From assembly GCA_025331445.1 (NCBI GenBank), contig JAIWNE010000006.1, positions 124,001 through 188,000 of the forward strand: a stretch of 64,000 nt of DNA. The letters run 5' to 3'. Positions within the stretch are counted from its first letter, which is position 1, and each line of letters begins with the position of its first letter. This stretch comes from Blakeslea trispora (lineage: Eukaryota > Mucoromycota > Mucoromycetes > Mucorales > Choanephoraceae). The notes under the pieces are model-generated. The model saw only the letters and a program-made list of their open reading frames with translations. It was not told the origin of the DNA and ran no database searches. Of the stretch, positions 1 to 64,000 are shown piece after piece. Position numbers and translations under genes: made by a program.

Positions 1-439
1 ATTTTTGTACATAAAAACTAATCATGTCAAGCATAATCTACTGCAGCTTATTAAAATTAAAATTAAAATAAGCATGGATGTTGGTAAATGACAAGAGCAG
101 TAACAGAGAGAGAGAGAATTGTAGAGCAATATCCAAAGTTACTTGTAATAAAATACTTAAACTACTGGAAGGAGTGTATAACACTAAAAATAATGCATTG
201 TCTCTTTTCTGTTATCATGTTTCCATTCATCCCGAAACCGCACAATTCATCCGGTCTTAATACCCTCAAAAAACCACAGTGATATTAAATTCTTCCAGAT
301 TGATATAGAATTGTAAGCATTCTGAGCAGCAGTCTTTTCGGCAACAAATCCTACCCTCACCTATAAACTTTTTCTTTTATTCCCTCATTTTCAAATGAAA
401 ACATCATAAATGAGTTCATGTTAGGCTGACGTCAAAGTT
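1..439. other. AT-rich stretch, no gene seen
   Basis: Short open frames only, with no recognisable family, splice structure or RNA gene. It lies next to transposon relics and is probably decayed repeat DNA. Confidence 0.5.
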
Positions 440-1345
440 CAAGTTTAACTATGCACTTTTAGAGTTATAAGTCTGTAAGTGGGAAAGCAGTAATGCTGAA
501 CTCATAAGTGACAATGACAAATTTGTTCGAAAAGCGATTGCCACTATACTCCCTAAAGCAACCAGTAGAGAACCCATTGTACTTGAACGAATGGAAGCAA
601 CAATCAAAGAAGACAAGAGAAAAAGAAAATTAAGCACTAATGTCGAAATATCTTTATTGAAAAAGCTGAAGGTTAGGGTAAAAAAAAAGTGAGATATGAA
701 GACAAAGGTAAGTTTGTTGATGCTTGTAGAGAAGTCGATATGTACTTGTAATTAGGCTAATTTTCTTTTAAGTCCTGACAATAGCTATGATACAGAAAAT
801 TGTGAAGAAAGAGCTGTTGATCCCAAATATCAAAACATGCTCAAATGAACCGCTACATATATTTGATTGATGTTAAGATGGCTTCTGTGGATTTAAGGCA
901 CTTGCTGTCCAAATCCTTTTAATTATTGGCTATGTGTATGATTTGGACAATTGTAAGGAAAGAATTTGCAGAAGGATTTGGCAGTACTACAACTTGCTTC
1001 AATGTAAATACTTTGGTCGATGAACCTCACTGACCCAATGTTCCTGAGTGTATTTAGACTGCTTCATGTACTTTTGGTGTACCAATTGCTAACAAAGTAT
1101 GCATGTTCCTTGCTATTTTGCCTCATGTTGTTCAAAAAGAGCTGGATTTCCTCCACTTTAAAAAGAATTAAAACCCTAGCCAGAATTTCTCATTGTGAAT
1201 AAAATAGGTGGCAAGTCTTTACCTTTGGCAGTTCTAACAATAATCATTGGGTTACACTAAGTATGAGAAGATCAATTAAGCCTATTTGGCCTGTAGTCAA
1301 TGCAGCTCATGCTGTGGCTATGACAAATTTGAACAGAGGCAATAC
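440..1345 (+). pseudogene. Decayed MULE-type transposon relic with OTU-protease remnant
   Basis: The plus strand carries coding-like fragments broken by stops and frame changes. From about 877 the frame reads DGFCGFKALAV, which matches the catalytic Asp-Gly-x-Cys motif of OTU cysteine proteases. From about 1209 another frame reads WQVFTFGSS...NHWVTL, matching the catalytic-His motif at the end of the same fold. A basic, Lys-rich segment at about 490-700 precedes them. OTU domains joined to MULE-type transposases are common in Mucorales repeats, so I read this as a dead copy. No intact frame exceeds about 60 codons. The OTU call rests on the two motifs in the right order and spacing; the link to a MULE is inference. 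Confidence 0.5.
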
Positions 1346-1622
1346 ATCAAGAACCTTCTAGAAACATCACTTGCCATTCAATAAGGTAATTCATTAGAGC
1401 AAACAAAGCTATTCAATGCCAATTAGCAATCTTTATCTATTTCTTATTTAAAATACACAATAATTGCAAGCATATTTTTTGAATCGCAAACAAATGACTT
1501 CAGTTCATGGCAAACTAGCTTGAATGTGCACTTATTAAGTTGAATCTATTCTCTCTTTTTAATACTTGAATAGTAGTGAGGTGTAGGAATTGCATCAAGG
1601 AAAGCAAAAGAAGTAAATCTTA

Positions 1623-1943
1623 TTGGAAGCTCTGGTTCATAACATTCAAGCGAGGAATTTAAAGACCTACAACTCAAAAACAAAGTATTTGGGTGGAGGG
1701 GTCATACTCTGTTTTTATTACGGTTATGAAAAACGCCACTGCAGAGCAGTATGCCCTAAGAAAAATAGCTTTCAAATTATCAGTGACAAGAGCATTTTAA
1801 GATCCATTGCAAATACTAGCCCTTACGTTAGACTGGTAGATTTTGATCTGAATAGACTCATTTTGTTAGCAGACAACATAAATTCAACCTTTGTATCCCT
1901 TGATAGATTATTTACCCTTTTTTTTGCTCCAAGTAGACAGTAG
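1623..1943 (+). pseudogene. Fragment with degenerate zinc knuckle (retroelement gag/ORF1 relic)
   Basis: A 106-codon open frame includes CFYYGYEKRHCRAVCPKK (about 1710-1763). This looks like a CCHC zinc knuckle (C-x2-C-x4-H-x4-C) in which the second Cys has become Tyr. No other domain is visible and the surroundings are non-coding, so it is probably the remnant of a retroelement nucleic-acid-binding protein. A chance open frame remains possible. Confidence 0.3.
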
Positions 1944-3409
1944 CTGAGAAACAGACTCAAATCAAATCATGCTTTCTGCATATTAAATCTTTCCATTTTT
2001 GGACATGATCATGTAGCTTACCTGACAAACACAGTGAACTTTAATGAAAACAAACATACAAGCTAAAGCTGATCTCATATATAGAACAAGGTTTGCTTGT
2101 CAAAAGAGAGCAATGCTTCTTTTATTGTTATTTATGCTGAGCATTCATAAATATACTTTTAAGCAGCAAAAACGATATACTATTCAATGTACAAGTCGCT
2201 ATTTCTTTTCTTGATTAGCTCCAACCAAGTTTAGTTGAAATATTAAAAATGGCTTTTAGGGTTCCAAGAAGTCTAATTCTCTGAGAAATAAAAGCCTGTA
2301 ATACAATCTTACAGCTTTTTTATCTTTAACTTGAGAGCCAACTCTACTTCAAGCTTAGCTAGAAAAAGAAAACCACTTTTTAGTCTCTTAAAAAAAAAAT
2401 ATTTGTGGTATTTAGTTCCATCTCTTTCTTTTCAAAGATAAAAAATCTAGAGCTCTTTCTCATTAAATCACTAATCCGCAAAATACCACATCACTTATAT
2501 GCAGTCAATTCTAATCTATCAGCCATAGTAGATAGACTAGCAAATCTTGTTTTATATTCAAAGCATTCATGCGTTTGTTTAAAATGTTTGAATTATCACT
2601 TTATAGCCCAGCATTTTTTTACTTTTCATTCTACTCTTATAGCAAGCCTTTCAAAAGGCCTATAATAAAGAAGACACAAAATAAAACAAAACAAGGCTTG
2701 TCTTCTCATAGTTTGCTTGTGTCTCTCTTTGCTATCCATTGCCTTTTCGAAACAATCAATTCTACATAATGATTTTCATGCCGCCTTTTTCTTGGAACGG
2801 AACAGACTATACTTGCTGCCGATGGCGTGTGTGTATTTGAGATAAGCTTCAAAGATATTTATCCAAGACCATCAACTAATTCCTTGAATATCTCTTTCAA
2901 CCTCTGTGCCCTCAACAAAAAAACGCAATTTTTATTTCGAGTCAAAATCAAAGCTTAGGATACTAATACTTCAATTCTCATGCCTTGTAACTCGTAGCTA
3001 CTTTAATCCTCTGAGACTGTACAGTTCTACCATTGACAGTGTATAGAGTGATCTTTGTCAGTACAACTTATAAGCGCAATTTAATTTTTCGCTATATCCG
3101 GAAATGGTCTATTTTTATACAAACAAAGAAAAAACTAACCGAATAAAGTTATTCGCTGACCTGTAACAACAAAAAGGAAAAGGCAGTTGATTTTTTTTTT
3201 TCACTTTCTTTCTTCTCTTCTTTTTTTCTTTTCTTTTTTCATATATTTAGATACCTTTTTTTTTTCTTGTTTTTAATTGTATATACCTTTCTTTCTTTTT
3301 TCTTTGCTTTTCTTTAATAAATTGTAAGGACTAATGAAAATAGCAGAAAATGATTTTACTCATATAGCCTTTTTGATAGCCTTGTCTTATATCATTTTAC
3401 ATCATACAT
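1944..3409. other. Intergenic, AT-rich; promoter side of the ankyrin gene
   Basis: No gene recognised. About 3185-3325 is dominated by pyrimidine (T/CT) tracts on the plus strand, a pattern seen upstream of several genes in this window. It probably belongs to the promoter or 5' UTR of the ankyrin gene that starts at 3410. Confidence 0.5.
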
Positions 3410-6100
3410 ATGTTTGAATACCAACAATCAACTAAAAGAAGATATCCAACTCAGAAACCAAAACCATCACTTCATGCCTTAGACAATGACGAAGAAGAAG
3501 ACAACAGTGACCAAGAATACTATAAATTTCAAGCCAAGAAAAAGCGTCGACTTCGAGCTATGACTCAATCTTCTTCACCTGAACCACAACCTTCTTCAAA
3601 AAAAGGTCGTAAAAAAGCCTTTCTCAATCCTAACCGCAAAGATAAAGCAGGCAGAACAAAGCTCTTCTTTGCTACAACAGCTGGCCATCTCGATAAAGTC
3701 AAAGAATTGATTGAGCTAGGTGCAGATGTTAATTTCAAAGATAATGCTGGTTGGACACCACTTCATGAAGCTGCTTTAAAGGGTCAATATGAAATTGGTA
3801 GACATTTGATTAAATGTGGAGCTGAAATCAATGTCCGCGGATTTGGTTTAGACACGCCTTTACATGATGCTTGTAGCAGTAATTCGCCTGAATGTGTTCA
3901 ACTCTTGGTAGATGCAGGTGCAGACGTGTTTGCATTGAATGAAGCTGAAAAACGACCCATTGATTTGTGCACAGATGAAGCTTGTCAACGTATCTTGCAA
4001 ACCAAAATGAACGAACTTGAACGACTGATTGCTCGAGACAAAGATGGCCGATCATCGCTTCATCGCGCTTGTGTCAACAACAGACTACAGAAGGCTCAGT
4101 CGTTAATTGAACAGGGTGCTGATGTCAACGCAAAGGACAACCAGGATGCTACCCCCTTACACTTGGCTTGTGCTGCAGGACATTTAGATGTTGTCAAACT
4201 CTTGATCGATCAGGGTGGTATTGTCAATATTCTTGGAACCGATAGAGATGATACGCCTTTGCATCAAGCCAGTCGCAACGGACATGTGGAAACAGTAAAG
4301 TATTTGATCTCCTCTGCAGGTGCTGATGTCAACATGAAGGACAAATCAGGCAAAAATCCATACCAAGTTTCAACAGCTTATCCTCTTATACGACAGCTTT
4401 TGACGGCACGCATGGATGAGGTGCGTTTAGAAAGAGAGGCATGTAATGCGTTGGATGAAATTGCTAGCAAAACTGCTCAGCGAAATGAACCAGAACGCCA
4501 GTTAACTAGAGAAGAGAAAAAGATTCAAAATTACATGCGTGTCTTTGCTAACCTCGATGGTAAGCCTCCTCAATCATCTCAACAGCTCATGCAGCAACAT
4601 GACTTTGTTAGTTCAACGGCATCAAAGAAAAAGAAAAGAACAACAAGAAGAAAGTCAGTATCTGTCGAAAGCGATGTATCTTTGCCTCAGCAACGCAAGA
4701 AATCACCCTCTGCTCCTACTAAGCTTGATGCCACCAAGAAAGACACAAGCGGCCGTACACAACTTCACAAATACGCTAAGCGAGGCGATACAGAGAAAGT
4801 AGAGACTCTCTTGGAAATAGGCGCAAACCCTGACGAGAAAGACTATGCTGGCTGGACACCATTACATGAGGCAGCGTTAAATGGACATTATCAAGTAGTC
4901 AAAGCATTACTTCGATATGGTGCAAGCGCTAATCCTAAGGGAGCTGACATGGACACACCTTTACATGATGCTACTGAAAACAACCATTGCGACATTGTGG
5001 AACTTTTGTTGGAGCATGGCGCTGACCCTTTTGCCCGAAATGCACACGATGCAGAGCCGATTGATATTGCTACTGAAAATGAATTTGATGATATCGTGCT
5101 AGTCTTGCAATCAGCTAGTCCTGTCGCAAAAAAGAAGCGTGTCTCCAAAATCAAGCGAGAAGGCAAAGGTGATAAGAATGGAAATCAAGAGAATGAAAAT
5201 GGGGAGGATGAAGATAAGAACAGCAGCTCTATTGATTCACAAACTGAGAGTAAGTTCTTTCAAGTTCAGCTAGACTAAACCTAACTTTTGTAAATAGGGT
5301 TTCCAAAGAAAAGCACCAAGAAGCGTCGTTTGATACAAGCAGCCGATCTTATAAAAAACAAGTTGACTGATGATGATGAGCAGCTACCTACAGATGAGGC
5401 TTGTTCAGATTCTCAATTGGTTGCTGTCAAATTAGAATCGGACGTAGAAGATGTTGTTCCCTCTATAAAACGAAAGAAATCACACAAGAACAATAGCGAT
5501 GATAGCAAACATGATATGGAGAAGGGAGAACTACAAAAGCAGAGTACAACAAGATCTTCACCCAATGCTGTTCAACAACGCTATATTCCTTGTAAAAAAA
5601 GCATATATAACAGTATGGTTCCGCCTCTTCATTCACCCATTCATACACCACCACCAGATCATTGGAATGTCACCAACAAGGATTTTTATTCCCCTCTTTA
5701 TACTGTTCAAATGTTCAATGCGCCCAATTCAGATTACTATGTAATTGATCTACAAGTCAGTCTGTTGCTTGGTATACCACTTGACAAATTTTGGTTGACA
5801 TATCCATATCTCAATCGCAAAATAATCCATACAGAAGGTAAAGCACGACTGTGGTGTACGTTAAAGCAAATAATTCATGAAGAGAAAGAACAATTCGTAT
5901 CAAGAACTCTTTACTTTATTGCTCTTGACGATGTGCTTCACTTGATCAAGCGTGACTTTAATCATCTCAGCGCAAACTTAATCACAATCACTTTAGATAT
6001 TGGTTATTCTGATGAGTCAGTGCTTGTGAGAAAACATTATAACCTTCCACCCAAGATTGCCATGAAAATGAAAAAGTGTGGTTACCAATTTCAGCATTAA
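3410..6100 (+). CDS. Ankyrin-repeat nuclear protein, Hos4/ANKRD11-like
   Basis: Two exons (3410-5249, 5298-6100) give 880 residues. The intron (5250-5297) is GT-AG and joins in phase. The N-terminus is basic and Ser/Pro-rich with NLS-like KKKRR runs. Ankyrin repeats fall in three blocks (about residues 75-200, 205-320 and 440-570). Blocks one and three share the same unusual units: AGWTPLHEAAL, then DTPLHDA, then a P-I-D motif. The linker and the region after block three are Lys-rich and charged. The last 190 residues form a separate globular-looking domain I cannot name. The DYAGWTPLHEAALNGHY style of repeat is typical of Hos4, a subunit of the yeast Set3 deacetylase complex, and of animal ANKRD11/12, so a chromatin co-regulator role is inferred. 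The 3' end converges on the b5-reductase gene 88 bp away. Confidence 0.75.
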
Positions 6101-6188
6101 GATATACCCTTTCCCAATTTTTTTTTTTTTATTTCAGAAAAAAAAAAAGAGAAATGCATTCCATCAAAATAAATATTTTTTGATTCGT

Positions 6189-7185
6189 TTACATCTTGTA
6201 TACACGGTCTTGAATGTAACCTAATTCTTTCAAGAGACCTCTTAAAGTACCTTGACTCTTATCAGGGTTTTTATCACCACTGATGGCTTCCATCATGGGA
6301 GGAGGACCACAAACGATGATGACAGACGATTCAACATCGGGTTGAGGCATTGTCTTTTTCAAAAGTTCGCCATTAACATAGCCCTTGTGACCAGTCCAGT
6401 TATCGGATGGCTTTTCGACAACATAATGAACACTGAAACGATCAGGATACTGCTGAGCATAGCCGTCAAGTTCCTTTTTGAACAGAATGTCTTCTTCAGT
6501 CAAGTTGGCAAAAACCAATGAAAACTTGGTCTTTTCGGTGGATTCTGGTGTTAGCACATTACGTAACAATTGAAGCTAATAGATATGTTAATAGAAGAGA
6601 TCGATATGATGTCATTTTTCGCCTTTACCATAGGTGTAATGCCAGTACCACCTTCAAAGCAAGACTGTTAAGAATAATTTCAAGTAGCGCAAAGATGATG
6701 AACTTACCTGCAACCATGCCAACATGGTCGACACGTCTCTTTTCCCAGTTGTATTTTTCAAAGGGGCCCTTGATATCAATTGTGTCGCCTACTTTCAGAG
6801 AGTGAACATGACTACTCATGTTTCCTTGTGGATAGTTCTTGATAACAAAATCAATGTGTCCTTGTGTCTATCAAACCCGATAAGTTTAATATGGTGTCTA
6901 ACTTTGTGCCTTTTCTTCATTTACCTTTTCATGGGAAGTAGGTGTGTAAGGACGGACTACTTCTTCGGACTTGCCATCCTTGTCTACGTTGCCACGGAAC
7001 ATGACACATGAAGTAATAGGCAAATTGGACACGTCAGTTTCATTTGGAAGCTTGAAACGGAAAAGAGAGACATTGTGGTTGACACGCTCTACTTTTTCGA
7101 GCTATGGCAACTGATAAGTAAATGAGAAAACATAGAAAAACAAATTTACCTTAAAAGATCTGAATTCTGAAGGGGAGAAAACCAT
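6189..7185 (-). CDS. NADH-cytochrome b5 reductase
   Basis: Five exons on the minus strand (7150-7185, 6925-7101, 6708-6867, 6629-6651, 6189-6575) give 260 residues. The enzyme passes electrons from NADH through FAD to cytochrome b5, serving lipid desaturation and sterol synthesis. The FAD-binding motif RPYTPTS and the NADH-binding motifs GGTGITPMLQLLR and CGPPPMMEA are all present. GGTGITPM is split across a 23-nt exon. The usual N-terminal membrane anchor of Cbr1/Mcr1 proteins is missing: the model begins at MVFSPSEFRSFK, directly at the FAD domain. Either this is a soluble form or an upstream anchor exon was missed. Family assignment is secure; the exact start is not. Confidence 0.88.
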
Positions 7186-8239
7186 TGTTACTACTATTAA
7201 GTGATAAATGCAATAAAATATATATAAAAAAGAAAAGATCAAATGTGCATCAGATCTTTTATTTATGTATTTTGTTTATTCCCGATTTAGGAGTCCTTCT
7301 TTTTTTCGATCATCAAAGAGTTTTCAGCTACGAATTTCGGATTTTGTAATGCATCCATACAAGAAAAAAATAATTGCATAAATTCAATACTGATGCGATT
7401 TAAAATAATGTCAATCAAAGATTACTGTTTATCTTGAGATTACACTTAAAAACACTGCGTATCTTAATAGACTATAAACGCTTTCTGTTTGTAGATAATC
7501 TGGGCAACTTTTCCTATACATACGTGCTCGTTGTATTATATATTTTCTTCTAATTCAAAGAATTAAGCTCAGTTAAGACTATCTTACTAATTGCTTCATA
7601 AGAAACAAAAGAGATGCTCGCATACATGTTTGCTACCTGTGTCCCTTTAATCAATTGTATGAACATGCGCACCAGTTTTAGTTTACTTGAAACATAATTC
7701 GTCAACATAACTTGTCTATACCAATCAGAATTGATTTGGTAATTGAGAGGCAGTATCAAGATGTTTTCAAAGAGCTCAGAAAAAAATATATATCATTAAA
7801 GAAAAAGCCATCTGTCTTGATGCTCAGGCTGTTTATTTCTGCTCTTTAGGGAGCAATTGTTTACACAGAAAGCCTGTGGCGAGATGAAACGCGTCAAACA
7901 TACTTCCATCTGCTCAATATACGTGAGATTCGCATACTCAAAGAATATATTATCATGTACATTAATGCTATAACGTCTACTTTTTGGTTCTGCCACCACT
8001 CTGGAGATGTTATCCTCGGAAAAAAACAGGGACTTGAGGATGCCGTCAACAGTAAATGCAATAAGTGAGCCAGCCAGTCAAATGGATACCAACATGAGTT
8101 CTTGATGACAGCATAAATCAAGATAGCAACTTGATGCTTTCCTAGAATCTCCTATTAACTTTCGATTCTTCCCCATCTCTGTTCAACACCTGGAACAGGG
8201 ATTTCATCTTTCCGTCCAACTCATCAATAATAAGTGATA
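7186..8239. other. Intergenic, no gene seen
   Basis: Only short open frames, none with recognisable motifs. It borders the transposon relics downstream. Confidence 0.5.
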
Positions 8240-8560
8240 GATCTACACTATTACTCAATTTTTGCCTCGCTGAACTGTAACAGCTTAATGAAATCTCATG
8301 ATACTCAAGAACAGGCCCATTTCATCTGCTACCTATGCTCATTAAATTTCAATATTCTAGCATTTCAAGAAACTCATGTGTCTCATGATACTCAACACTT
8401 TATCACAACACAATTCTAAGCTCATTAAGCCCTACATTGTTCTCACTCGAGTTAGTTCATCTCTCCGCTCCTTTCTACATTGCAATGATTTATGCTCCCG
8501 ACGATTCCCCTAAAGAACAGCATACCTTCTTCTCTACTACTCTCTAACCGACGTTGCTCA
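8240..8560 (+). pseudogene. Decayed LINE endonuclease fragment
   Basis: The frame reads SLNCNSLMK near 8271 and then LNFNILAFQETHVS near 8342. These match the N-terminal strand and the catalytic-Glu motif (FQETH) of apurinic-like endonucleases in non-LTR retrotransposons. After a frame change, APFYIAMIYAPDDSP (about 8468-8512) matches the next conserved strand. There is no reverse transcriptase downstream, so this is a truncated, dead copy. It is not closely similar to the intact LINE at 32.1-37.8 kb, whose equivalent motif reads LSECHL. Confidence 0.6.
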
Positions 8561-8699
8561 CCTGAGTGAGTTTTGATTTTGATCGTGTCCTTAGATTGAC
8601 TTCTTTTTTTCTAAGCAGTCATACACTTTAGCTATAGAGTGTCTTCAAAACCCACACAACATCGCTAATTAGAACAAAATTGCAAGCTTCTTTTATTCT

Positions 8700-8960
8700 G
8701 GTCGTCAAAGTCTCTTCCTTCAAAAAAAAGCTTCTATCTTGAGTTTGTTTTTGCAAGCAGCCCAAGATTGCTCAGTTGGGTTGAGCTCAAGGAAATAAGG
8801 GAGGACTAGGTACACACAACCATACCTACAACTCTTGATATAGCTTGCTATATCCTGATGCACATTATCCATTAAGAGACAATAGCCTTTGAACAATTCA
8901 TGCTTATCCATAATATCTAAATAAGTGACCAGTGACTGCTCCGCCTTGGTTGGCTAGCTC
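8700..8960 (-). pseudogene. Decayed Tc1/mariner (DDE_3) transposase fragment
   Basis: Minus-strand reading gives LMDNVHQDI, then YLVLPYFLELNPTEQSWA. This matches the second catalytic Asp (VMDNAxxH) and the PPYSPxLNPIEQxW block with the third acidic residue in Tc1/mariner transposases. Upstream, GGAVTGH and MDKHELFKG lie in shifted frames, so the copy is frameshifted. It lies just after the LINE relic. Terminal repeats were not found. Confidence 0.65.
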
Positions 8961-9602
8961 ATAGTCGTCCCTTACACCCTGACCAACCCCTCCAACAGAA
9001 GCTCACCCTATCAATTGCTTACAAATCCATAATAGACTACAAATGCCGCTACCTATAGAAGATTCTTTGCCTTTCCTTTTGCCCTTTTACATTTTTGCCT
9101 TTATGTCCCCCAAAGGATTTTTTTTTTGATTCTCATACATTTCGATCTGGCTAGGTCAATTCAACTTTCAAGCTAAATGCTTATAGGCCATTCAAATTTA
9201 TCTAAATAGAAAAAAAAAAAAAACCACTAATCATATCTATCCGATTTGTGCCAATCTATGTTTCATCATATCACGTCTTACTCCGATATTTCGGGAGTAG
9301 ATATGAGCTGTCAAGTAAAAAAAAAAGTAAATCTGAGGAGAAATGATAGTAAAGGAAAAGAAGTAATGGAAGTTCTTTAATACAAGAGAGCATGTAATCG
9401 CTCAGGCATATTCAATTTGGCAAAGCAAATCTATGTATTCAATTGAAAAGAAAAGGATTGACATCTAGCTCCTATCTTTCGGAAGAAGTAGTTTAAGCGC
9501 AAAGGGAAACTGAGTATGAATTAATCTAATCATATAAAAAGAAAAAAAAGATAATGATTTGTCCGAACCCTTTTTTTTTTTTCTTCTTGGAAATCAATTA
9601 GA
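8961..9602. other. Intergenic, upstream of aminotransferase
   Basis: AT-rich with several poly-A/T runs; no gene recognised. The last few hundred bases must hold the promoter of the plus-strand aminotransferase gene. Confidence 0.45.
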
Positions 9603-11067
9603 ATGGATTATTCAAAGCATATTAGTGAAGCCAGCAAAGCTAGAAACCCTTCAGCCAGTAAAGTGTTTTTTTTTAAGAAAAAAGATCAAAAGTTTTTATT
9701 GATCTTTCTCTTCACCAATAGTTCGTGCTCTTATGCCTTACATGAATCGTAAAGACATTGTAAGTGATCATCATATATTCCAAGAGATAAAATAAGCTTA
9801 TTCTATACATCCATGATTTAGATCTCTCTTGGTGCAGGCCAACCTAATCCAGCTACATTTCCCTTCGCTAGCATGTCCATTACATTGAAGACTGGTGAAC
9901 ACATTCAATTAGATGACGACCTTTTCAATCGTGCCTTATCTTATGATCTGACTGTAAGATCCATTGAGAGCTGAACATGGTAAAAGAGGAACAAGCTGAC
10001 TTTTGTTCAATTTTTAGGCTGGACAACCTGGCTTGAATGCTTGGTTATGTGAGCTTCAGCGTCTTGAACACCGTCCACCTGTCGAATTTGATTTATCCAT
10101 CGGTGCAGGCTCTCAGGATTTGTTGACAAAAGCTCTGGAGATGATGACCAATCCCGGAGAAGCTCTGCTAGTAGAAAACCCTACGTATACAGGTGCTTTG
10201 AGCTTTTTGGATAACTTGGATTGTACCTTGGCTGATGTTGCAACAGACGATTTGGGCATTGTGCCTGAATCATTGGAAGCCATGTTAGCTAACTGGCCTG
10301 AATCGAATCCCACCCGAAACAAAAACCAACCTCGTCCTCATTGTCTATATACAATTCCTTCTGGAGGTAACCCTACTGGTGTCACTGCCAGCTTGGAGCG
10401 TAAGAAAGCTGTATATGCCATTTGCTCAAAGTACGATATCATGATCCTTGAAGACGATGCTTATTACTATCTCCAGTTTGACACACGTATTCCCTCCTAT
10501 CTCTCATTAGACACAGACGGCCGTGTCTTGCGCTGTGACAGTATGAGTAAGATCTTGTCGTCTGGTCTTCGTTTGGGTTGGATCACAGGGCCCAAACCCT
10601 TGATTGAACGTATCAATATGCACACGATGGTCACTAATTTGCAACCCTCTGGTGTTCCTCAAGCCATGGTCTATGCCCTTTTAGAGACTTGGGGTCATTC
10701 TGGTTTCTTTGCTCATGTTGATCGAGTTGCTGATTTCTATCGTGAAAAGAGAGATCAGTTTTGCGAATGTTTGACACGTCACTTGAAGGGACGTGCCGAA
10801 TGGGCCATGCCTACAGCTGGTATGTTTGTTTGGCTCAAACTGTTAGGTGGCATTGAAGATTCTTATGATCTGGTCATGAACAAGGTTATTAAAGAAAATG
10901 TATTGGCTATTCCTGGTTTGGCCTTCATGCCTCAAAAGAATAAGAATCCATACGTACGTGTGAGTTTCAGCAATGTGACAAAGGAAGACATGGATGAAGC
11001 TTTACGTCGGTTGGCGTCTGTTATTGATAAAGAAGCTGAACTCAATGGTGCTAAAATAGAAGCTTAA
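9603..11067 (+). CDS. Aminotransferase class I/II, Aro8/kynurenine-aminoadipate type
   Basis: Four exons (9603-9657, 9722-9759, 9822-9953, 10018-11067) give 424 residues. This is a PLP-dependent fold-type I aminotransferase. ISLGAGQPNP, the SGGNPTG motif, LEDDAYYY and the PLP-lysine motif DSMSKILSSGLRLGW (Lys at about residue 253) are all visible. The family includes yeast Aro8/Aro9 and human KAT II/AADAT, which transaminate aromatic amino acids, 2-aminoadipate and kynurenine, so a role in aromatic or lysine metabolism is likely. The first ATG lies directly before the conserved domain and no mitochondrial presequence is evident. The 3' end converges on pacC 86 bp away. Substrate cannot be fixed from sequence. 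Confidence 0.9.
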
Positions 11068-11153
11068 GTTATTCCCCCCCCCCTCCTCCAAACAATAAAA
11101 AATCTCTAGAACTTTGCATAATTTTTTTATTTATTTATTATATCTTGTGTTCA

Positions 11154-12851
11154 TCATTTTACTTGAACAAAAGTAGGAGGTATGATAGCAGTACCATTCG
11201 GTGTTTGCTGCTTAGCATAGTTTTCATTGACCCATTGGCCTAGTTGTCGTAGTAGTTTCTGATGTTTTTCTGTTTGTCCATCACTCTTAACAGTCGCCAT
11301 CTTCTTGTTCTCTTCTTCTTCTTTTGTTGTAGGCCCTTCTTCTGTAGAAGGATAAAGTATGTTTCGATCCTCTTGTTCTATAGTGAGATCTGATAAATCA
11401 CTCACTAATAGATCAAGCACATTCTGGTTGATTTTCTTGGCAGCTGGTGACTGCTGTTTCTCGGATTTATCCGCCGTGCCTTGGGGACTAGTGAATACAT
11501 TCATCATGGTTGTCATGTTTTTTTTGGACTCGACCCAGTCTTTTTTTGAAGGTTTGAACGTCTCTTCTTCTTCTGTCTTTTTTTCTTTGCTTGGTTTATA
11601 TTTGATGCTTTCCTTTGCACTAAACAGGTTTTGTGAGGTACGAAGATCAGGATGAAAATAACTAGATTCTACTTGTGGTATGTTGGTATAATGCTGTCTC
11701 ATGCCATTCATATTAGGTGGAGTTTCATGGATAGGCGTACAGTCCAGACTGGAAGAAATATGGCTATATAGTTTATCATAATCGGTTTGGAGGGCAGGAT
11801 AGGATCGAACATAGATATCCTGCTCATTGCTGGTGGGATATAAATCTTGTTGCATGATTGGACTAGGATTGAATTGCAGCAGCATATCAGTATGACTGAC
11901 TTGTTGCTGTGTTACAGGATAATCATATGATGGTTCATGTGTGTTTTCAATGTTTTCAGTAAGTTGAGCAAGCCAAAGATTGAAATTGTTAAGCTGTTCT
12001 TCTGTATTGACATTGAGTGAATTTGGATTGATAGAACCGGCGTCTACAAGGCTTTGGAATAAATCCAGGTTTTCTATCATGTCTAATAAACCAATCAACA
12101 TTAAATGACAGGAGAACTTCCCTAAGTCCAAGCTTACCTGAATTGTATTCTGTCTTGATTTGATTTGAATCATCCATAAACATGAGGTTGTTAATGATAC
12201 TCTCAGACATCGCATTAGAATAAGAAGGAGTAGAAGGCTCTTGCTTGATAGAGTTGGGACTATTGAAACTATCGTAGCCATCAGACGAAGGCGACACTGT
12301 GCTTAACTGAGAATAAGGCTGTGTCCAACTATCTATAGAAATGACCATGAGTATCAACATAAGAGAGAGAGAGAGAGAGAGCTATAGTTACCATCTGAAT
12401 AAGCAGCTGTACTGTGAGGAGGAGAGATGGGAACTTTCAACAGGTCGTCAGATTTTCTTTGAGTGCTGGAGCGAATGCGTACAGGTTCGTTGAGTTCGTC
12501 GTTATGGATACGCTCATGCTTTTTTAAATCTTGGGGTCTTTTAAATGCTTTATCGCAAGACTACAAATAGAGATAAGTATAGTAGCTAGGACATACATAA
12601 ATAATTTAGCTTACAGGACAATGGTGAGGTTTCAATGGGACATGAACACGGATATGGCTAGTGATATGATCTCTCTTGACAACCGAAACTTCACAGTTGT
12701 CCCAGTGACAAGTTAAGCAAAGATTACCAGTGGATTTTCTACCCACATGGTCGTTTGTAAGGTGACTATAGAGGTGTTCAGGGTCTGTATAGACCTTTGA
12801 ACAGCTTTCCCAACGACAACTATAACGTGTTGTATCTTTTGTGTAATTCAT
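11154..12851 (-). CDS. pacC: PacC/Rim101 pH-response zinc-finger transcription factor
   Basis: Four exons on the minus strand (12615-12851, 12392-12560, 12138-12332, 11154-12082) give 509 residues. Three C2H2 fingers occupy about residues 10-98. The block [18 protein letters not shown], then [19 protein letters not shown] and [10 protein letters not shown], is the hallmark of PacC/Rim101. These factors are processed in response to ambient pH through the Pal/Rim pathway, bind GCCARG sites and adjust pH-dependent gene expression. The remainder is Ser/Thr/Gln-rich and low-complexity, as is usual for the family. A Lys/Glu-rich stretch lies near residue 360. The intron at 12333-12391 holds a GA dinucleotide run. 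In known members the C-terminal half carries the proteolytic processing box; I could not recognise it here. Confidence 0.92.
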
Positions 12852-14059
12852 AGAAATATGTGTATGAGAGAAAAATAAATAAAAAGGAAAGAAAAGGTTC
12901 AGTTGGGACTAAATGACGCTATGATGCGTATTTATACATTCACATTTTTTTTTTTAAAACGTGCATTTATGCCAAGCCACTGTATTAAAAATCATGCAAA
13001 TACAAAAAAAAAAAAAAGATACCATTTGCCTTTTAATTCGATTGTATTGTTTAATTACTCTTTTTACCCATGTTGAGTTATCCATGAGAGTCATAAGGAT
13101 TTCTCTTAGAAAAAAAAAAAGCAAAAAAAGTGAGAGAAAAGTAAAAAAAAAAAAAAAGGGGGGGGGATGTTGACTCAACTAAAGGACCCTTTGTCATAGA
13201 AACACAAGCAAGACTAGCCACATTTCTTGGCAATGTGTTACTCTGTCCATTTGATTCTCCGACATTGGCGCATACTGGCGGGGCTGCTGTGTCTGGGGGC
13301 TACTCCGCCGGTAATAAGCAATACGATTGGACACTGTTAGCCAATAAAAGTTGTTATTACTGTCGCTCATTTAAGTTTTTGCTTAATGGTTTTTGAATGA
13401 GTGGGCTCAAACAGAATATTACTAAAAACTATAAAATTTTCTCTCTGCTACCAAAGAAATTCATCAAGAAAATTCCAGTGATTGCAAGCTTATTCGATTA
13501 CAAATAAGAAACGAAAGTGAGTAAGACAATCAAGCTAATGAAGTAAGCCTTGTCTCAGAAACGAAGCCAGTAACGCCCTGCAATCCTTACAAGAGCTGGA
13601 TTTCGTTTAAGGAACATTATTAGAGGAGTCAATGAAAGATATGCCTCCAATTAACATCGTTTTGGCCGAGTATTTTGAGGACCTTCTGACTTGCTTGACA
13701 TAATGAAAAAAGTCCTTCTGAAAATGGAAAAGTGCCCCATTTATGGAATCAAGTTTGTGATTACAGAGTAATGTGATTATTTGGGTAAAAATCATCAGCA
13801 ACATACATTTAAAAGGCTTCAATTTTTAAAATCTGAGATGTTTGTCTCACACAAAGAGAACAAAGAATATACAATCTATCATATAAAAGGCCAAAAAAAA
13901 CTTGTTTCTGTTTTTCTCTTTGTCTCTGTTACCTCATCTGTTAGATTCTTCTAATACATCTAATCTCTTATTGCTGGAAGGAGTAAGATATATTTTATTC
14001 TGACCTTGATATATCTGCCCCACTAATATGCTATGAATAGATCTAATCCTTCTTAGGCA
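12852..14059. other. Intergenic between pacC and the Fanzor-like gene
   Basis: No intact gene. It holds poly-A tracts, a G8 run after poly-A near 13160, a short GC-richer patch (about 13265-13315), and a weak frame at about 13680-13770 that may be decayed coding sequence. The distal part acts as upstream DNA for the gene starting at 14060. Confidence 0.45.
13882..13889 (+). promoter_or_regulatory. Candidate TATA box for the Fanzor-like gene
   Basis: TATAAAAG lies about 170 bp before the ATG at 14060. A GT-AG pair (13983-14056) between them could be a 5' UTR intron ending just before the start codon. Position and match are the only evidence. Confidence 0.3.
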
Positions 14060-17000
14060 ATGTCCTACCGCAGGGCTCTACAAGATACATTCTATTTGGG
14101 CGGTCGTTATACTCCTGCGCCCCAGTTGTCTGTCAATGTGCAACAACAACCATCTACCATAGCTCCTGGCATGAGGCGTGCATTTGAAATGTCTGTAGAA
14201 GAATTCCATGACCTGTTTTATATCGTAGCCCAAGCCAAGCTACGCGATAACATTATCCGTGAAAAAAACAAAAAGAAGCCAAACTACTCTGCTCTCAAAG
14301 CCAAAACTCTTGCTGGTCAAATTCCAAGAGGACTGTATGCTGATATGGATAAACATGCTAACCTCGGTTTGCGAGAATCTGCAAACAGATTTCAAAATGA
14401 TAATTCAGTGTCTCGAGCAATTGATCTTTGGAGAAGATATGTACAACAAAATTTTGATGTCGTCCAAGAGTCTGTAAGCAATCCTACTACTGAAGCAACT
14501 AGCTCTACTCAAGCCATTGAACCTTCTTCAGAAGAGCTCCCTACCGAACCTGCTTCCTTTGTTGTTACCGAAGAATATTTTGAAGTCTGTACTGCGTATT
14601 TTCCCTCGTTGATACGAGATGATCTTACACCTGAAGTTAGACAACTCTTTGATACTAAGCTTGCTGAACTACTGCCTCAGACCTCCAACTTTATCAGTGA
14701 CTTTCAAACAATCATGTTTATGATAATGTCCTGTTTCCGAAGCCATACTTTTGCTGTTCGCAATGGAAAATCAGTATTTTGATAGATCAAATGGCTTTCA
14801 AATACAAAGCATCTTCCCAAGTAACTTTCAGCTACAAGATACCTTGATTTTTTCTGCCTCTCCATATGCTTCCAACTTTCTTGCCTCTCCTGATGCTAAT
14901 GACATTCCTTTTCTCTTCACTGACCGACATATTCATTTTTTGAAGTCTGGTTTTTATGGTGTTCGTGGCTTGAAAACAAAGACCAAAACAGATTATCCTT
15001 TGAGAACCCTGTTAATGGAAGCCATCTCTGACTCAGTCAGCCAATTCATCCAACCAAAAAACACTCTTCATATGGCCTGCTATGAGTCTGCACTGACTAA
15101 CTATATTACCAATCTATCTGTCATGTGGGGTGATAACAAGATGATCAACATTCTTCTAGACAAGCTTTTGTTAGTGTTGCTACGTATTCATTTGGCTCCT
15201 ACAAGAGAAAAAAAGCATCAAGAATATATCAAGTCTATGAAAAATGCCTCTAAAGAAAGAAAAGACGAAGCTGCAAAAGAAAGTAAGACAGAAGCAGGTC
15301 ATCCTACCAACTGGTTTCCACTGCTCCATCAAAGCAGAAGAAGGTTAATAGTCCGCAAAGAACGTTACCGGCTTGCAAAATACAGACAAAAATCAAAAAG
15401 CTCATCATCTGCGTATATGAAGCAAAAATGGGAAGCTCGAGCCCAAAAAAGTGAGAAACGTATCGCAACATACACAAAAGCTCTGGAAACTAAGGTATGT
15501 ATGCCTACAATCAACGGGAAATCAGTCACTCATCTATGTCTATTATACCATTTTCAATAGGAACCCAAAACTACTTCTGCCAAGAGAAAACAACCTTCTG
15601 AGCCTGATGTCGCCGAAGGTTCTGAGCGTCCAAGAAAGATCCCTGCTATCCAACATCCCTCTACTGCTTCTGCTGAGGCTGGTCCCAGTATGCTACATAC
15701 TAGTCGCATGGAGTTAGATGTTCCCACACAGCCATACGAAGGAAAAGGGAAAGCACCAATGAATCCCCAAAGCGATCCGAAACCTGTTACTTTCCAACCA
15801 CCCATGACAGAAGAGACACGCACTATTCCGCCTGCTACACCAGAAGACTACGCAAGCATGGATGAAAATGATGTTGTCGAAGAAGAGGATGCTATAAAAG
15901 ATGCTGATGATGATGCTCCTAGACACAGGTTGAATGGCTTAAAAGGCTTTATCAAGAGCTTGCTGTTGCGTAATGAAGATTTGCCTAACGAACAAGACTT
16001 GACAGGTCTGCGCTCTGACTTGAATGAGAAGGAAGCAGAAGTGTGTTTGCTTATACTACGACGCTTAAAACCTTACATCCCTTCAAAGAAAAACTACTCT
16101 CATATTGGCTACCAGCTACCTTTTGTAATTCTTGCGAATGATTTGCTGCGCTGTGCTGGCTATGCTAAGTTCTGTCGTAAAATCTGCCCAATGCCTGTTG
16201 CATCTCAAAAGTCCTTTAGACTGGATACACCTTCGTTATTTAAGACATTCTGCGAGCATGGTGACAACAAAATGACATTTTTTGGCTATGACAACAGAGT
16301 CATTAGGGGCCCTTTGGAATACATCAATCATAAGGATGCTGTCTTCAATGCCTTTTTCAAGATTGATAGAATACAACAGTTGTGCAGACGTCGTAAATTG
16401 GTTTTTGCTCATCATCTTCATTTGCTGCCTGGTGGAAAGTATGTCAGAATCCTTGGTATCAAAGAGAAAGCGCCTATGAAGCAGACTGCTGATGTAACAG
16501 GCCAGAAGCGTCAATACAACATTCCTGAATCGACTTGGCAAGATATTCTCAATGAGCGTGAAAAAGACAATGAAACCTTGAAACAAGAAGTCGATGAACT
16601 CTTGGGGAACACCAACCGTTTGTCAAAGCAGTTGAAAAACAGATTTAAAGAATTCAGCAATCAAGATTTTAGTTTGCAGATCAAAACCGCCAAGCAAGGC
16701 TGGAAAAACCCACTTAATCTAGAACCTGAAGTTGCTGTTGTGCAGGGTAGTGATTCTGAAGAAGAGGCAGGTGTATGTTGTCCTCAAATTGGTGAATGTA
16801 TGACTGGTGTTCAGAGACGAATTGCAGACATTGTCAGAACTATACAAGCTCATATCCGACGTCCGCATGCCAACAATGATGAAGAGTTGATTACTGCTGC
16901 TAGAAATGAGATCAAGGTGTACATTGATGGGTTGAAGGCTGATAGAAGTAGGTTGTTTCTGGCTATTCAACAAGTCAAGTCTGAACTGGCAGACCAGCGA

Positions 17001-18140
17001 TACCAGCTGTATATCCGCAGAAGAGCATTAAATTTGACAAAAAGAGATCAAAAAGCGCCCAGACAGACCAGAGAACTGCAGCAGATTACGGGCCAGCCTA
17101 CGATTGCTAAAGCTGAAGATATGCAACTGATGGGTGACGCTGATACTATTGCTAAAAATTTCACCTTCTCCGGCACAGACAATGGTGTTGTCAAAATGAC
17201 TGAATCAGTGCCAGTTTCCATTCAAAAATACGTTTATCATCTGAAGCTCTACAACAGGTTTTCTGCTTTGACTACTACTGAAGAACAAGAAGAAGAATTT
17301 CAGCCTTTGCCGTCGTCCACTGTCATCAACGCTGAAGACATTGACTTTGGAAGCCAAAACTTGAACTACAGACACAAGCTTGCTGCTAAAAAGGCAAATG
17401 ATGTGAATTTGATTGAAGCTGAGAAGGTGTTGTCCGAAAAAAGTTTATCCAATGCAAGTTCCGTAGAAGCAATCCAGACAAACTACCGATTTTTGCAAGC
17501 CAATAGACAGACAGTCAGGAACTTTTATGATTCTCCACAAAGATCTAAACAGGCCATGAAGCAAGAATACTTTACCAAGAAAATCAAGGACCGCCTTTGC
17601 TCTCGCGAAAGGGAATTTACGAATCCTAAACCGAAAAAGAAAGATGTCAAGAAGAAAGGGAAAGAAATACAAAGAAAGAACCTGTTGATGATGATTGGTG
17701 ATCGTGGCTTTGGGATAGGTTCCAGAATTAGAGGACATCTTAGATATGGTGGTATTTGGAAACAAGATCGGCATGCAAGGTATACGACTGTCTGTATAAC
17801 AAACGAAAACTATACTTCCCAGACTTGTGTGTATTGCTTCAACAAGCTCACTCATGCAAGATCGCGCATTATCAAACAAGACAAAATAACTTATAGAGAA
17901 ATCAAAGGTACCTTTATCTGCTATAATTCCAAGTGCCCTTCTGCTCGTCACGGTCGTAACACAACCTCCAGAGATAAAGTGTCTGCCCTTGCTATTGCCA
18001 TCTCCGGAATGACAACTTTGCTCTTCCAAGAAACTCTCCCTGTATTTTCTAGAACCATCAGTCACTCTAACACTGAACTGCACAACAAAACAGCATCCTT
18101 CTGTACAAGAAGCGGTGTATTGGCTGCACGCGAAGCGTGA
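14060..18140 (+). CDS. Fanzor-like (eukaryotic TnpB) RuvC/Zn-ribbon nuclease, frameshifted
   Basis: A large open region reads in two frames: 14060 to about 14778, then about 14727-15494 joined to 15561-18140 through a 66-bp GT-AG intron (15495-15560). The two parts overlap, and the switch fits one extra T in TTTT at about 14776-14779. Combined length is roughly 1,340 residues. The C-terminal part shows a RuvC-type set in order: Asp in FSGTDNGVV (codon 17178), GDRGFGIGSRIRG, Glu in ITNENYTSQTC (codon 17805), zinc ribbon C-x2-C (17826-17837) and C-x4-C (17919-17936), and Asp in TSRDKVSALA (codon 17973). This is the layout of TnpB and of Fanzor proteins, RNA-guided DNA nucleases carried by eukaryotic mobile elements. 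The long N-terminal half is unrecognised. A GT-AG pair at 18152-18208 after the tandem stops may be a 3' UTR intron. Guide RNA and element ends were not identified. Family call good; activity unknown. Confidence 0.68.
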
Positions 18141-21100
18141 TAAGCAAGGTTGTAAGTGTTACACAAACTCTAATTGCTTTAAATTGCTAAACCTTCTCTC
18201 CCCCCCAGACATGACAGCCTTGCCCGCATACTACAAAACTGCAACGTTACACCAATCAAAATCAATATTGTATTTTTGGAAACCTTGCTTTGTTTAAAAA
18301 TGATATGGTATTATCATGATTCCTTGGCACTTATAAAAAAGAAAACATGGGGGTCAAAAAGCTTTATATAAATATGAGTCTTGCATAGTTATCTTTCTTC
18401 AAAACTTTGCATTTGCAAGATATTATCTGTATTTAAAGTTGAATATGACTGGCAATAACTGAGAAAGGGTATCCAAAATATCTAACAAAAGCTTTATCCC
18501 TATAATAATGATACAAACTATGAAAGGACAATTTACTACTTTAATATCAAAGAGTTATAGAGGGAAACATGTTAATTAACCAATTAATATATGTCTGCAG
18601 AGGTTGTGTAAATATCAGTCTTTAAAGATTGCCTTCAATCGCGTGTTAAATTTGTTATTCTTTGGATTTTGAATAGTTTATTATGTATATGCTCACAGTA
18701 AGATGAACAGATAAAAAGGTGTGTCTATACAGTAGCAACCAACATCTCAACTAAGCAAAATAAAAAAAACAGCTTAATTCAAGCTACTCTCATAACATTT
18801 GAAAGCTTCAATTTCTTTTCCACTTTTCTTTACTCTACTTTAGATTGATTGTGAAAGCATTAAGTTGAAATGTGTGTCAGTATACGAGGTATTGTTACTA
18901 CTTCTTGCTTAGCATATTTTCTGTGCCACAATCTATTGTTCTGATTGCTTACATGAAACGTATTTTTTTTTTTAAGTGAAAGATGTATTCCATCATTGTT
19001 GTTGTAAGTCTGTCTTGACTATATCCAAGCACAGTCTGATGGTTTCTATAAAGCTTTATACCGCCCAGATAACTACAACCCTAATGACTACAATGATTGA
19101 CAGAAGAATTCTGAAAGACAAAAAAGCTAAAGCGCATATATTCATCAAGATGATTGGGACTGGAAACAACTGATTCAATCTAGGTGTGTATTATTTATGA
19201 ATCTCAGATAAAACAACTATTGTTTGTCTACATTGTAATTATCAATATGATACAGAATAACATGGCAGAAACCATTCATTGGTAGAAGGCGATATAGAGC
19301 TTATGAACACTGGTTCAATGTCCTCAAGAAATCAAGCTTGTTGAGTTTACCGCTCAATTGATAAGTGGACGTAATATCATAAACTTGTACAAAGCCATTT
19401 GAGCAATCAGTTTTCAGCAAAAAAAAAAAAAAAAAATAGCTAATCCTTACGTAACCAACCATAAAAAACAACCTTTAATTTCAACTGCGGACTAAATGAC
19501 AACAATCATTGTAAATGATCTATGTCAAGCGTTTCTCTTTTCACACTAAGGATAGGCCATTTTCTATCTTCTTGCTAATGTCATTATGTATCTAGAAAAA
19601 AGAGCAAAGATATACAGCAGCAGCAATTGATATATTATTTTATTGATTAATGATGTGGTCAATCTGCTTTATAAAGCAAGGGAAGATATAATGTTCTCTA
19701 ACTATTAACAACAACAGATGTGAGACACTCAAAGTCTACAAGGCTGTTCAGTAGACTATGCGATATTTGCTTGGATTAATGTATTCACTACTTGAATAAC
19801 AGGCAGAAGAGTGTATATAGAAGAAAGATATGATTGTTGCTACATATCTATATAAATTTAACTCTATGATTCCTACTATTCATCCTTTCTTTCCAAAGAT
19901 AGGGCAAGCCATCCATTCAAGATCTAAAGACTATCTGAAACAGAAACAATCTTCACACTTTAGACAATTTGACTTTAAAGGTAAGTTGTACAGTTGCTGA
20001 TATGGCTTTGAAAAACGGTACACTCGTAGCAAAGTCCTAAAGAAGATGTTGCCTTGGCATGTGTTGTACAAGAAATACTATAAACATTTGAATTAAGTGT
20101 AGAGCAGAGGAATACTTTATTGATCAGGCACTATATCCGCTTTTTTATCCACTCGTCCCCTAAAGTTAAAAATTCGTTAGCCATATCAGTCACTGTCACA
20201 ACAACAACAAGCTACCTAAAGTGAATTAACAAAATTAAGCTTGACTTTTTTCTTTTTTTATTGGTCTTTATGCCTGTTTGAAGCTGATTCTTTTTGCTTT
20301 GCTTTTGTGTAAAGGTTAAATGTAAGTTCCTGAGTGATTGCTCTAAGCTGGCTTTAGAATGTAAAAAAAAGTCAGTTGGCTCATCAGATTTGTCTTGGCG
20401 TGTGTGCACCAACATGTTTTTACTTTAGCTGTTGACGGTGAAATGCGTTCTTCTTTTTGCATGTGAGTTGAACTTTTTTTGTGGTGTTGAGATGTCTGTA
20501 GAGCCTACGATTGCTCTCCCCTTCAGAAAAGAGTAGTGTATGGAAATAAGCTCTCTAACCTTTTTGTTTGTTAGTTTGCTTTGTACATATAAACCCTTGA
20601 TGATAATCTTATTTACTTTAACAACATTTGGCTTTCAATCAATTCCTTTTTTTTTTTAAACGAATTAGCATATCTGATTAGAGTGTCAAGCAAACAGCAA
20701 TAGTTTCTTTTGGTACAATAAGAGTTGAAAGAAAGAGACATTCACTCCTTCTTACTATACTAGAATGAAAATCGATTGTTTATATGCTCCTGTTCTTGCT
20801 ATAAAACGTTGTAGACTTACAATAAAAGGGAACTTGTATCATTCGGTCTATTTTGAGCCTAATGAGATTCTTCTTCTTCTCTTGAACAGTAAAACTTTGA
20901 CTTGATTAACAAAAGAGACATGTATGTGCAAAAAAGCCTGTAAGATTAAATTCATGCAATAGTTGAGCTAATTCAATGTCAGAACATGAAATCGCATACT
21001 TGTTTGATTTATAGCATAATTTCTCTGAGTTTCATGTATGTTTTATAGTGTTGGTAAGCCAATATGAGCCTATGGAATGGTTAGTAGAGTGATAGAAGGA

Positions 21101-21636
21101 TGTAGTCATGATTGCATCTGATTAGACATTTTTAATAGAATTTGATCCTTTTCAGTTTTCGCTCTTTGATAATTCACTGAGAGAAAAATGATAATTGACA
21201 GCTGAATACACATATTGACCCGCTTTGCTGGATAATTTTTTTTTTACTGGCTTTAGGTGCATCTGTGTACTACTTTACAGCACTAAAATACAAAAAAAGA
21301 AAATGGATGAGCATGAAGGGGGGGGGGTTTTAAGCTTTTAATTCCAAGAAATCAATGCATAGGTAAAAACATAACTTTTTCTTTTTTTTTTCTAGACTGA
21401 AGGATAAGAGAAAAAAAAGTAAAGCAATATTATCTTGAGTCCCCCCCCCCCTTTTTTTTTTTGTTCTTTTCAGTCTACCATCTATTCCAAAAATGGCAAT
21501 CTGGTCAAATCAGGCAGCTCTCCCAGTCACAATGCGATCTAAACTTGCCTATTGTCAAGCTTTTTTTTTTTTTTTGCTTTTTGCTTTTTGCTTTTTCCTT
21601 GACCCTTTCTTTCTTTTTTTTTTTTTGTATCTAGTC
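18141..21636. other. Gene-poor 3.5 kb with faint decayed coding patches
   Basis: No intact gene on either strand. Around 19015-19180 one plus frame reads QSDGFYKALYRPDNYNPNDY and then HQDDWDWKQL, interrupted by stops. Near 19265-19350 a frame reads PFIGRRRYRAYEHWFNVLKK, and near 19868-19980 another reads IHPFFPKIGQAIHSRSKDYL. Together they suggest a dead gene or transposon whose family I cannot name. Poly-C/poly-G runs occur near 21319 and 21442. The stretch 21540-21632 is T-rich leader sequence of the iron-transporter gene. Confidence 0.4.
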
Positions 21637-22614
21637 ATGTCAGCACTCTTGAACAAGCTTAGACGTCGCCCTTCTCACGAATTGCCGCCTTATCAGCATT
21701 TAGAGCACCATTTTGAATCTGCAGAAATTGTTCGTGATACTATCATTGGTCTTTCAGGTAGAGAGAGAGAGTAGCTTTAATTTAATGTATAAATTGTACT
21801 GACAAGAACAAAAGATGGTTTGACTGTGCCTTTTGCCTTGGCTGCTGGTCTTTCTTCTCTTGGTAGTTCCAAGTTGGTTATCTATGGTGGTGCAGCAGGT
21901 AAAATGGTTTAGCTCATTAAAAACATATTCAAATTAACACTTTCTTTCAAGAACTTGTTAGGTAAATTTTTTTTTTAAGAAATTGTGTCATACCAAACAA
22001 GCAATGAATAACCTTTTTTTTTTTTTACTCTTTTTTGGAAATGACATCATTGCATCTAAAATAGTGGTGCAATTTCTATGGGCTTAGGTGGTTATTTAGC
22101 TGCTCGCTCTGAAATAGAACATTACCGTACAGAACGCTTGCGTGAAGAATTCGAGGTAGAAGAATGCCCTCAAGACGAAGAAGAAGAAATTGTAGAAATC
22201 CTCGAGCCTTATGGCCTTGATCGCGAAACCATTCAGCCTTTAATCAACAAGTTGAAGAGCGACCCTCAAAAGTTTGTTGATTTTATGATGAAGTTTGAAC
22301 TTAACCTGGAAATGCCTGATCCAAGACGCAGCTGGATCTCCGCTTTGACAATTGGTTTCTCTTATTTTATTGGTGGCTTAATACCTTTGATGCCTTACTT
22401 TTTCATTGAGGAAGCCATGTATGCTCTCTATGTGTCTGTGGCTGTGACATCCCTCACTCTATTGATTTTCGGTTACATCAAGAGTCGATTGGTTAACCCT
22501 AATAGCGCTATGTGGGGTGCTGTTCAAACATTATTGATTGGTGCAGTTGCTGCTGGTGCAAGTTATGGCATTGTATATCTTTTACCTCAAGAACCTAATA
22601 TGGGTTTATTGTAA
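21637..22614 (+). CDS. Vacuolar iron/manganese transporter, CCC1/VIT1 family
   Basis: Four exons (21637-21757, 21815-21898, 21953-21962, 22065-22614) give 254 residues. CCC1/VIT proteins load cytosolic Fe2+ or Mn2+ into the vacuole for storage and detoxification. The first membrane helix holds DGLTVPFALAAGLSS and the second GAAELVSGAISMGLGG, both with metal-path residues of the family. The acidic cytosolic domain includes ARSEIEHY and an EEEE run. Three more hydrophobic helices follow (FSYFIGGLIPLMPYFF onward), totalling five as in the family. The third exon is only 10 nt and lies inside the ELVSG motif. An in-frame upstream ATG at 21493 was not chosen because it would add a T-rich, Phe-rich leader typical of the 5' UTR. 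Confidence 0.92.
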
Positions 22615-23034
22615 CAAAAACAAAAAAAAAGCTTATTATAGATTGAAATTAAAAGAAAGAAACAAAGTTGTTTTGTTTTGTTTATAAAAAGATAATACAG
22701 TCTTTAGTCTTTCCTAATGGGTATCCTATTTCAATGTCTCCTACAGGCCTAAACTGAAAATGCTTTACTTGTTGTGTATGTTCATCATATTTGTTGTCAA
22801 ACTTGTAATGTACGATTGTTTGCTCTTAATAGATGATTTGTATTACAAATCAAGATATCAACATTTTCTTTGTGTTGCTAACATAAACACTCAAAATCAT
22901 CAGGTAGAAGCACAGCACAACCCCCTTAAAAAAGAAGTTTGTATTTATAACAACTACTTTCCCTCTCTCTCTCTCTCTCTCTCTTTTTTTTTTATTTTTC
23001 TTTTTCTTTTTCTTCTTTTTATCCTATACTTTGA

Positions 23035-25413
23035 ATGAAGAGATTCCTTGTCATTTGTATTTGGCTCTATATGCCTTATGCCTTTATGCAAGAATTACAA
23101 GTCTTGTATGATCGTAAAGTTGATTTCGTTATTCAAGACAACCTAAAGAACTTTGAACAAATACCCCTATGGTAATCAATGCCTTTTGTAATAACTATGC
23201 CTTTCTCTCTGACAAAGTCTAGGATGAGTACCTATTCTGCAGATAATGGTACATGGAGTGATGTAGATTACACTACTGGTTGTCTTGCAAGAAGAGCCAA
23301 TTGGCCTGCTCAGCAACATTTTGTTCGTATATGTAAGTGAATTTTTTCCTTAAAGAAATAATACCAATGGAAACTGATGGTCTGTCTGGTAGTAACATTA
23401 GCAAGTCAATATAAATCTCAAAATGATTCTCAATATCTGCCCATCATATCAAAAGCAATGGATTTCTGGTTCAGCCAAAACTATCAACCTGATACATGTC
23501 TCGATCAGGGTGGATTCACCAATAGTACTTGTCCATGTGGTACACCTGGTTTCTGGAACACGAATTGGTTTGGACAAGTAAAAAAAGAAAGAGTAAATTT
23601 ATATTGGTTATGTGACTTATTCAAAAAGGACTAGATGATTTTGATGCCACGCCTTGTGTCGAATGTATGTTTGTTACTTAAATCCAATTTATCAGCCACT
23701 CAGCTAAGCAACTGCACCCAAGTGAGTCAGCGAGTGTATGATCGTATCGATAGTTATGTCATTGGCATCGGGCTTATGACCGGAGCCAACATGTTGGATG
23801 CAGCTACTGCTGTCCTTAATCTGGGGCTCTTGACAGATAACTCAACAACCGTCAGTCAGGCTCTAAGCCGTTATTATCCTCAAACTGAGATTATTCCAGA
23901 AACAGGAGCCGATGGTATCAAACAAGATGGGTCGTACCTTCAACACGGAGCTCAGCTATACAATGGCAATTATGGTAAAGACTTTATCAATTCTGTTGTT
24001 GTCCTCTACAGCCAAACAGCCAACACTCAGTTTGCACCCCCTCCTTCTTCTCAGCAGGCTTTTCAGACATTGATGGAAGGTACCGAATGGATGATTGTAG
24101 CAAATGCAACCAATTCTAGTTTGTTGTGGGAGTACAGTACGATCGGACGTATGGTTTCCTTTATCGCTTCAGATAAACAAGCAAGTGGTGGCGTGGCCCT
24201 GAACTTGACGCGCGTTGTACAGGCTACATCGAGCTGGGCCAATGCTTCTGCTATTCGTCAGATTGTGGATCGACTTACTGACTTACGGAACCAGACCTAT
24301 CCGGGTCAGGGACAACGGATGGGCACACGTGCCTTTCCTGCTTCTGATTACCTTGTGCATCGAAATGGATCCTATGTTACTACCCTCAAAATGTTCTCGC
24401 GTCGCACATCTAACTCAGAGTGTAATAACAATCAAAACCCTTTTGGTTTTCATCTCAGTGATGGTGCTATCTATAGCTATATTGATGGCGATGAGTACCT
24501 TGACAGTTTTGCTGCTTGGGATTGGAATCTTGTGCCAGGTACAACAGTAGATTATGGCTCAACTCAGTTGGGATGTAACTTTACACAACACTACGGCAAC
24601 ACAACATTTGTAGGTGGCCTCTCTGCAACTGAAGGAGGTATGGCTGTCATGCACTACTTGAATCCAATGACAGGTGCCCTTACTTGGGAAAAGACCTTTT
24701 ATTTCTTCCATGGGTTCTATGTGGTACAGATAAACTCAATAAAGCAATCCTCAAATGCGAGTGTGGTGACTACACTCGATCAATCCAACCTGAAGGGTGA
24801 TGTCTATCTGAATGGTCAGTTGCTTTCAGAAGATAATGTGGTTAACCGAGATAAGCAATGGCATGTATGGCATAACAGGATTTTGTATTCTGTTGTCAAT
24901 CAGACTACATCATCCCCACATCTCCTCAAGATCAACACAGCAAGTCATGAAGTCAATGATTGGTCTACCATTGGTATATCTCAAGGACGTGCTACACAGC
25001 GATTGTTTACAGCGACTGTAGAGCATCATCTGCTTCAAGATTTGACTTATGTCGCACAGCTCAACACAGATAAAAAGCAGGATGAAGACATTTCATCATT
25101 CGTTCGACTTATAGAACAAGAGGACAGTCTCAAAGGTCATGTACGTGGAGCTTACCAGGTCAAAGAAAATGTTTTGGCTCTGGCTTTTTGGACAAAAGGT
25201 AGTTTTAGTAGTCCTTGGCATGACAACTGGACAATTCAGACAGACCAGCCCATTCTTATTTGGTTGGCTCCTGAGGATAAGGGCTTTTTGCTTACAGTAG
25301 CAGATCCTACTCAGCTCTTGTCAACTGTGCGTATTACAGTTGCTTCTCAAGAATTCCGAATTGAATTACCCCAAAATGAATATGCTGGCAGTAGTGTATC
25401 AACCAAAGTATGA
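23035..25413 (+). CDS. Secreted polysaccharide lyase family 8 (hyaluronate/chondroitin/xanthan lyase type)
   Basis: Four exons (23035-23171, 23223-23332, 23393-23577, 23635-25413) give 736 residues. The first 18 residues form a signal peptide (MKRFLVICIWLYMPYAF). PL8 enzymes cleave uronic-acid polysaccharides by beta-elimination. Family signatures visible are the helical-toroid region with NTNWFGQ, the QDGSYLQHGAQLYNGNYG block (about residues 241-258), and the central beta-sandwich with NPFGFHLSDGAIYSY and WDWNLVPGTT. Many NxS/T sequons fit secretion. Length matches PL8 (about 700-800). The polymer substrate cannot be told; a fungal or animal uronan is plausible. It converges on the next gene with 32 bp between stops. 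The introns show it is an established fungal gene and not bacterial contamination. Confidence 0.85.
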
Positions 25414-25445
25414 TAAACTTTTTATACTCATAAAGAGAAACTAGT

Positions 25446-26317
25446 TTACACAGTTAAGTTGCCAAACATGTGTTCTACTTGAGCACGGTCAATTTCTTCA
25501 TCCAGAAACTGTTGTCCACCATCATCTAGAAAGTTCTTTTTTACATAATCTTCATAAGATGTATACTGTGCATTATCTAGTTGTATTCATCAGCATCATG
25601 ACTTTCTCTTTTCTTAAAGCTTATTGTCTATATACCTGACTTGACATAGACTTGCTGTAAAAGAGGTGCTAACTGATCCCATATATCTCTGCCATAGACT
25701 AGTTCGTACACTTCTTGAATTGTCTGTGACCAAATAACACCTCTTGAGGTGTTTGTTTGAACGATGGCCATTAACTGGTCAAACAATTGAGGATCATTGA
25801 CTATCCTGTACACTTTATCTAAATCCAAAAATCCATCATAACTCTCAGTGTAATAGCCATGCGAATCTTCTTTTAAGATAGCCTGAATATATTCTCGACT
25901 ATCTGGAGGCAGTTGGTCCAAGAATTGCTTTAGGGTTGTCTGTATTTCGGCTGCCGTTACAGGAGTGGTACTATCTAGACAAAGACAACGGACAAAGAGC
26001 TCAAGTTGTAGATCGTCTTCAAGAAAGCAAGAGACGCGATAGATCAAAGGGTAATGTTCAGCTACTCGAATCAAGAGCGAATCATAATCAGGAGACTTGG
26101 CAGCACTGGCCATCATCAGCTGAAAGTCTTGAACTAGATTGGGTGTTTGAACAGCCAAAACAGGGGTCCAACGGTCAGTTATACTTGAAACTGGTGCAAA
26201 TCTCGGTGTACGCAAAGAGAGAAGAACTGATTCAAATGTATCTTGTGCTGGACAACACTCGTGTAGAGAGGAAAGAAACTGGAATATGTGCAGTGCTGAA
26301 TGAGGATGCTGTGACAT
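25446..26317 (-). CDS. Conserved-looking protein of unknown function
   Basis: Two minus-strand exons (25636-26317, 25446-25576) give 270 residues; the GT-AG intron keeps frame. No family recognised. The protein is mostly helical, acidic and soluble, with no signal peptide or membrane segment. Features seen are an N-terminal Cys/His-containing helix, a Pro-rich turn near residue 40, and a C-terminal acidic tail (FLDEEIDRAQVEHMF). The start is the first ATG, 17 bp before a low-complexity spacer. Coding bias and the clean intron support a real gene, and convergent packing with the lyase gene suits this genome's style. Function should stay unassigned. Confidence 0.7.
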
Positions 26318-27784
26318 TGACTAGCTTAATTTTTTAAGAGTTTTGCATAAAAAAAAAAATGAGAAAAATCGCTAAAAAAAAACAGCATGAAACACAAAAC
26401 TTATTGCTCAGTTGTTCGCATAAATTCAGCTTTCTTAAAGCATAAAAGAGTAATTTGGACTGGAAGGTATTGACCGACAGCATTTTGGAGCAGAAACACA
26501 ATGAAATCTTGGCAAAAAGAGTTTTCGAGTTTCCTAGGCCTATTCGACCTGGCTGGGGCAATTCAGCTTTCAGAGGTGCATGTTCACAAGCCATTGCAAT
26601 AAAATATACATCACATCACAAAAGATCAAGTGGCCAATTACCTTAAAGAAATGACGATTTTTAAGTGAGTATTTGTTTTTTATTTCAACACATAAATTGA
26701 ATAAGTGTAAACGCGAATATGTAATGACATATATGGATAATGAATAAGTGGGATTGATAGCAAGGTTTAAAGGTTGAGAAAGTGCTAAAGTTGCTGAAGC
26801 AGTCACTCAAAAACAACAAGTTTGATTTTTTTAAAAATGTTGCGGTAAATGAATTCTCAATTCAAATGCTAAGTGTCTTTTGTCCTTGGTATTGTGTACA
26901 TCTTGTTGATGCAGCTGGTCCTAAGTTTTCGAGTATATTCTGAGCATATATATATGCATTCCAAAAACGAAATTCTACTGTTGACAATGAAATTCAAATT
27001 TCTGTTACAAAACTATATTGGGCGATCATAAACTAGAGAGAAAAAAGAGAGTTTGAGATTGACTTACTAGACCAGCATCATTTGCTAAATACTAAGGACG
27101 CAGCTTCAAATGATACATGATACAGTTAAACATAATATTGAATCTAAATAACTGCTCACCAAATACTCTTCTTTCGGGGATATTGACTCGCTTTATGCGA
27201 GGTATAGTTTTTTTTTTTCATCATAGCACTTTAATGCGGGGCGAGATTCAAACATATTGCCCCCAACGCTTCCAAGACAAGACATTTATGAGAATGAGAG
27301 TAATCCGTTGATGACAACAAGAACTATAGGAAGTGCAGAAGTGACACACAAAGGTTTCCGAGTATTTGCTCAAACTTGCCAGCTGTGAAGTGGCCATAGT
27401 ATTCAGGATTCACATTTCAGATCGGGTTTAAAAAATAACAAAGGTTGCAAAAGTAACCATCATAGGCTTTCAACCAACTTTGTTGACTATATTATCTATG
27501 CTAGTCGATATTTTGTTGACACGATAATCCAGCTGACAATATGATTTACCTAGAAGAAACCTCAAGCTGAATAGACTGACAATAGCCATCTAAATCTTCA
27601 AGCCGCCTGTGAACATACATGTGCTGATAGCTGACATTCTCAGGATCATTATATCTAATGTTTTTTCTTTCACTCTTCTTGTATCTCAAGTTCACGGCAT
27701 GAATATCTTTCGCATAAAGAAGCAGTCACTTGCATAAGGCAAAAAAAAGGAGAACTTGGTTTTTTTTATCTTACTTTTGACCCA
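26318..27784. other. Intergenic, no intact gene
   Basis: Contains short open frames only. The segment near 26462-26500 (TTGACCGACAGCATTTTGG) resembles a segment near 31217-31236 (TTGACTGAAAGCATTTTGG), suggesting a dispersed old repeat. The last 100 bp act as leader for the Nse2 gene. Confidence 0.45.
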
Positions 27785-28714
27785 ATGTCTGTTCCAGAGA
27801 TCACTTTAGAAGACATTCGAGATAATTTCAGCTTGGATGCTAAAAACAGTGCTGTCTTTTCTACAGCAACAAACGATATAGGAAGCATTCAAGCTTTGAT
27901 TCAGAAGGGTCAAGGTTATATCAAGACAGCTGCTAAAGAACATGAAGAAGCAAAAAGAACAGACAAAGTAAGAAAACATTGTCTCAATGGATGAACAAGA
28001 AAAAAGTAACATGTTCAATTAGGTCAATGCATTCGATGAACGATTCAAACGACTGCTTGATCTAGACAATCAACTTCAATGTCATAAAAACACGATGGAT
28101 CGACTAAAAGCACTTGTGATTCAAGGTGAAAAAGTGGTAAATACAAAAAAAAAACTGAAGAGCAAAATAAAAAGAATGACTAATATAGCATTCTATAGCG
28201 AGATATTGCTAGTCATTACGAAAAGGAGAAACAAGCGGAATCAGACAGGATGGCATCGGATGAATCGAGAAAGTATTACAACAATGATAAATATCTTTCG
28301 TTTCGACAACTTCTTTGGGTAAGACATAACAAACGATTGTTTCATGCGAGACTTATTTTTTTTTTGTCTTAGACTATTCACCATCCTGATGAAGTGATGC
28401 CTAGTTTGGTAGACGCTAATGAAGAAGACGATATTGTGATGGGTCCTTCCAAGATTTCCTTGAAATGTCCACTCACAACGACTTGGTTTGAAGATCCTGT
28501 CACTAGCGCTCTCTGCCACCACACATTTTCTAAATCAGCCATCTTTTCATTATTTAAACACCATAATGCCATTGCCTGTCCTATTCCAGGCTGCAATCGT
28601 ACAGTTCAGAGAGTGTCATTAAAGCCTGATGATCTGATGGCAGAAAGAGTCAGGCGAGCTAAAGAAAGAGAAAAGAAAGAACAAAAAGCGACTGCCTTCT
28701 TTGATGTTGAATAA
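27785..28714 (+). CDS. nse2: SMC5-SMC6 complex SUMO E3 ligase Nse2/Mms21
   Basis: Four exons (27785-27967, 28023-28136, 28199-28318, 28373-28714) give 252 residues. Nse2 attaches SUMO to chromatin and repair proteins as part of the Smc5-Smc6 complex in the nucleus. The N-terminal two thirds are predicted helical/coiled-coil, where the protein docks on Smc5. The C-terminus is an SP-RING: ISLKCPLTTTWFEDPV, then SALCHHTFSKSAIF and ACPIPGCNRTV, giving the expected Cys/Cys-His/Cys/Cys ligands (SP-RINGs lack two of the classical RING ligands). A basic RRAKEREKKEQK tail follows. Length matches the family (about 250). Its 3' end converges on the S18 gene 55 bp away. Confidence 0.92.
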
Positions 28715-28769
28715 TAATAAAAAGAAAAAAAACGTCTTTATTTTTGCCTATATAATATATACAATTTGC

Positions 28770-29428
28770 TTATACTCTAAAATCGCAATGATTGTTGGTG
28801 CTAGACATTAAACCCATAGCTCTTGCACGCTTAATGGCCTTTGCTAATTTACGTTGATTTTTGGCGCTAAGACCTGTTTGTTCGCGAGGTAAGATTTTAC
28901 CCATATCAGACACAAAATGGGTCAACAATCTAAAGTTTTTGTATTCGTTCAAGGGATCAAGACCCAACACTTCAAATGCATCTTCTGTAGGTGTTGGCTT
29001 GCCACGCTTTTGACGTAAAGATTCTCTGTAGCGTGCATCATTGAGGTCTTCAGGGTGATAAATGTCACCTTCATGGTGTACCTTTTGATAACGTTGAACA
29101 GCTTCAGAAATAGGTTTGGCTCTTTGTTCTACAATAAGACATCATCAGTTTATGTTTTCTTCTTTGTATATGTATGCATTTCTTTACTGATGACAGAGTC
29201 TGCTAATAATTCAAGAGTAGCTTGCTGTAAGGCTAATGTTTTAAAAAAGAATTGGGACTATTAATAAAAGGCAATAAGGATTTTATAAAGTAGAAAAAAA
29301 AACAGTGCTTCCTTACGGGATTCAACATTGGCTGATGGCTGAGTTGCTTTAAATGAAACCTTGCTGGTAGGCACAGGAGCTCTAATGACTCGGGAAACGG
29401 AAGAAAATGCACGGATCTGTGGAAGCAT
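28770..29428 (-). CDS. Mitochondrial small-subunit ribosomal protein bS18m
   Basis: Three minus-strand exons (29317-29428, 29188-29232, 28770-29128) give 171 residues. The C-terminal S18 domain shows [15 protein letters not shown] then [20 protein letters not shown], the conserved rRNA-binding helix. The N-terminus ([18 protein letters not shown]) is Arg/Ser-rich and lacks acidic residues, as expected for a mitochondrial targeting peptide. It is the fungal Rsm18-type protein of the mitoribosome. It diverges from the ceramide glucosyltransferase gene with about 414 bp between start codons. Confidence 0.92.
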
Positions 29429-29842
29429 GGTTTAAAAAAAAATATTAGGAAGGTAAACAAGGGGTTCTTTCTTTTGACCGAGAAAAAAAAAAGAGAGATT
29501 GACTGGCTGAGTCTAAATTAAAACAAAGAGAAAAAAAAGAGTCACTGGACAAAGTATCGTGTAGCCATAGGCTGTCATTTTTACGTAAAAACAAGACAAG
29601 CATGTATATAACTTGTTTATTCAGTAGCTTTGTTCTTCAGACTTATAGAGGAGAAGAAGCAAATCAAGCAAAACTGAGGTCCTTTTAGTCCAAATCATCC
29701 ATGTTCTTTAAAAGCCAGAGAGAGGTTGAGAAAGAAGGAGAAAGAAGGATAAAATAAGCTCCGGTTGATTGTAAAATGAAATCAGGGCTTTGCTATTGTT
29801 TAGTTTTATAGATTTTTCCCTCTCCTTTTTTTTTCAGTTTTT

Positions 29843-31166
29843 ATGATTAGCGTGTTGACATTCATCAGTTACCTCTTTACAGCGTGGTACTGTTTTATGC
29901 TTATTTTGAGTCTATTCGGACAATATATTGGGTAAAAATAATATAAACAATGGTAAGGGAGACATGGACTAAAAACAAAAGAGACTAGACAATCAAGATA
30001 CAGAAAGAAACCAGAGCCAAAATCATCTAAATTACCAGCCACAAAAGCAGAAGGCGTGTCTATCATTCGACCATTAAAAGGAGTCGATTTAGAATTAGAA
30101 GTCAATTTACGATCTTCATTTGAGCAAAAGTATCCTAAGTTTGAAGTGATTTTTTCAGTCGCGTCAGCCCATGATCCTGCTATTTCGATTGTCAAGAAAT
30201 TACAGCAAGAATATCATCATGTGGATAGCCGTTTGATTATAGGTACAAAAGAAAAAAGAAAGAACGATGATTGAGACATGAATAGATGATAACAATTTGT
30301 ATATACAAAAAGGGGATCATCAAGTGGGCATCAATCCAAAGATCAATAACATGATTGAATCTTATCAAACAGCAAAATATGATATTGTATGGATCTTGGA
30401 TTCCAATGTACATGTAGACAGAGATACACTCGGAAGATCGGTGGATGAATTGCAACTGCCTGGCATTGGCCTTGTTCATCATTTACCAATCGCTGTTCAT
30501 CCAGAGAGCTTTGCAGCAGAAATAGAGCAGACATTTTTAGACACCAACCATGCCAAGATGTATTTAGCCATTAATGGTGTAGGCATTGCCTCTTGCGTGA
30601 TGGGCAAATCCAATCTCTATCGCCGTTCCGACCTGAATCGAGTAGGTGGTTTAGAGGCATTTGGTAGATACATGGCTGAGGATAATATTATTGGTGAGGC
30701 CCTTTGGCATCAAGGACTAAGACATAGAATGAGCGCAGATACTGCCTGTCAAGCATTAGGATCTATTTCCCTCAAGGGTTATTGTGGACGTCGCGCTCGA
30801 TGGGTTCGTCTTCGAAAATACATTGTGACAGCAGCTACTTTGGTAGAGCCTATCACGGAATCCATTGTCTGTGGTCTGATGGGCAGTTTCGGATTTTACC
30901 GTTTGTTCGGTATCTCTCCAGCTCAGTTTCTGATGGTGCATTGGGCGTGGTGGTTTCTGAATGATTATTATCTTTATTATCTCTTGATCCGTTCTTCTTC
31001 TCTACATGCCAATAAGCAATTACCTGTCTCACATTTCATGCGTGCCTGGATTTCTCGAGAAGTACTAGCTTTACCACTCTACTTGTATGCTATGGCAGGT
31101 ACCAAGATTTCATGGAGAGATCAAGAATATCGTTGTATCTCAGATGGCACTGCTATTGCCATCTAA
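29843..31166 (+). CDS. Ceramide glucosyltransferase (glucosylceramide synthase, GT21)
   Basis: Three exons (29843-29931, 29989-30242, 30313-31166) give 398 residues. The enzyme transfers glucose from UDP-Glc to ceramide at the Golgi/ER membrane, making glucosylceramide, a sphingolipid important for fungal growth and virulence. An N-terminal membrane helix (ISVLTFISYLFTAWYCFMLI) is followed by the GT2-like core: VSIIRPLKG, WILDSNVHVD, the DxD-like and catalytic MAEDNIIGEAL, and RRARW in place of the Q/RxxRW motif. C-terminal hydrophobic segments with MVHWAWWFLNDY complete the usual layout. Length matches UGCG (394). Confidence 0.93.
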
Positions 31167-31208
31167 GTACACTGTTTCCAGAAACTATTGGGACATTAGC
31201 TGAAGCCA

Positions 31209-31289
31209 ATTTGGAGCATTGACTGAAAGCATTTTGGTGCAAAAATAAAAAAAAAAGGAAAGTTTGGTGCAAATGTTGATGCTCCAAAT
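31209..31289. repeat. 11-bp inverted repeat around an A-rich loop (possible MITE remnant)
   Basis: ATTTGGAGCAT at 31209-31219 is matched by ATGCTCCAAAT at 31279-31289, with TTTGGTGCAAA occurring twice inside. It lies 43 bp after the ceramide glucosyltransferase stop codon. It may be a small non-autonomous element or a transcript-end hairpin; neither is shown. Confidence 0.4.
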
Positions 31290-31589
31290 GTTCCAAATCA
31301 TCATGCTTGTCATTTTGTTCTATTTTTTCTGGTTCAACAGTCAGCTAGCTTGCTGCTAGAATAGCTAAATAACCATCAAGGGGAAACAATTTTCTCGGAA
31401 GTAGAGAATTTGCATTTGTGCCTGTACACCTGTGCGGTGTGTTTTTTTTTTAGTTATTTCATTGTGCCGTACGAAACCCGACTACCAAAATCATGTCCCA
31501 GAGTTTTGTTATTGTGTTGCAAGCCACAAAGGTATAAGTTACATTTGATGATCCTCTTTACTCTGTAAGCTGCTACCACTGATCTCTCA

Positions 31590-32118
31590 AAATGTCAACT
31601 GGCAAGCGCTATTGTAAGCTTAACTATTTCAAGAAGTAATGTCCTGATGGTGATCATTCTGAAGGATCTGGCATTTAAACTCGTAAAGGCTTGGCCAAGA
31701 CCTTTACAAAATGTAATCTTGATATCTCTTGGGCTCTTTCTGAAGGATCAAGATCTACAAAAAAAGGCTGCTTTACCCGCTATAAAGATATGTCTCAGAG
31801 CTGTTGTTGGTGGGAACGAAGCATGTGTTTTCAATGAAAAAGAAAACAGATCATGTCACAGCATAAATTTAATTAAAAATCAATCATGCGTGCAAACAAA
31901 CATTGAAGCATATTAGCTGTAATGTTCGAGTCGAATTTACTCTAATTTACGGCGAGAGAGAAAATGTCACAAGCTGTACAGTAAAATGTAATGCAAGACA
32001 TACCCGTAGTATCGTTAAAAGATTTCGTTTGTCTGGAGATCAAAGTGACGTCGTGCTTAAAGCTGTACTAGCAAACAGCGCAAAGACTCCCAAAAACTTC
32101 AACATTGGTGTTACTTCT
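31590..32118 (+). pseudogene. Decayed MULE-type transposase, 5' part (split by LINE)
   Basis: Coding-like plus-strand fragments are broken by stops. The clearest, ending at 32118, reads SIVKRFRLSGDQSDVV and then SAKTPKNFNIGVTS. Beyond the LINE the same frame resumes at 37775 with GVTSRLGEFVQSVKEISS, so the two pieces are one older gene interrupted by the retrotransposon. The MULE call comes from the distal fragment (37789-38700). It was already dead or died after insertion; stops occur on both sides. Confidence 0.5.
32105..32118 (+). repeat. Target-site duplication, left copy (LINE 3' side)
   Basis: TTGGTGTTACTTCT here is identical to 37775-37788. The two 14-bp copies bracket the LINE exactly, and the interrupted host reading frame continues across them. 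Confidence 0.85.
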
Positions 32119-32227
32119 GATTTAATTGATTTGTTGGTAACGAAGGTGGTGCCCGCCCAAACCAGGACCGGAAGGTACGTCGGGTTCTGACCCCTGAAGG
32201 CCACACCTACGGATACTCCACTACTTT

Positions 32228-35200
32228 TTACGGTAATGGTTCATGACGCTCGAAAGTGCCATGGACATGAAATAACAGCCCGTACAGGCCGGGGAAAAGA
32301 CCCTTGTCGCGTTGGGACTCGTTTGTATTAAGCGAATCACCGTTAATCTCAAGGAGAATATCCCGGAACGCACGTTCCTGGATATTCAGCTCAAGTCTTG
32401 TAGAGGACCAAGTTGTATTGTCGAACAAGACTCGGTTACGCTCAAGCCAAATAGACCAGAGGGTATAAGCCCAATGCTGGTACATGATCGTTTGTAACAA
32501 CTCCTGATGTAAAAAGAAGGGGTTACCTTCCGCACTCTCAGGTATGTTCATTAAGTACAGTGATCTCCAAGCATCCCACTGGGTATTATCCCTAGTAAGT
32601 GGAGTGTTGAAGAGGATAGAATAAGTCTGCAAGAAGGTATCTATGATTCGAGATACCCGCTCACAAAGGTAGAACAAATGCTGCGGCGTCTCCAACGAAT
32701 TGGAGCATAAACAGTTTCTTTCAGACACTGGTCTGCCCTCGTGTCTGTGTCTAGTGGGTAAACATCCACGTTGGAGTTCCCACAGAAATACGTGAACCGA
32801 AGGTTGGACTCTAAGTTTCCAGATGGTTTCCCAGGGGTTCCCCGTGGTCTGTCCAAAAGGAAAGGTCGCTTTTATTTCCTTCAGTTGTACTTTGGCCTTT
32901 GCCTTCATTTGAATCAAAAGCTTATAGATGGCAGTAGGGCTTTGGAGCAAGTCCAGCCTGACTGACTGGTCATCTAACATTAAGCCCAAAGACCCTTCCG
33001 CAGAAGTAGTCTTGGGCGAGATCAGTTGTTGACGCATATCAAGCGGGATTCGTTTGGATATAACGTCCCTGATGATATGCCAGTCGCGAGGTTCTGACAA
33101 GCAGACCTCTGATTTCCAGGTTCCATCTGCATTAATGGTTTCATGCCAATAAACAGGGAGGACCTTTTTCTTTAACAGCGGGCGGATTGTTGACCAGATC
33201 CGACTCTCGCCTATCTCATTGAGAGAAGTATACCACAAGGGTAATTCCCACACAACGCCTACTTGAATGTGCTTGTGAACATTGCGACCCTCCAATGAAG
33301 TCCAATGGTTCAGCACGGCGGTCCAGTACGGTGGCCAACTGGTACTGATTCCGCCTAATTGTTTGGCATGTTGGAGCCAGGGGCTTACAAAGTAAGTCTG
33401 GACAACATCCATAGGGTAGCGAAGCCTATATTCAACCCGACGGTGCCACGAATGCATAAGCATTTGGGCCCACCTTTCGCCGGGGTTTTGTATAAAGTCT
33501 CTTATCGCTAAGAGCTTATACGCATCGATCAATGTTGAAAGCAGCGGGAAGTTCAAACCTCCCTGACCAGGTTGCAATCCTAGTACTATCTGATTCACTT
33601 TGGCACGCTTACCCTGCCATATGGCTTGAGCCAATATTTTCAGGCAAGTGTCCATTAGACTAGAAGACATGGGTAGAAATCTAGCCAAGAACAAGAATTT
33701 GGGTAGGATTAACATCCGTAGAATGATAATCCGTCCCTGCAGTGAGAGGGCTGATAATCGGAGGGCAGCGATGCCCGTTCTGACCTTAGCCACTATAGGT
33801 TCCCATGCTGAATTAATATTCAGCTGCCAACCAACTGGTACGCCAAGGTGTCGGACCCAGCTTCCCGGTGGAACAGGCGAAGGAAGATCAGTAGGAATGA
33901 TACCAACAAGTGGGGATGCAAGTATCTCTGTTTTATCAGTATTAAAGCGAGCGCCAGAGGCACTACAATATTGATCTAAACTTCTTTTGAGTGCGGGATA
34001 TTCCTGCCAATGGCTTAGGCCAACAACAGTGTCATCTGCAAACATCGTATAAGTCATGGGATCACTACCTGGGATAGGGATACCAGATAATGTTGTGTCC
34101 AATAAGGACGCCAAAGTCTCCATAACAAGAACAAAGAGTATGCACGAAAGTGGATCGCCCTGGCGGACACCCCTTTTAATCTTAAAATTCGTGCAAAGCT
34201 TACCATTCACCAAAATTTGGGAGGAAGCCTTATGGTAAAGCGATCGGATTGCCCGTCGAAGATTCGAGGGTATCCTGAAAGCCTTTAACGTTTCCCATAG
34301 AAATCCGTGGTCTATCCTATCATAGGCCTTTTCCTGGTCCAAGAACAGAAGGATGCCTTGCGCTTCCGGATTCTGCTCAATGTGATGTAAGACAAGCTGT
34401 ACATCACGAATACTGTTACCAATATTACGTCCCGGTAGGAGCGCATTTTGATACTTGTTTATATAAGGCTCTATTGCCCTGGAGAGTCTTAACGCAAACA
34501 CTTTAGTGAAGATCTTGTAATCGACATTCAGCAAGGTGATAGGTCGATAGTTCTTCAACAATGTAGGGTCTCCCTTCTTAAAAAGCAGGACGACCATACC
34601 TTCTATAAAATCTTTAGGGGGCTTTTCGCCCTTAAGTAGCGAGTTTATGGCTTTTGCCAATAAACCTGCTATTTGTGGACCCATTGCTTTATAAAATTCG
34701 ATACTAAGTCCATCAGGGCCAGGACTTTTTCCTGTCGGCAAAGAAAGAATGGCGGACCAAACTTCTTTTTCAGTGACAGGCTCCTCAAGCGAAGCCATCC
34801 CTTCCTTGGTCAAACCACGGCGGGAAAGGTTTCTCTTGAGCGCCTGGATAGGAATCATTCTATCCTGACGAGTAGGCGTTTCTTTAGCATACAACTGGGA
34901 ATAGAATTCCCTTGTATATTTGCCAAGGTCTGGTGAAGGAGTATCTGCTTGAGTCCTTCGTAAGGCTTTGAGAATGGTCGGGGTTCCCCGCGGCTTCACC
35001 TTTTTCAAGGTATAGGGATTGCCTTTATTCCCTTTCTCCCGCCATCTTTTAAAGTTCGCAGTCCTCACTTGGCTACCGTATGAATCAACGGCTTCGGCCA
35101 TTTCTTCGCAGACAGCCTCAGTGGGACGACCCTTACTCGCAAGTCGGGTATATTTCGTATACAAACTCTTAATCTTGGAGTTAAGCTTAGCACCTCGCTT

Positions 35201-36142
35201 CCTTTGCTTACCCATACAAAGGTTTCTCAACTCATCTTTAATAGATAACCAGTCAGCCAAAGTCCAATCCTTTTTCAAGGCGGCTTTGGAAGTGGTATCA
35301 GGCACCTTTTCGAGGATTTCCTCCACGAAGTCTTTCTGTAGAATCCTAGGATTCAGCCTCCACGGTCTAGCTTGACCTACCTTCTCGTGGATTTTCAGGC
35401 TTAAGCGTATTATATGATGATCAGAATGGTGGAAAGGAATTGTATCCCATTTCTCTACCCAATCCGACCATAGTTCAGGAATGTAGATTCGGTCAATTCT
35501 ACTCTTTGCTGCTGGAGTTGACTGATGATAAGTAAAACTGACAGAGTCAGAGTTACGAAGCAACAGCCACGCATCAGCACAGTTTGCAGAAGTAACAAGG
35601 TTAGTCAGTTCTTCCTTGCCTGGTTCTGCGGTTCTTTGCGGGGATCGGTCGAAACCATATTCCACACAGTTAAAGTCACCAAGAATAACAAAGGGCGCTT
35701 CTTCTTGAGTGTTTTCCAATATGCGTTCTAGTTTCTTAAAGAACGCTCGCTTCATTGAAGCGACGTTGGGTGCATGTACCAACATTACATTGAAGGACAA
35801 TTCCCCATGTCGGACCTTTAAAGCAACCGCACCCTTTGGGGTTGGCATACCAACAAATTGCTCGACATGTAACTTTTCGTGTTTTTCATTATTTCGCCAA
35901 AAGACTGCAAATTCCGAAGAAGATGCTGCACTTTCGGACGCAAGTCGTTTACCCTCCCAACCTGGGTTGAGCTGGTTCACTTCTTGCCACGCACTATCCG
36001 TTAGGTGGCATTCACTTAAGAAAACAAATGGGAGCTTGAATGCCACCATAGTTGATTGGAGCGCTTCGAGCTTCTTTCTTCGCCTACTGGGGCTGGCTAA
36101 GCCCTTCGCATTTAAAAATACAAGATCTAATTTAATCGTCAT
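32228..36142 (-). CDS. LINE ORF2: endonuclease-reverse transcriptase
   Basis: One intact frame of 1,304 residues. An EEP/APE-type endonuclease spans residues 1-245 (LVFLNAKGL, FLSECHL, VILGDFNCVE, DRIYIPE, HSDHHIIRL), which nicks the target and primes reverse transcription. The reverse transcriptase (about 470-760) shows GKSPGPDGLSIEFYK, NYRPITLLNVDYKIFTK, FLDQEKAYDRIDH, RGVRQGDPLSCILF and the catalytic YTMFADDTV at about residue 700. Near residues 1130-1170 lies a zf-RVT zinc-binding module (RNCLCSNSLETPQHLFYLC). No RNase H domain is seen. All catalytic motifs are intact, so this copy could be active. Confidence 0.93.
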   Translation of the reverse strand: MTIKLDLVFLNAKGLASPSRRRKKLEALQSTMVAFKLPFVFLSECHLTDSAWQEVNQLNPGWEGKRLASESAASSSEFAVFWRNNEKHEKLHVEQFVGMPTPKGAVALKVRHGELSFNVMLVHAPNVASMKRAFFKKLERILENTQEEAPFVILGDFNCVEYGFDRSPQRTAEPGKEELTNLVTSANCADAWLLLRNSDSVSFTYHQSTPAAKSRIDRIYIPELWSDWVEKWDTIPFHHSDHHIIRLSLKIHEKVGQARPWRLNPRILQKDFVEEILEKVPDTTSKAALKKDWTLADWLSIKDELRNLCMGKQRKRGAKLNSKIKSLYTKYTRLASKGRPTEAVCEEMAEAVDSYGSQVRTANFKRWREKGNKGNPYTLKKVKPRGTPTILKALRRTQADTPSPDLGKYTREFYSQLYAKETPTRQDRMIPIQALKRNLSRRGLTKEGMASLEEPVTEKEVWSAILSLPTGKSPGPDGLSIEFYKAMGPQIAGLLAKAINSLLKGEKPPKDFIEGMVVLLFKKGDPTLLKNYRPITLLNVDYKIFTKVFALRLSRAIEPYINKYQNALLPGRNIGNSIRDVQLVLHHIEQNPEAQGILLFLDQEKAYDRIDHGFLWETLKAFRIPSNLRRAIRSLYHKASSQILVNGKLCTNFKIKRGVRQGDPLSCILFVLVMETLASLLDTTLSGIPIPGSDPMTYTMFADDTVVGLSHWQEYPALKRSLDQYCSASGARFNTDKTEILASPLVGIIPTDLPSPVPPGSWVRHLGVPVGWQLNINSAWEPIVAKVRTGIAALRLSALSLQGRIIILRMLILPKFLFLARFLPMSSSLMDTCLKILAQAIWQGKRAKVNQIVLGLQPGQGGLNFPLLSTLIDAYKLLAIRDFIQNPGERWAQMLMHSWHRRVEYRLRYPMDVVQTYFVSPWLQHAKQLGGISTSWPPYWTAVLNHWTSLEGRNVHKHIQVGVVWELPLWYTSLNEIGESRIWSTIRPLLKKKVLPVYWHETINADGTWKSEVCLSEPRDWHIIRDVISKRIPLDMRQQLISPKTTSAEGSLGLMLDDQSVRLDLLQSPTAIYKLLIQMKAKAKVQLKEIKATFPFGQTTGNPWETIWKLRVQPSVHVFLWELQRGCLPTRHRHEGRPVSERNCLCSNSLETPQHLFYLCERVSRIIDTFLQTYSILFNTPLTRDNTQWDAWRSLYLMNIPESAEGNPFFLHQELLQTIMYQHWAYTLWSIWLERNRVLFDNTTWSSTRLELNIQERAFRDILLEINGDSLNTNESQRDKGLFPGLYGLLFHVHGTFERHEPLP

Positions 36143-36232
36143 GACTACGATAAAAAGATTTTATAGTAAAGGAGTTCTTACTAAAGGAAACCCGAAAGTT
36201 ACCTGCTAATGGTTCTGGGATTGACTCAGGCT

Positions 36233-37423
36233 CTATCCCGAAGGATCGCCCGTGGTTTCACCACCCTCATTATCTTCTTTTTGAGTAGGGTCCTCAGAAG
36301 GCTCAAGTGGATCCACATCCATCTTGTCCTTCTTGGACTTCTTCCTCTTCACTGCCCTGCGTTCAGCACGCCTGACATTCCTTTTTTGCTTCGTTGTAAG
36401 TCCAGCGTACTTATCCTCGCCAGCGGGTAAGGAGCGTTTCACTCCAGACACACTAGCTGGTTCTTCAGCTGGCTTGTCTTTACTGGATTCACCCCCAGAA
36501 GATGGTGTGGCCTTCTTCAGCGTAGGGCAGTCCTTGCGGACGTGACCCCTTTGCCTACAAAGGAAACAGCCATCAACGGGTTGAGTGCGAACCCGCATGT
36601 TGTACATCTCGAACTTCGGAGGCAAATCATGAACTCCCTCGCCAAAACGAATGGTAAGGGTCCACTGATCGTCCAAAGTGGCACCGTTTCTAGAAACACG
36701 TTGGGCCCGAAGAACAGTCCCATACTGAGTCAAGGCACGCTTGATCTCAGGGAAACTCGACAATGGCGGCACGTTTGAAAGAAGGTAGCGCACACCATTG
36801 TGTCTTTCGGGGTCATTTGGATCATAAAAATTAATTTCATGACCGTCTATATGGAAAGTACTCGCAAGTACCTTCTTCTTTTGGGCAGCATTGAGCTTGA
36901 GCACTACTGTCTTACGACCTTTTTGCGATGCTGGATAAGGTGATCCGCGCATCCAAGGTTCTTCGCCGATAACATCACGAATGGCTCTATGGAAGGCCAC
37001 TTCGTTCACGACGACGCCGTCTGGGATAGAGGCAATGATGGCTCCCGCCTTCATCGTTCTATCATTCAAGCTGAGGTTTTCGAGTCCCTGCCTCATAATC
37101 TCAACGAATTGAGGTTCTGAGGGGGTAACCGCCGCTTTCGCAGTGGCTGTGCTCGGGGCCCCATCAACCTGCATTGCTGTAGGCAATGCTTCTGTTTCCT
37201 GCACTGGTTCAGCCGAAGCTTGTCCGCGTGCGGATTTCTTTGCATGAATACTACCACTTGTCCCGGGAAGAGGCGGGAAAGCAGCAGCATCGACTTGTGC
37301 TTCAGGTAAATCGGCCGAAGCCAATTCGCCCGTGGCGACTGTGGTTTGGGGAGTGTCCTTCTCCTGGCCTTGGTTTGACGAGTTTCCTTCTCGGGATTTT
37401 TTATTGAGGTTATCCTTCCTCAT
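36233..37423 (-). CDS. LINE ORF1: nucleic-acid-binding protein with CCHC zinc knuckle
   Basis: One frame of 396 residues, ending 90 bp before ORF2. The N-terminal third is Ala/Pro/Gln-rich and disordered. The middle (about 105-280) looks like the RRM-like domain of LINE ORF1 proteins. CFLCRQRGHVRKDC at about residues 284-297 is a perfect CCHC zinc knuckle. The C-terminus is Lys/Arg- and Glu-rich with NLS-like KRKKSKKDK. It should coat the element RNA with ORF2. The start ATG opens the frame just after the GC-rich leader. Confidence 0.88.
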   Translation of the reverse strand: MRKDNLNKKSREGNSSNQGQEKDTPQTTVATGELASADLPEAQVDAAAFPPLPGTSGSIHAKKSARGQASAEPVQETEALPTAMQVDGAPSTATAKAAVTPSEPQFVEIMRQGLENLSLNDRTMKAGAIIASIPDGVVVNEVAFHRAIRDVIGEEPWMRGSPYPASQKGRKTVVLKLNAAQKKKVLASTFHIDGHEINFYDPNDPERHNGVRYLLSNVPPLSSFPEIKRALTQYGTVLRAQRVSRNGATLDDQWTLTIRFGEGVHDLPPKFEMYNMRVRTQPVDGCFLCRQRGHVRKDCPTLKKATPSSGGESSKDKPAEEPASVSGVKRSLPAGEDKYAGLTTKQKRNVRRAERRAVKRKKSKKDKMDVDPLEPSEDPTQKEDNEGGETTGDPSG

Positions 37424-37774
37424 TTTTCCCTTTGTTTTTGCAGGTGAATTCGTTCGGCGACTGTGGCCACCCCACCACAGCCGCCTAGTCAGGTTTACTT
37501 TGGGCCCTGACTACCCGCCATTTGGTTGGAGGACTGCTCCAAGCGGTGGCTCTCCCTAAATAGGGCCGCTTGTCCCTTCTCAGAATTTCTGCACAACTTC
37601 ATTACCGTTCCCTAAGGGCGGGCAAGAGAGGTTGCCGATAGTACAGAAGGCCGCGCTTAAGCTCCCAAAGGTTTAACGTTCCTTGGTGTGAACGGCAGAG
37701 TATTTAGCTTCTACCGGAAAGAATCCAGTAGGGTTCCACCCGACGCCACGATGAGGCAACTCTACATGTGCGGG

Positions 37775-37788
37775 TTGGTGTTACTTCT
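37775..37788 (+). repeat. Target-site duplication, right copy (LINE 5' side)
   Basis: Identical to 32105-32118. It marks the 5' end of the LINE and shows that this copy was not 5' truncated. Confidence 0.85.
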
Positions 37789-38700
37789 CGCCTAGGAGAG
37801 TTTGTTCAATCTGTAAAGGAAATCAGCTCTGTGATGCGTAATCAAGATAGAGCAAAAGTATAAGCTATATGCTGCTAAAGCCCTTCTTGGTATCAGCAAG
37901 AAACTTAAAATTTTTGAGTGATTTAGGCAAGATAATGAAATGATTATGAAGGTTACATTGTTCATGCACAGGTTGCAAATGACCAGAATTTCATGGTTGC
38001 TTTTTCAGCACCTGGAAATTGCCCATTTCAAGCTTCCTTTTGACAAGCAACCGATTGTTACAGATGCAAACTTACAAAGCTGCATCCACTGACAAGAAAT
38101 ACCTTTGTTCTTCTGTCATTTAAGTTCTAGAATTGAGAAAGAATGTTGTCTTCTTCTATGCAATAATTGGCGGGCTGGGCGCCAACACCTTTGCTCAGTA
38201 TTTCATCAAGATATTTGGGCACTTTGAAATTAAGAAGGACCAATTCCTTGGCATGCTCATGGACTACTCAGCTGCACAGCGATTAGGCTTCTTGCACGCC
38301 TTTAATTACTATTTCTTTAATAGCGCAAACGACAATGGTTCTCAAGAGCAAATTAATGAAGATATTGCTCACCTCAAAGGATGCTACACGCATTACATAC
38401 AAAGTGTTCAGAGAATTGCCAAGAATCATACTGCCGTTCCTCCAAGCATGCAGTATGAGTTTCTCATCTTGGTATATCACTTGAAGAGAGCTGAAGCTCA
38501 AACCACCTTCTCCGAACTGCTTGGAGAAATTTGCAGTAAGTTTCCAAACTGTAGAAGATGGTTGAAGTGGTGGATGAGGTTTGCTGTCAGCAGTATGACA
38601 TTTAGATGTCAATCTTTGATGAAAGAGGCACTAGCCATGCACCCTACACGGTCATAGTCATGTTCACTTCCTTGCTGCATGTCCAGTCCACTGGAGTATA
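37789..38700 (+). pseudogene. Decayed MULE-type transposase, 3' part (split by LINE)
   Basis: After broken frames at 37789-38130, an open run (38133-38657) carries MDYSAAQRLGFLHAF, then HLKGCYTHYIQSVQRIAKNH and WLKWWMRFAVSSM. This is the conserved core of MULE-like transposases common in Mucorales (D-x-S-x-A-Q, then the GC-x2-H motif, then the WW block). The copy continues brokenly to about 38700. It is the distal half of the gene that the LINE interrupted. Confidence 0.55.
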
Positions 38701-39240
38701 TGGATGGAAATACTTATGGCGTATTTTCCAGACTGTTACTTCACTCCTCCTGAAGTTGTCGATATTCTAAACCTTTCAGCTTTGTCTCCGTCCCTTCTCT
38801 CCTCTGCAACTTCCCTCTCAACGATGGGTTTTGTACCTCACTGAGTACTTTGGGTCGGCTATTGGCGCCCACATTTTGACTCTACACTTATGATCCTTGA
38901 AGCCCTTTTGAACCGTGCCATCTCTCTTATAGTGCGCTCATCCATCGTCAACACTCACAACTTTCACACATTGTACTCTTTCTTATCCTCAGCCTTCTAT
39001 TAAGCTGCATAGTTGAAGCTTTAATGATATAGGAACTAAAGCACTAGTTCACCCATGCCCTACCTCTCAGCGATGTGTGGCTAATTTGTTAATTTTAAAT
39101 AAAAAAAAAATATCTGTGAGGCAAGTCTGGAGCTGAAACCCTTCAGTACTGACGATATTCTTGGTGATACAAAAGAAAACAAAGAGCATAAAAGCATAAC
39201 TCTTTCTTTCTTTCTTATTGCAGCCCATCGCTTGTTACTC
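38701..39240. other. Intergenic with faint LINE-like or transposon debris
   Basis: Short coding-like patches without a clear family (for example MAYFPDCYFTPPEVVDILNL at about 38716-38775) break up quickly. The T-rich AG at 39223-39232 just before the trehalose gene could be an acceptor for an upstream exon that I could not identify. Confidence 0.35.
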
Positions 39241-41932
39241 ATGACGCACAGCTCGAGCTCAAAAAGAGGGCGACTTATCAATCTCACTCATCAGCTGCCA
39301 TATGAAGTTACTTTAAATCACAATAAAAAATGGTCTTTTACACCAAGAAAAGGACACGGAGCTATGTATGGTGGTATACGTTCACTACAGACTGACTGGG
39401 ATACATTCTTCATTGGGTGGACAGGACACATACACCAATCACATACATACGAGATAACAGAATCAGAGAGAAATGAACTTAGATTTGAGTTGAGAGAGAA
39501 CTATCGATGTATTCCGCTATTTCTGGATGCTAAAGCAATTGAAGGGCATTACGATGGTTATTGCAAATCAGGTAATATTCTCTTTGTCTCTCGCGTATTC
39601 GCTTTTGGTTCTATAGGGTTTTTTGTTTAGTTTTATGGCCGCTGTTTCATTATATTATTTGGAGCAATGTCACCGATGGTAGACTTGAAGAAAAGCAGTG
39701 GGATGAATATGTTGCTGTCAATCAGAGATATGCTGATTTTGTTAGTGATATCTATAGAGACGAAGATATTAGTAAGCAATCTTGTACAGCAAAAAAAAAA
39801 GAAAGTAAGGGGTTGTTAAGCAAAACATGTAGTCTGGGTGCATGATTATCACTTGTTACTGGTGCCATCTATGATTAGGGCTAAGCATCCCAAAGCAAAG
39901 ATCGGAATGTTTATCCATTCTCCCTTTCCAACGTCTGAAATTTTTCGGTGCCTACCAAGCAAGTATAATTACCTGAAATATCTTTTCGTAGGTTTGAGAA
40001 ACACACTAAATTGACAAACTTATTTAGAAAGACAAGAGGTTTTGAAAGGAATGGTTGATGCTAATGTAATCGGATTTCAGGTACAGAAATTGCATCAAGT
40101 AAAAAAAAAAAAACGGCTAGTTATTAAGCTCATGACTTAGACATATGCCTATGCTCGGCATTTCATTTCAACATGCACTCGCATATTAGGTAATAAGTCT
40201 ACACCAGAGGGCCTTTCTTGTGCAGATGGTCATTTCTGCCACGTAAACACATTTCCAATCGGCATCAATCCCATCGAAATCGAAACTCGCTGTCAAAGCT
40301 CAAATGTGTTGCACAAAGTGGAATCAATTCGAGAAATGTACCAGGACAAGTTAATACTTGTAGGAAGAGACAAAATTGATCTTGTCAAAGGCGTCTTTCA
40401 GAAGTTGGCAGCATTTCAACGGTTTCTGACTGATTTTCCTGAGTGGAAGGATAAAGTAGTAATGATTCAACTGACAGAAGGAACAACAAGTGAATCAACA
40501 AAGCTAGAGCATAAAGTATCTGAAGTAGTGGCGCATATCAACAAAGAATTTGGAACGCTTGCCTTCTTTCCAGTTCATCATTATCATAGACAAATTGATG
40601 TAGATGAATATTATGCCTTGCTGATGGCAGCAGATGTAGCAGTTATCACAGCTAATTGGGATGGAATAAATACTACGAGCCTAGAGTACGTCATCTGTCA
40701 AAGAAAGAAATGCGGTCCCCTTATATTATCTGAACTAACCGGAACAGCTGGTTCATTGAGCTCGGCTATTATGGTCAATCCTTGGGATTATGTAAGCGTT
40801 GCCAGAGCAATCAACGATGCTCTGCTGATGACTAATGAAGAAAAGACATCCAGACATACAGTAAGTCATATAAATTATCAACTAACTAAAGTAAAAGTTC
40901 GTACTAATTTCAGCTCTGGTATTAGCAAATGTTAGCACATGTGAAGACGCATACCTCTTCTTATTGGGCACAATCTTTCATTCAAGTATTGGAGGATTCG
41001 ATAGTTGCGTTTGAGCAGTCTAGTTACACACCCATCTTAGATATTGATTTGGTATCCAGAGCATACCGATCGTCCAAAAAACGTCTGTTTTGTTTTGATT
41101 ACGATGTAATGTTTCTCGAAACAAAAACCAAACATGTTCTCACACTCATGACTATTGTTTTTAGGGAGCCTTGTCTATGATTCGAAAAGTGCCTGGGCAA
41201 CGCATCCCTACACCTGATATAGCTGAAGCAATTCAGCTGCTATGCAGCGACCCTCAAAACGAAGTATGGGTTATTTCAAGTAGAGACGAGGCTATTCTAG
41301 ACAGATGGTTTGGTCATATACCAGGCATAGGTCTTGCTGCTGAGCATGGCAGCTTTTTAAAGAATCGATTCAGTAATCGATGGATTAATCTATTAGAGCA
41401 TTTTGATATGAGTTGGAAGCACGATGTGATAGAAATATTTACATACTATGCAGAGAGGACAACTGGCAGCTTTATTGAACACAAAAGATGCTCAGTAACT
41501 TGGCATTATCAACTAGCTGATCCTGAATATGGAGAATTTCAATCTAGAGAATGTCAAAATCACTTAGAAAACGCAATTCTATCGAAAATGCCTGTAGAAA
41601 TGATCATCGGTAGAAAGAGCTTAGAAGTACGACCTACAATCACAAGCAAAGGAGAAATACTCAAGAGGATTCTGTCAACTAGCTCTCATGCTAACTTCAT
41701 CATGTGTTGCGGCAACGACAAAACAGATGATAACATGTTTAAGATATTGAAAAAAATAGTAGACCCCCACTGCTCTGCCTTTTCTGTAGTTTTAAGCGTA
41801 AAGGATAGAAAAACTCTGGCAGACTGGCGAGTTCAAACAGTTGAGGATGCTGTATATTCTATAAAAAGAATGATGTTCTACCCAAAAGAATCTCAAGAGA
41901 GTGACATAAAGCCAAAGTCTAAATTGAATTAA
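39241..41932 (+). CDS. Trehalose-6-phosphate synthase/phosphatase fusion, Tps2-like
   Basis: Seven exons (39241-39571, 39631-39771, 39833-39958, 40028-40080, 40141-40860, 40926-41105, 41165-41932) give 772 residues. A GT20 synthase-like domain (about 10-480) has LTHQLPYEV, GHGAMYGGIRSL, HDYHLLLVPSMI and HSPFPTSEIFRCLP. A HAD trehalose-phosphatase domain (about 510-750) follows. Tps2 removes phosphate from trehalose-6-P in trehalose synthesis. Two phosphatase motifs are off consensus: DYDGA at residues 515-519, where the family has DxDGT, and GNDKTDD at 700-706, where GDDxTDE is usual. Intron 3 (39959-40027) uses a GC donor (gcaagt). The altered motifs raise the question of a weak enzyme or a regulatory subunit of the Tps3/Tsl1 kind. 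An upstream exon is possible. Confidence 0.88.
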
Positions 41933-42233
41933 TGCATAGTATCATTAAAAGAAAGAGCAACTGTGGCAATTAATTGCAGCAATCGCGAGTAACCTACTAG
42001 ATGCAACATTCGAGTTTTTTGCACTGTAGAGTGAGTACTGCTTGAAATTTGGAAACAATCATTATACCAACAATCTCTATCAGAAGCATTCTGTCTCCTC
42101 TCGTAACTGTTTCTATCACGATGAAAGATCCGCATGAAAAATTTACTTCTTCTATACGAGTTACACGACTTTGTTGTGAAAACGAACAGTCAAGACTTTG
42201 AAATTACTCTCTGCACCTAGCCTTTTCTTCGCC

Positions 42234-42328
42234 TCTCCTCCTCCTCCTCCTCTTCTTCTTCTTCTTCTTCTTCTTCTTCTTCTTCTTCTTCTTCTTCTTC
42301 TTCTTCTTCTTCTTCTTCTTCTTCTTCT
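42234..42328 (+). repeat. CTC/TCT trinucleotide microsatellite
   Basis: About five CTC units pass into roughly 25 uninterrupted TCT units. It is non-coding here and is a mirror-type polypurine/polypyrimidine tract, likely to vary in length between strains. Confidence 0.95.
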
Positions 42329-42938
42329 CTAGAATTCGATCAAATATAAATATAAGCTGTACTAGATCGTTGGTCTATTATGATTACTTGTGACGAACAT
42401 CCAAACAAAAGGAAAAAACTAATGGGTTTGATTTTATCTCAAATTTTGTAAATATAACAAAATGAGCGCAGGAAGATGCGTGCAAACTAACCATCAAGAG
42501 TTAATTGCAATATACAATCGAGTGTCTTCAGATTACCAGTTTCTTCAAGTTTATAATTATTTGTTTTTATGACAAATAAAGATGTAATCCTTCTGTATGG
42601 ATATATTTCAAAGCAAAAATTTATCAAAAGTATTGCTTATACTATATCAAGACTCAGAGTTGATTCATTTTTTATTAAGTATTTTAGCGTTTAGATTTCT
42701 TCTTTTTTTCGATCAGATATTTAACTCGTTTCAAACTTTATTAAAATTAATTCAGGTGTTGCGTTTACTATAAACAAGTGCTGATTATCTGTCAAATCAG
42801 ACTGCACCCTTTCTAAATCTTGATTGAGAAAAATGTGTACAAGTGTCTTTTGTATTGTTAGCAGAAACTTTATTTTGTCTCATTTTATGAGTATAATAAT
42901 TTTCTTGGGTAATGAAAACTACAATTAAATACGATCTA

Positions 42939-42950
42939 TATATAAAAAGG
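42939..42950 (+). promoter_or_regulatory. Candidate TATA box of the chitin synthase gene
   Basis: TATATAAAAAGG stands alone in an otherwise mixed AT region upstream of 43278. Position is plausible only if the leader is long or intron-containing. Confidence 0.25.
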
Positions 42951-43277
42951 GATACAGTTTTCTTTGTATGCTTTAACAAGCTTTGCTTTCTCGATTTTTC
43001 TGATCTGCTTTGTTTTTTCCGAACCCACCAAACATTATGGCCCATAAACAAAAATTTCAAATGGAACCTAATTCAAGAATGACTGTGGTCGAAAAGCTGT
43101 CAATATCGTTTTCTCCAAGAAAAAGAGAGTTAACTACTCTTTCCTTTATCTGCTATATCCTTTTAATATTATTCTTTCTTTGCCCGGCTTTTTCTGACAG
43201 TTCTACACTTTACCGAAAGCCATTTTTTTTTGTTTCAACATAGAGTTTTCTCACTCTCTCATTTCTGACCAAAACAA

Positions 43278-46200
43278 ATGAGTCAGTCCGAAGATAATAT
43301 TCACGGGGAGGACCAAAGCAGTAGAGAGAAAAACAAAAGCAATTTAAGAGTCGATACTTCAGATGTCCCTCAACAACAAAAACCACAAAGACAAAGATCG
43401 CTAGGACTTCCAATATTGGGACACTCTGCAAACCCATCTTTTTCTAAAGCATATACCAGTCATCAAAGAAGCAGCTCGCTTCAATCAAGTAAGCCAACTC
43501 ACTTACCTAGCGACACTCGACCTGAAAGAAGACAGAGACCAGAGGATTTAAGAAGAGCTCAGTATTTAATAGCTTCAACTGATCAACAAAAGAAAGAAAA
43601 GTCAAATGAAGAAGACAGCGAAGAAGTGGACCGAAAAGATAAATGGAAGCCACCTACATGTTGGACAATGACTAGTTGGATTCTGACTTGGTGGGCCCCT
43701 TCGTTTTTACTTTCAGCTTTCGGTAAGGAAGGCTCCCATACACTTTTCTTTAATATGTTCAATGTTATTAATCCCTTTTAAAAACCACCAGGTATAAAGG
43801 ACAAACAAATACAACAAGCCTGGAGAGAGAAGGTTTCTCTAGTTCAGATTATTATATTTCTGTGTGGTTTTGTAGGTTTCTTGACCTTTGGCTTCAACAC
43901 AACAGTATGTGGTAGACAAGCAAACCGTATCCTGCCTACAGGCGTAGAATACGGTCATGTCGTAATTTCCGGTAGAGCATTTGACCTCAAATCTTTTCGC
44001 CATCCTACACCTGTATTAGGTATGCCTGGAAGTGGTGATCTTCAAGAATTAGGTGTAGGTGGACGAGATTTGTCTTTTATGTTTCAAACAGTGAACTACA
44101 ACTGTAAAGGGATCCTGCATCCTATTCAGGCAGATGATGAAAAAGGAAATGTTGTCAATTATTTCCCATGTGTCACTATCGACAGAAACAATCCAACCAT
44201 TAACTCTACAGATAATCCTCAGCGTCACGGCTGTCATGTTAGCACAAAATCTCGTCTTGCTTTACGTCGTCTTAATGTTGTTGGTGATGTATATTATAAC
44301 TGGACTGATATTCAAAAGCCTGGCACCAGTTTGGTTGCTTTCAACGGGTAAGGTTCTTTTTTTTTTTTTTTCTTAAGCAAGTAAAAAGCTTAACTAAATT
44401 TGTTATGCAATACAGAAATGTTCTAGATTTATCGCGTTTAAGATACTTGACGCCAAACATTCCTTTGCCTGTTTCAGTTGCTCAAATCGTAGGTCCTGGC
44501 AGTGCTTTTATTGGTAGAGATGCTACATACTGGCTCAGTACTACTGCAGATCGTCTTCAGATCGGCAAGTGTTTGACGGATATCCTCAAGGTGGGTGTGG
44601 TAGACACTCGATCATCAGGATGTATTATTTCCGATATAGTTTTGTGGGTCTCGCTCGCTGTTATTTTGGGAGTAGTATTGATTCGATTCTTTTTGGCATT
44701 GGTTTTTGGTTGGTTCTTGTCGTGGAAATTAGGTAGCATACGAGAAGAAACAGATGAAGATAGGCGAAAGCGGCAAGAAAAGGTGCTTGAATGGGAAATG
44801 AACAATGCTGAAAGAATGCATTATCGATCTCAAAGCGTTTCGTCTATTCCTGTCGCTTCTGTTGTAAACACCACTACACCTGCTATGTCCTCACCTTTGA
44901 GCGCATCCGATGCACAAAGAGGTCATACCGAGGAGTCTGCTGTAATACTTCATGCTCAAAAGGCAAAGCGTCGTCTTCTTCCCAAGACCTCTCGCTTTAC
45001 ACAGTCCCATTCACCGCGTTCATTTAGTGGTTCAGGCCCTTTGTCCTCCGCATCCAGTGCTTATGATGGCAGTCATAGTAATCTTGGCTCGCCTGTCATC
45101 AACCAAGGACCCATGGGATTGTCACAAAATCCTGATGATACTGTACCGTCCAGCTATAACTTTAACTTTGATTTAATTCATACTTTTATGGTTGTCACTT
45201 GTTATTCTGAAGGAGAAGAGGGTTTGCGTACTACATTGGATTCACTTGCTTCAACAGATTATCCTCAGTCACATAAATTGTTGTTGGTTATTTGTGATGG
45301 TATCATTACTGGCTCTGGCAATAGTAGTTCCACGCCTGATATTGTATTGTCTATGATGAAAGATGATCTCATACCTAGAGACCAAGTTCAGCCTGCTTCC
45401 TATGTAGCAATCGCTGATGGTACAAAGCGCCATAACATGGCCAAGGTCTATGCTGGCTTCTACAAATACAACGAAGATGAAAATAGCCACCTGGGTGTTA
45501 TTCCTGAAGAACAGCGTCAACGTGTACCTATGATTGTCGTTGTAAAGTGTGGTACAGAAGCAGAAGCTAAGGATAAAAAACCAGGCAATAGAGGAAAGCG
45601 TGATAGTCAGGTCATCTTGATGAACACTATGCAAAGAGTATATTATGGAGAAAGAATGTGTGAATTAGAGTATCAATTCTGTAAAGCAATTGTGAAGCTA
45701 ACTGGAAACCATCCATCGATTTATGAGACTTGTTTGATGGTAGGTACACTTTCATATTTTGTATTTTAAAAAACGTTTATATCGCTCATGCTCTCTCTTA
45801 CTATCATACTTAAGGTTGATGCAGATACCAAGGTTTACCCAGACTCCTTAGCCAGATTGATTGCATGTATGTCGAGAGATCCTTATATCATGGGTCTTTG
45901 TGGTGAAACAAAGATTGCAAACAAAACAGATAGTTGGGTTACAGCTATTCAAGGTAACTTGACAAAAGTAACTTTTTGTACTTTCAAAGTACGACTAACA
46001 CATTTCTATCTAGTATTTGAATACTATATATCTCATCATATGAGTAAAGCGTTTGAATCTATTTTTGGTGGCGTTACATGCTTGCCAGGCTGTTTCTGTA
46101 TGTACCGTATCATAGCTCCAAAGGGTGATCGCTATGTGCCAATTTTCTGTTCTTCTGATATTGTTGAGATGTATTGTGAAAACGTTGTTGATACTCTTCA

Positions 46201-46958
46201 TAAAAAGAACTTGCTATTATTAGGTGAAGATCGTTACCTGACAACCCTTATGCTGAAAGCTTTCCCCAAGAGAAAGATGGTATTTGTGCCACAAGCTGTA
46301 AAGTATCATTTTAAAATCATTTCAGGGACATGGTTGCTAAATTTGTTTGTAATAGGTTTGTAAGACTGTTGTTCCTGACACTTTCTCCGTCTTGTTGTCA
46401 CAGAGAAGAAGATGGATTAATTCAACTGTACATAACTTGCTTGAACTTGTTTTGATTCGCGATCTATGTGGTACATTCTGTTTCTCTATGCAGTTCGTTG
46501 TATTCATGGAGCTTGTGGGAACTGTTGTTCTTCCTGCTGCTATTTCATTTACACTCTATTTGGTAATCATTTCATTTTTTGTAAGGCCAGTACCTGTTGT
46601 CCCGCTTCTATTGCTAGCAGCTATTCTAGGTCTCCCTGCCATTTTGATTGCCTTCACTACTCGTAAAATGGTATATATCGGTTGGATGGGCGTCTACCTT
46701 CTTTCTTTACCTATATGGAATTTTGTCCTTCCTGCTTATGCTTATTGGCACTTTGATGATTTCTCTTGGGGTCAGACACGTATGATAGAAGGAGAAGGCA
46801 AGGAAGATCATAGTCGTCGGGAAGGAGAATTTGACAGCACAGGCATCACTATGCGTCGCTTTGACGAATGGGCCAGATATGAGCGCAAGATCAGTTCTGA
46901 AGAAAAGACGTCATCTACTGTAGCTCGAAATTACCCAAAAGTATACTATGGACATTAA
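43278..46958 (+). CDS. Chitin synthase, class IV (Chs3-like)
   Basis: Six exons (43278-43722, 43792-44347, 44416-45739, 45815-45953, 46014-46297, 46356-46958) give 1,116 residues. The protein polymerises UDP-GlcNAc into chitin at the plasma membrane. The N-terminus is a disordered Ser/Gln/Arg-rich cytosolic tail, followed by membrane helices around residues 130-190 and 450-490. A luminal insert between them has [16 protein letters not shown], a cytochrome-b5-like element of Chs3 enzymes. The GT2 core shows [11 protein letters not shown] (DAD at about 777-779), [20 protein letters not shown] (ED at about 893-894) and QRRRW (932-936). Four to five C-terminal helices follow. No myosin motor domain is fused, which excludes classes V/VII. 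Confidence 0.95.
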
Positions 46959-47220
46959 GACTTAGAAAAGAAAATTATTTAATGCAGATTGAACACTGGG
47001 ATACAAAACTGTATTTATTTTTGAGAAATATTCAGTAAAAACACACAAACTACTTATAGAGCAAAGATCGAAACGAGCTTAATGCTCATCTCAAAAATTT
47101 CAAGCAATGTTGTTTGACAATGAAAAAATCCTTTGATTATAGATAAATTACAGTTCCTTACTCGTGTCTTTTTTAGTTTGTTTTCTTTCTTTATCAAACA
47201 TTTTATTTGTATGTTGTAGT

Positions 47221-48060
47221 TTACAAATTATCGCTAGTTAACATTTCTTCTCGAAGTGACTCAGAAGTCTAGAAAAGGATCGGATAAAGTATTTAGCTCA
47301 AATCGTCAGTATGCTGTCATGTTGTTTTAATAACTAACCTTTGCATCCAGAAGTTGTTCAACAATTGTTAGAGCAAATAAAAATGTAGTACCAGGTCCAC
47401 GGCTAGTAATGACGTTGTCATCTACCACCACTTTATCATCGGAATAATTGTACACTAAAAGCAATACACCCGTTTAGTTCAAGACTCTTGATTCTTCTAG
47501 AATTTCAATCACAATTTGACTTACAGCTAACTAATTGCTCTTTGACAGCACCAGGATAAGAGGTGACTTTATGCTTGTAAGGAATACCAGCAGCCTTTGC
47601 GACAAGTGTTCCTGCGCAAACAAAGGCAACATATTTCTTCTTGTTGTAAAAGTCGAAAATCAGTTTTTGTACACCTTCATGAGCAGCTAATGTCTTGGCA
47701 CCACCAGCACCACCGGGAATCAAGACAAGATCATATTGGTTCTGTATGATGCATGTGAGTCTAAATGAAATCTAATCTATAGCTGTCATTCTTGCTTCTT
47801 ACAGCGTCAATGCTAATATCTTCAAACTTGACATCAGGCAAAATGTTGACGCCTCGACTGCAAACAGCATATTCCTTGTCAAGTTGAACGCCAACAACAG
47901 TTACGTCAATCTTAGCACGTCGCAACACATCCACTGCATAATGTTTGATATGAGAAACACGCCAACCAAAAAAATAAAAGAAGAACGTACCTGATATACA
48001 GAATTCCATTTCTTCTGATCCATCTGCTAAAAATACAATAGCTTTCTTTTGTTCAGTCAT
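47221..48060 (-). CDS. DJ-1/PARK7-family protein
   Basis: Five minus-strand exons (47991-48060, 47803-47933, 47525-47741, 47339-47454, 47221-47268) give 193 residues, close to human DJ-1 (189). The family holds redox-sensing chaperones, glyoxalases and deglycases of the cytosol. ADGSEEMEF near residues 13-21 supplies the conserved Glu. The nucleophile elbow reads FVCAGT, with the reactive Cys, and the C-terminal [14 protein letters not shown] matches DJ-1 closely. The last exon is assigned because its donor and acceptor keep frame and give the usual length; reading through would stop three codons later. It diverges from the isoaspartate methyltransferase gene, a second protein-damage-related enzyme, across 470 bp. 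Confidence 0.9.
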
Positions 48061-48530
48061 TTTTATGTTGGTTAAATATAAAGGGAAAAGATACAAGAAA
48101 AAAAAACCAAAAAAAAAAGCGACTTTTATTGTAGCACAGCTTAAATCATTTCGGCATTTGAGAAAGCTGTTCCGGATATTTAAAAGTATAAAACTATGGC
48201 AGTCAAATACTTGAAGCATGCCTCAATGCTAACAGCAAAGATGAAGGGCAACATTTAATTGAGGGATCGAACATAAATCTTACAGCAGTTGGTGCACATA
48301 ACATGGTGCATTCGAAAGACGCATAGGCAATTTGCTTCTATCCTGACTCAAATCTATAGGTATATCTACATGAACACTGCAGGAGCAGCTCTATCTGAGT
48401 TGAAATGACATTCTCAAAGGCTGCAGTGTGGCGCAATTTGGATCTCTAGTCTGTTTCAGGAAATGACATTGACAAGTTTTATGCAGCTTAGTCTAGTTCC
48501 TTCATTCTTTTCTTTTTTTTTGTGACAACA
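48061..48530. other. Divergent promoter region, DJ-1 / isoaspartate methyltransferase
   Basis: 470 bp between two start codons on opposite strands. No gene inside. It probably holds both promoters, which could allow co-regulation of two protein-repair functions; no specific site recognised. Confidence 0.5.
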
Positions 48531-49805
48531 ATGGCTTGGCGATGCTCTGGTAAAAAAAAATGGTTGTCTATCTTCAAGTCCTATATAAAGAGACTTATTT
48601 CTTTTATCTCCTCTTGTCTTTGGTTGATGAGGTCTAACAAATGAGGCTTTGATCGAAAACCTTGCTAATGCAGGCATCATAAAGAATTCTCGCGTGATTT
48701 CGGCCATGAAAAAAGTAGACAGGTAGAATTAGCGCGGCAAGAAAAAGAAAACTGGCACCAACATTTCATGGTTAACATTCTTTGATGATTACTAGAAGAG
48801 ACTTCTGTCCCCGAGATCCATATGCGGATTCTCCACAAACAATTGGATATGCTGCCACTATTTCAGCTCCGTAAGCATAAAAAAGCTTTCACTTTCTTAT
48901 TAATCATGCTTTGTATCAATCATGCCCTATATTGATCATTTGAATTTCCAGACATATGCACGGCTATGCTTTAGATAACCTAGAGTCTTTTCTTCAACCT
49001 GGCATGAAAGGTTTATATAAGAAAAGAAAAGAAACAGACACGTATGATTATACTAACTAAAGTAATGCGCTTTTTTTTTCTTTTGCTTAAACTACAGCAT
49101 TAGACATAGGATCTGGCTCTGGTTACCTTTGTGCCTGTATGGCTGAGATGGTAACATGAGCTTGTTACTGTAGAAAAAGAATCATTAGAGTATCTTATCA
49201 AATTGATTATAATTATAGGTAGGAACAACTGGCAAAGTAGTCGGTGTTGAACATATTCCAGAACTCGTAACATCATCCGTACGCAACTTGAACAAAAGCC
49301 ATCGCGAGCAAATGGAGAGCAAACAAATTGAAATTATTGAGGGCGATGGACGTGAAGGATATGAAAAAGAAGGTCCCTATGATTGCATGTAAAGTGTCTA
49401 GATAGCAAGTGGATAAGCTAGTCCATAAAGACTAATCATTTGAAATTGTTTCTTTGTCTCTTCTTAGCCATGTAGGTGCCGCTTCTCCTACGGTGCCAGA
49501 CATATTGATCAAACAGCTGAAATCACCTGGAAGGTAAACATAAAGATCTATGTATTAAAGCTTTTTATTTCGCTAAAGAAAATGCACCATAAGATTGTTT
49601 GTTCCAGTAGGTACTGATAGCCAACACATCATGATATATGACAAAGACGAACATGGAAACGTATCCGAGAAAAAATGGTTAGGTGTGATGGTAAGTTGTT
49701 GTCTTGGTTGCTAGTGAAAACGAAAAGTTCACATTGTTTCCTGATATAATATAGTACATTCCTCTGACGGATGCCAAAAAACAACGCAGAAGTATTTTTG
49801 AGTAG
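48531..49805 (+). CDS. Protein-L-isoaspartate O-methyltransferase (PIMT/PCMT)
   Basis: Nine exons (48531-48549, 48632-48722, 48796-48870, 48952-49010, 49098-49150, 49219-49388, 49468-49533, 49594-49690, 49755-49805) give 226 residues, against 227 in human PCMT1. The enzyme uses S-adenosylmethionine to methylate isoaspartyl residues in aged proteins, starting their repair. The 19-nt first exon encodes MAWRCSG, as in animal PIMT. Then come NAGIIKNSRV, DPYADSPQTIGYAATISAPHMH (substrate side), ALDIGSGSGYL (SAM motif I), VVGVEHIPELV and YDCIHVGAASPTVPD. No exon exceeds 170 nt, so the gene is invisible as a long open frame. All junctions are GT-AG and in phase. Confidence 0.93.
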
Positions 49806-50240
49806 TGCCCAATTAACTCATTGCAGTAAAATAAATACAATGACCTTTAAGACATGAAGCATTTGAAGCTCAAAGGACTCAAAGCACTAGATTGTTTGGG
49901 CTTGACATCCTTCTCACCAGAAAACATATTCAATTACTAATTCTTACATGCAGGCATGATATACCACCAATCCATATAATCTCCCTCAGAAAAAAATAAA
50001 ATAAAATCAAACACTTTTAATACTGCAAGCACAATAACACAAAAGTCGTACTTCCATTATCTGTTCTATTAAGCTTTTCATGTATTTACTTGACGAATGC
50101 ATACCAATTGAATGTTAAACCTTAATCCTATCATCCCATCTAAAATGTGTACGACAACAAGTGAATGTACAAGTCAAATCATAGATTTATTAAAGAAAAC
50201 AAAGGAGAGAGGGTTGTCAAGAAGAGGTATTTGGACCAAC
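49806..50240. other. Intergenic, 3' ends of two convergent genes
   Basis: No gene recognised; AT-rich. It contains the untranslated 3' ends of the isoaspartate methyltransferase and L5 genes. Confidence 0.5.
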
Positions 50241-51428
50241 TTATTGAGAAGCTTCGAAAGCAGCCTTGGCTTCCTTGACCTTGTTGACACGTTGCTTCTT
50301 GTTGAGAGCAGTGGCTCTGCGGTAAGGCTTGGCGGGCTTGCCCTTCTTTTCAGCGGGCTTGGCAGAAGGATCAGCACGGATAGCTTCATGAGCTTCAGTG
50401 TACATGTCTTCAACCATGTCGGAGGTAACACCGTTCTTGATGAAGGTGGAGAATTGCTTCTTGTAACGTTCTTCATCTTCTTCTTCGAGGTATTCCATGT
50501 ATTCAGCGACGTGAACACCGTAGATGTAGTTACGGAGGAGTTCATCATCGTTGGTCTTGGATTCGATATCGAAACCAGGGAAACGGTTACCGCTGTGGGG
50601 AACGAAGATACCACCATCGGAAGCACCCTTCATGGCACCAAAGACACGGGCACCAGTGGAGGTACGAGCGAGACCGACATCGAGGAAAGCCTTGAAGGGA
50701 CGAGGAGCATCTTCAGCGGCTTCGATCAATTGGACGGTACCATCGGGTTCGGCGAAACCTTCGTACTTGTCAGCAAGACCGAGCTTGGTGAGAGTACGAC
50801 GGGCAAGGAGGAGACCAGTGGCGTAGGCAGAGGCCCAGTTGGTCAAACCACCCTTGACACCGTAACGGGGGAGTTCGTGAGCATAAGCAGCAGAGAGAAC
50901 GTGATCACCTTGGAGCTTAGCGTAGATGATTTGACAGATGATGTCCTTGTTGGTGAAACGGACAACCAATCTGTACTTGGGAGAGTTGTACTTGTTCTTG
51001 GCTTGAACGACCAATCTCTTACGAGCATAGTAGTCGGTCTTACCCTCTAATTAAGATCGCTCGTTAGTTGTTGTCTATTGATCGTTCATTCTTTGCATTT
51101 ACCTCTTCTTCTACGGTACTTGACTTGGTAACGCTTGAAGTAAGCCTTGTTCTTCTGTTGCTTAACGAAAGGCTAGATTCACAAAAAAAGAGAGAAAATA
51201 GACATGAAAAGTTAACATGGTGAATTGACATGCATGAAAAGAAAAAAAAAAGATCCATCCATTTCATTTTTGAAACCATTTGCATTCAAATAAAAAAAAA
51301 AGAATTGCGTATCCATCCCAATCTGTTGCATCTATATGCTTCAATAACATATTATGTGTGTTCCAGTTGTTGATGGCTTTCTTTGTTCTGTCAAAATTAA
51401 TGGATGGATCTCTATGCATCCTTACCAT
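50241..51428 (-). CDS. rpl5: 60S ribosomal protein L5 (uL18)
   Basis: Three minus-strand exons (51426-51428, 51103-51172, 50241-51046) give 292 residues. L5 binds 5S rRNA and L11 in the central protuberance of the large subunit. [51 protein letters not shown] and [19 protein letters not shown] are near-universal L5 sequences. The first coding exon is only the ATG, followed by a 253-bp intron (51173-51425), a layout typical of highly expressed ribosomal protein genes. Codon use is strongly biased to C/G-ending codons (GTC, ACC, AAG, CGT), unlike its neighbours, as expected for high expression. Confidence 0.97.
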
Positions 51429-53026
51429 GGCGACTTGCTGAACTGGTTAAAGGAAAGATTGCCAATAGTCCTTGGATTAAGACCCTTTTGAGCCCCCCTC
51501 TCTCTGCACTCCATCCGGCAGAATTAAAAGCCAGTTTTGAGTAACTTGACAGGTGGTGTTTTTAGGACACATTTTTTTCTAAAGGAAATGTTACACATGA
51601 ACCATTTTGACTCTTGAATTTAATGCAGCAAGTCAAATGGGATAGAGAATAACATACACACACACACGCTTTGTTGTTTATTTCCGGCTGTGTTAAAACA
51701 ATGCTTCAACTGTATTTATTGCAAACGAGCTAGACTTAATTAAAAGCTTTTTTTCTTCTTCTCTTGTAGAATATCAACATTGGAATTTCTCTCTCTTTTC
51801 TTTTTGAACATTTTTATGAGGGGAATTACAAGTCATCAAGTATAATTTGATTGCTTACTTTTATTTTTTTTTAAAAAAAACAGGAGCTATTGTTAAAAAG
51901 AAACACTTCAAGTATTTTTTAATTCATGTAGATGCACCATAAGCTGAAAGTTTTGATAAAGCTAAAACAATGTATACTCGATACAATGCACAAGCAGAAA
52001 ATTAAATCGCGCTCTTTTTTTTCTTGCTTCATTCTATGTAACCTCCTGCTATTCTTTGCAAGTAAATCATTTAAACAAGATGGAGAAAAACAGCTCATTG
52101 TCATCTCTTTCTCTCTTTTTTTTTCTATTCTGGCTTCTGATAGTTTTCATTGACTAGAGTAATCAAAAATAATTGCTGCTTTATTCGATATCATGATGTC
52201 TACAAGTGAACATCTCTTCAGAGTCAAGAAAGAAAGAGAGATTGTCACTCTTACTGGGACAAATAAAGCGAGAAAAAGGGATCATATGGTATGCGAAATA
52301 TGCATAGATTTGCTTTGACACAAAGTAAATGATAAAATACAAAGCACAGATCCATTGCTTATCCAATTAATTTAAATTTCCTTTTTTTCTTTCTTTCATG
52401 CGCTTGAGTTACTCTGAGCTCCTTATCGCAGCAAAAGATGGATAGGCTTTTTCCCTTTTTTTTTCAACTACAAGCCATTGTATTGATATAATAATAAGAG
52501 AAAGTGAAAGACTTATTCTGCTGATGATTGCATTAAGCTTTCTATGTGAATGAAACACGATCTTTAATGCCCAACATGTTTAACCTAGAAAAAAAAACGG
52601 GAGAGAAGGGAAAAGATTGAAGCAAGCTATACAAAAAAAAAAAAAAAGCTTCAACTACAATCAACAAATTAAAGTTAACCTATAGTGATGACTTTATTTT
52701 CTTGTTGGGTCTTCAGTAGCAATATAGTTATGCTATTTCAAGGAACAAGGGAAACCTTTAATTTTATCTTGCCCTCAATAAACTGCTAACAAGACGAATC
52801 ACATATTGTTTCTAGCATAAACCAAAAAGACTACTTTTTTTTTTTAAAAAGACATGTCTAAAAACAAGACAAACAGAACAAATCCACTTTCTTTAATCCT
52901 GAAAGCCCCAGCATGACTCACAAAACGCGTTGATAATTTTTTGTAGCTTGAAGCCATTGGTTGTAGCTTTCTAATTTGATAGTGAGAAAACCTCCTATTT
53001 TTTTTTTAAATGGTTTGTTTATTCAT
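51429..53026. other. 1.6-kb intergenic, no gene seen
   Basis: It starts with the L5 promoter. A pyrimidine-rich patch (CCCCCCTCTCTCTGC at about 51495-51509) and a short CA run (51656-51667) are the only notable features. No recognisable coding or RNA gene. Confidence 0.5.
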
Positions 53027-55030
53027 TTAAGCGAACAGCAATTTCGAGATAAAGCATGTTTGTTTCTCAGGACTACTCAAGTCCAGTTCATTGTTATATT
53101 GAGTCATTATTGTTTCTATCTCTGAAGTGCGTGTGGCTTTGTCAAACAGAATCTTTGTCTCTAAACGAAGAAAGAGTCAGTCATATAAAACATACAATGG
53201 GACCATAAGCTTACTCTGATCTTCATATCGATGTTTTCTATCGCTATCAATCTCAATCAGCTTGTCCAAGATATCTATCATTTCAGCACGCGTTTTGTCT
53301 GAATCCTCTTGTTGTGAACGTAACTGAAGCTGATTCAAGAAATGCACAAGTGTTTGTAATGCCCCTACACAAAAAGGATATTCAGTAACAATAAAATGGA
53401 CCATGATGACTCTTATCTTTACATGCACTTTCGGGTTCAATTTCCAGTAACTCACATACTGTTTCTATCTCATCCTTGAGCAACTGTACTTTATCTAAAC
53501 TAAACCATGCAGATTGATCTTGAAGTGTAGGATCATTGTACATTTTACTAGAGGTGGGTTGCCATTCTTCTTTAAGATGTAGTTCAGCTACACGCTTCTG
53601 AAGCACTAATAAAAAAAAAAGAAAACTTATCAGTAAATACATTAAAAAAAAAAAAGGATTCACTTTACCTGATGCTTGTGTGATTTTGTTGATCTCAAGT
53701 TCCCAAAGTATCTCTTGAGGAACTGATTTGGCACTTGTACTAGGCAAGATAGTACTCGATTGAATGATGAGTTTTTCTGGATATCCATCTGCCTTATCAG
53801 TCACTATGACCCAAGTAGAGGCAGCCTCATTGTCTCTGCTACAGATAGGGTACATTTTACTTGAAAGGACAGAGTTTGAGTTAGCTAATTGAGGCATAGT
53901 CAGAAACTTGACGCTGTCATTGAATCCAATATAAACAACTGAAGGATCTTCCTCAAGACAGTATGCACCTATACATTCTACATAATCAGGGGCTCTGCCT
54001 AATAGCCACCAATAGTACAACCATGCACTCTGATCTTCAGGATCTGTGTAAATAGCGTTCTTTACCAAATCTAATTCTAAACCACAAACATGTTTTAGTT
54101 TGATCTGCATAGAGCTGTATGTCTCCTATCTTTTTCTTCTTACCATTTGTTGCAACCTCATTTCTTTCTTTTTCTGTCATTTCAATCACGATTTCAGGTA
54201 ACAATTTTGAGCGTTGGTGCCAAGCAGAGTAATTACTGAAACTTTGGTTGATTTTTCGAGTCGTGAATTCATATTCATATTTGACCAAGTCGGCAATTTC
54301 TGTTTCATCTTTTGCTTGCTTTCGAAGATGACTCACAACATAACGTCGATAATTCCAACCGTGAACTAGTCAAAAGAAATGTTTGTCTCTCTTATTTTTT
54401 TTTGCCTTATAAACATAGTCTATAATTACAGTTTCGAGCATCTAATGTCAACATTTTTTCTACAAGAGCGAGTTCAGCTTTCCAATCTGGTTTAGGCATA
54501 TGTTGTAAACACCAAAATCGATGATTCCATAACCAATAAGACTTTGGATTGATTCGGATAAGTTGCATAAATAACAAGAGTTCTTTTTGGTATGTTTTCT
54601 GAGTCTCTTCTTGATCAAGCTGCTTAAGGACATGTTCCAGCAGAACAGTTCTTCGGTAATTCCAGATTGTGTAGTGATCTGGGTTCCATTGAACAATCTG
54701 GGTAGTTAAACTAAAGGCCTCGTCATCATATTCTTTGTTGTTCATCTATCAAATTTATTCATTAACAGCAAGAACAAAATAGAAACAAGCTGTTTTACTT
54801 TGGCTCGAATCTTCTCGACAAGTTGGTTATATTCTTTAATCTTGACAGCTTCTTTTTGCTTTCTTGCTTGAAGTACTTCTTCCGTTGTCTTTTCACGTTT
54901 TTTTCCATGCTTTTATTCAAAGAAAAATTAAATAATTATTTTTTTCTGTTTCTCTTTTGATTTTACTCTCTAATTTCTTTTTTTTTTTTAAAATGGTTTG
55001 TCAACAAGTCTATTTTACCACATCACTCAT
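53027..55030 (-). CDS. Rab geranylgeranyltransferase alpha subunit (Bet4/RGGTA)
   Basis: Eight minus-strand exons (55019-55030, 54799-54909, 54430-54745, 54144-54365, 53669-54076, 53423-53605, 53215-53364, 53027-53160) give 511 residues. With the beta subunit it attaches geranylgeranyl groups to Rab GTPases, needed for vesicle traffic. PPTA repeats are clear: [56 protein letters not shown] and [15 protein letters not shown], each with the W-x3-R/W pattern. A central insert (about 245-350) interrupts the repeat array, as in metazoan RGGTA with its Ig-like domain. The first exon is 12 nt (MSDV), joined to HGKKREKT; this start is inferred, since HGK near the N-terminus is a family feature. Confidence 0.9.
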
Positions 55031-56292
55031 GTTTAGTCAGTCTTATGAAATTAAAAAAAAAGGGGGGGGGGGAAAAAGAAACAAAAAAAGAAAAGCATGG
55101 ATGCACATTTAAAGTGCAGCCCAAAAAAAAAAAATCAGAATGGAAATTTTGCCCTTTTAAAACGATTTTTCATAGTTAAATCCATGCTTATTTTTTTTTT
55201 TTAAATAAAGAAAAAAACAAGGGCAATGTGAATCCAAACAAAAATCATTGTCATGGAAACAAGTAGGCTCAAACAACAATGTCAAATATTGTCCAAAAAT
55301 AGACAAAATAGGCAAGTCAAATAGCCGTTTAAATTTGGCCATGTATGGAACATAAGGGCCTTCAATGCATATCTCTTATGCGTACCTTGCAGACTATAAA
55401 GACAAGTCCATCTTTCATACTTTATCATGCATCAATCAAGAAAGGGATAAGAAAAAAAGCCTCAAGGCCGGTTAAATGGGCAACAGCAAAACAAGGAGGC
55501 TTACTTTTTTTTATAGAAAAAAAAAAAAAAGTGTTGATCTTGTTGATCAAATAAAAATATCCCACAACAAAAAAAAAGAAGCAAGCATTCCTATTCAAGT
55601 AGGCCCCAATTGACATGCTATTTTGTAACTATTATTATTAAAAAAAAAAAAAATAAGGAAAAATAATAGGAGCAAAAAATAAGCTATTGATGAACGATAG
55701 ATGTTGTCCTTTGAGATTAGTTTTCTTTTTTTTTGTTGTTTTGTATCTTATTTTGCAACAAAGACTTGAGTTTCTTTCTTTATTTACATAATAAATTAAC
55801 TTCTTTTTTTTTTACTACTCCTTGTTTCTTTTTTATTTTTCGAAAATAAAATACATACAAAAAAAAGGCTTTATTTTTTTTTTAAGTTTTGGCGGCAGAT
55901 CATTACCTCTTTTACACTAGTCAAGCTAAGAAAAAGATATGCCAAATCTAGAGAGGTACATCTTAATATTAATAAACGGTAGAGAAAAGAAGAAAAGAAA
56001 AAAAAAACAAGAGAACCCCTATTACACTTTTATTGCTCAATGCATTTTCCCCTTATTAGTAAAAATAAAATAAAAAACTATATTTAAGAGAATAGACAAG
56101 AAATCTCTTTCGTTTGTTTTTCATCTTCTTTTTGCTTTTTTTTTCTTTTCTTTTTTTTTAACGCTTGTATTATATATTAAATCCTTTATTTGACAATTCA
56201 ACATAATGCCCAGTAAGATCAATTGTAGAAATAATAAAAAAAAAAAAGAAAAAAAAAACACTTAATTGTTTATTCTATTATAATTAGGTGTA
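55031..56292. other. Intergenic, homopolymer-rich; Myb-gene leader
   Basis: Dense poly-A and poly-T runs, including A9 followed by G10 near 55054-55071. No gene recognised. The part before 56293 is T-rich then A-rich and probably is promoter and 5' UTR. Confidence 0.5.
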
Positions 56293-56949
56293 ATGGATAT
56301 CAGCCATTTACTATGTCAACCTTGTGATCCTTACATGTCAAATAAATTGACAAACTGCAATTTTTACGACTCACCACCAGAGTCTCCAATCACACCTCCC
56401 GAGACAACCAATTCATCACCCTTCTTTGTACATCGTCCTGTCCCTGTCGTTTTCAACGACAATGATTTCTGGAAGCATCATCGCCTATTGAGCACAGCAA
56501 GTGACGATGTTACCTTTGGTCACTATTATCCGACTGAACCAGAGAAGCCCAAACCAAGTTATCGTAAGCGAATGAACAGTGAGATGGTCAGTGTTAGCTT
56601 CCATCATGCCACCTCGGATCCATTCGTCTTGACGCAACCTCCCAAGGGCAGAAAGATGTCATCTAACAGTACACATGCTCGTCGAAATCGATCCAATTCA
56701 ACACCCATGATTCAAACAAGAGTACCTTGGACTCCTGAAGAAGATGATTTGTTGCAAAAAGGATATGAACAGGGTTTGTCCTGGGCCATGATTTCATGTA
56801 ACTTTCTACCTCATCGCTCTCGTGGTTGTTGTTGGGGTCGTTTCAAGACACTTCAGAACAAAAATGCAATTGAAGTCTATCAACAACGTATCTGTCAAAG
56901 ACCTTGGAGAATCAACAGACCTCATCAACAAAAAGCTATCAAGAAGTAA
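56293..56949 (+). CDS. Myb/SANT-like DNA-binding protein
   Basis: Single exon of 218 residues. The N-terminal two thirds are low-complexity with SPPESPITPPET (possible kinase sites) and a basic KGRKMSSNSTHARRNR patch. A single Myb-like repeat lies at about residues 145-195: VPWTPEEDDLLQKGYEQG, then WAMISCNFLPHRSRGCCWGR. This carries the spaced Trp residues and helix-turn-helix of the Myb fold. Probably a nuclear transcription regulator; no target can be named. The end of the gene (KAIKK) is followed directly by stop. Confidence 0.85.
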   Translation: MDISHLLCQPCDPYMSNKLTNCNFYDSPPESPITPPETTNSSPFFVHRPVPVVFNDNDFWKHHRLLSTASDDVTFGHYYPTEPEKPKPSYRKRMNSEMVSVSFHHATSDPFVLTQPPKGRKMSSNSTHARRNRSNSTPMIQTRVPWTPEEDDLLQKGYEQGLSWAMISCNFLPHRSRGCCWGRFKTLQNKNAIEVYQQRICQRPWRINRPHQQKAIKK

Positions 56950-57845
56950 AAGCACTTTTTTAAAAAAAACACACACACACAATGAAAAAACACTCCCCCC
57001 ACATAACAACTTGATTACAACAAACCCTTTTTTTTTTTCTTTTTGCTTTTATGACCTCCCTATGAACTATTTTTATGCTTTCGAATCATGTATATATTTA
57101 CTGCCGATAATTGCCCTTTTTGTATATGCCTCATACAATTCATTCCTTCTTTTTTTTTGTACTCTATGCATCTTTCTTTACTCTTCTTACAAACTACTAA
57201 TTATTAGCCACGCTGCATATCTTTTTTTTTATATCGATAATTCAACCACTCATAATTTATTGCAATAAATTCAATAAGAAAAGAAAAAAAAACAAGTTTA
57301 AAGAAAGACTAGTGTTTCTTGAAGATGATGGATTGTTCTTTTACATGTCCAAAATAAGCATCAAGAGTATTGAAAGGGTTTGTTTTATCATTGTCACTTT
57401 CTAGAAAACGACTCTGTAGCAAATGACAAATCAGGAACATGTAACCGATTCATTGAGAAAGCACTAGTGCTATTTATGCTCAACATTGACTTTTGCTTTA
57501 CACTCTTAATATTGGGAAACAAGTTTATGCAAGTAAATAGACTTTTTTTTTTGGAAATAATATGATTCTTTCTTTAAACAAAAGAAAAGGGAGATTGACA
57601 GTTTACTTTTTTTTTAAGAGTCAGTTATGCCCTCTCTCTCCTACTCTTTTATTAAGGAGAAATGTCAGTAAATTCCCTTTACTTTTAGGATGGAAAAGGA
57701 TTTCAACAATTATCCGCTTCCGAAATTTTGTTTTCGCGGTCTTTCTAATTAGAAAAATAAAATAAAAAAAGTAGTAAAACTTGCCTTAGTCTCTTTTCTT
57801 CTTTTTTTTTTTGTTTACTACTTTTTCCTTTTTTTTTTTTTAGAA
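56950..57845. other. Intergenic, T/A-rich, no gene seen
   Basis: Poly-A/poly-T tracts and a short CA run (about 56970-56981). The last 100 bp form the T-rich leader of the Zn2Cys6 gene. Confidence 0.5.
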
Positions 57846-60258
57846 ATGTACAGTATGGAATATGAGACAAAATCAAACAATTCAAAGAAAAGAGTGAGAG
57901 CAAGTCAAGCTTGTGTTCATTGTAGAAAGAAGAAAGTAAGTTGAAAAATAAAAGGTTTTTTTTTTCTTTAAATTCATTGAAAAACATGATAGATTAAATG
58001 TGATGAAAGAAAACCAGACTGTATTCAATGTCAAGAAGCAAATGTACCATGCGAATACACAACACCTAAAAAAAGAGGACCTCGTAAAGGCTATGTTCAA
58101 TTGCTAGAAGAGCGACTGGCACAAATGGAACGCAAACTGTTGGGTCCCAATCATCTACCTTCTACCTCGATCCATTCACCCATTCAATCTTATGAGAATA
58201 CAGGTAAAAAAAAAAAGAGAAGCGAAACAAGTAGTTTAGATGACTGGCTTACAACTGTTTTAGAGAATTCTTTAGATCTTCCACCATTAGACATTGTGAA
58301 TCATTTAGTGGATCTATTCTTTCAAAATATCAATTCAGTCTTTCCTTTTGTTCATCCAACTGTACTAAAGAAATCCATTCAAGATGGTACTGTTTCGAGA
58401 CCATTATTATATAGTGTCATGGCTATTGGTGCAAGGTAAAAAGAAAAAACCTATTTTTTTTTTTATATATTTTTATTTATTTATTTTTTGCTTATAAATC
58501 AGATTAGATTCTCAAACGATCCTACCATTCGAACCAATCCACCTTATTTAGCTGGAGAACAATATGCAGAAAAAGCCATTTCTTTAGTGGATGCTGATAT
58601 GTTACAACCTACACTGACTAATATTCAATTCTGGGGTATTATGTCATGTTTGGAATATGGCCGTGCTTCGGGGTCAAAGTAAGTCCGGCTATTTATTCAC
58701 CCCCTCCCACTCAAAATGATTCACCCCCTCCCCTCCCCTCATTTTTAGATCATGGATTTATGGAGGTTTAGCTATTAGGTAAAAAAAAAAAAAGTCAAAA
58801 CTAACAAACAAACTACATGACCAACACATCACACTAGGTTTTGTCAGGAATTAGGTCTCTATAAAGAAGAAGTCATGAGTACACCTATCCTATCAAAAGA
58901 TGGTTCAATCGATACAATAGCCATGTCACTCAGAAGAAGAGTCTTTTGGAGTTGTTTTTGTATTGACAAGTAAAGAAAGATAGTTTTATGCTTTTTTTTA
59001 TGATACTCATTTCTAACTTTGTAGATTAGTGAGTGCAGGTACCCATAGACCACAATGTATAGAAAGATCCGATTGTGACACCAATCCTGCCAGTATAGCA
59101 GACTGTATCACCCTCAGAGATCCAACCTATCATTGCAATTCAGAAGGCCAAAAGATCTCGGATGATTCACTGTTGGCTATTGCTAAATACTATATGCGTA
59201 TCATCGAGACCTATGGTGAAGTCAATCGATACATGAACCGAGCCAAATCCAATTCAGCCTCCATTGTCTGGCCACCTATTCCCGAATTTCGAAATCTGGA
59301 CACACAACTGAAATCATGGAAAGAACGATTGCCCGATAATTTTCAATTCAACCTGCACAATCTAGAACATCATCGTCACCATGCCACTAAAATGTATCTC
59401 AATATCTGGTTATCGGCACACGCTATCTGGTGTTCAAGCATGATGATCTTACATCGAGGTAGTCTTGCCTTTAGCTATCTCAAGCCAAACACAGTCTCGG
59501 AAGATCTCTATCGTCGTATTCAATCCAGTATTGATACCTGTCGTCTTTGTGTAGATACGGCCATGAGTCTGTTTGGTGTGATCAAGGATCAAGATGGGTA
59601 TAATACATTACCCTATATAGGTTATTCTGCCTATGTCTTTGCTACTGTCTTGATGACCTCTACTTTCTCCAGTACAGCCGAGTCCTGTCAGAAGAGCAGT
59701 CGAGCCCTAAGGATTCTGTATGATCTTATTGACTGTATGCGACCCTATTGGCCCATGTGTGAACGACTAGCCAATGCTACAAAAGAACTCTTGGTGGCTC
59801 ATCAGAAGCTTTATCCTATGGATTATCATGGTTATAAACTAAGCTATCCTGACACTCATCATTCTCCTCCTGTCTTGAGACAATCTATCCAAACACCTTC
59901 CTTATCCATGTTATTAAGCCATACAGACACTCAGGATGATGCACAAAAAGAACAAGAACAAGGGCTTTATTTGCCTCTAGATCGACAGGATTCTGGCTTA
60001 TTCAATTGGAATGGAGGGAATGAGATTGATTTCAATAGTCTTGAATTCTTGTATGATACAGATCTGTTTGGACAAGTGGTGTTTGATGTCACTCAGAACC
60101 TACCTTCTTCTATTGAAGACTATCCAGTCTATTCAAAACCTTCCTTATTAGACACTAAATCCTCTATACCTACACCTGCCTTATCTGCCTTTAGAAGTAT
60201 CATGCCAACCCATCCCTCACCTAGTCATTATCCACCCAGAACTTCTTTATGGGATTAA
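57846..60258 (+). CDS. Zn2Cys6 fungal transcription factor with Fungal_trans domain
   Basis: Six exons (57846-57935, 57993-58435, 58508-58678, 58749-58778, 58838-58969, 59025-60258) give 699 residues. A binuclear zinc cluster sits at about residues 22-50: ACVHCRKKKIKCDERKPDC, then CQEANVPCEY (six Cys). An intron splits it just after RKKK. A basic linker and a short coiled coil (QLLEERLAQMERKL) for dimerisation follow. The middle-homology domain (Fungal_trans) spans about 100-480, with the family's SWIYGGLAIRFCQELGLYK and LRRRVFWSCFCIDKL. The tail is Ser/Pro-rich and acidic, a likely activation region. It is similar in design to Xlr1/Ppr1-type regulators, but the target pathway is unknown. It converges on the next gene 35 bp away. 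Confidence 0.93.
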
Positions 60259-60293
60259 ATTACAGATATATTAGACATCAATAAACAAAGTGA

Positions 60294-61830
60294 TTAATTT
60301 TTAGTTGTATTAGTTCCTCCTCTTTTAGCCAACATGGATCTTAATCTTAAGGTAGAACCAGGACCACGTTGATTGGGCGTCTTTAGATTTGATTTCTTTT
60401 GATCAGGTGATGTTGTTGTTGTTGTGGTGGTGGTGGTAGTAGTGGTAATAGTAGTGGGTAAAGGAATATGAGTAGGTCTTGAGATAGGCAAATGAGTGGT
60501 GCGACTGCTTGTTTCTTTGTTGGGTGGTGTCTTGACTTCCTTGGGTGGTGCTGGTGGTTGAGTGATAGAAGTGGTGCGAACACGTGGTAAACCTATGCTT
60601 GCTTTCACTTGAGTCAGACGAGGTCCTGTTGATGGACGAGCTGATTTCTTATTGGTGATGGAGCTGGAGGTTGTCTTGACAGGTTTGACAGTTGGAGAAG
60701 GTGATACAACAGAGATGGGTCTGATCAAAGAAGATCGTTTGGTTTCATTTGACACACTCTGTCTGACAACATTTGTTTCCAGTGGTGATATGGGTAACTA
60801 TGGACAAGGAATGAGTTTTATGGATCGCTCTTTGTTTGATCACTTACATTCTTTGCTAATAAAGCATCTTCTCGCTCTAGAATCATCAGGATATCTTCAC
60901 CCTTGATCAATAAAGGTGTATTTCTTGTATAATTAAGCCAAAGAGCAACACCTTCACGAATCTTGTCTCCTAACTAACAGAAAATCAACTGAAGGTTCAT
61001 AAAGATCATTTATAAATATTACAGCTTGAATTTCCTCCTGATTGTTTCTTCTTCTAGCACTGCGTATTAAAATATTTCTTCGTTTCATGTTACTTTTCGC
61101 TGATAATGAAATTGTCTTTGCAATATCTAGATCTACATAGGCCTTTTGTAATACCTCAAAATCATCTATGGATCTCATCTTTTTTTAGTGTTGTTGGCTT
61201 TGTTTTTTCTTTGTTTTTTTACCTGTAGTGCCAATGGTAGCAAAGAATTTGCCTGAATCCATATCCAAATCTCTTAATAGATCATTCAGTTTCCTCAAGA
61301 TATGCTTTGTATCTGGTTTATATCGAATTCTCGTGCTTAATAAACGCGCATTACTCTAATAATAATAAGATCAGTTTCGTTTCTTGTGAACCATGGTCTT
61401 ACTTTACCATACGTTTGCCTTCTACACTTTCCATAGCACTTCCACTGTTGGTGCTAGTACTAGAAGGTCTACGTTTCAGTAACTGTTGTTTGAATTGTTG
61501 TGGGTAAATACTGGCAGCTGACTTGATGGCTGAATCAAGCGAGGCCTCTGCATGGAACAGACTTTCTTTGGTAGGGTCTATATCTCTTAACAAGTGTTCA
61601 ATCTGACTGGTGGTAGTCTCGACATTGGTAATAGCTTGGTTTGTTAGTTCAAGTTGAGCCAATAGTTCGTTTAGTTCAGCTGTCTTGAGGGTCAAGATGG
61701 AACGTAGATTGATGACTGTTTGTGTGCCTTCGTCTAATTTGGCCAGTAACATATGAACAGCATCTCCTGTCATGTTAGTTTCCGAATGCTTGACTCGTGT
61801 TGTTAATGTATCAAAAGTCAAATCCATCAT
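60294..61830 (-). CDS. Coiled-coil protein with basic Ser/Thr/Pro-rich tail, function unknown
   Basis: Four minus-strand exons (61408-61830, 61223-61355, 60848-60969, 60294-60797) give 393 residues. The N-terminal 110 residues are helical with heptad-like Leu spacing (LKTAELNELLAQLELTNQ). The middle (about 140-225) is a compact segment with GDKIREGVALWLNYTRNTP. The C-terminal 165 residues are Ser/Thr/Pro-rich and strongly basic, with a poly-Thr run of about 13. This layout is seen in microtubule- or cytoskeleton-associated proteins, but no family is recognised. Intron 2 (60970-61222) is 253 bp, much longer than its neighbours, and contains a 74-codon open stretch that cannot be joined in phase. 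It diverges from the TXNDC9 gene over 330 bp. Confidence 0.7.
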
Positions 61831-62126
61831 AATGTGTGTTGTGTATGTGTGTATGTTGTGTGTGGGGTTTGAGAAAGAAAGAAAGTGACTATAAAATAGT
61901 GTGAAGGCAAAAAAAAAAATAAGATAAAATAAAAAAAAAAAGGGATGATTTTAGGCTATTTAAAATCAAAGATGTAAGGTTGTTTTCGAAAGAAATTCTC
62001 TACTGCAAGACAAGTGTGTCTTAAAAAAAAATAAAAAAAAGAGAGAGAGAGAGACTTCTAAGGGGGGAAATGAATCACGCAGAAAAAAATAATAAAATAA
62101 TGAAAATTTAACAAGACGCTTTCTCT

Positions 62127-62155
62127 TTTATTATTATTATTATTATTATTATTAC
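62127..62155 (+). repeat. TTA microsatellite just before the TXNDC9 start codon
   Basis: About nine TTA units end six bases before the ATG at 62161. Length changes would alter the immediate 5' leader. Confidence 0.85.
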
Positions 62156-62160
62156 TAGTG

Positions 62161-62958
62161 ATGTCAAGGTAATAATAAAAAAAAAAAAGAGGGGAATACA
62201 TCATAAACTCATCATCCTCTAGACGTGATTTAGAAGACCTTTCTGATGATGAAGCTCTTTTTGCAGAGTTGGAGAATGAAGAAGATACAGAAGTATCTGC
62301 CATCAGAGAAAGACGCATCAAAGAGATTCAACACGAGTAAATAGAAACACAAAAAAAAAGGGGGGGAGCCAATACTCATTCTATTTAGAATCAACCGACG
62401 TCATGCCCATGCAGAGAACCAACATGGACTGTATACAGACATCACTAAAGAAAAAGAATTCATGAACATCACCACATCAGACAAATATGTAGTGGGTCAT
62501 TTCTATCATCGAGACTTTAGACGATGCAAGATTATGGATAGTCATCTAGAGGTATAGAACACATAAAGCCAGATGCCACATTCATTCACACTATACAACG
62601 CATAGACTTTAGCCAAGAAATATTATGATACCCGATTTATCAAGATAGATGTACAAAATGCACCTTTTCTAGTAGAGAAACTTCAAGTACGCGTATTGCC
62701 CTGTGTGATGGCATGGATCAATGGTTATGCACAGACAAAGTAAAGATCCTCTATTTATCATTCATCTTCTTTTTCCATTAACACACCCAAAGAATTGTAG
62801 GCTTTGATGATTTAGGCAATACCGATAGCTTTCAGACAGCTGCCCTTGAACTTAAGCTGCTACATGCAGGTGTGATTCGAAAGAAAGAAGAAGGCAAAAT
62901 AGCCGAAAAGAAAGCCATCTTTCAATCCAACGATACTGATTCAGAGTTGGAAGATTAA
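62161..62958 (+). CDS. Thioredoxin-domain protein 9 / phosducin-like Plp1
   Basis: Five exons (62161-62168, 62223-62336, 62389-62551, 62606-62739, 62793-62958) give 194 residues. TXNDC9/Plp1 proteins are cytosolic co-factors of the CCT chaperonin for tubulin and actin folding. An acidic helical N-terminus (SDDEALFAELENEED, then IRERRIKEIQHE) precedes a thioredoxin fold with VVGHFYHRDFRRCKIMD, KIDVQNAPFLVEKL and VLPCVMAWINGYAQTK. The redox CxxC is replaced by a single Cys (RRCKIMD), as is normal for this family. IVGFDDLGNTDSFQT is a family hallmark. The first exon is only 8 nt (ATGTCAAG). The acidic C-terminal end DTDSELED also fits. Confidence 0.92.
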
Positions 62959-63055
62959 AGACAATAGATTTATTTTTTGATTTACGCGTTATATTTTTGA
63001 AATAAAAAAAAAACTCATTTTTTCATTATTTTATTTTCCCTCCACTTTTCTTGCC

Positions 63056-64000
63056 ATGTCAGATCCCATTCAACAGTTTTACAACAATAGAAAGAATGCA
63101 AGTAGGCAACTTGTTTTACTAATAAAAAAAAAAGAAACCTGCTACTCACCTCTTCTTATCAACATTAGAAAGTATATCAACACGCTGATTTTGATTATTT
63201 CGAACAACAGACAACACAAGATGCACTAGATGAATTTATTTCCTACCAAGAAATCAAGACTGAATTCAGTCAATATCAATCAGACTATCATACATCATTA
63301 CCAAGTAAAAAAAAAAGCAAAAAAGAGAGAGAAAAAAGGAAATGTTGACACTGAAAGCACCTCTTTTTTTTTTCTTAGGTTGGTCTACATCCAGTCTAGA
63401 GCAGAAACAAGAGATCATTCAACGTTGTATGGATCAACTCGACCTTCAGGAACAACAGAAGCGTATGACTGCTATTCGACAACTTGTCTATATTGCCTTG
63501 GGTATGAGTCAAAAGAAGGAGTGTGATAGAATAGTAGACCAACATCTGTTTATAGGTCATTATGGTGAATGTCAAGGTGATCACAGACAGTGGCTAGAAC
63601 AGAACAATCAATTACTCTATCAGCTCAACATCATACCCATCATTCAACAGTCACTCTATACAGCCTGTCAATCGATTGAAGTACATCTAGAGTAAGTAGA
63701 ATAAAGTCCCTCAATAGCCTATTCCTAATATCACTTTAAAGAACACCTGGCATGCATCTGTATTGTCAAGAAATCGACATGTATTTGACTGTGCTCTATC
63801 TGGTGAGTCTCTATAATCCAGTGGATGAAAAGGATCAGACAGTAGAATGCCTGTTGGATCTTGTCATTCGATTGAGAGATAGATTCACCAAATCATTTCC
63901 CTTGAAGAAAGTAAGTCAAGACATACTTGGATTGAATCACTTATTGACTGTTCTTTAAAGCTCATCATGACATTACATCGATGGCTCTCACTTACTCTCT
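63056..64000 (+). CDS. STRIPAK subunit Far11/STRIP (N1221-like), N-terminal part
   Basis: Five exons seen (63056-63101, 63173-63304, 63379-63691, 63742-63910, 63961 to the window end); the gene runs off the edge. About 233 residues are visible. FDYFEQQTTQDALDEFISYQ is the aromatic/acidic opening of the N1221 domain. QQKRMTAIRQLVYIALG and TPGMHLYCQEIDMYLTVLYLVSL follow, all alpha-helical as in STRIP1/2 and yeast Far11. These proteins scaffold the PP2A-striatin (STRIPAK) complex that controls hyphal fusion, polarity and septation signalling. The acceptor at 63172 was chosen over one four bases earlier because only it keeps frame. Assignment is good; the C-terminus is unseen. Confidence 0.75.

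Follow-up and report, generated by a model that had tools for sequence, protein, structure and literature searches.

A single-gene transposon of Blakeslea trispora with a sharp target rule and a divergent TnpB/Fanzor-fold nuclease as its possible target selector

It was in 2013 that the role of TnpB and Fanzor proteins in eukaryotic transposons was posed as a question by Bao and Jurka (PMC3627910), whose account already contains Mucorales elements that have inverted repeats, duplications, and Fanzor1 as their only gene, as well as ten Fanzor1 families in Mucor circinelloides, and which raised a Tn7-like helper role besides asking whether such proteins are a new type of transposase. Ten years later, the role of SpuFz1 in its own element was still described as not known (PMC10432273). 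The same 2013 account defines the TnpB/Fanzor superfamily by the motif D-X(125,275)-[TS][TS]XX-C4 zinc finger-X(5,50)-RD, and an alternative RuvC Glu that precedes the zinc finger by six residues is given as a feature of Fanzors 1 or 2 (PMC10711439); in addition, the DPG fingerprint at RuvC1 has been reported to occur “near exclusively” in Fanzors. In the canonical Fanzor model, as presented for the SpuFz1 and SfAV cases (PMC10432273, PMC10711439), an RNA from the right end carries a guide from the flank, and the TAM lies at the target-site duplication.

Here, we describe a 4948-bp transposable element (13277..18224, + strand) in a 64,000-nucleotide stretch of the Blakeslea trispora contig JAIWNE010000006.1, hereafter the window, with sharp ends obtained by aligning its copies to the window. 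Its left terminal inverted repeat is GGCGGGGCTGCTGTGTCTGGGGG (13277..13299, +), and the right one (18202..18224, −) reads GGCAAGGCTGTCATGTCTGGGGG on the − strand, both together forming an imperfect 23-bp inverted repeat in which 18 of 23 positions were paired by eye. The element is enclosed by two copies of the 8-bp target-site duplication CGCATACT (13269..13276 on the left and 18225..18232 on the right, neither assigned to a strand), and the left flank occurs a single time in the genome, with no empty site found. A 5′ region lacking a long ORF (13277..14059, +) precedes the gene, no second sense ORF of at least 150 aa is present in the ORF listing of the window element, and the recently active inverted-repeat transposon has this gene alone. 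An earlier note on this DNA had drawn the limits at 14060-18140, which is indeed the span of the gene, with the mobile unit being larger.

The gene is formed by exon 1 (14060..15494, +; 478 codons in intact copies, frameshifted in the window copy), a 66-bp GTATGT...CAATAG (GT..AG) intron (15495..15560, +), and exon 2 (15561..18140, +; 859 codons), the latter containing a helical part followed by the RuvC/zinc-ribbon nuclease domain; the annotated Choanephora protein P0012 spans the same exon junction, with ALETK on one side and ELKT on the other. The earlier note had read a protein of about 1,340 residues, and this size holds for four examined copies (L010, L013, L016, and L017), which are open across both exons and give 1,337 predicted aa, but not for the window copy, where three ORFs rather than one frame make up this length because of the intron and an exon-1 frameshift shared with two other copies; the window copy of the nuclease gene is, therefore, not intact. 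Within exon 2, the first RuvC Asp (GTDNG, 17178..17180, +), the RuvC Glu (TNENYTSQTC, 17805..17807, +), the CxxC ... CxxxxC zinc ribbon (17826..17936, +; first pair CVYC at 17826-17837, second pair CYNSKC with Cys codons at 17919 and 17934), and the last RuvC Asp (SRDKVSALA, 17973..17975, +) follow each other in the TnpB/Fanzor order and share one frame with the GDRGFGIGSRIRG block preceding the Glu, just as had been read from the letters. These catalytic and zinc residues are not there by chance, since the first Asp, the Glu, the four Cys, and the last Asp are invariant in 7 of 7 family members (alignment A2), and the first and last Asp are retained in all nine open exon-2 copies of the B. 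trispora genome.

A RuvC (RNase H-like) plus zinc-ribbon fold is predicted for the nuclease domain, as the earlier note had anticipated, and the first 14 Foldseek rows, together with 50 of 50 VIA rows, are Fanzor, TnpB, or Cas12 proteins, the nearest solved folds being Fanzor1 structures; no DDE transposase is found among the VIA rows listed. The superfamily motif is present as D540, TSQTC 752-756, CxxC/CxxxxC, and RD805 (exon 2 numbering), and its regex form matches 6 of 13 proteins, the other seven being an exon-1 piece and truncated or degenerate models. The Glu, invariant in 7 of 7 members, sits at the alternative position of Fanzors, six residues ahead of the first Cys (E749-x6-C756). Contrary to what the earlier note had expected of the PF07282 profile (Cas12f1-like TNB), its cut-off is not reached, the E value being 0.15 for the window protein and 0.033 for the best of seven members, only two of which are listed at all. 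Pfam, NCBIfam, and PHROGs searches of the exons gave nothing notable, sequence searches against solved structures, including solved Fanzors, gave nothing or noise, and IMG/VR scans gave no relatives; a deep Mucorales branch of the nuclease family escapes the profile libraries searched. An hhalign comparison of the family with a shallow canonical Fanzor zinc-ribbon profile (L001-L003) did align the TSxxC, with a probability of 4% (E 0.01), and it therefore lends no support. Elsewhere in the genome, six PF07282 matches over the cut-off (L001-L006) are separate canonical Fanzor-type zinc ribbons, of which L001-L003 read like VDEYLTSQIC...WNRDVNAAKNI and likely belong to another Fanzor1 family. 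The large N-terminal part, reported before as unmatched, stays so in profile and structure searches except for a helical hairpin at the end of exon 1, and given that this hairpin is the only part matched and that the exon 1 model is poor (pLDDT 60.8), nothing is claimed for the exon 1 part. Judging from the predicted fold, the protein is very probably a transposon-borne RuvC nuclease of the TnpB/Fanzor fold, strongly divergent and extended by a long N-terminal part. The Fanzor fingerprint DPG is absent, with DNG in its place in 7 of 7 members (A2) and in at least 90% of 40 rows (A3), and for this reason we stop short of classing the protein among the Fanzors proper.

Like the Fanzor1 proteins SpuFz1, PpFz1, and GtFz1, the window protein combines a predicted RuvC fold and zinc ribbon with a Glu six residues before the first Cys, and it is encoded by the single gene of an inverted-repeat element that also exists as gene-less copies. 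Unlike them, it has DNG for DPG, a second zinc pair of the form CxxxxC, 208 residues separating Asp from Glu, and several hundred extra N-terminal residues, and it does not match them at the sequence level; its element also has a 12-bp motif 15 bp away from the insertion point, in contrast to a short TAM at it, and a guide RNA was unseen here. The Mucor, Rhizopus, and Phycomyces Fanzor1 elements (MCi, ROr, and PBl), as described in PMC3627910, are similar in belonging to Mucorales and in having a Fanzor-type gene, duplications, and partly inverted repeats, whereas their duplications are of 9 bp (MuDr-like), 11-12 bp, or 6 bp, and the descriptions compared contain no 8-bp duplication combined with an orienting motif at a distance. 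Protein families may overlap between these elements and ours, and some relatives may already count among the ten M. circinelloides Fanzor1 families.

The search for other copies and the comparison of their ends, as had been proposed, revealed a multi-copy element. The end pattern has 147 genome matches at ≤2 mismatches and the reversed pattern has none, while exon 2 matches end to end in 12 places with 96-100% identity (stop-free in 9 of the 12) and, when partial and more distant matches are included, in at least 60. The 8-bp duplication is found in 22 of 27 element pairs, perfect in 20; where a locus had several regex hits, the best one was taken as its right flank, and the 22 matches were rechecked against the flanks. 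The five pairs with no matching duplication are those of C113, C107, C1:873264, C234, and C246. Near-identical flanks occur on different contigs for C113/C45, C1:873264/C74, and C107/C242:206149 (L100, L099, L040, L035, L022, and L018), and because some duplication-less copies thus share a flank with another contig, ectopic recombination between copies or assembly joins are suggested for these. Two derivatives, L071 (470 bp) and L068 (722 bp), carry duplications, the one of L068 having one mismatch, and therefore moved with help in trans; L071 keeps only 27 bp of the right end, yet its duplication is perfect. Movement in trans is also suggested by the three copies that have one common exon-1 frameshift at different sites.

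The copies include family A, to which the window copy belongs, and family B (L042, L059, L027, and L028), with exon-2 proteins about 50% identical and ends that are much closer: 93-100% identity over the left ~365 bp, and over the right ~136 bp 90-100% with one B copy and 74-100% with the other. The sharp borders between these near-identical ends and the ~50% identical middles mark a module exchange between transposons. A third family with other ends was considered for the distant exon-1 hits L119 and L120, which by eye turned out to be degenerate, family-B-like copies. Among the nine stop-free exon-2 copies, three of which carry an exon-1 frameshift, the variable codons comprise 40 non-synonymous and 41 synonymous ones, which at a site ratio of 3.66 to 1 gives a pN/pS of 0.23 (raw, with no substitution-bias correction), so that the protein was maintained during the spread of the copies, showing purifying selection on the nuclease half.

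Insertion of the element is directed, usually and not in every copy, by a one-sided motif, with a constant spacing and a single orientation, given that the motif occupies a fixed place on the left-end side only. In the window, it reads TTTGATTCTCCG (13250..13261, +) and lies in the flank, outside the element. Over 58 distinct left-end flanks, the consensus ATTnAAAYTCCG occupies positions -27..-16 and is followed by 15 bp, the last 8 of which are the duplication. The flank table has one row per distinct last 25 bases, with flanks of ≥50 bases and ≤3 repeat substitutions, and yields 58 left and 32 right ends from the 147 pattern matches; L024 and L025, which look like one duplicated site and lack the motif at the fixed place, are both kept in these counts, as are a few others lacking it there, e.g., L083, L086, and L088. 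In leave-one-out scoring, the best 12-mer falls exactly at -27..-16 in 46 of the 58 left flanks, and the score reaches ≥8 bits in 43 of them, vs. 0.03% of window 12-mers, whereas the 32 right flanks gave six scattered hits above 6 bits, and shuffled flanks never exceeded 1.46 bits over 200 rounds. The motif holds 11.9 bits in family A, 9.8 in family B (n = 10), and 6.7 in the rest, with CCG in 12/13, 7/10, and 19/35 flanks, respectively. In these flanks, which represent insertion and not cleavage sites, positions -8..-1 carry 1.2 bits of information in family A and 3.2 in family B (n = 10), the remaining flanks having 1.1. A MULE family of the same genome that also makes 8-bp duplications has 15 end flanks scoring <0 at this place, with one score of 7.2 elsewhere. 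The motif resembles a tRNA B-box, an origin that was discarded when ARAGORN found no tRNA in 24 loci, and a copy of the motif inside the element serving as a fixed guide was not convincing either, the best score (9.9) lying within the coding part.

As for a guide RNA, Rfam at gathering scores has no match in the element, the fold of 18050-18247 is not better than that of shuffles (z -0.66) even if the right repeat is able to pair with the stretch directly after the stop codon, and the conserved left ~440 bp have a covariation term of -0.02 in 14 sequences, both partners being changed in some sequence for 4 of the 86 pairs. By these three approaches (Rfam, 3′-end folding, and left-end covariation), no structured RNA was detected at either element end, where an undetected structure is possible. 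Together with the little conservation at the duplication, this is why the canonical model of a right-end guide RNA and a TAM at the duplication is not supported for the window element. From the earlier label of a Fanzor-like RNA-guided nuclease, we thus retain the RuvC-type fold nearest to Fanzor1, and its RNA-guided part is not supported.

Cas12k is a TnpB-derived target selector with a dead RuvC and a guide RNA that works with the encoded TnsB and TnsC, and DDE transposases have target preferences centered on the duplication. The motif described here is one-sided and lies 16-27 bp away, and therefore calls for an asymmetric reader. As with type V-K CAST (Cas12k) and the TnsD of Tn7, insertion takes place at a set distance from a recognized site, with a single orientation; unlike in type V-K CAST, no TnsB/TnsC partner genes were found in the element, and its nuclease has intact acids. 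From the predicted fold of the one protein that the element was seen to encode, we infer a target-selecting role similar to that of Cas12k, here with intact acids, and to the whole statement that the transposon's single nuclease is its target selector, mechanism included, we give a probability of about 45%. The protein would bind ATTnAAAYTCCG, thus setting the position and direction of insertion, and with its conserved D/E/D it would cleave the target, leaving nicks in the top strand 13 nt and in the bottom strand 21 nt beyond ATTnAA, so that the 8-nt 5′ stagger between them would become the duplication. This reading is modeled on TnpB, Fanzor, and Cas12 proteins, where a TAM or PAM is read on one side and the cut is made beyond it; Fanzor cuts are not all 5′ overhangs, with blunt and 3′-overhang cases among those reported in PMC10432273. 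Families A and B have the same target motif in spite of their about 50% exon-2 identity, and given that their ends are nearly identical too, ends and protein are inseparable as its cause. A broader claim, in our opinion rather unlikely, is that a eukaryotic TnpB-lineage nuclease has taken over targeting, and perhaps transposition as a whole: it would read a 12-bp TAM-like motif with no variable guide and insert its own element with a set spacing and a single orientation.

It is quite possible that the protein is instead a passenger or helper, a Fanzor-like nuclease guided by RNA and preserving the element by cutting empty sites again, while an unrelated DDE transposase of another element moves it and owns the motif. 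Fanzor1 elements with inverted repeats have been published as captured or non-autonomous (PMC3627910, PMC10711439), SpuFz1 has Fanzor-less “ghost” copies according to PMC10432273, as L068 and L071 are here, the element ends are common to both protein families, and hAT, MULE, and KDZ transposases are plentiful in the genome. However, no native second transposase with these repeats was found, as all of 30 loci (from the 147 matches, the other 117 being covered in short end stretches) have family sequence next to the end over at least 71 bp, and the transposase and retroelement ORFs in them look like later inserts (LINE-like in the interior of L044 and Tc1-like in L052 and L058, by eye from translations). 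This reading also has against it the lack of a conserved TAM beside the duplication (1.1-3.2 bits at -8..-1 vs. 6.7-11.9 in the motif) and of a detected structured RNA. A MULE near a right end on C216 was considered as the transposase partner and rejected, since it has ends of its own and had inserted into a deletion derivative.

At the other extreme, the RuvC protein alone would excise, target, and join the element as a complete transposase, in agreement with its being the sole long gene, with the intact D/E/D, with the selection on exon 2, and with ends lacking another carrier in 30 of the 147 matches. We know of no TnpB or Fanzor protein that joins DNA, which makes this reading improbable. 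According to PMC3627910, IS200/605 and IS607 seem able to move without TnpB. Least probable by far, we consider a divergent DDE transposase of the hAT, MULE, or KDZ type with a zinc insertion and no TnpB descent, given the Fanzor, TnpB, and Cas12 proteins that fill the Foldseek and VIA rows mentioned above and the absence of any Pfam match to hAT, MULE, or KDZ families at E ≤ 10 in three exon pieces. In its favor, an 8-bp duplication and the protein size fit some hAT, MULE, or KDZ transposases, and a MULE of the same genome also makes 8-bp duplications.

Returning to the nuclease as target selector, what is new is a very divergent family with DNG, the alternative Glu, and a large N-terminal part, together with an orientation-specific target motif at a fixed distance; neither the motif nor the Blakeslea family was found described in searches of the open literature or in PMC3627910, PMC10711439, PMC10432273, and PMC11423790. 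The element is multi-copy and recently active, its ends are defined, it has a single gene and obeys a sharp target rule, and it makes the role of such a nuclease in transposition directly testable. Should the motif indeed be read by the protein, a new sort of eukaryotic targeting or insertion enzyme would be at hand.

Other mobile elements and genes were observed along the way. The MULE family is itself recently amplified, with L106:2483-6297 and L107:1914-5726 being 99.7% identical over 3.8 kb and having ~160-bp inverted repeats that start with GACTAACAC, besides the 8-bp duplications. The window also contains a LINE-type element (32231-37423, −). Its 1,304-aa protein has endonuclease, reverse transcriptase, and zf-RVT domains, and the ORF ahead of it has a zinc knuckle that falls slightly short of its cut-off. 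Apparently ordinary host genes of the window encode an ankyrin-repeat protein (3410-5275, +), an aminotransferase (10033-11064, +), and a chitin synthase (44405-45766, +), and a polysaccharide lyase family 8 gene (23635-25410, +) is also present in this Mucorales genome.
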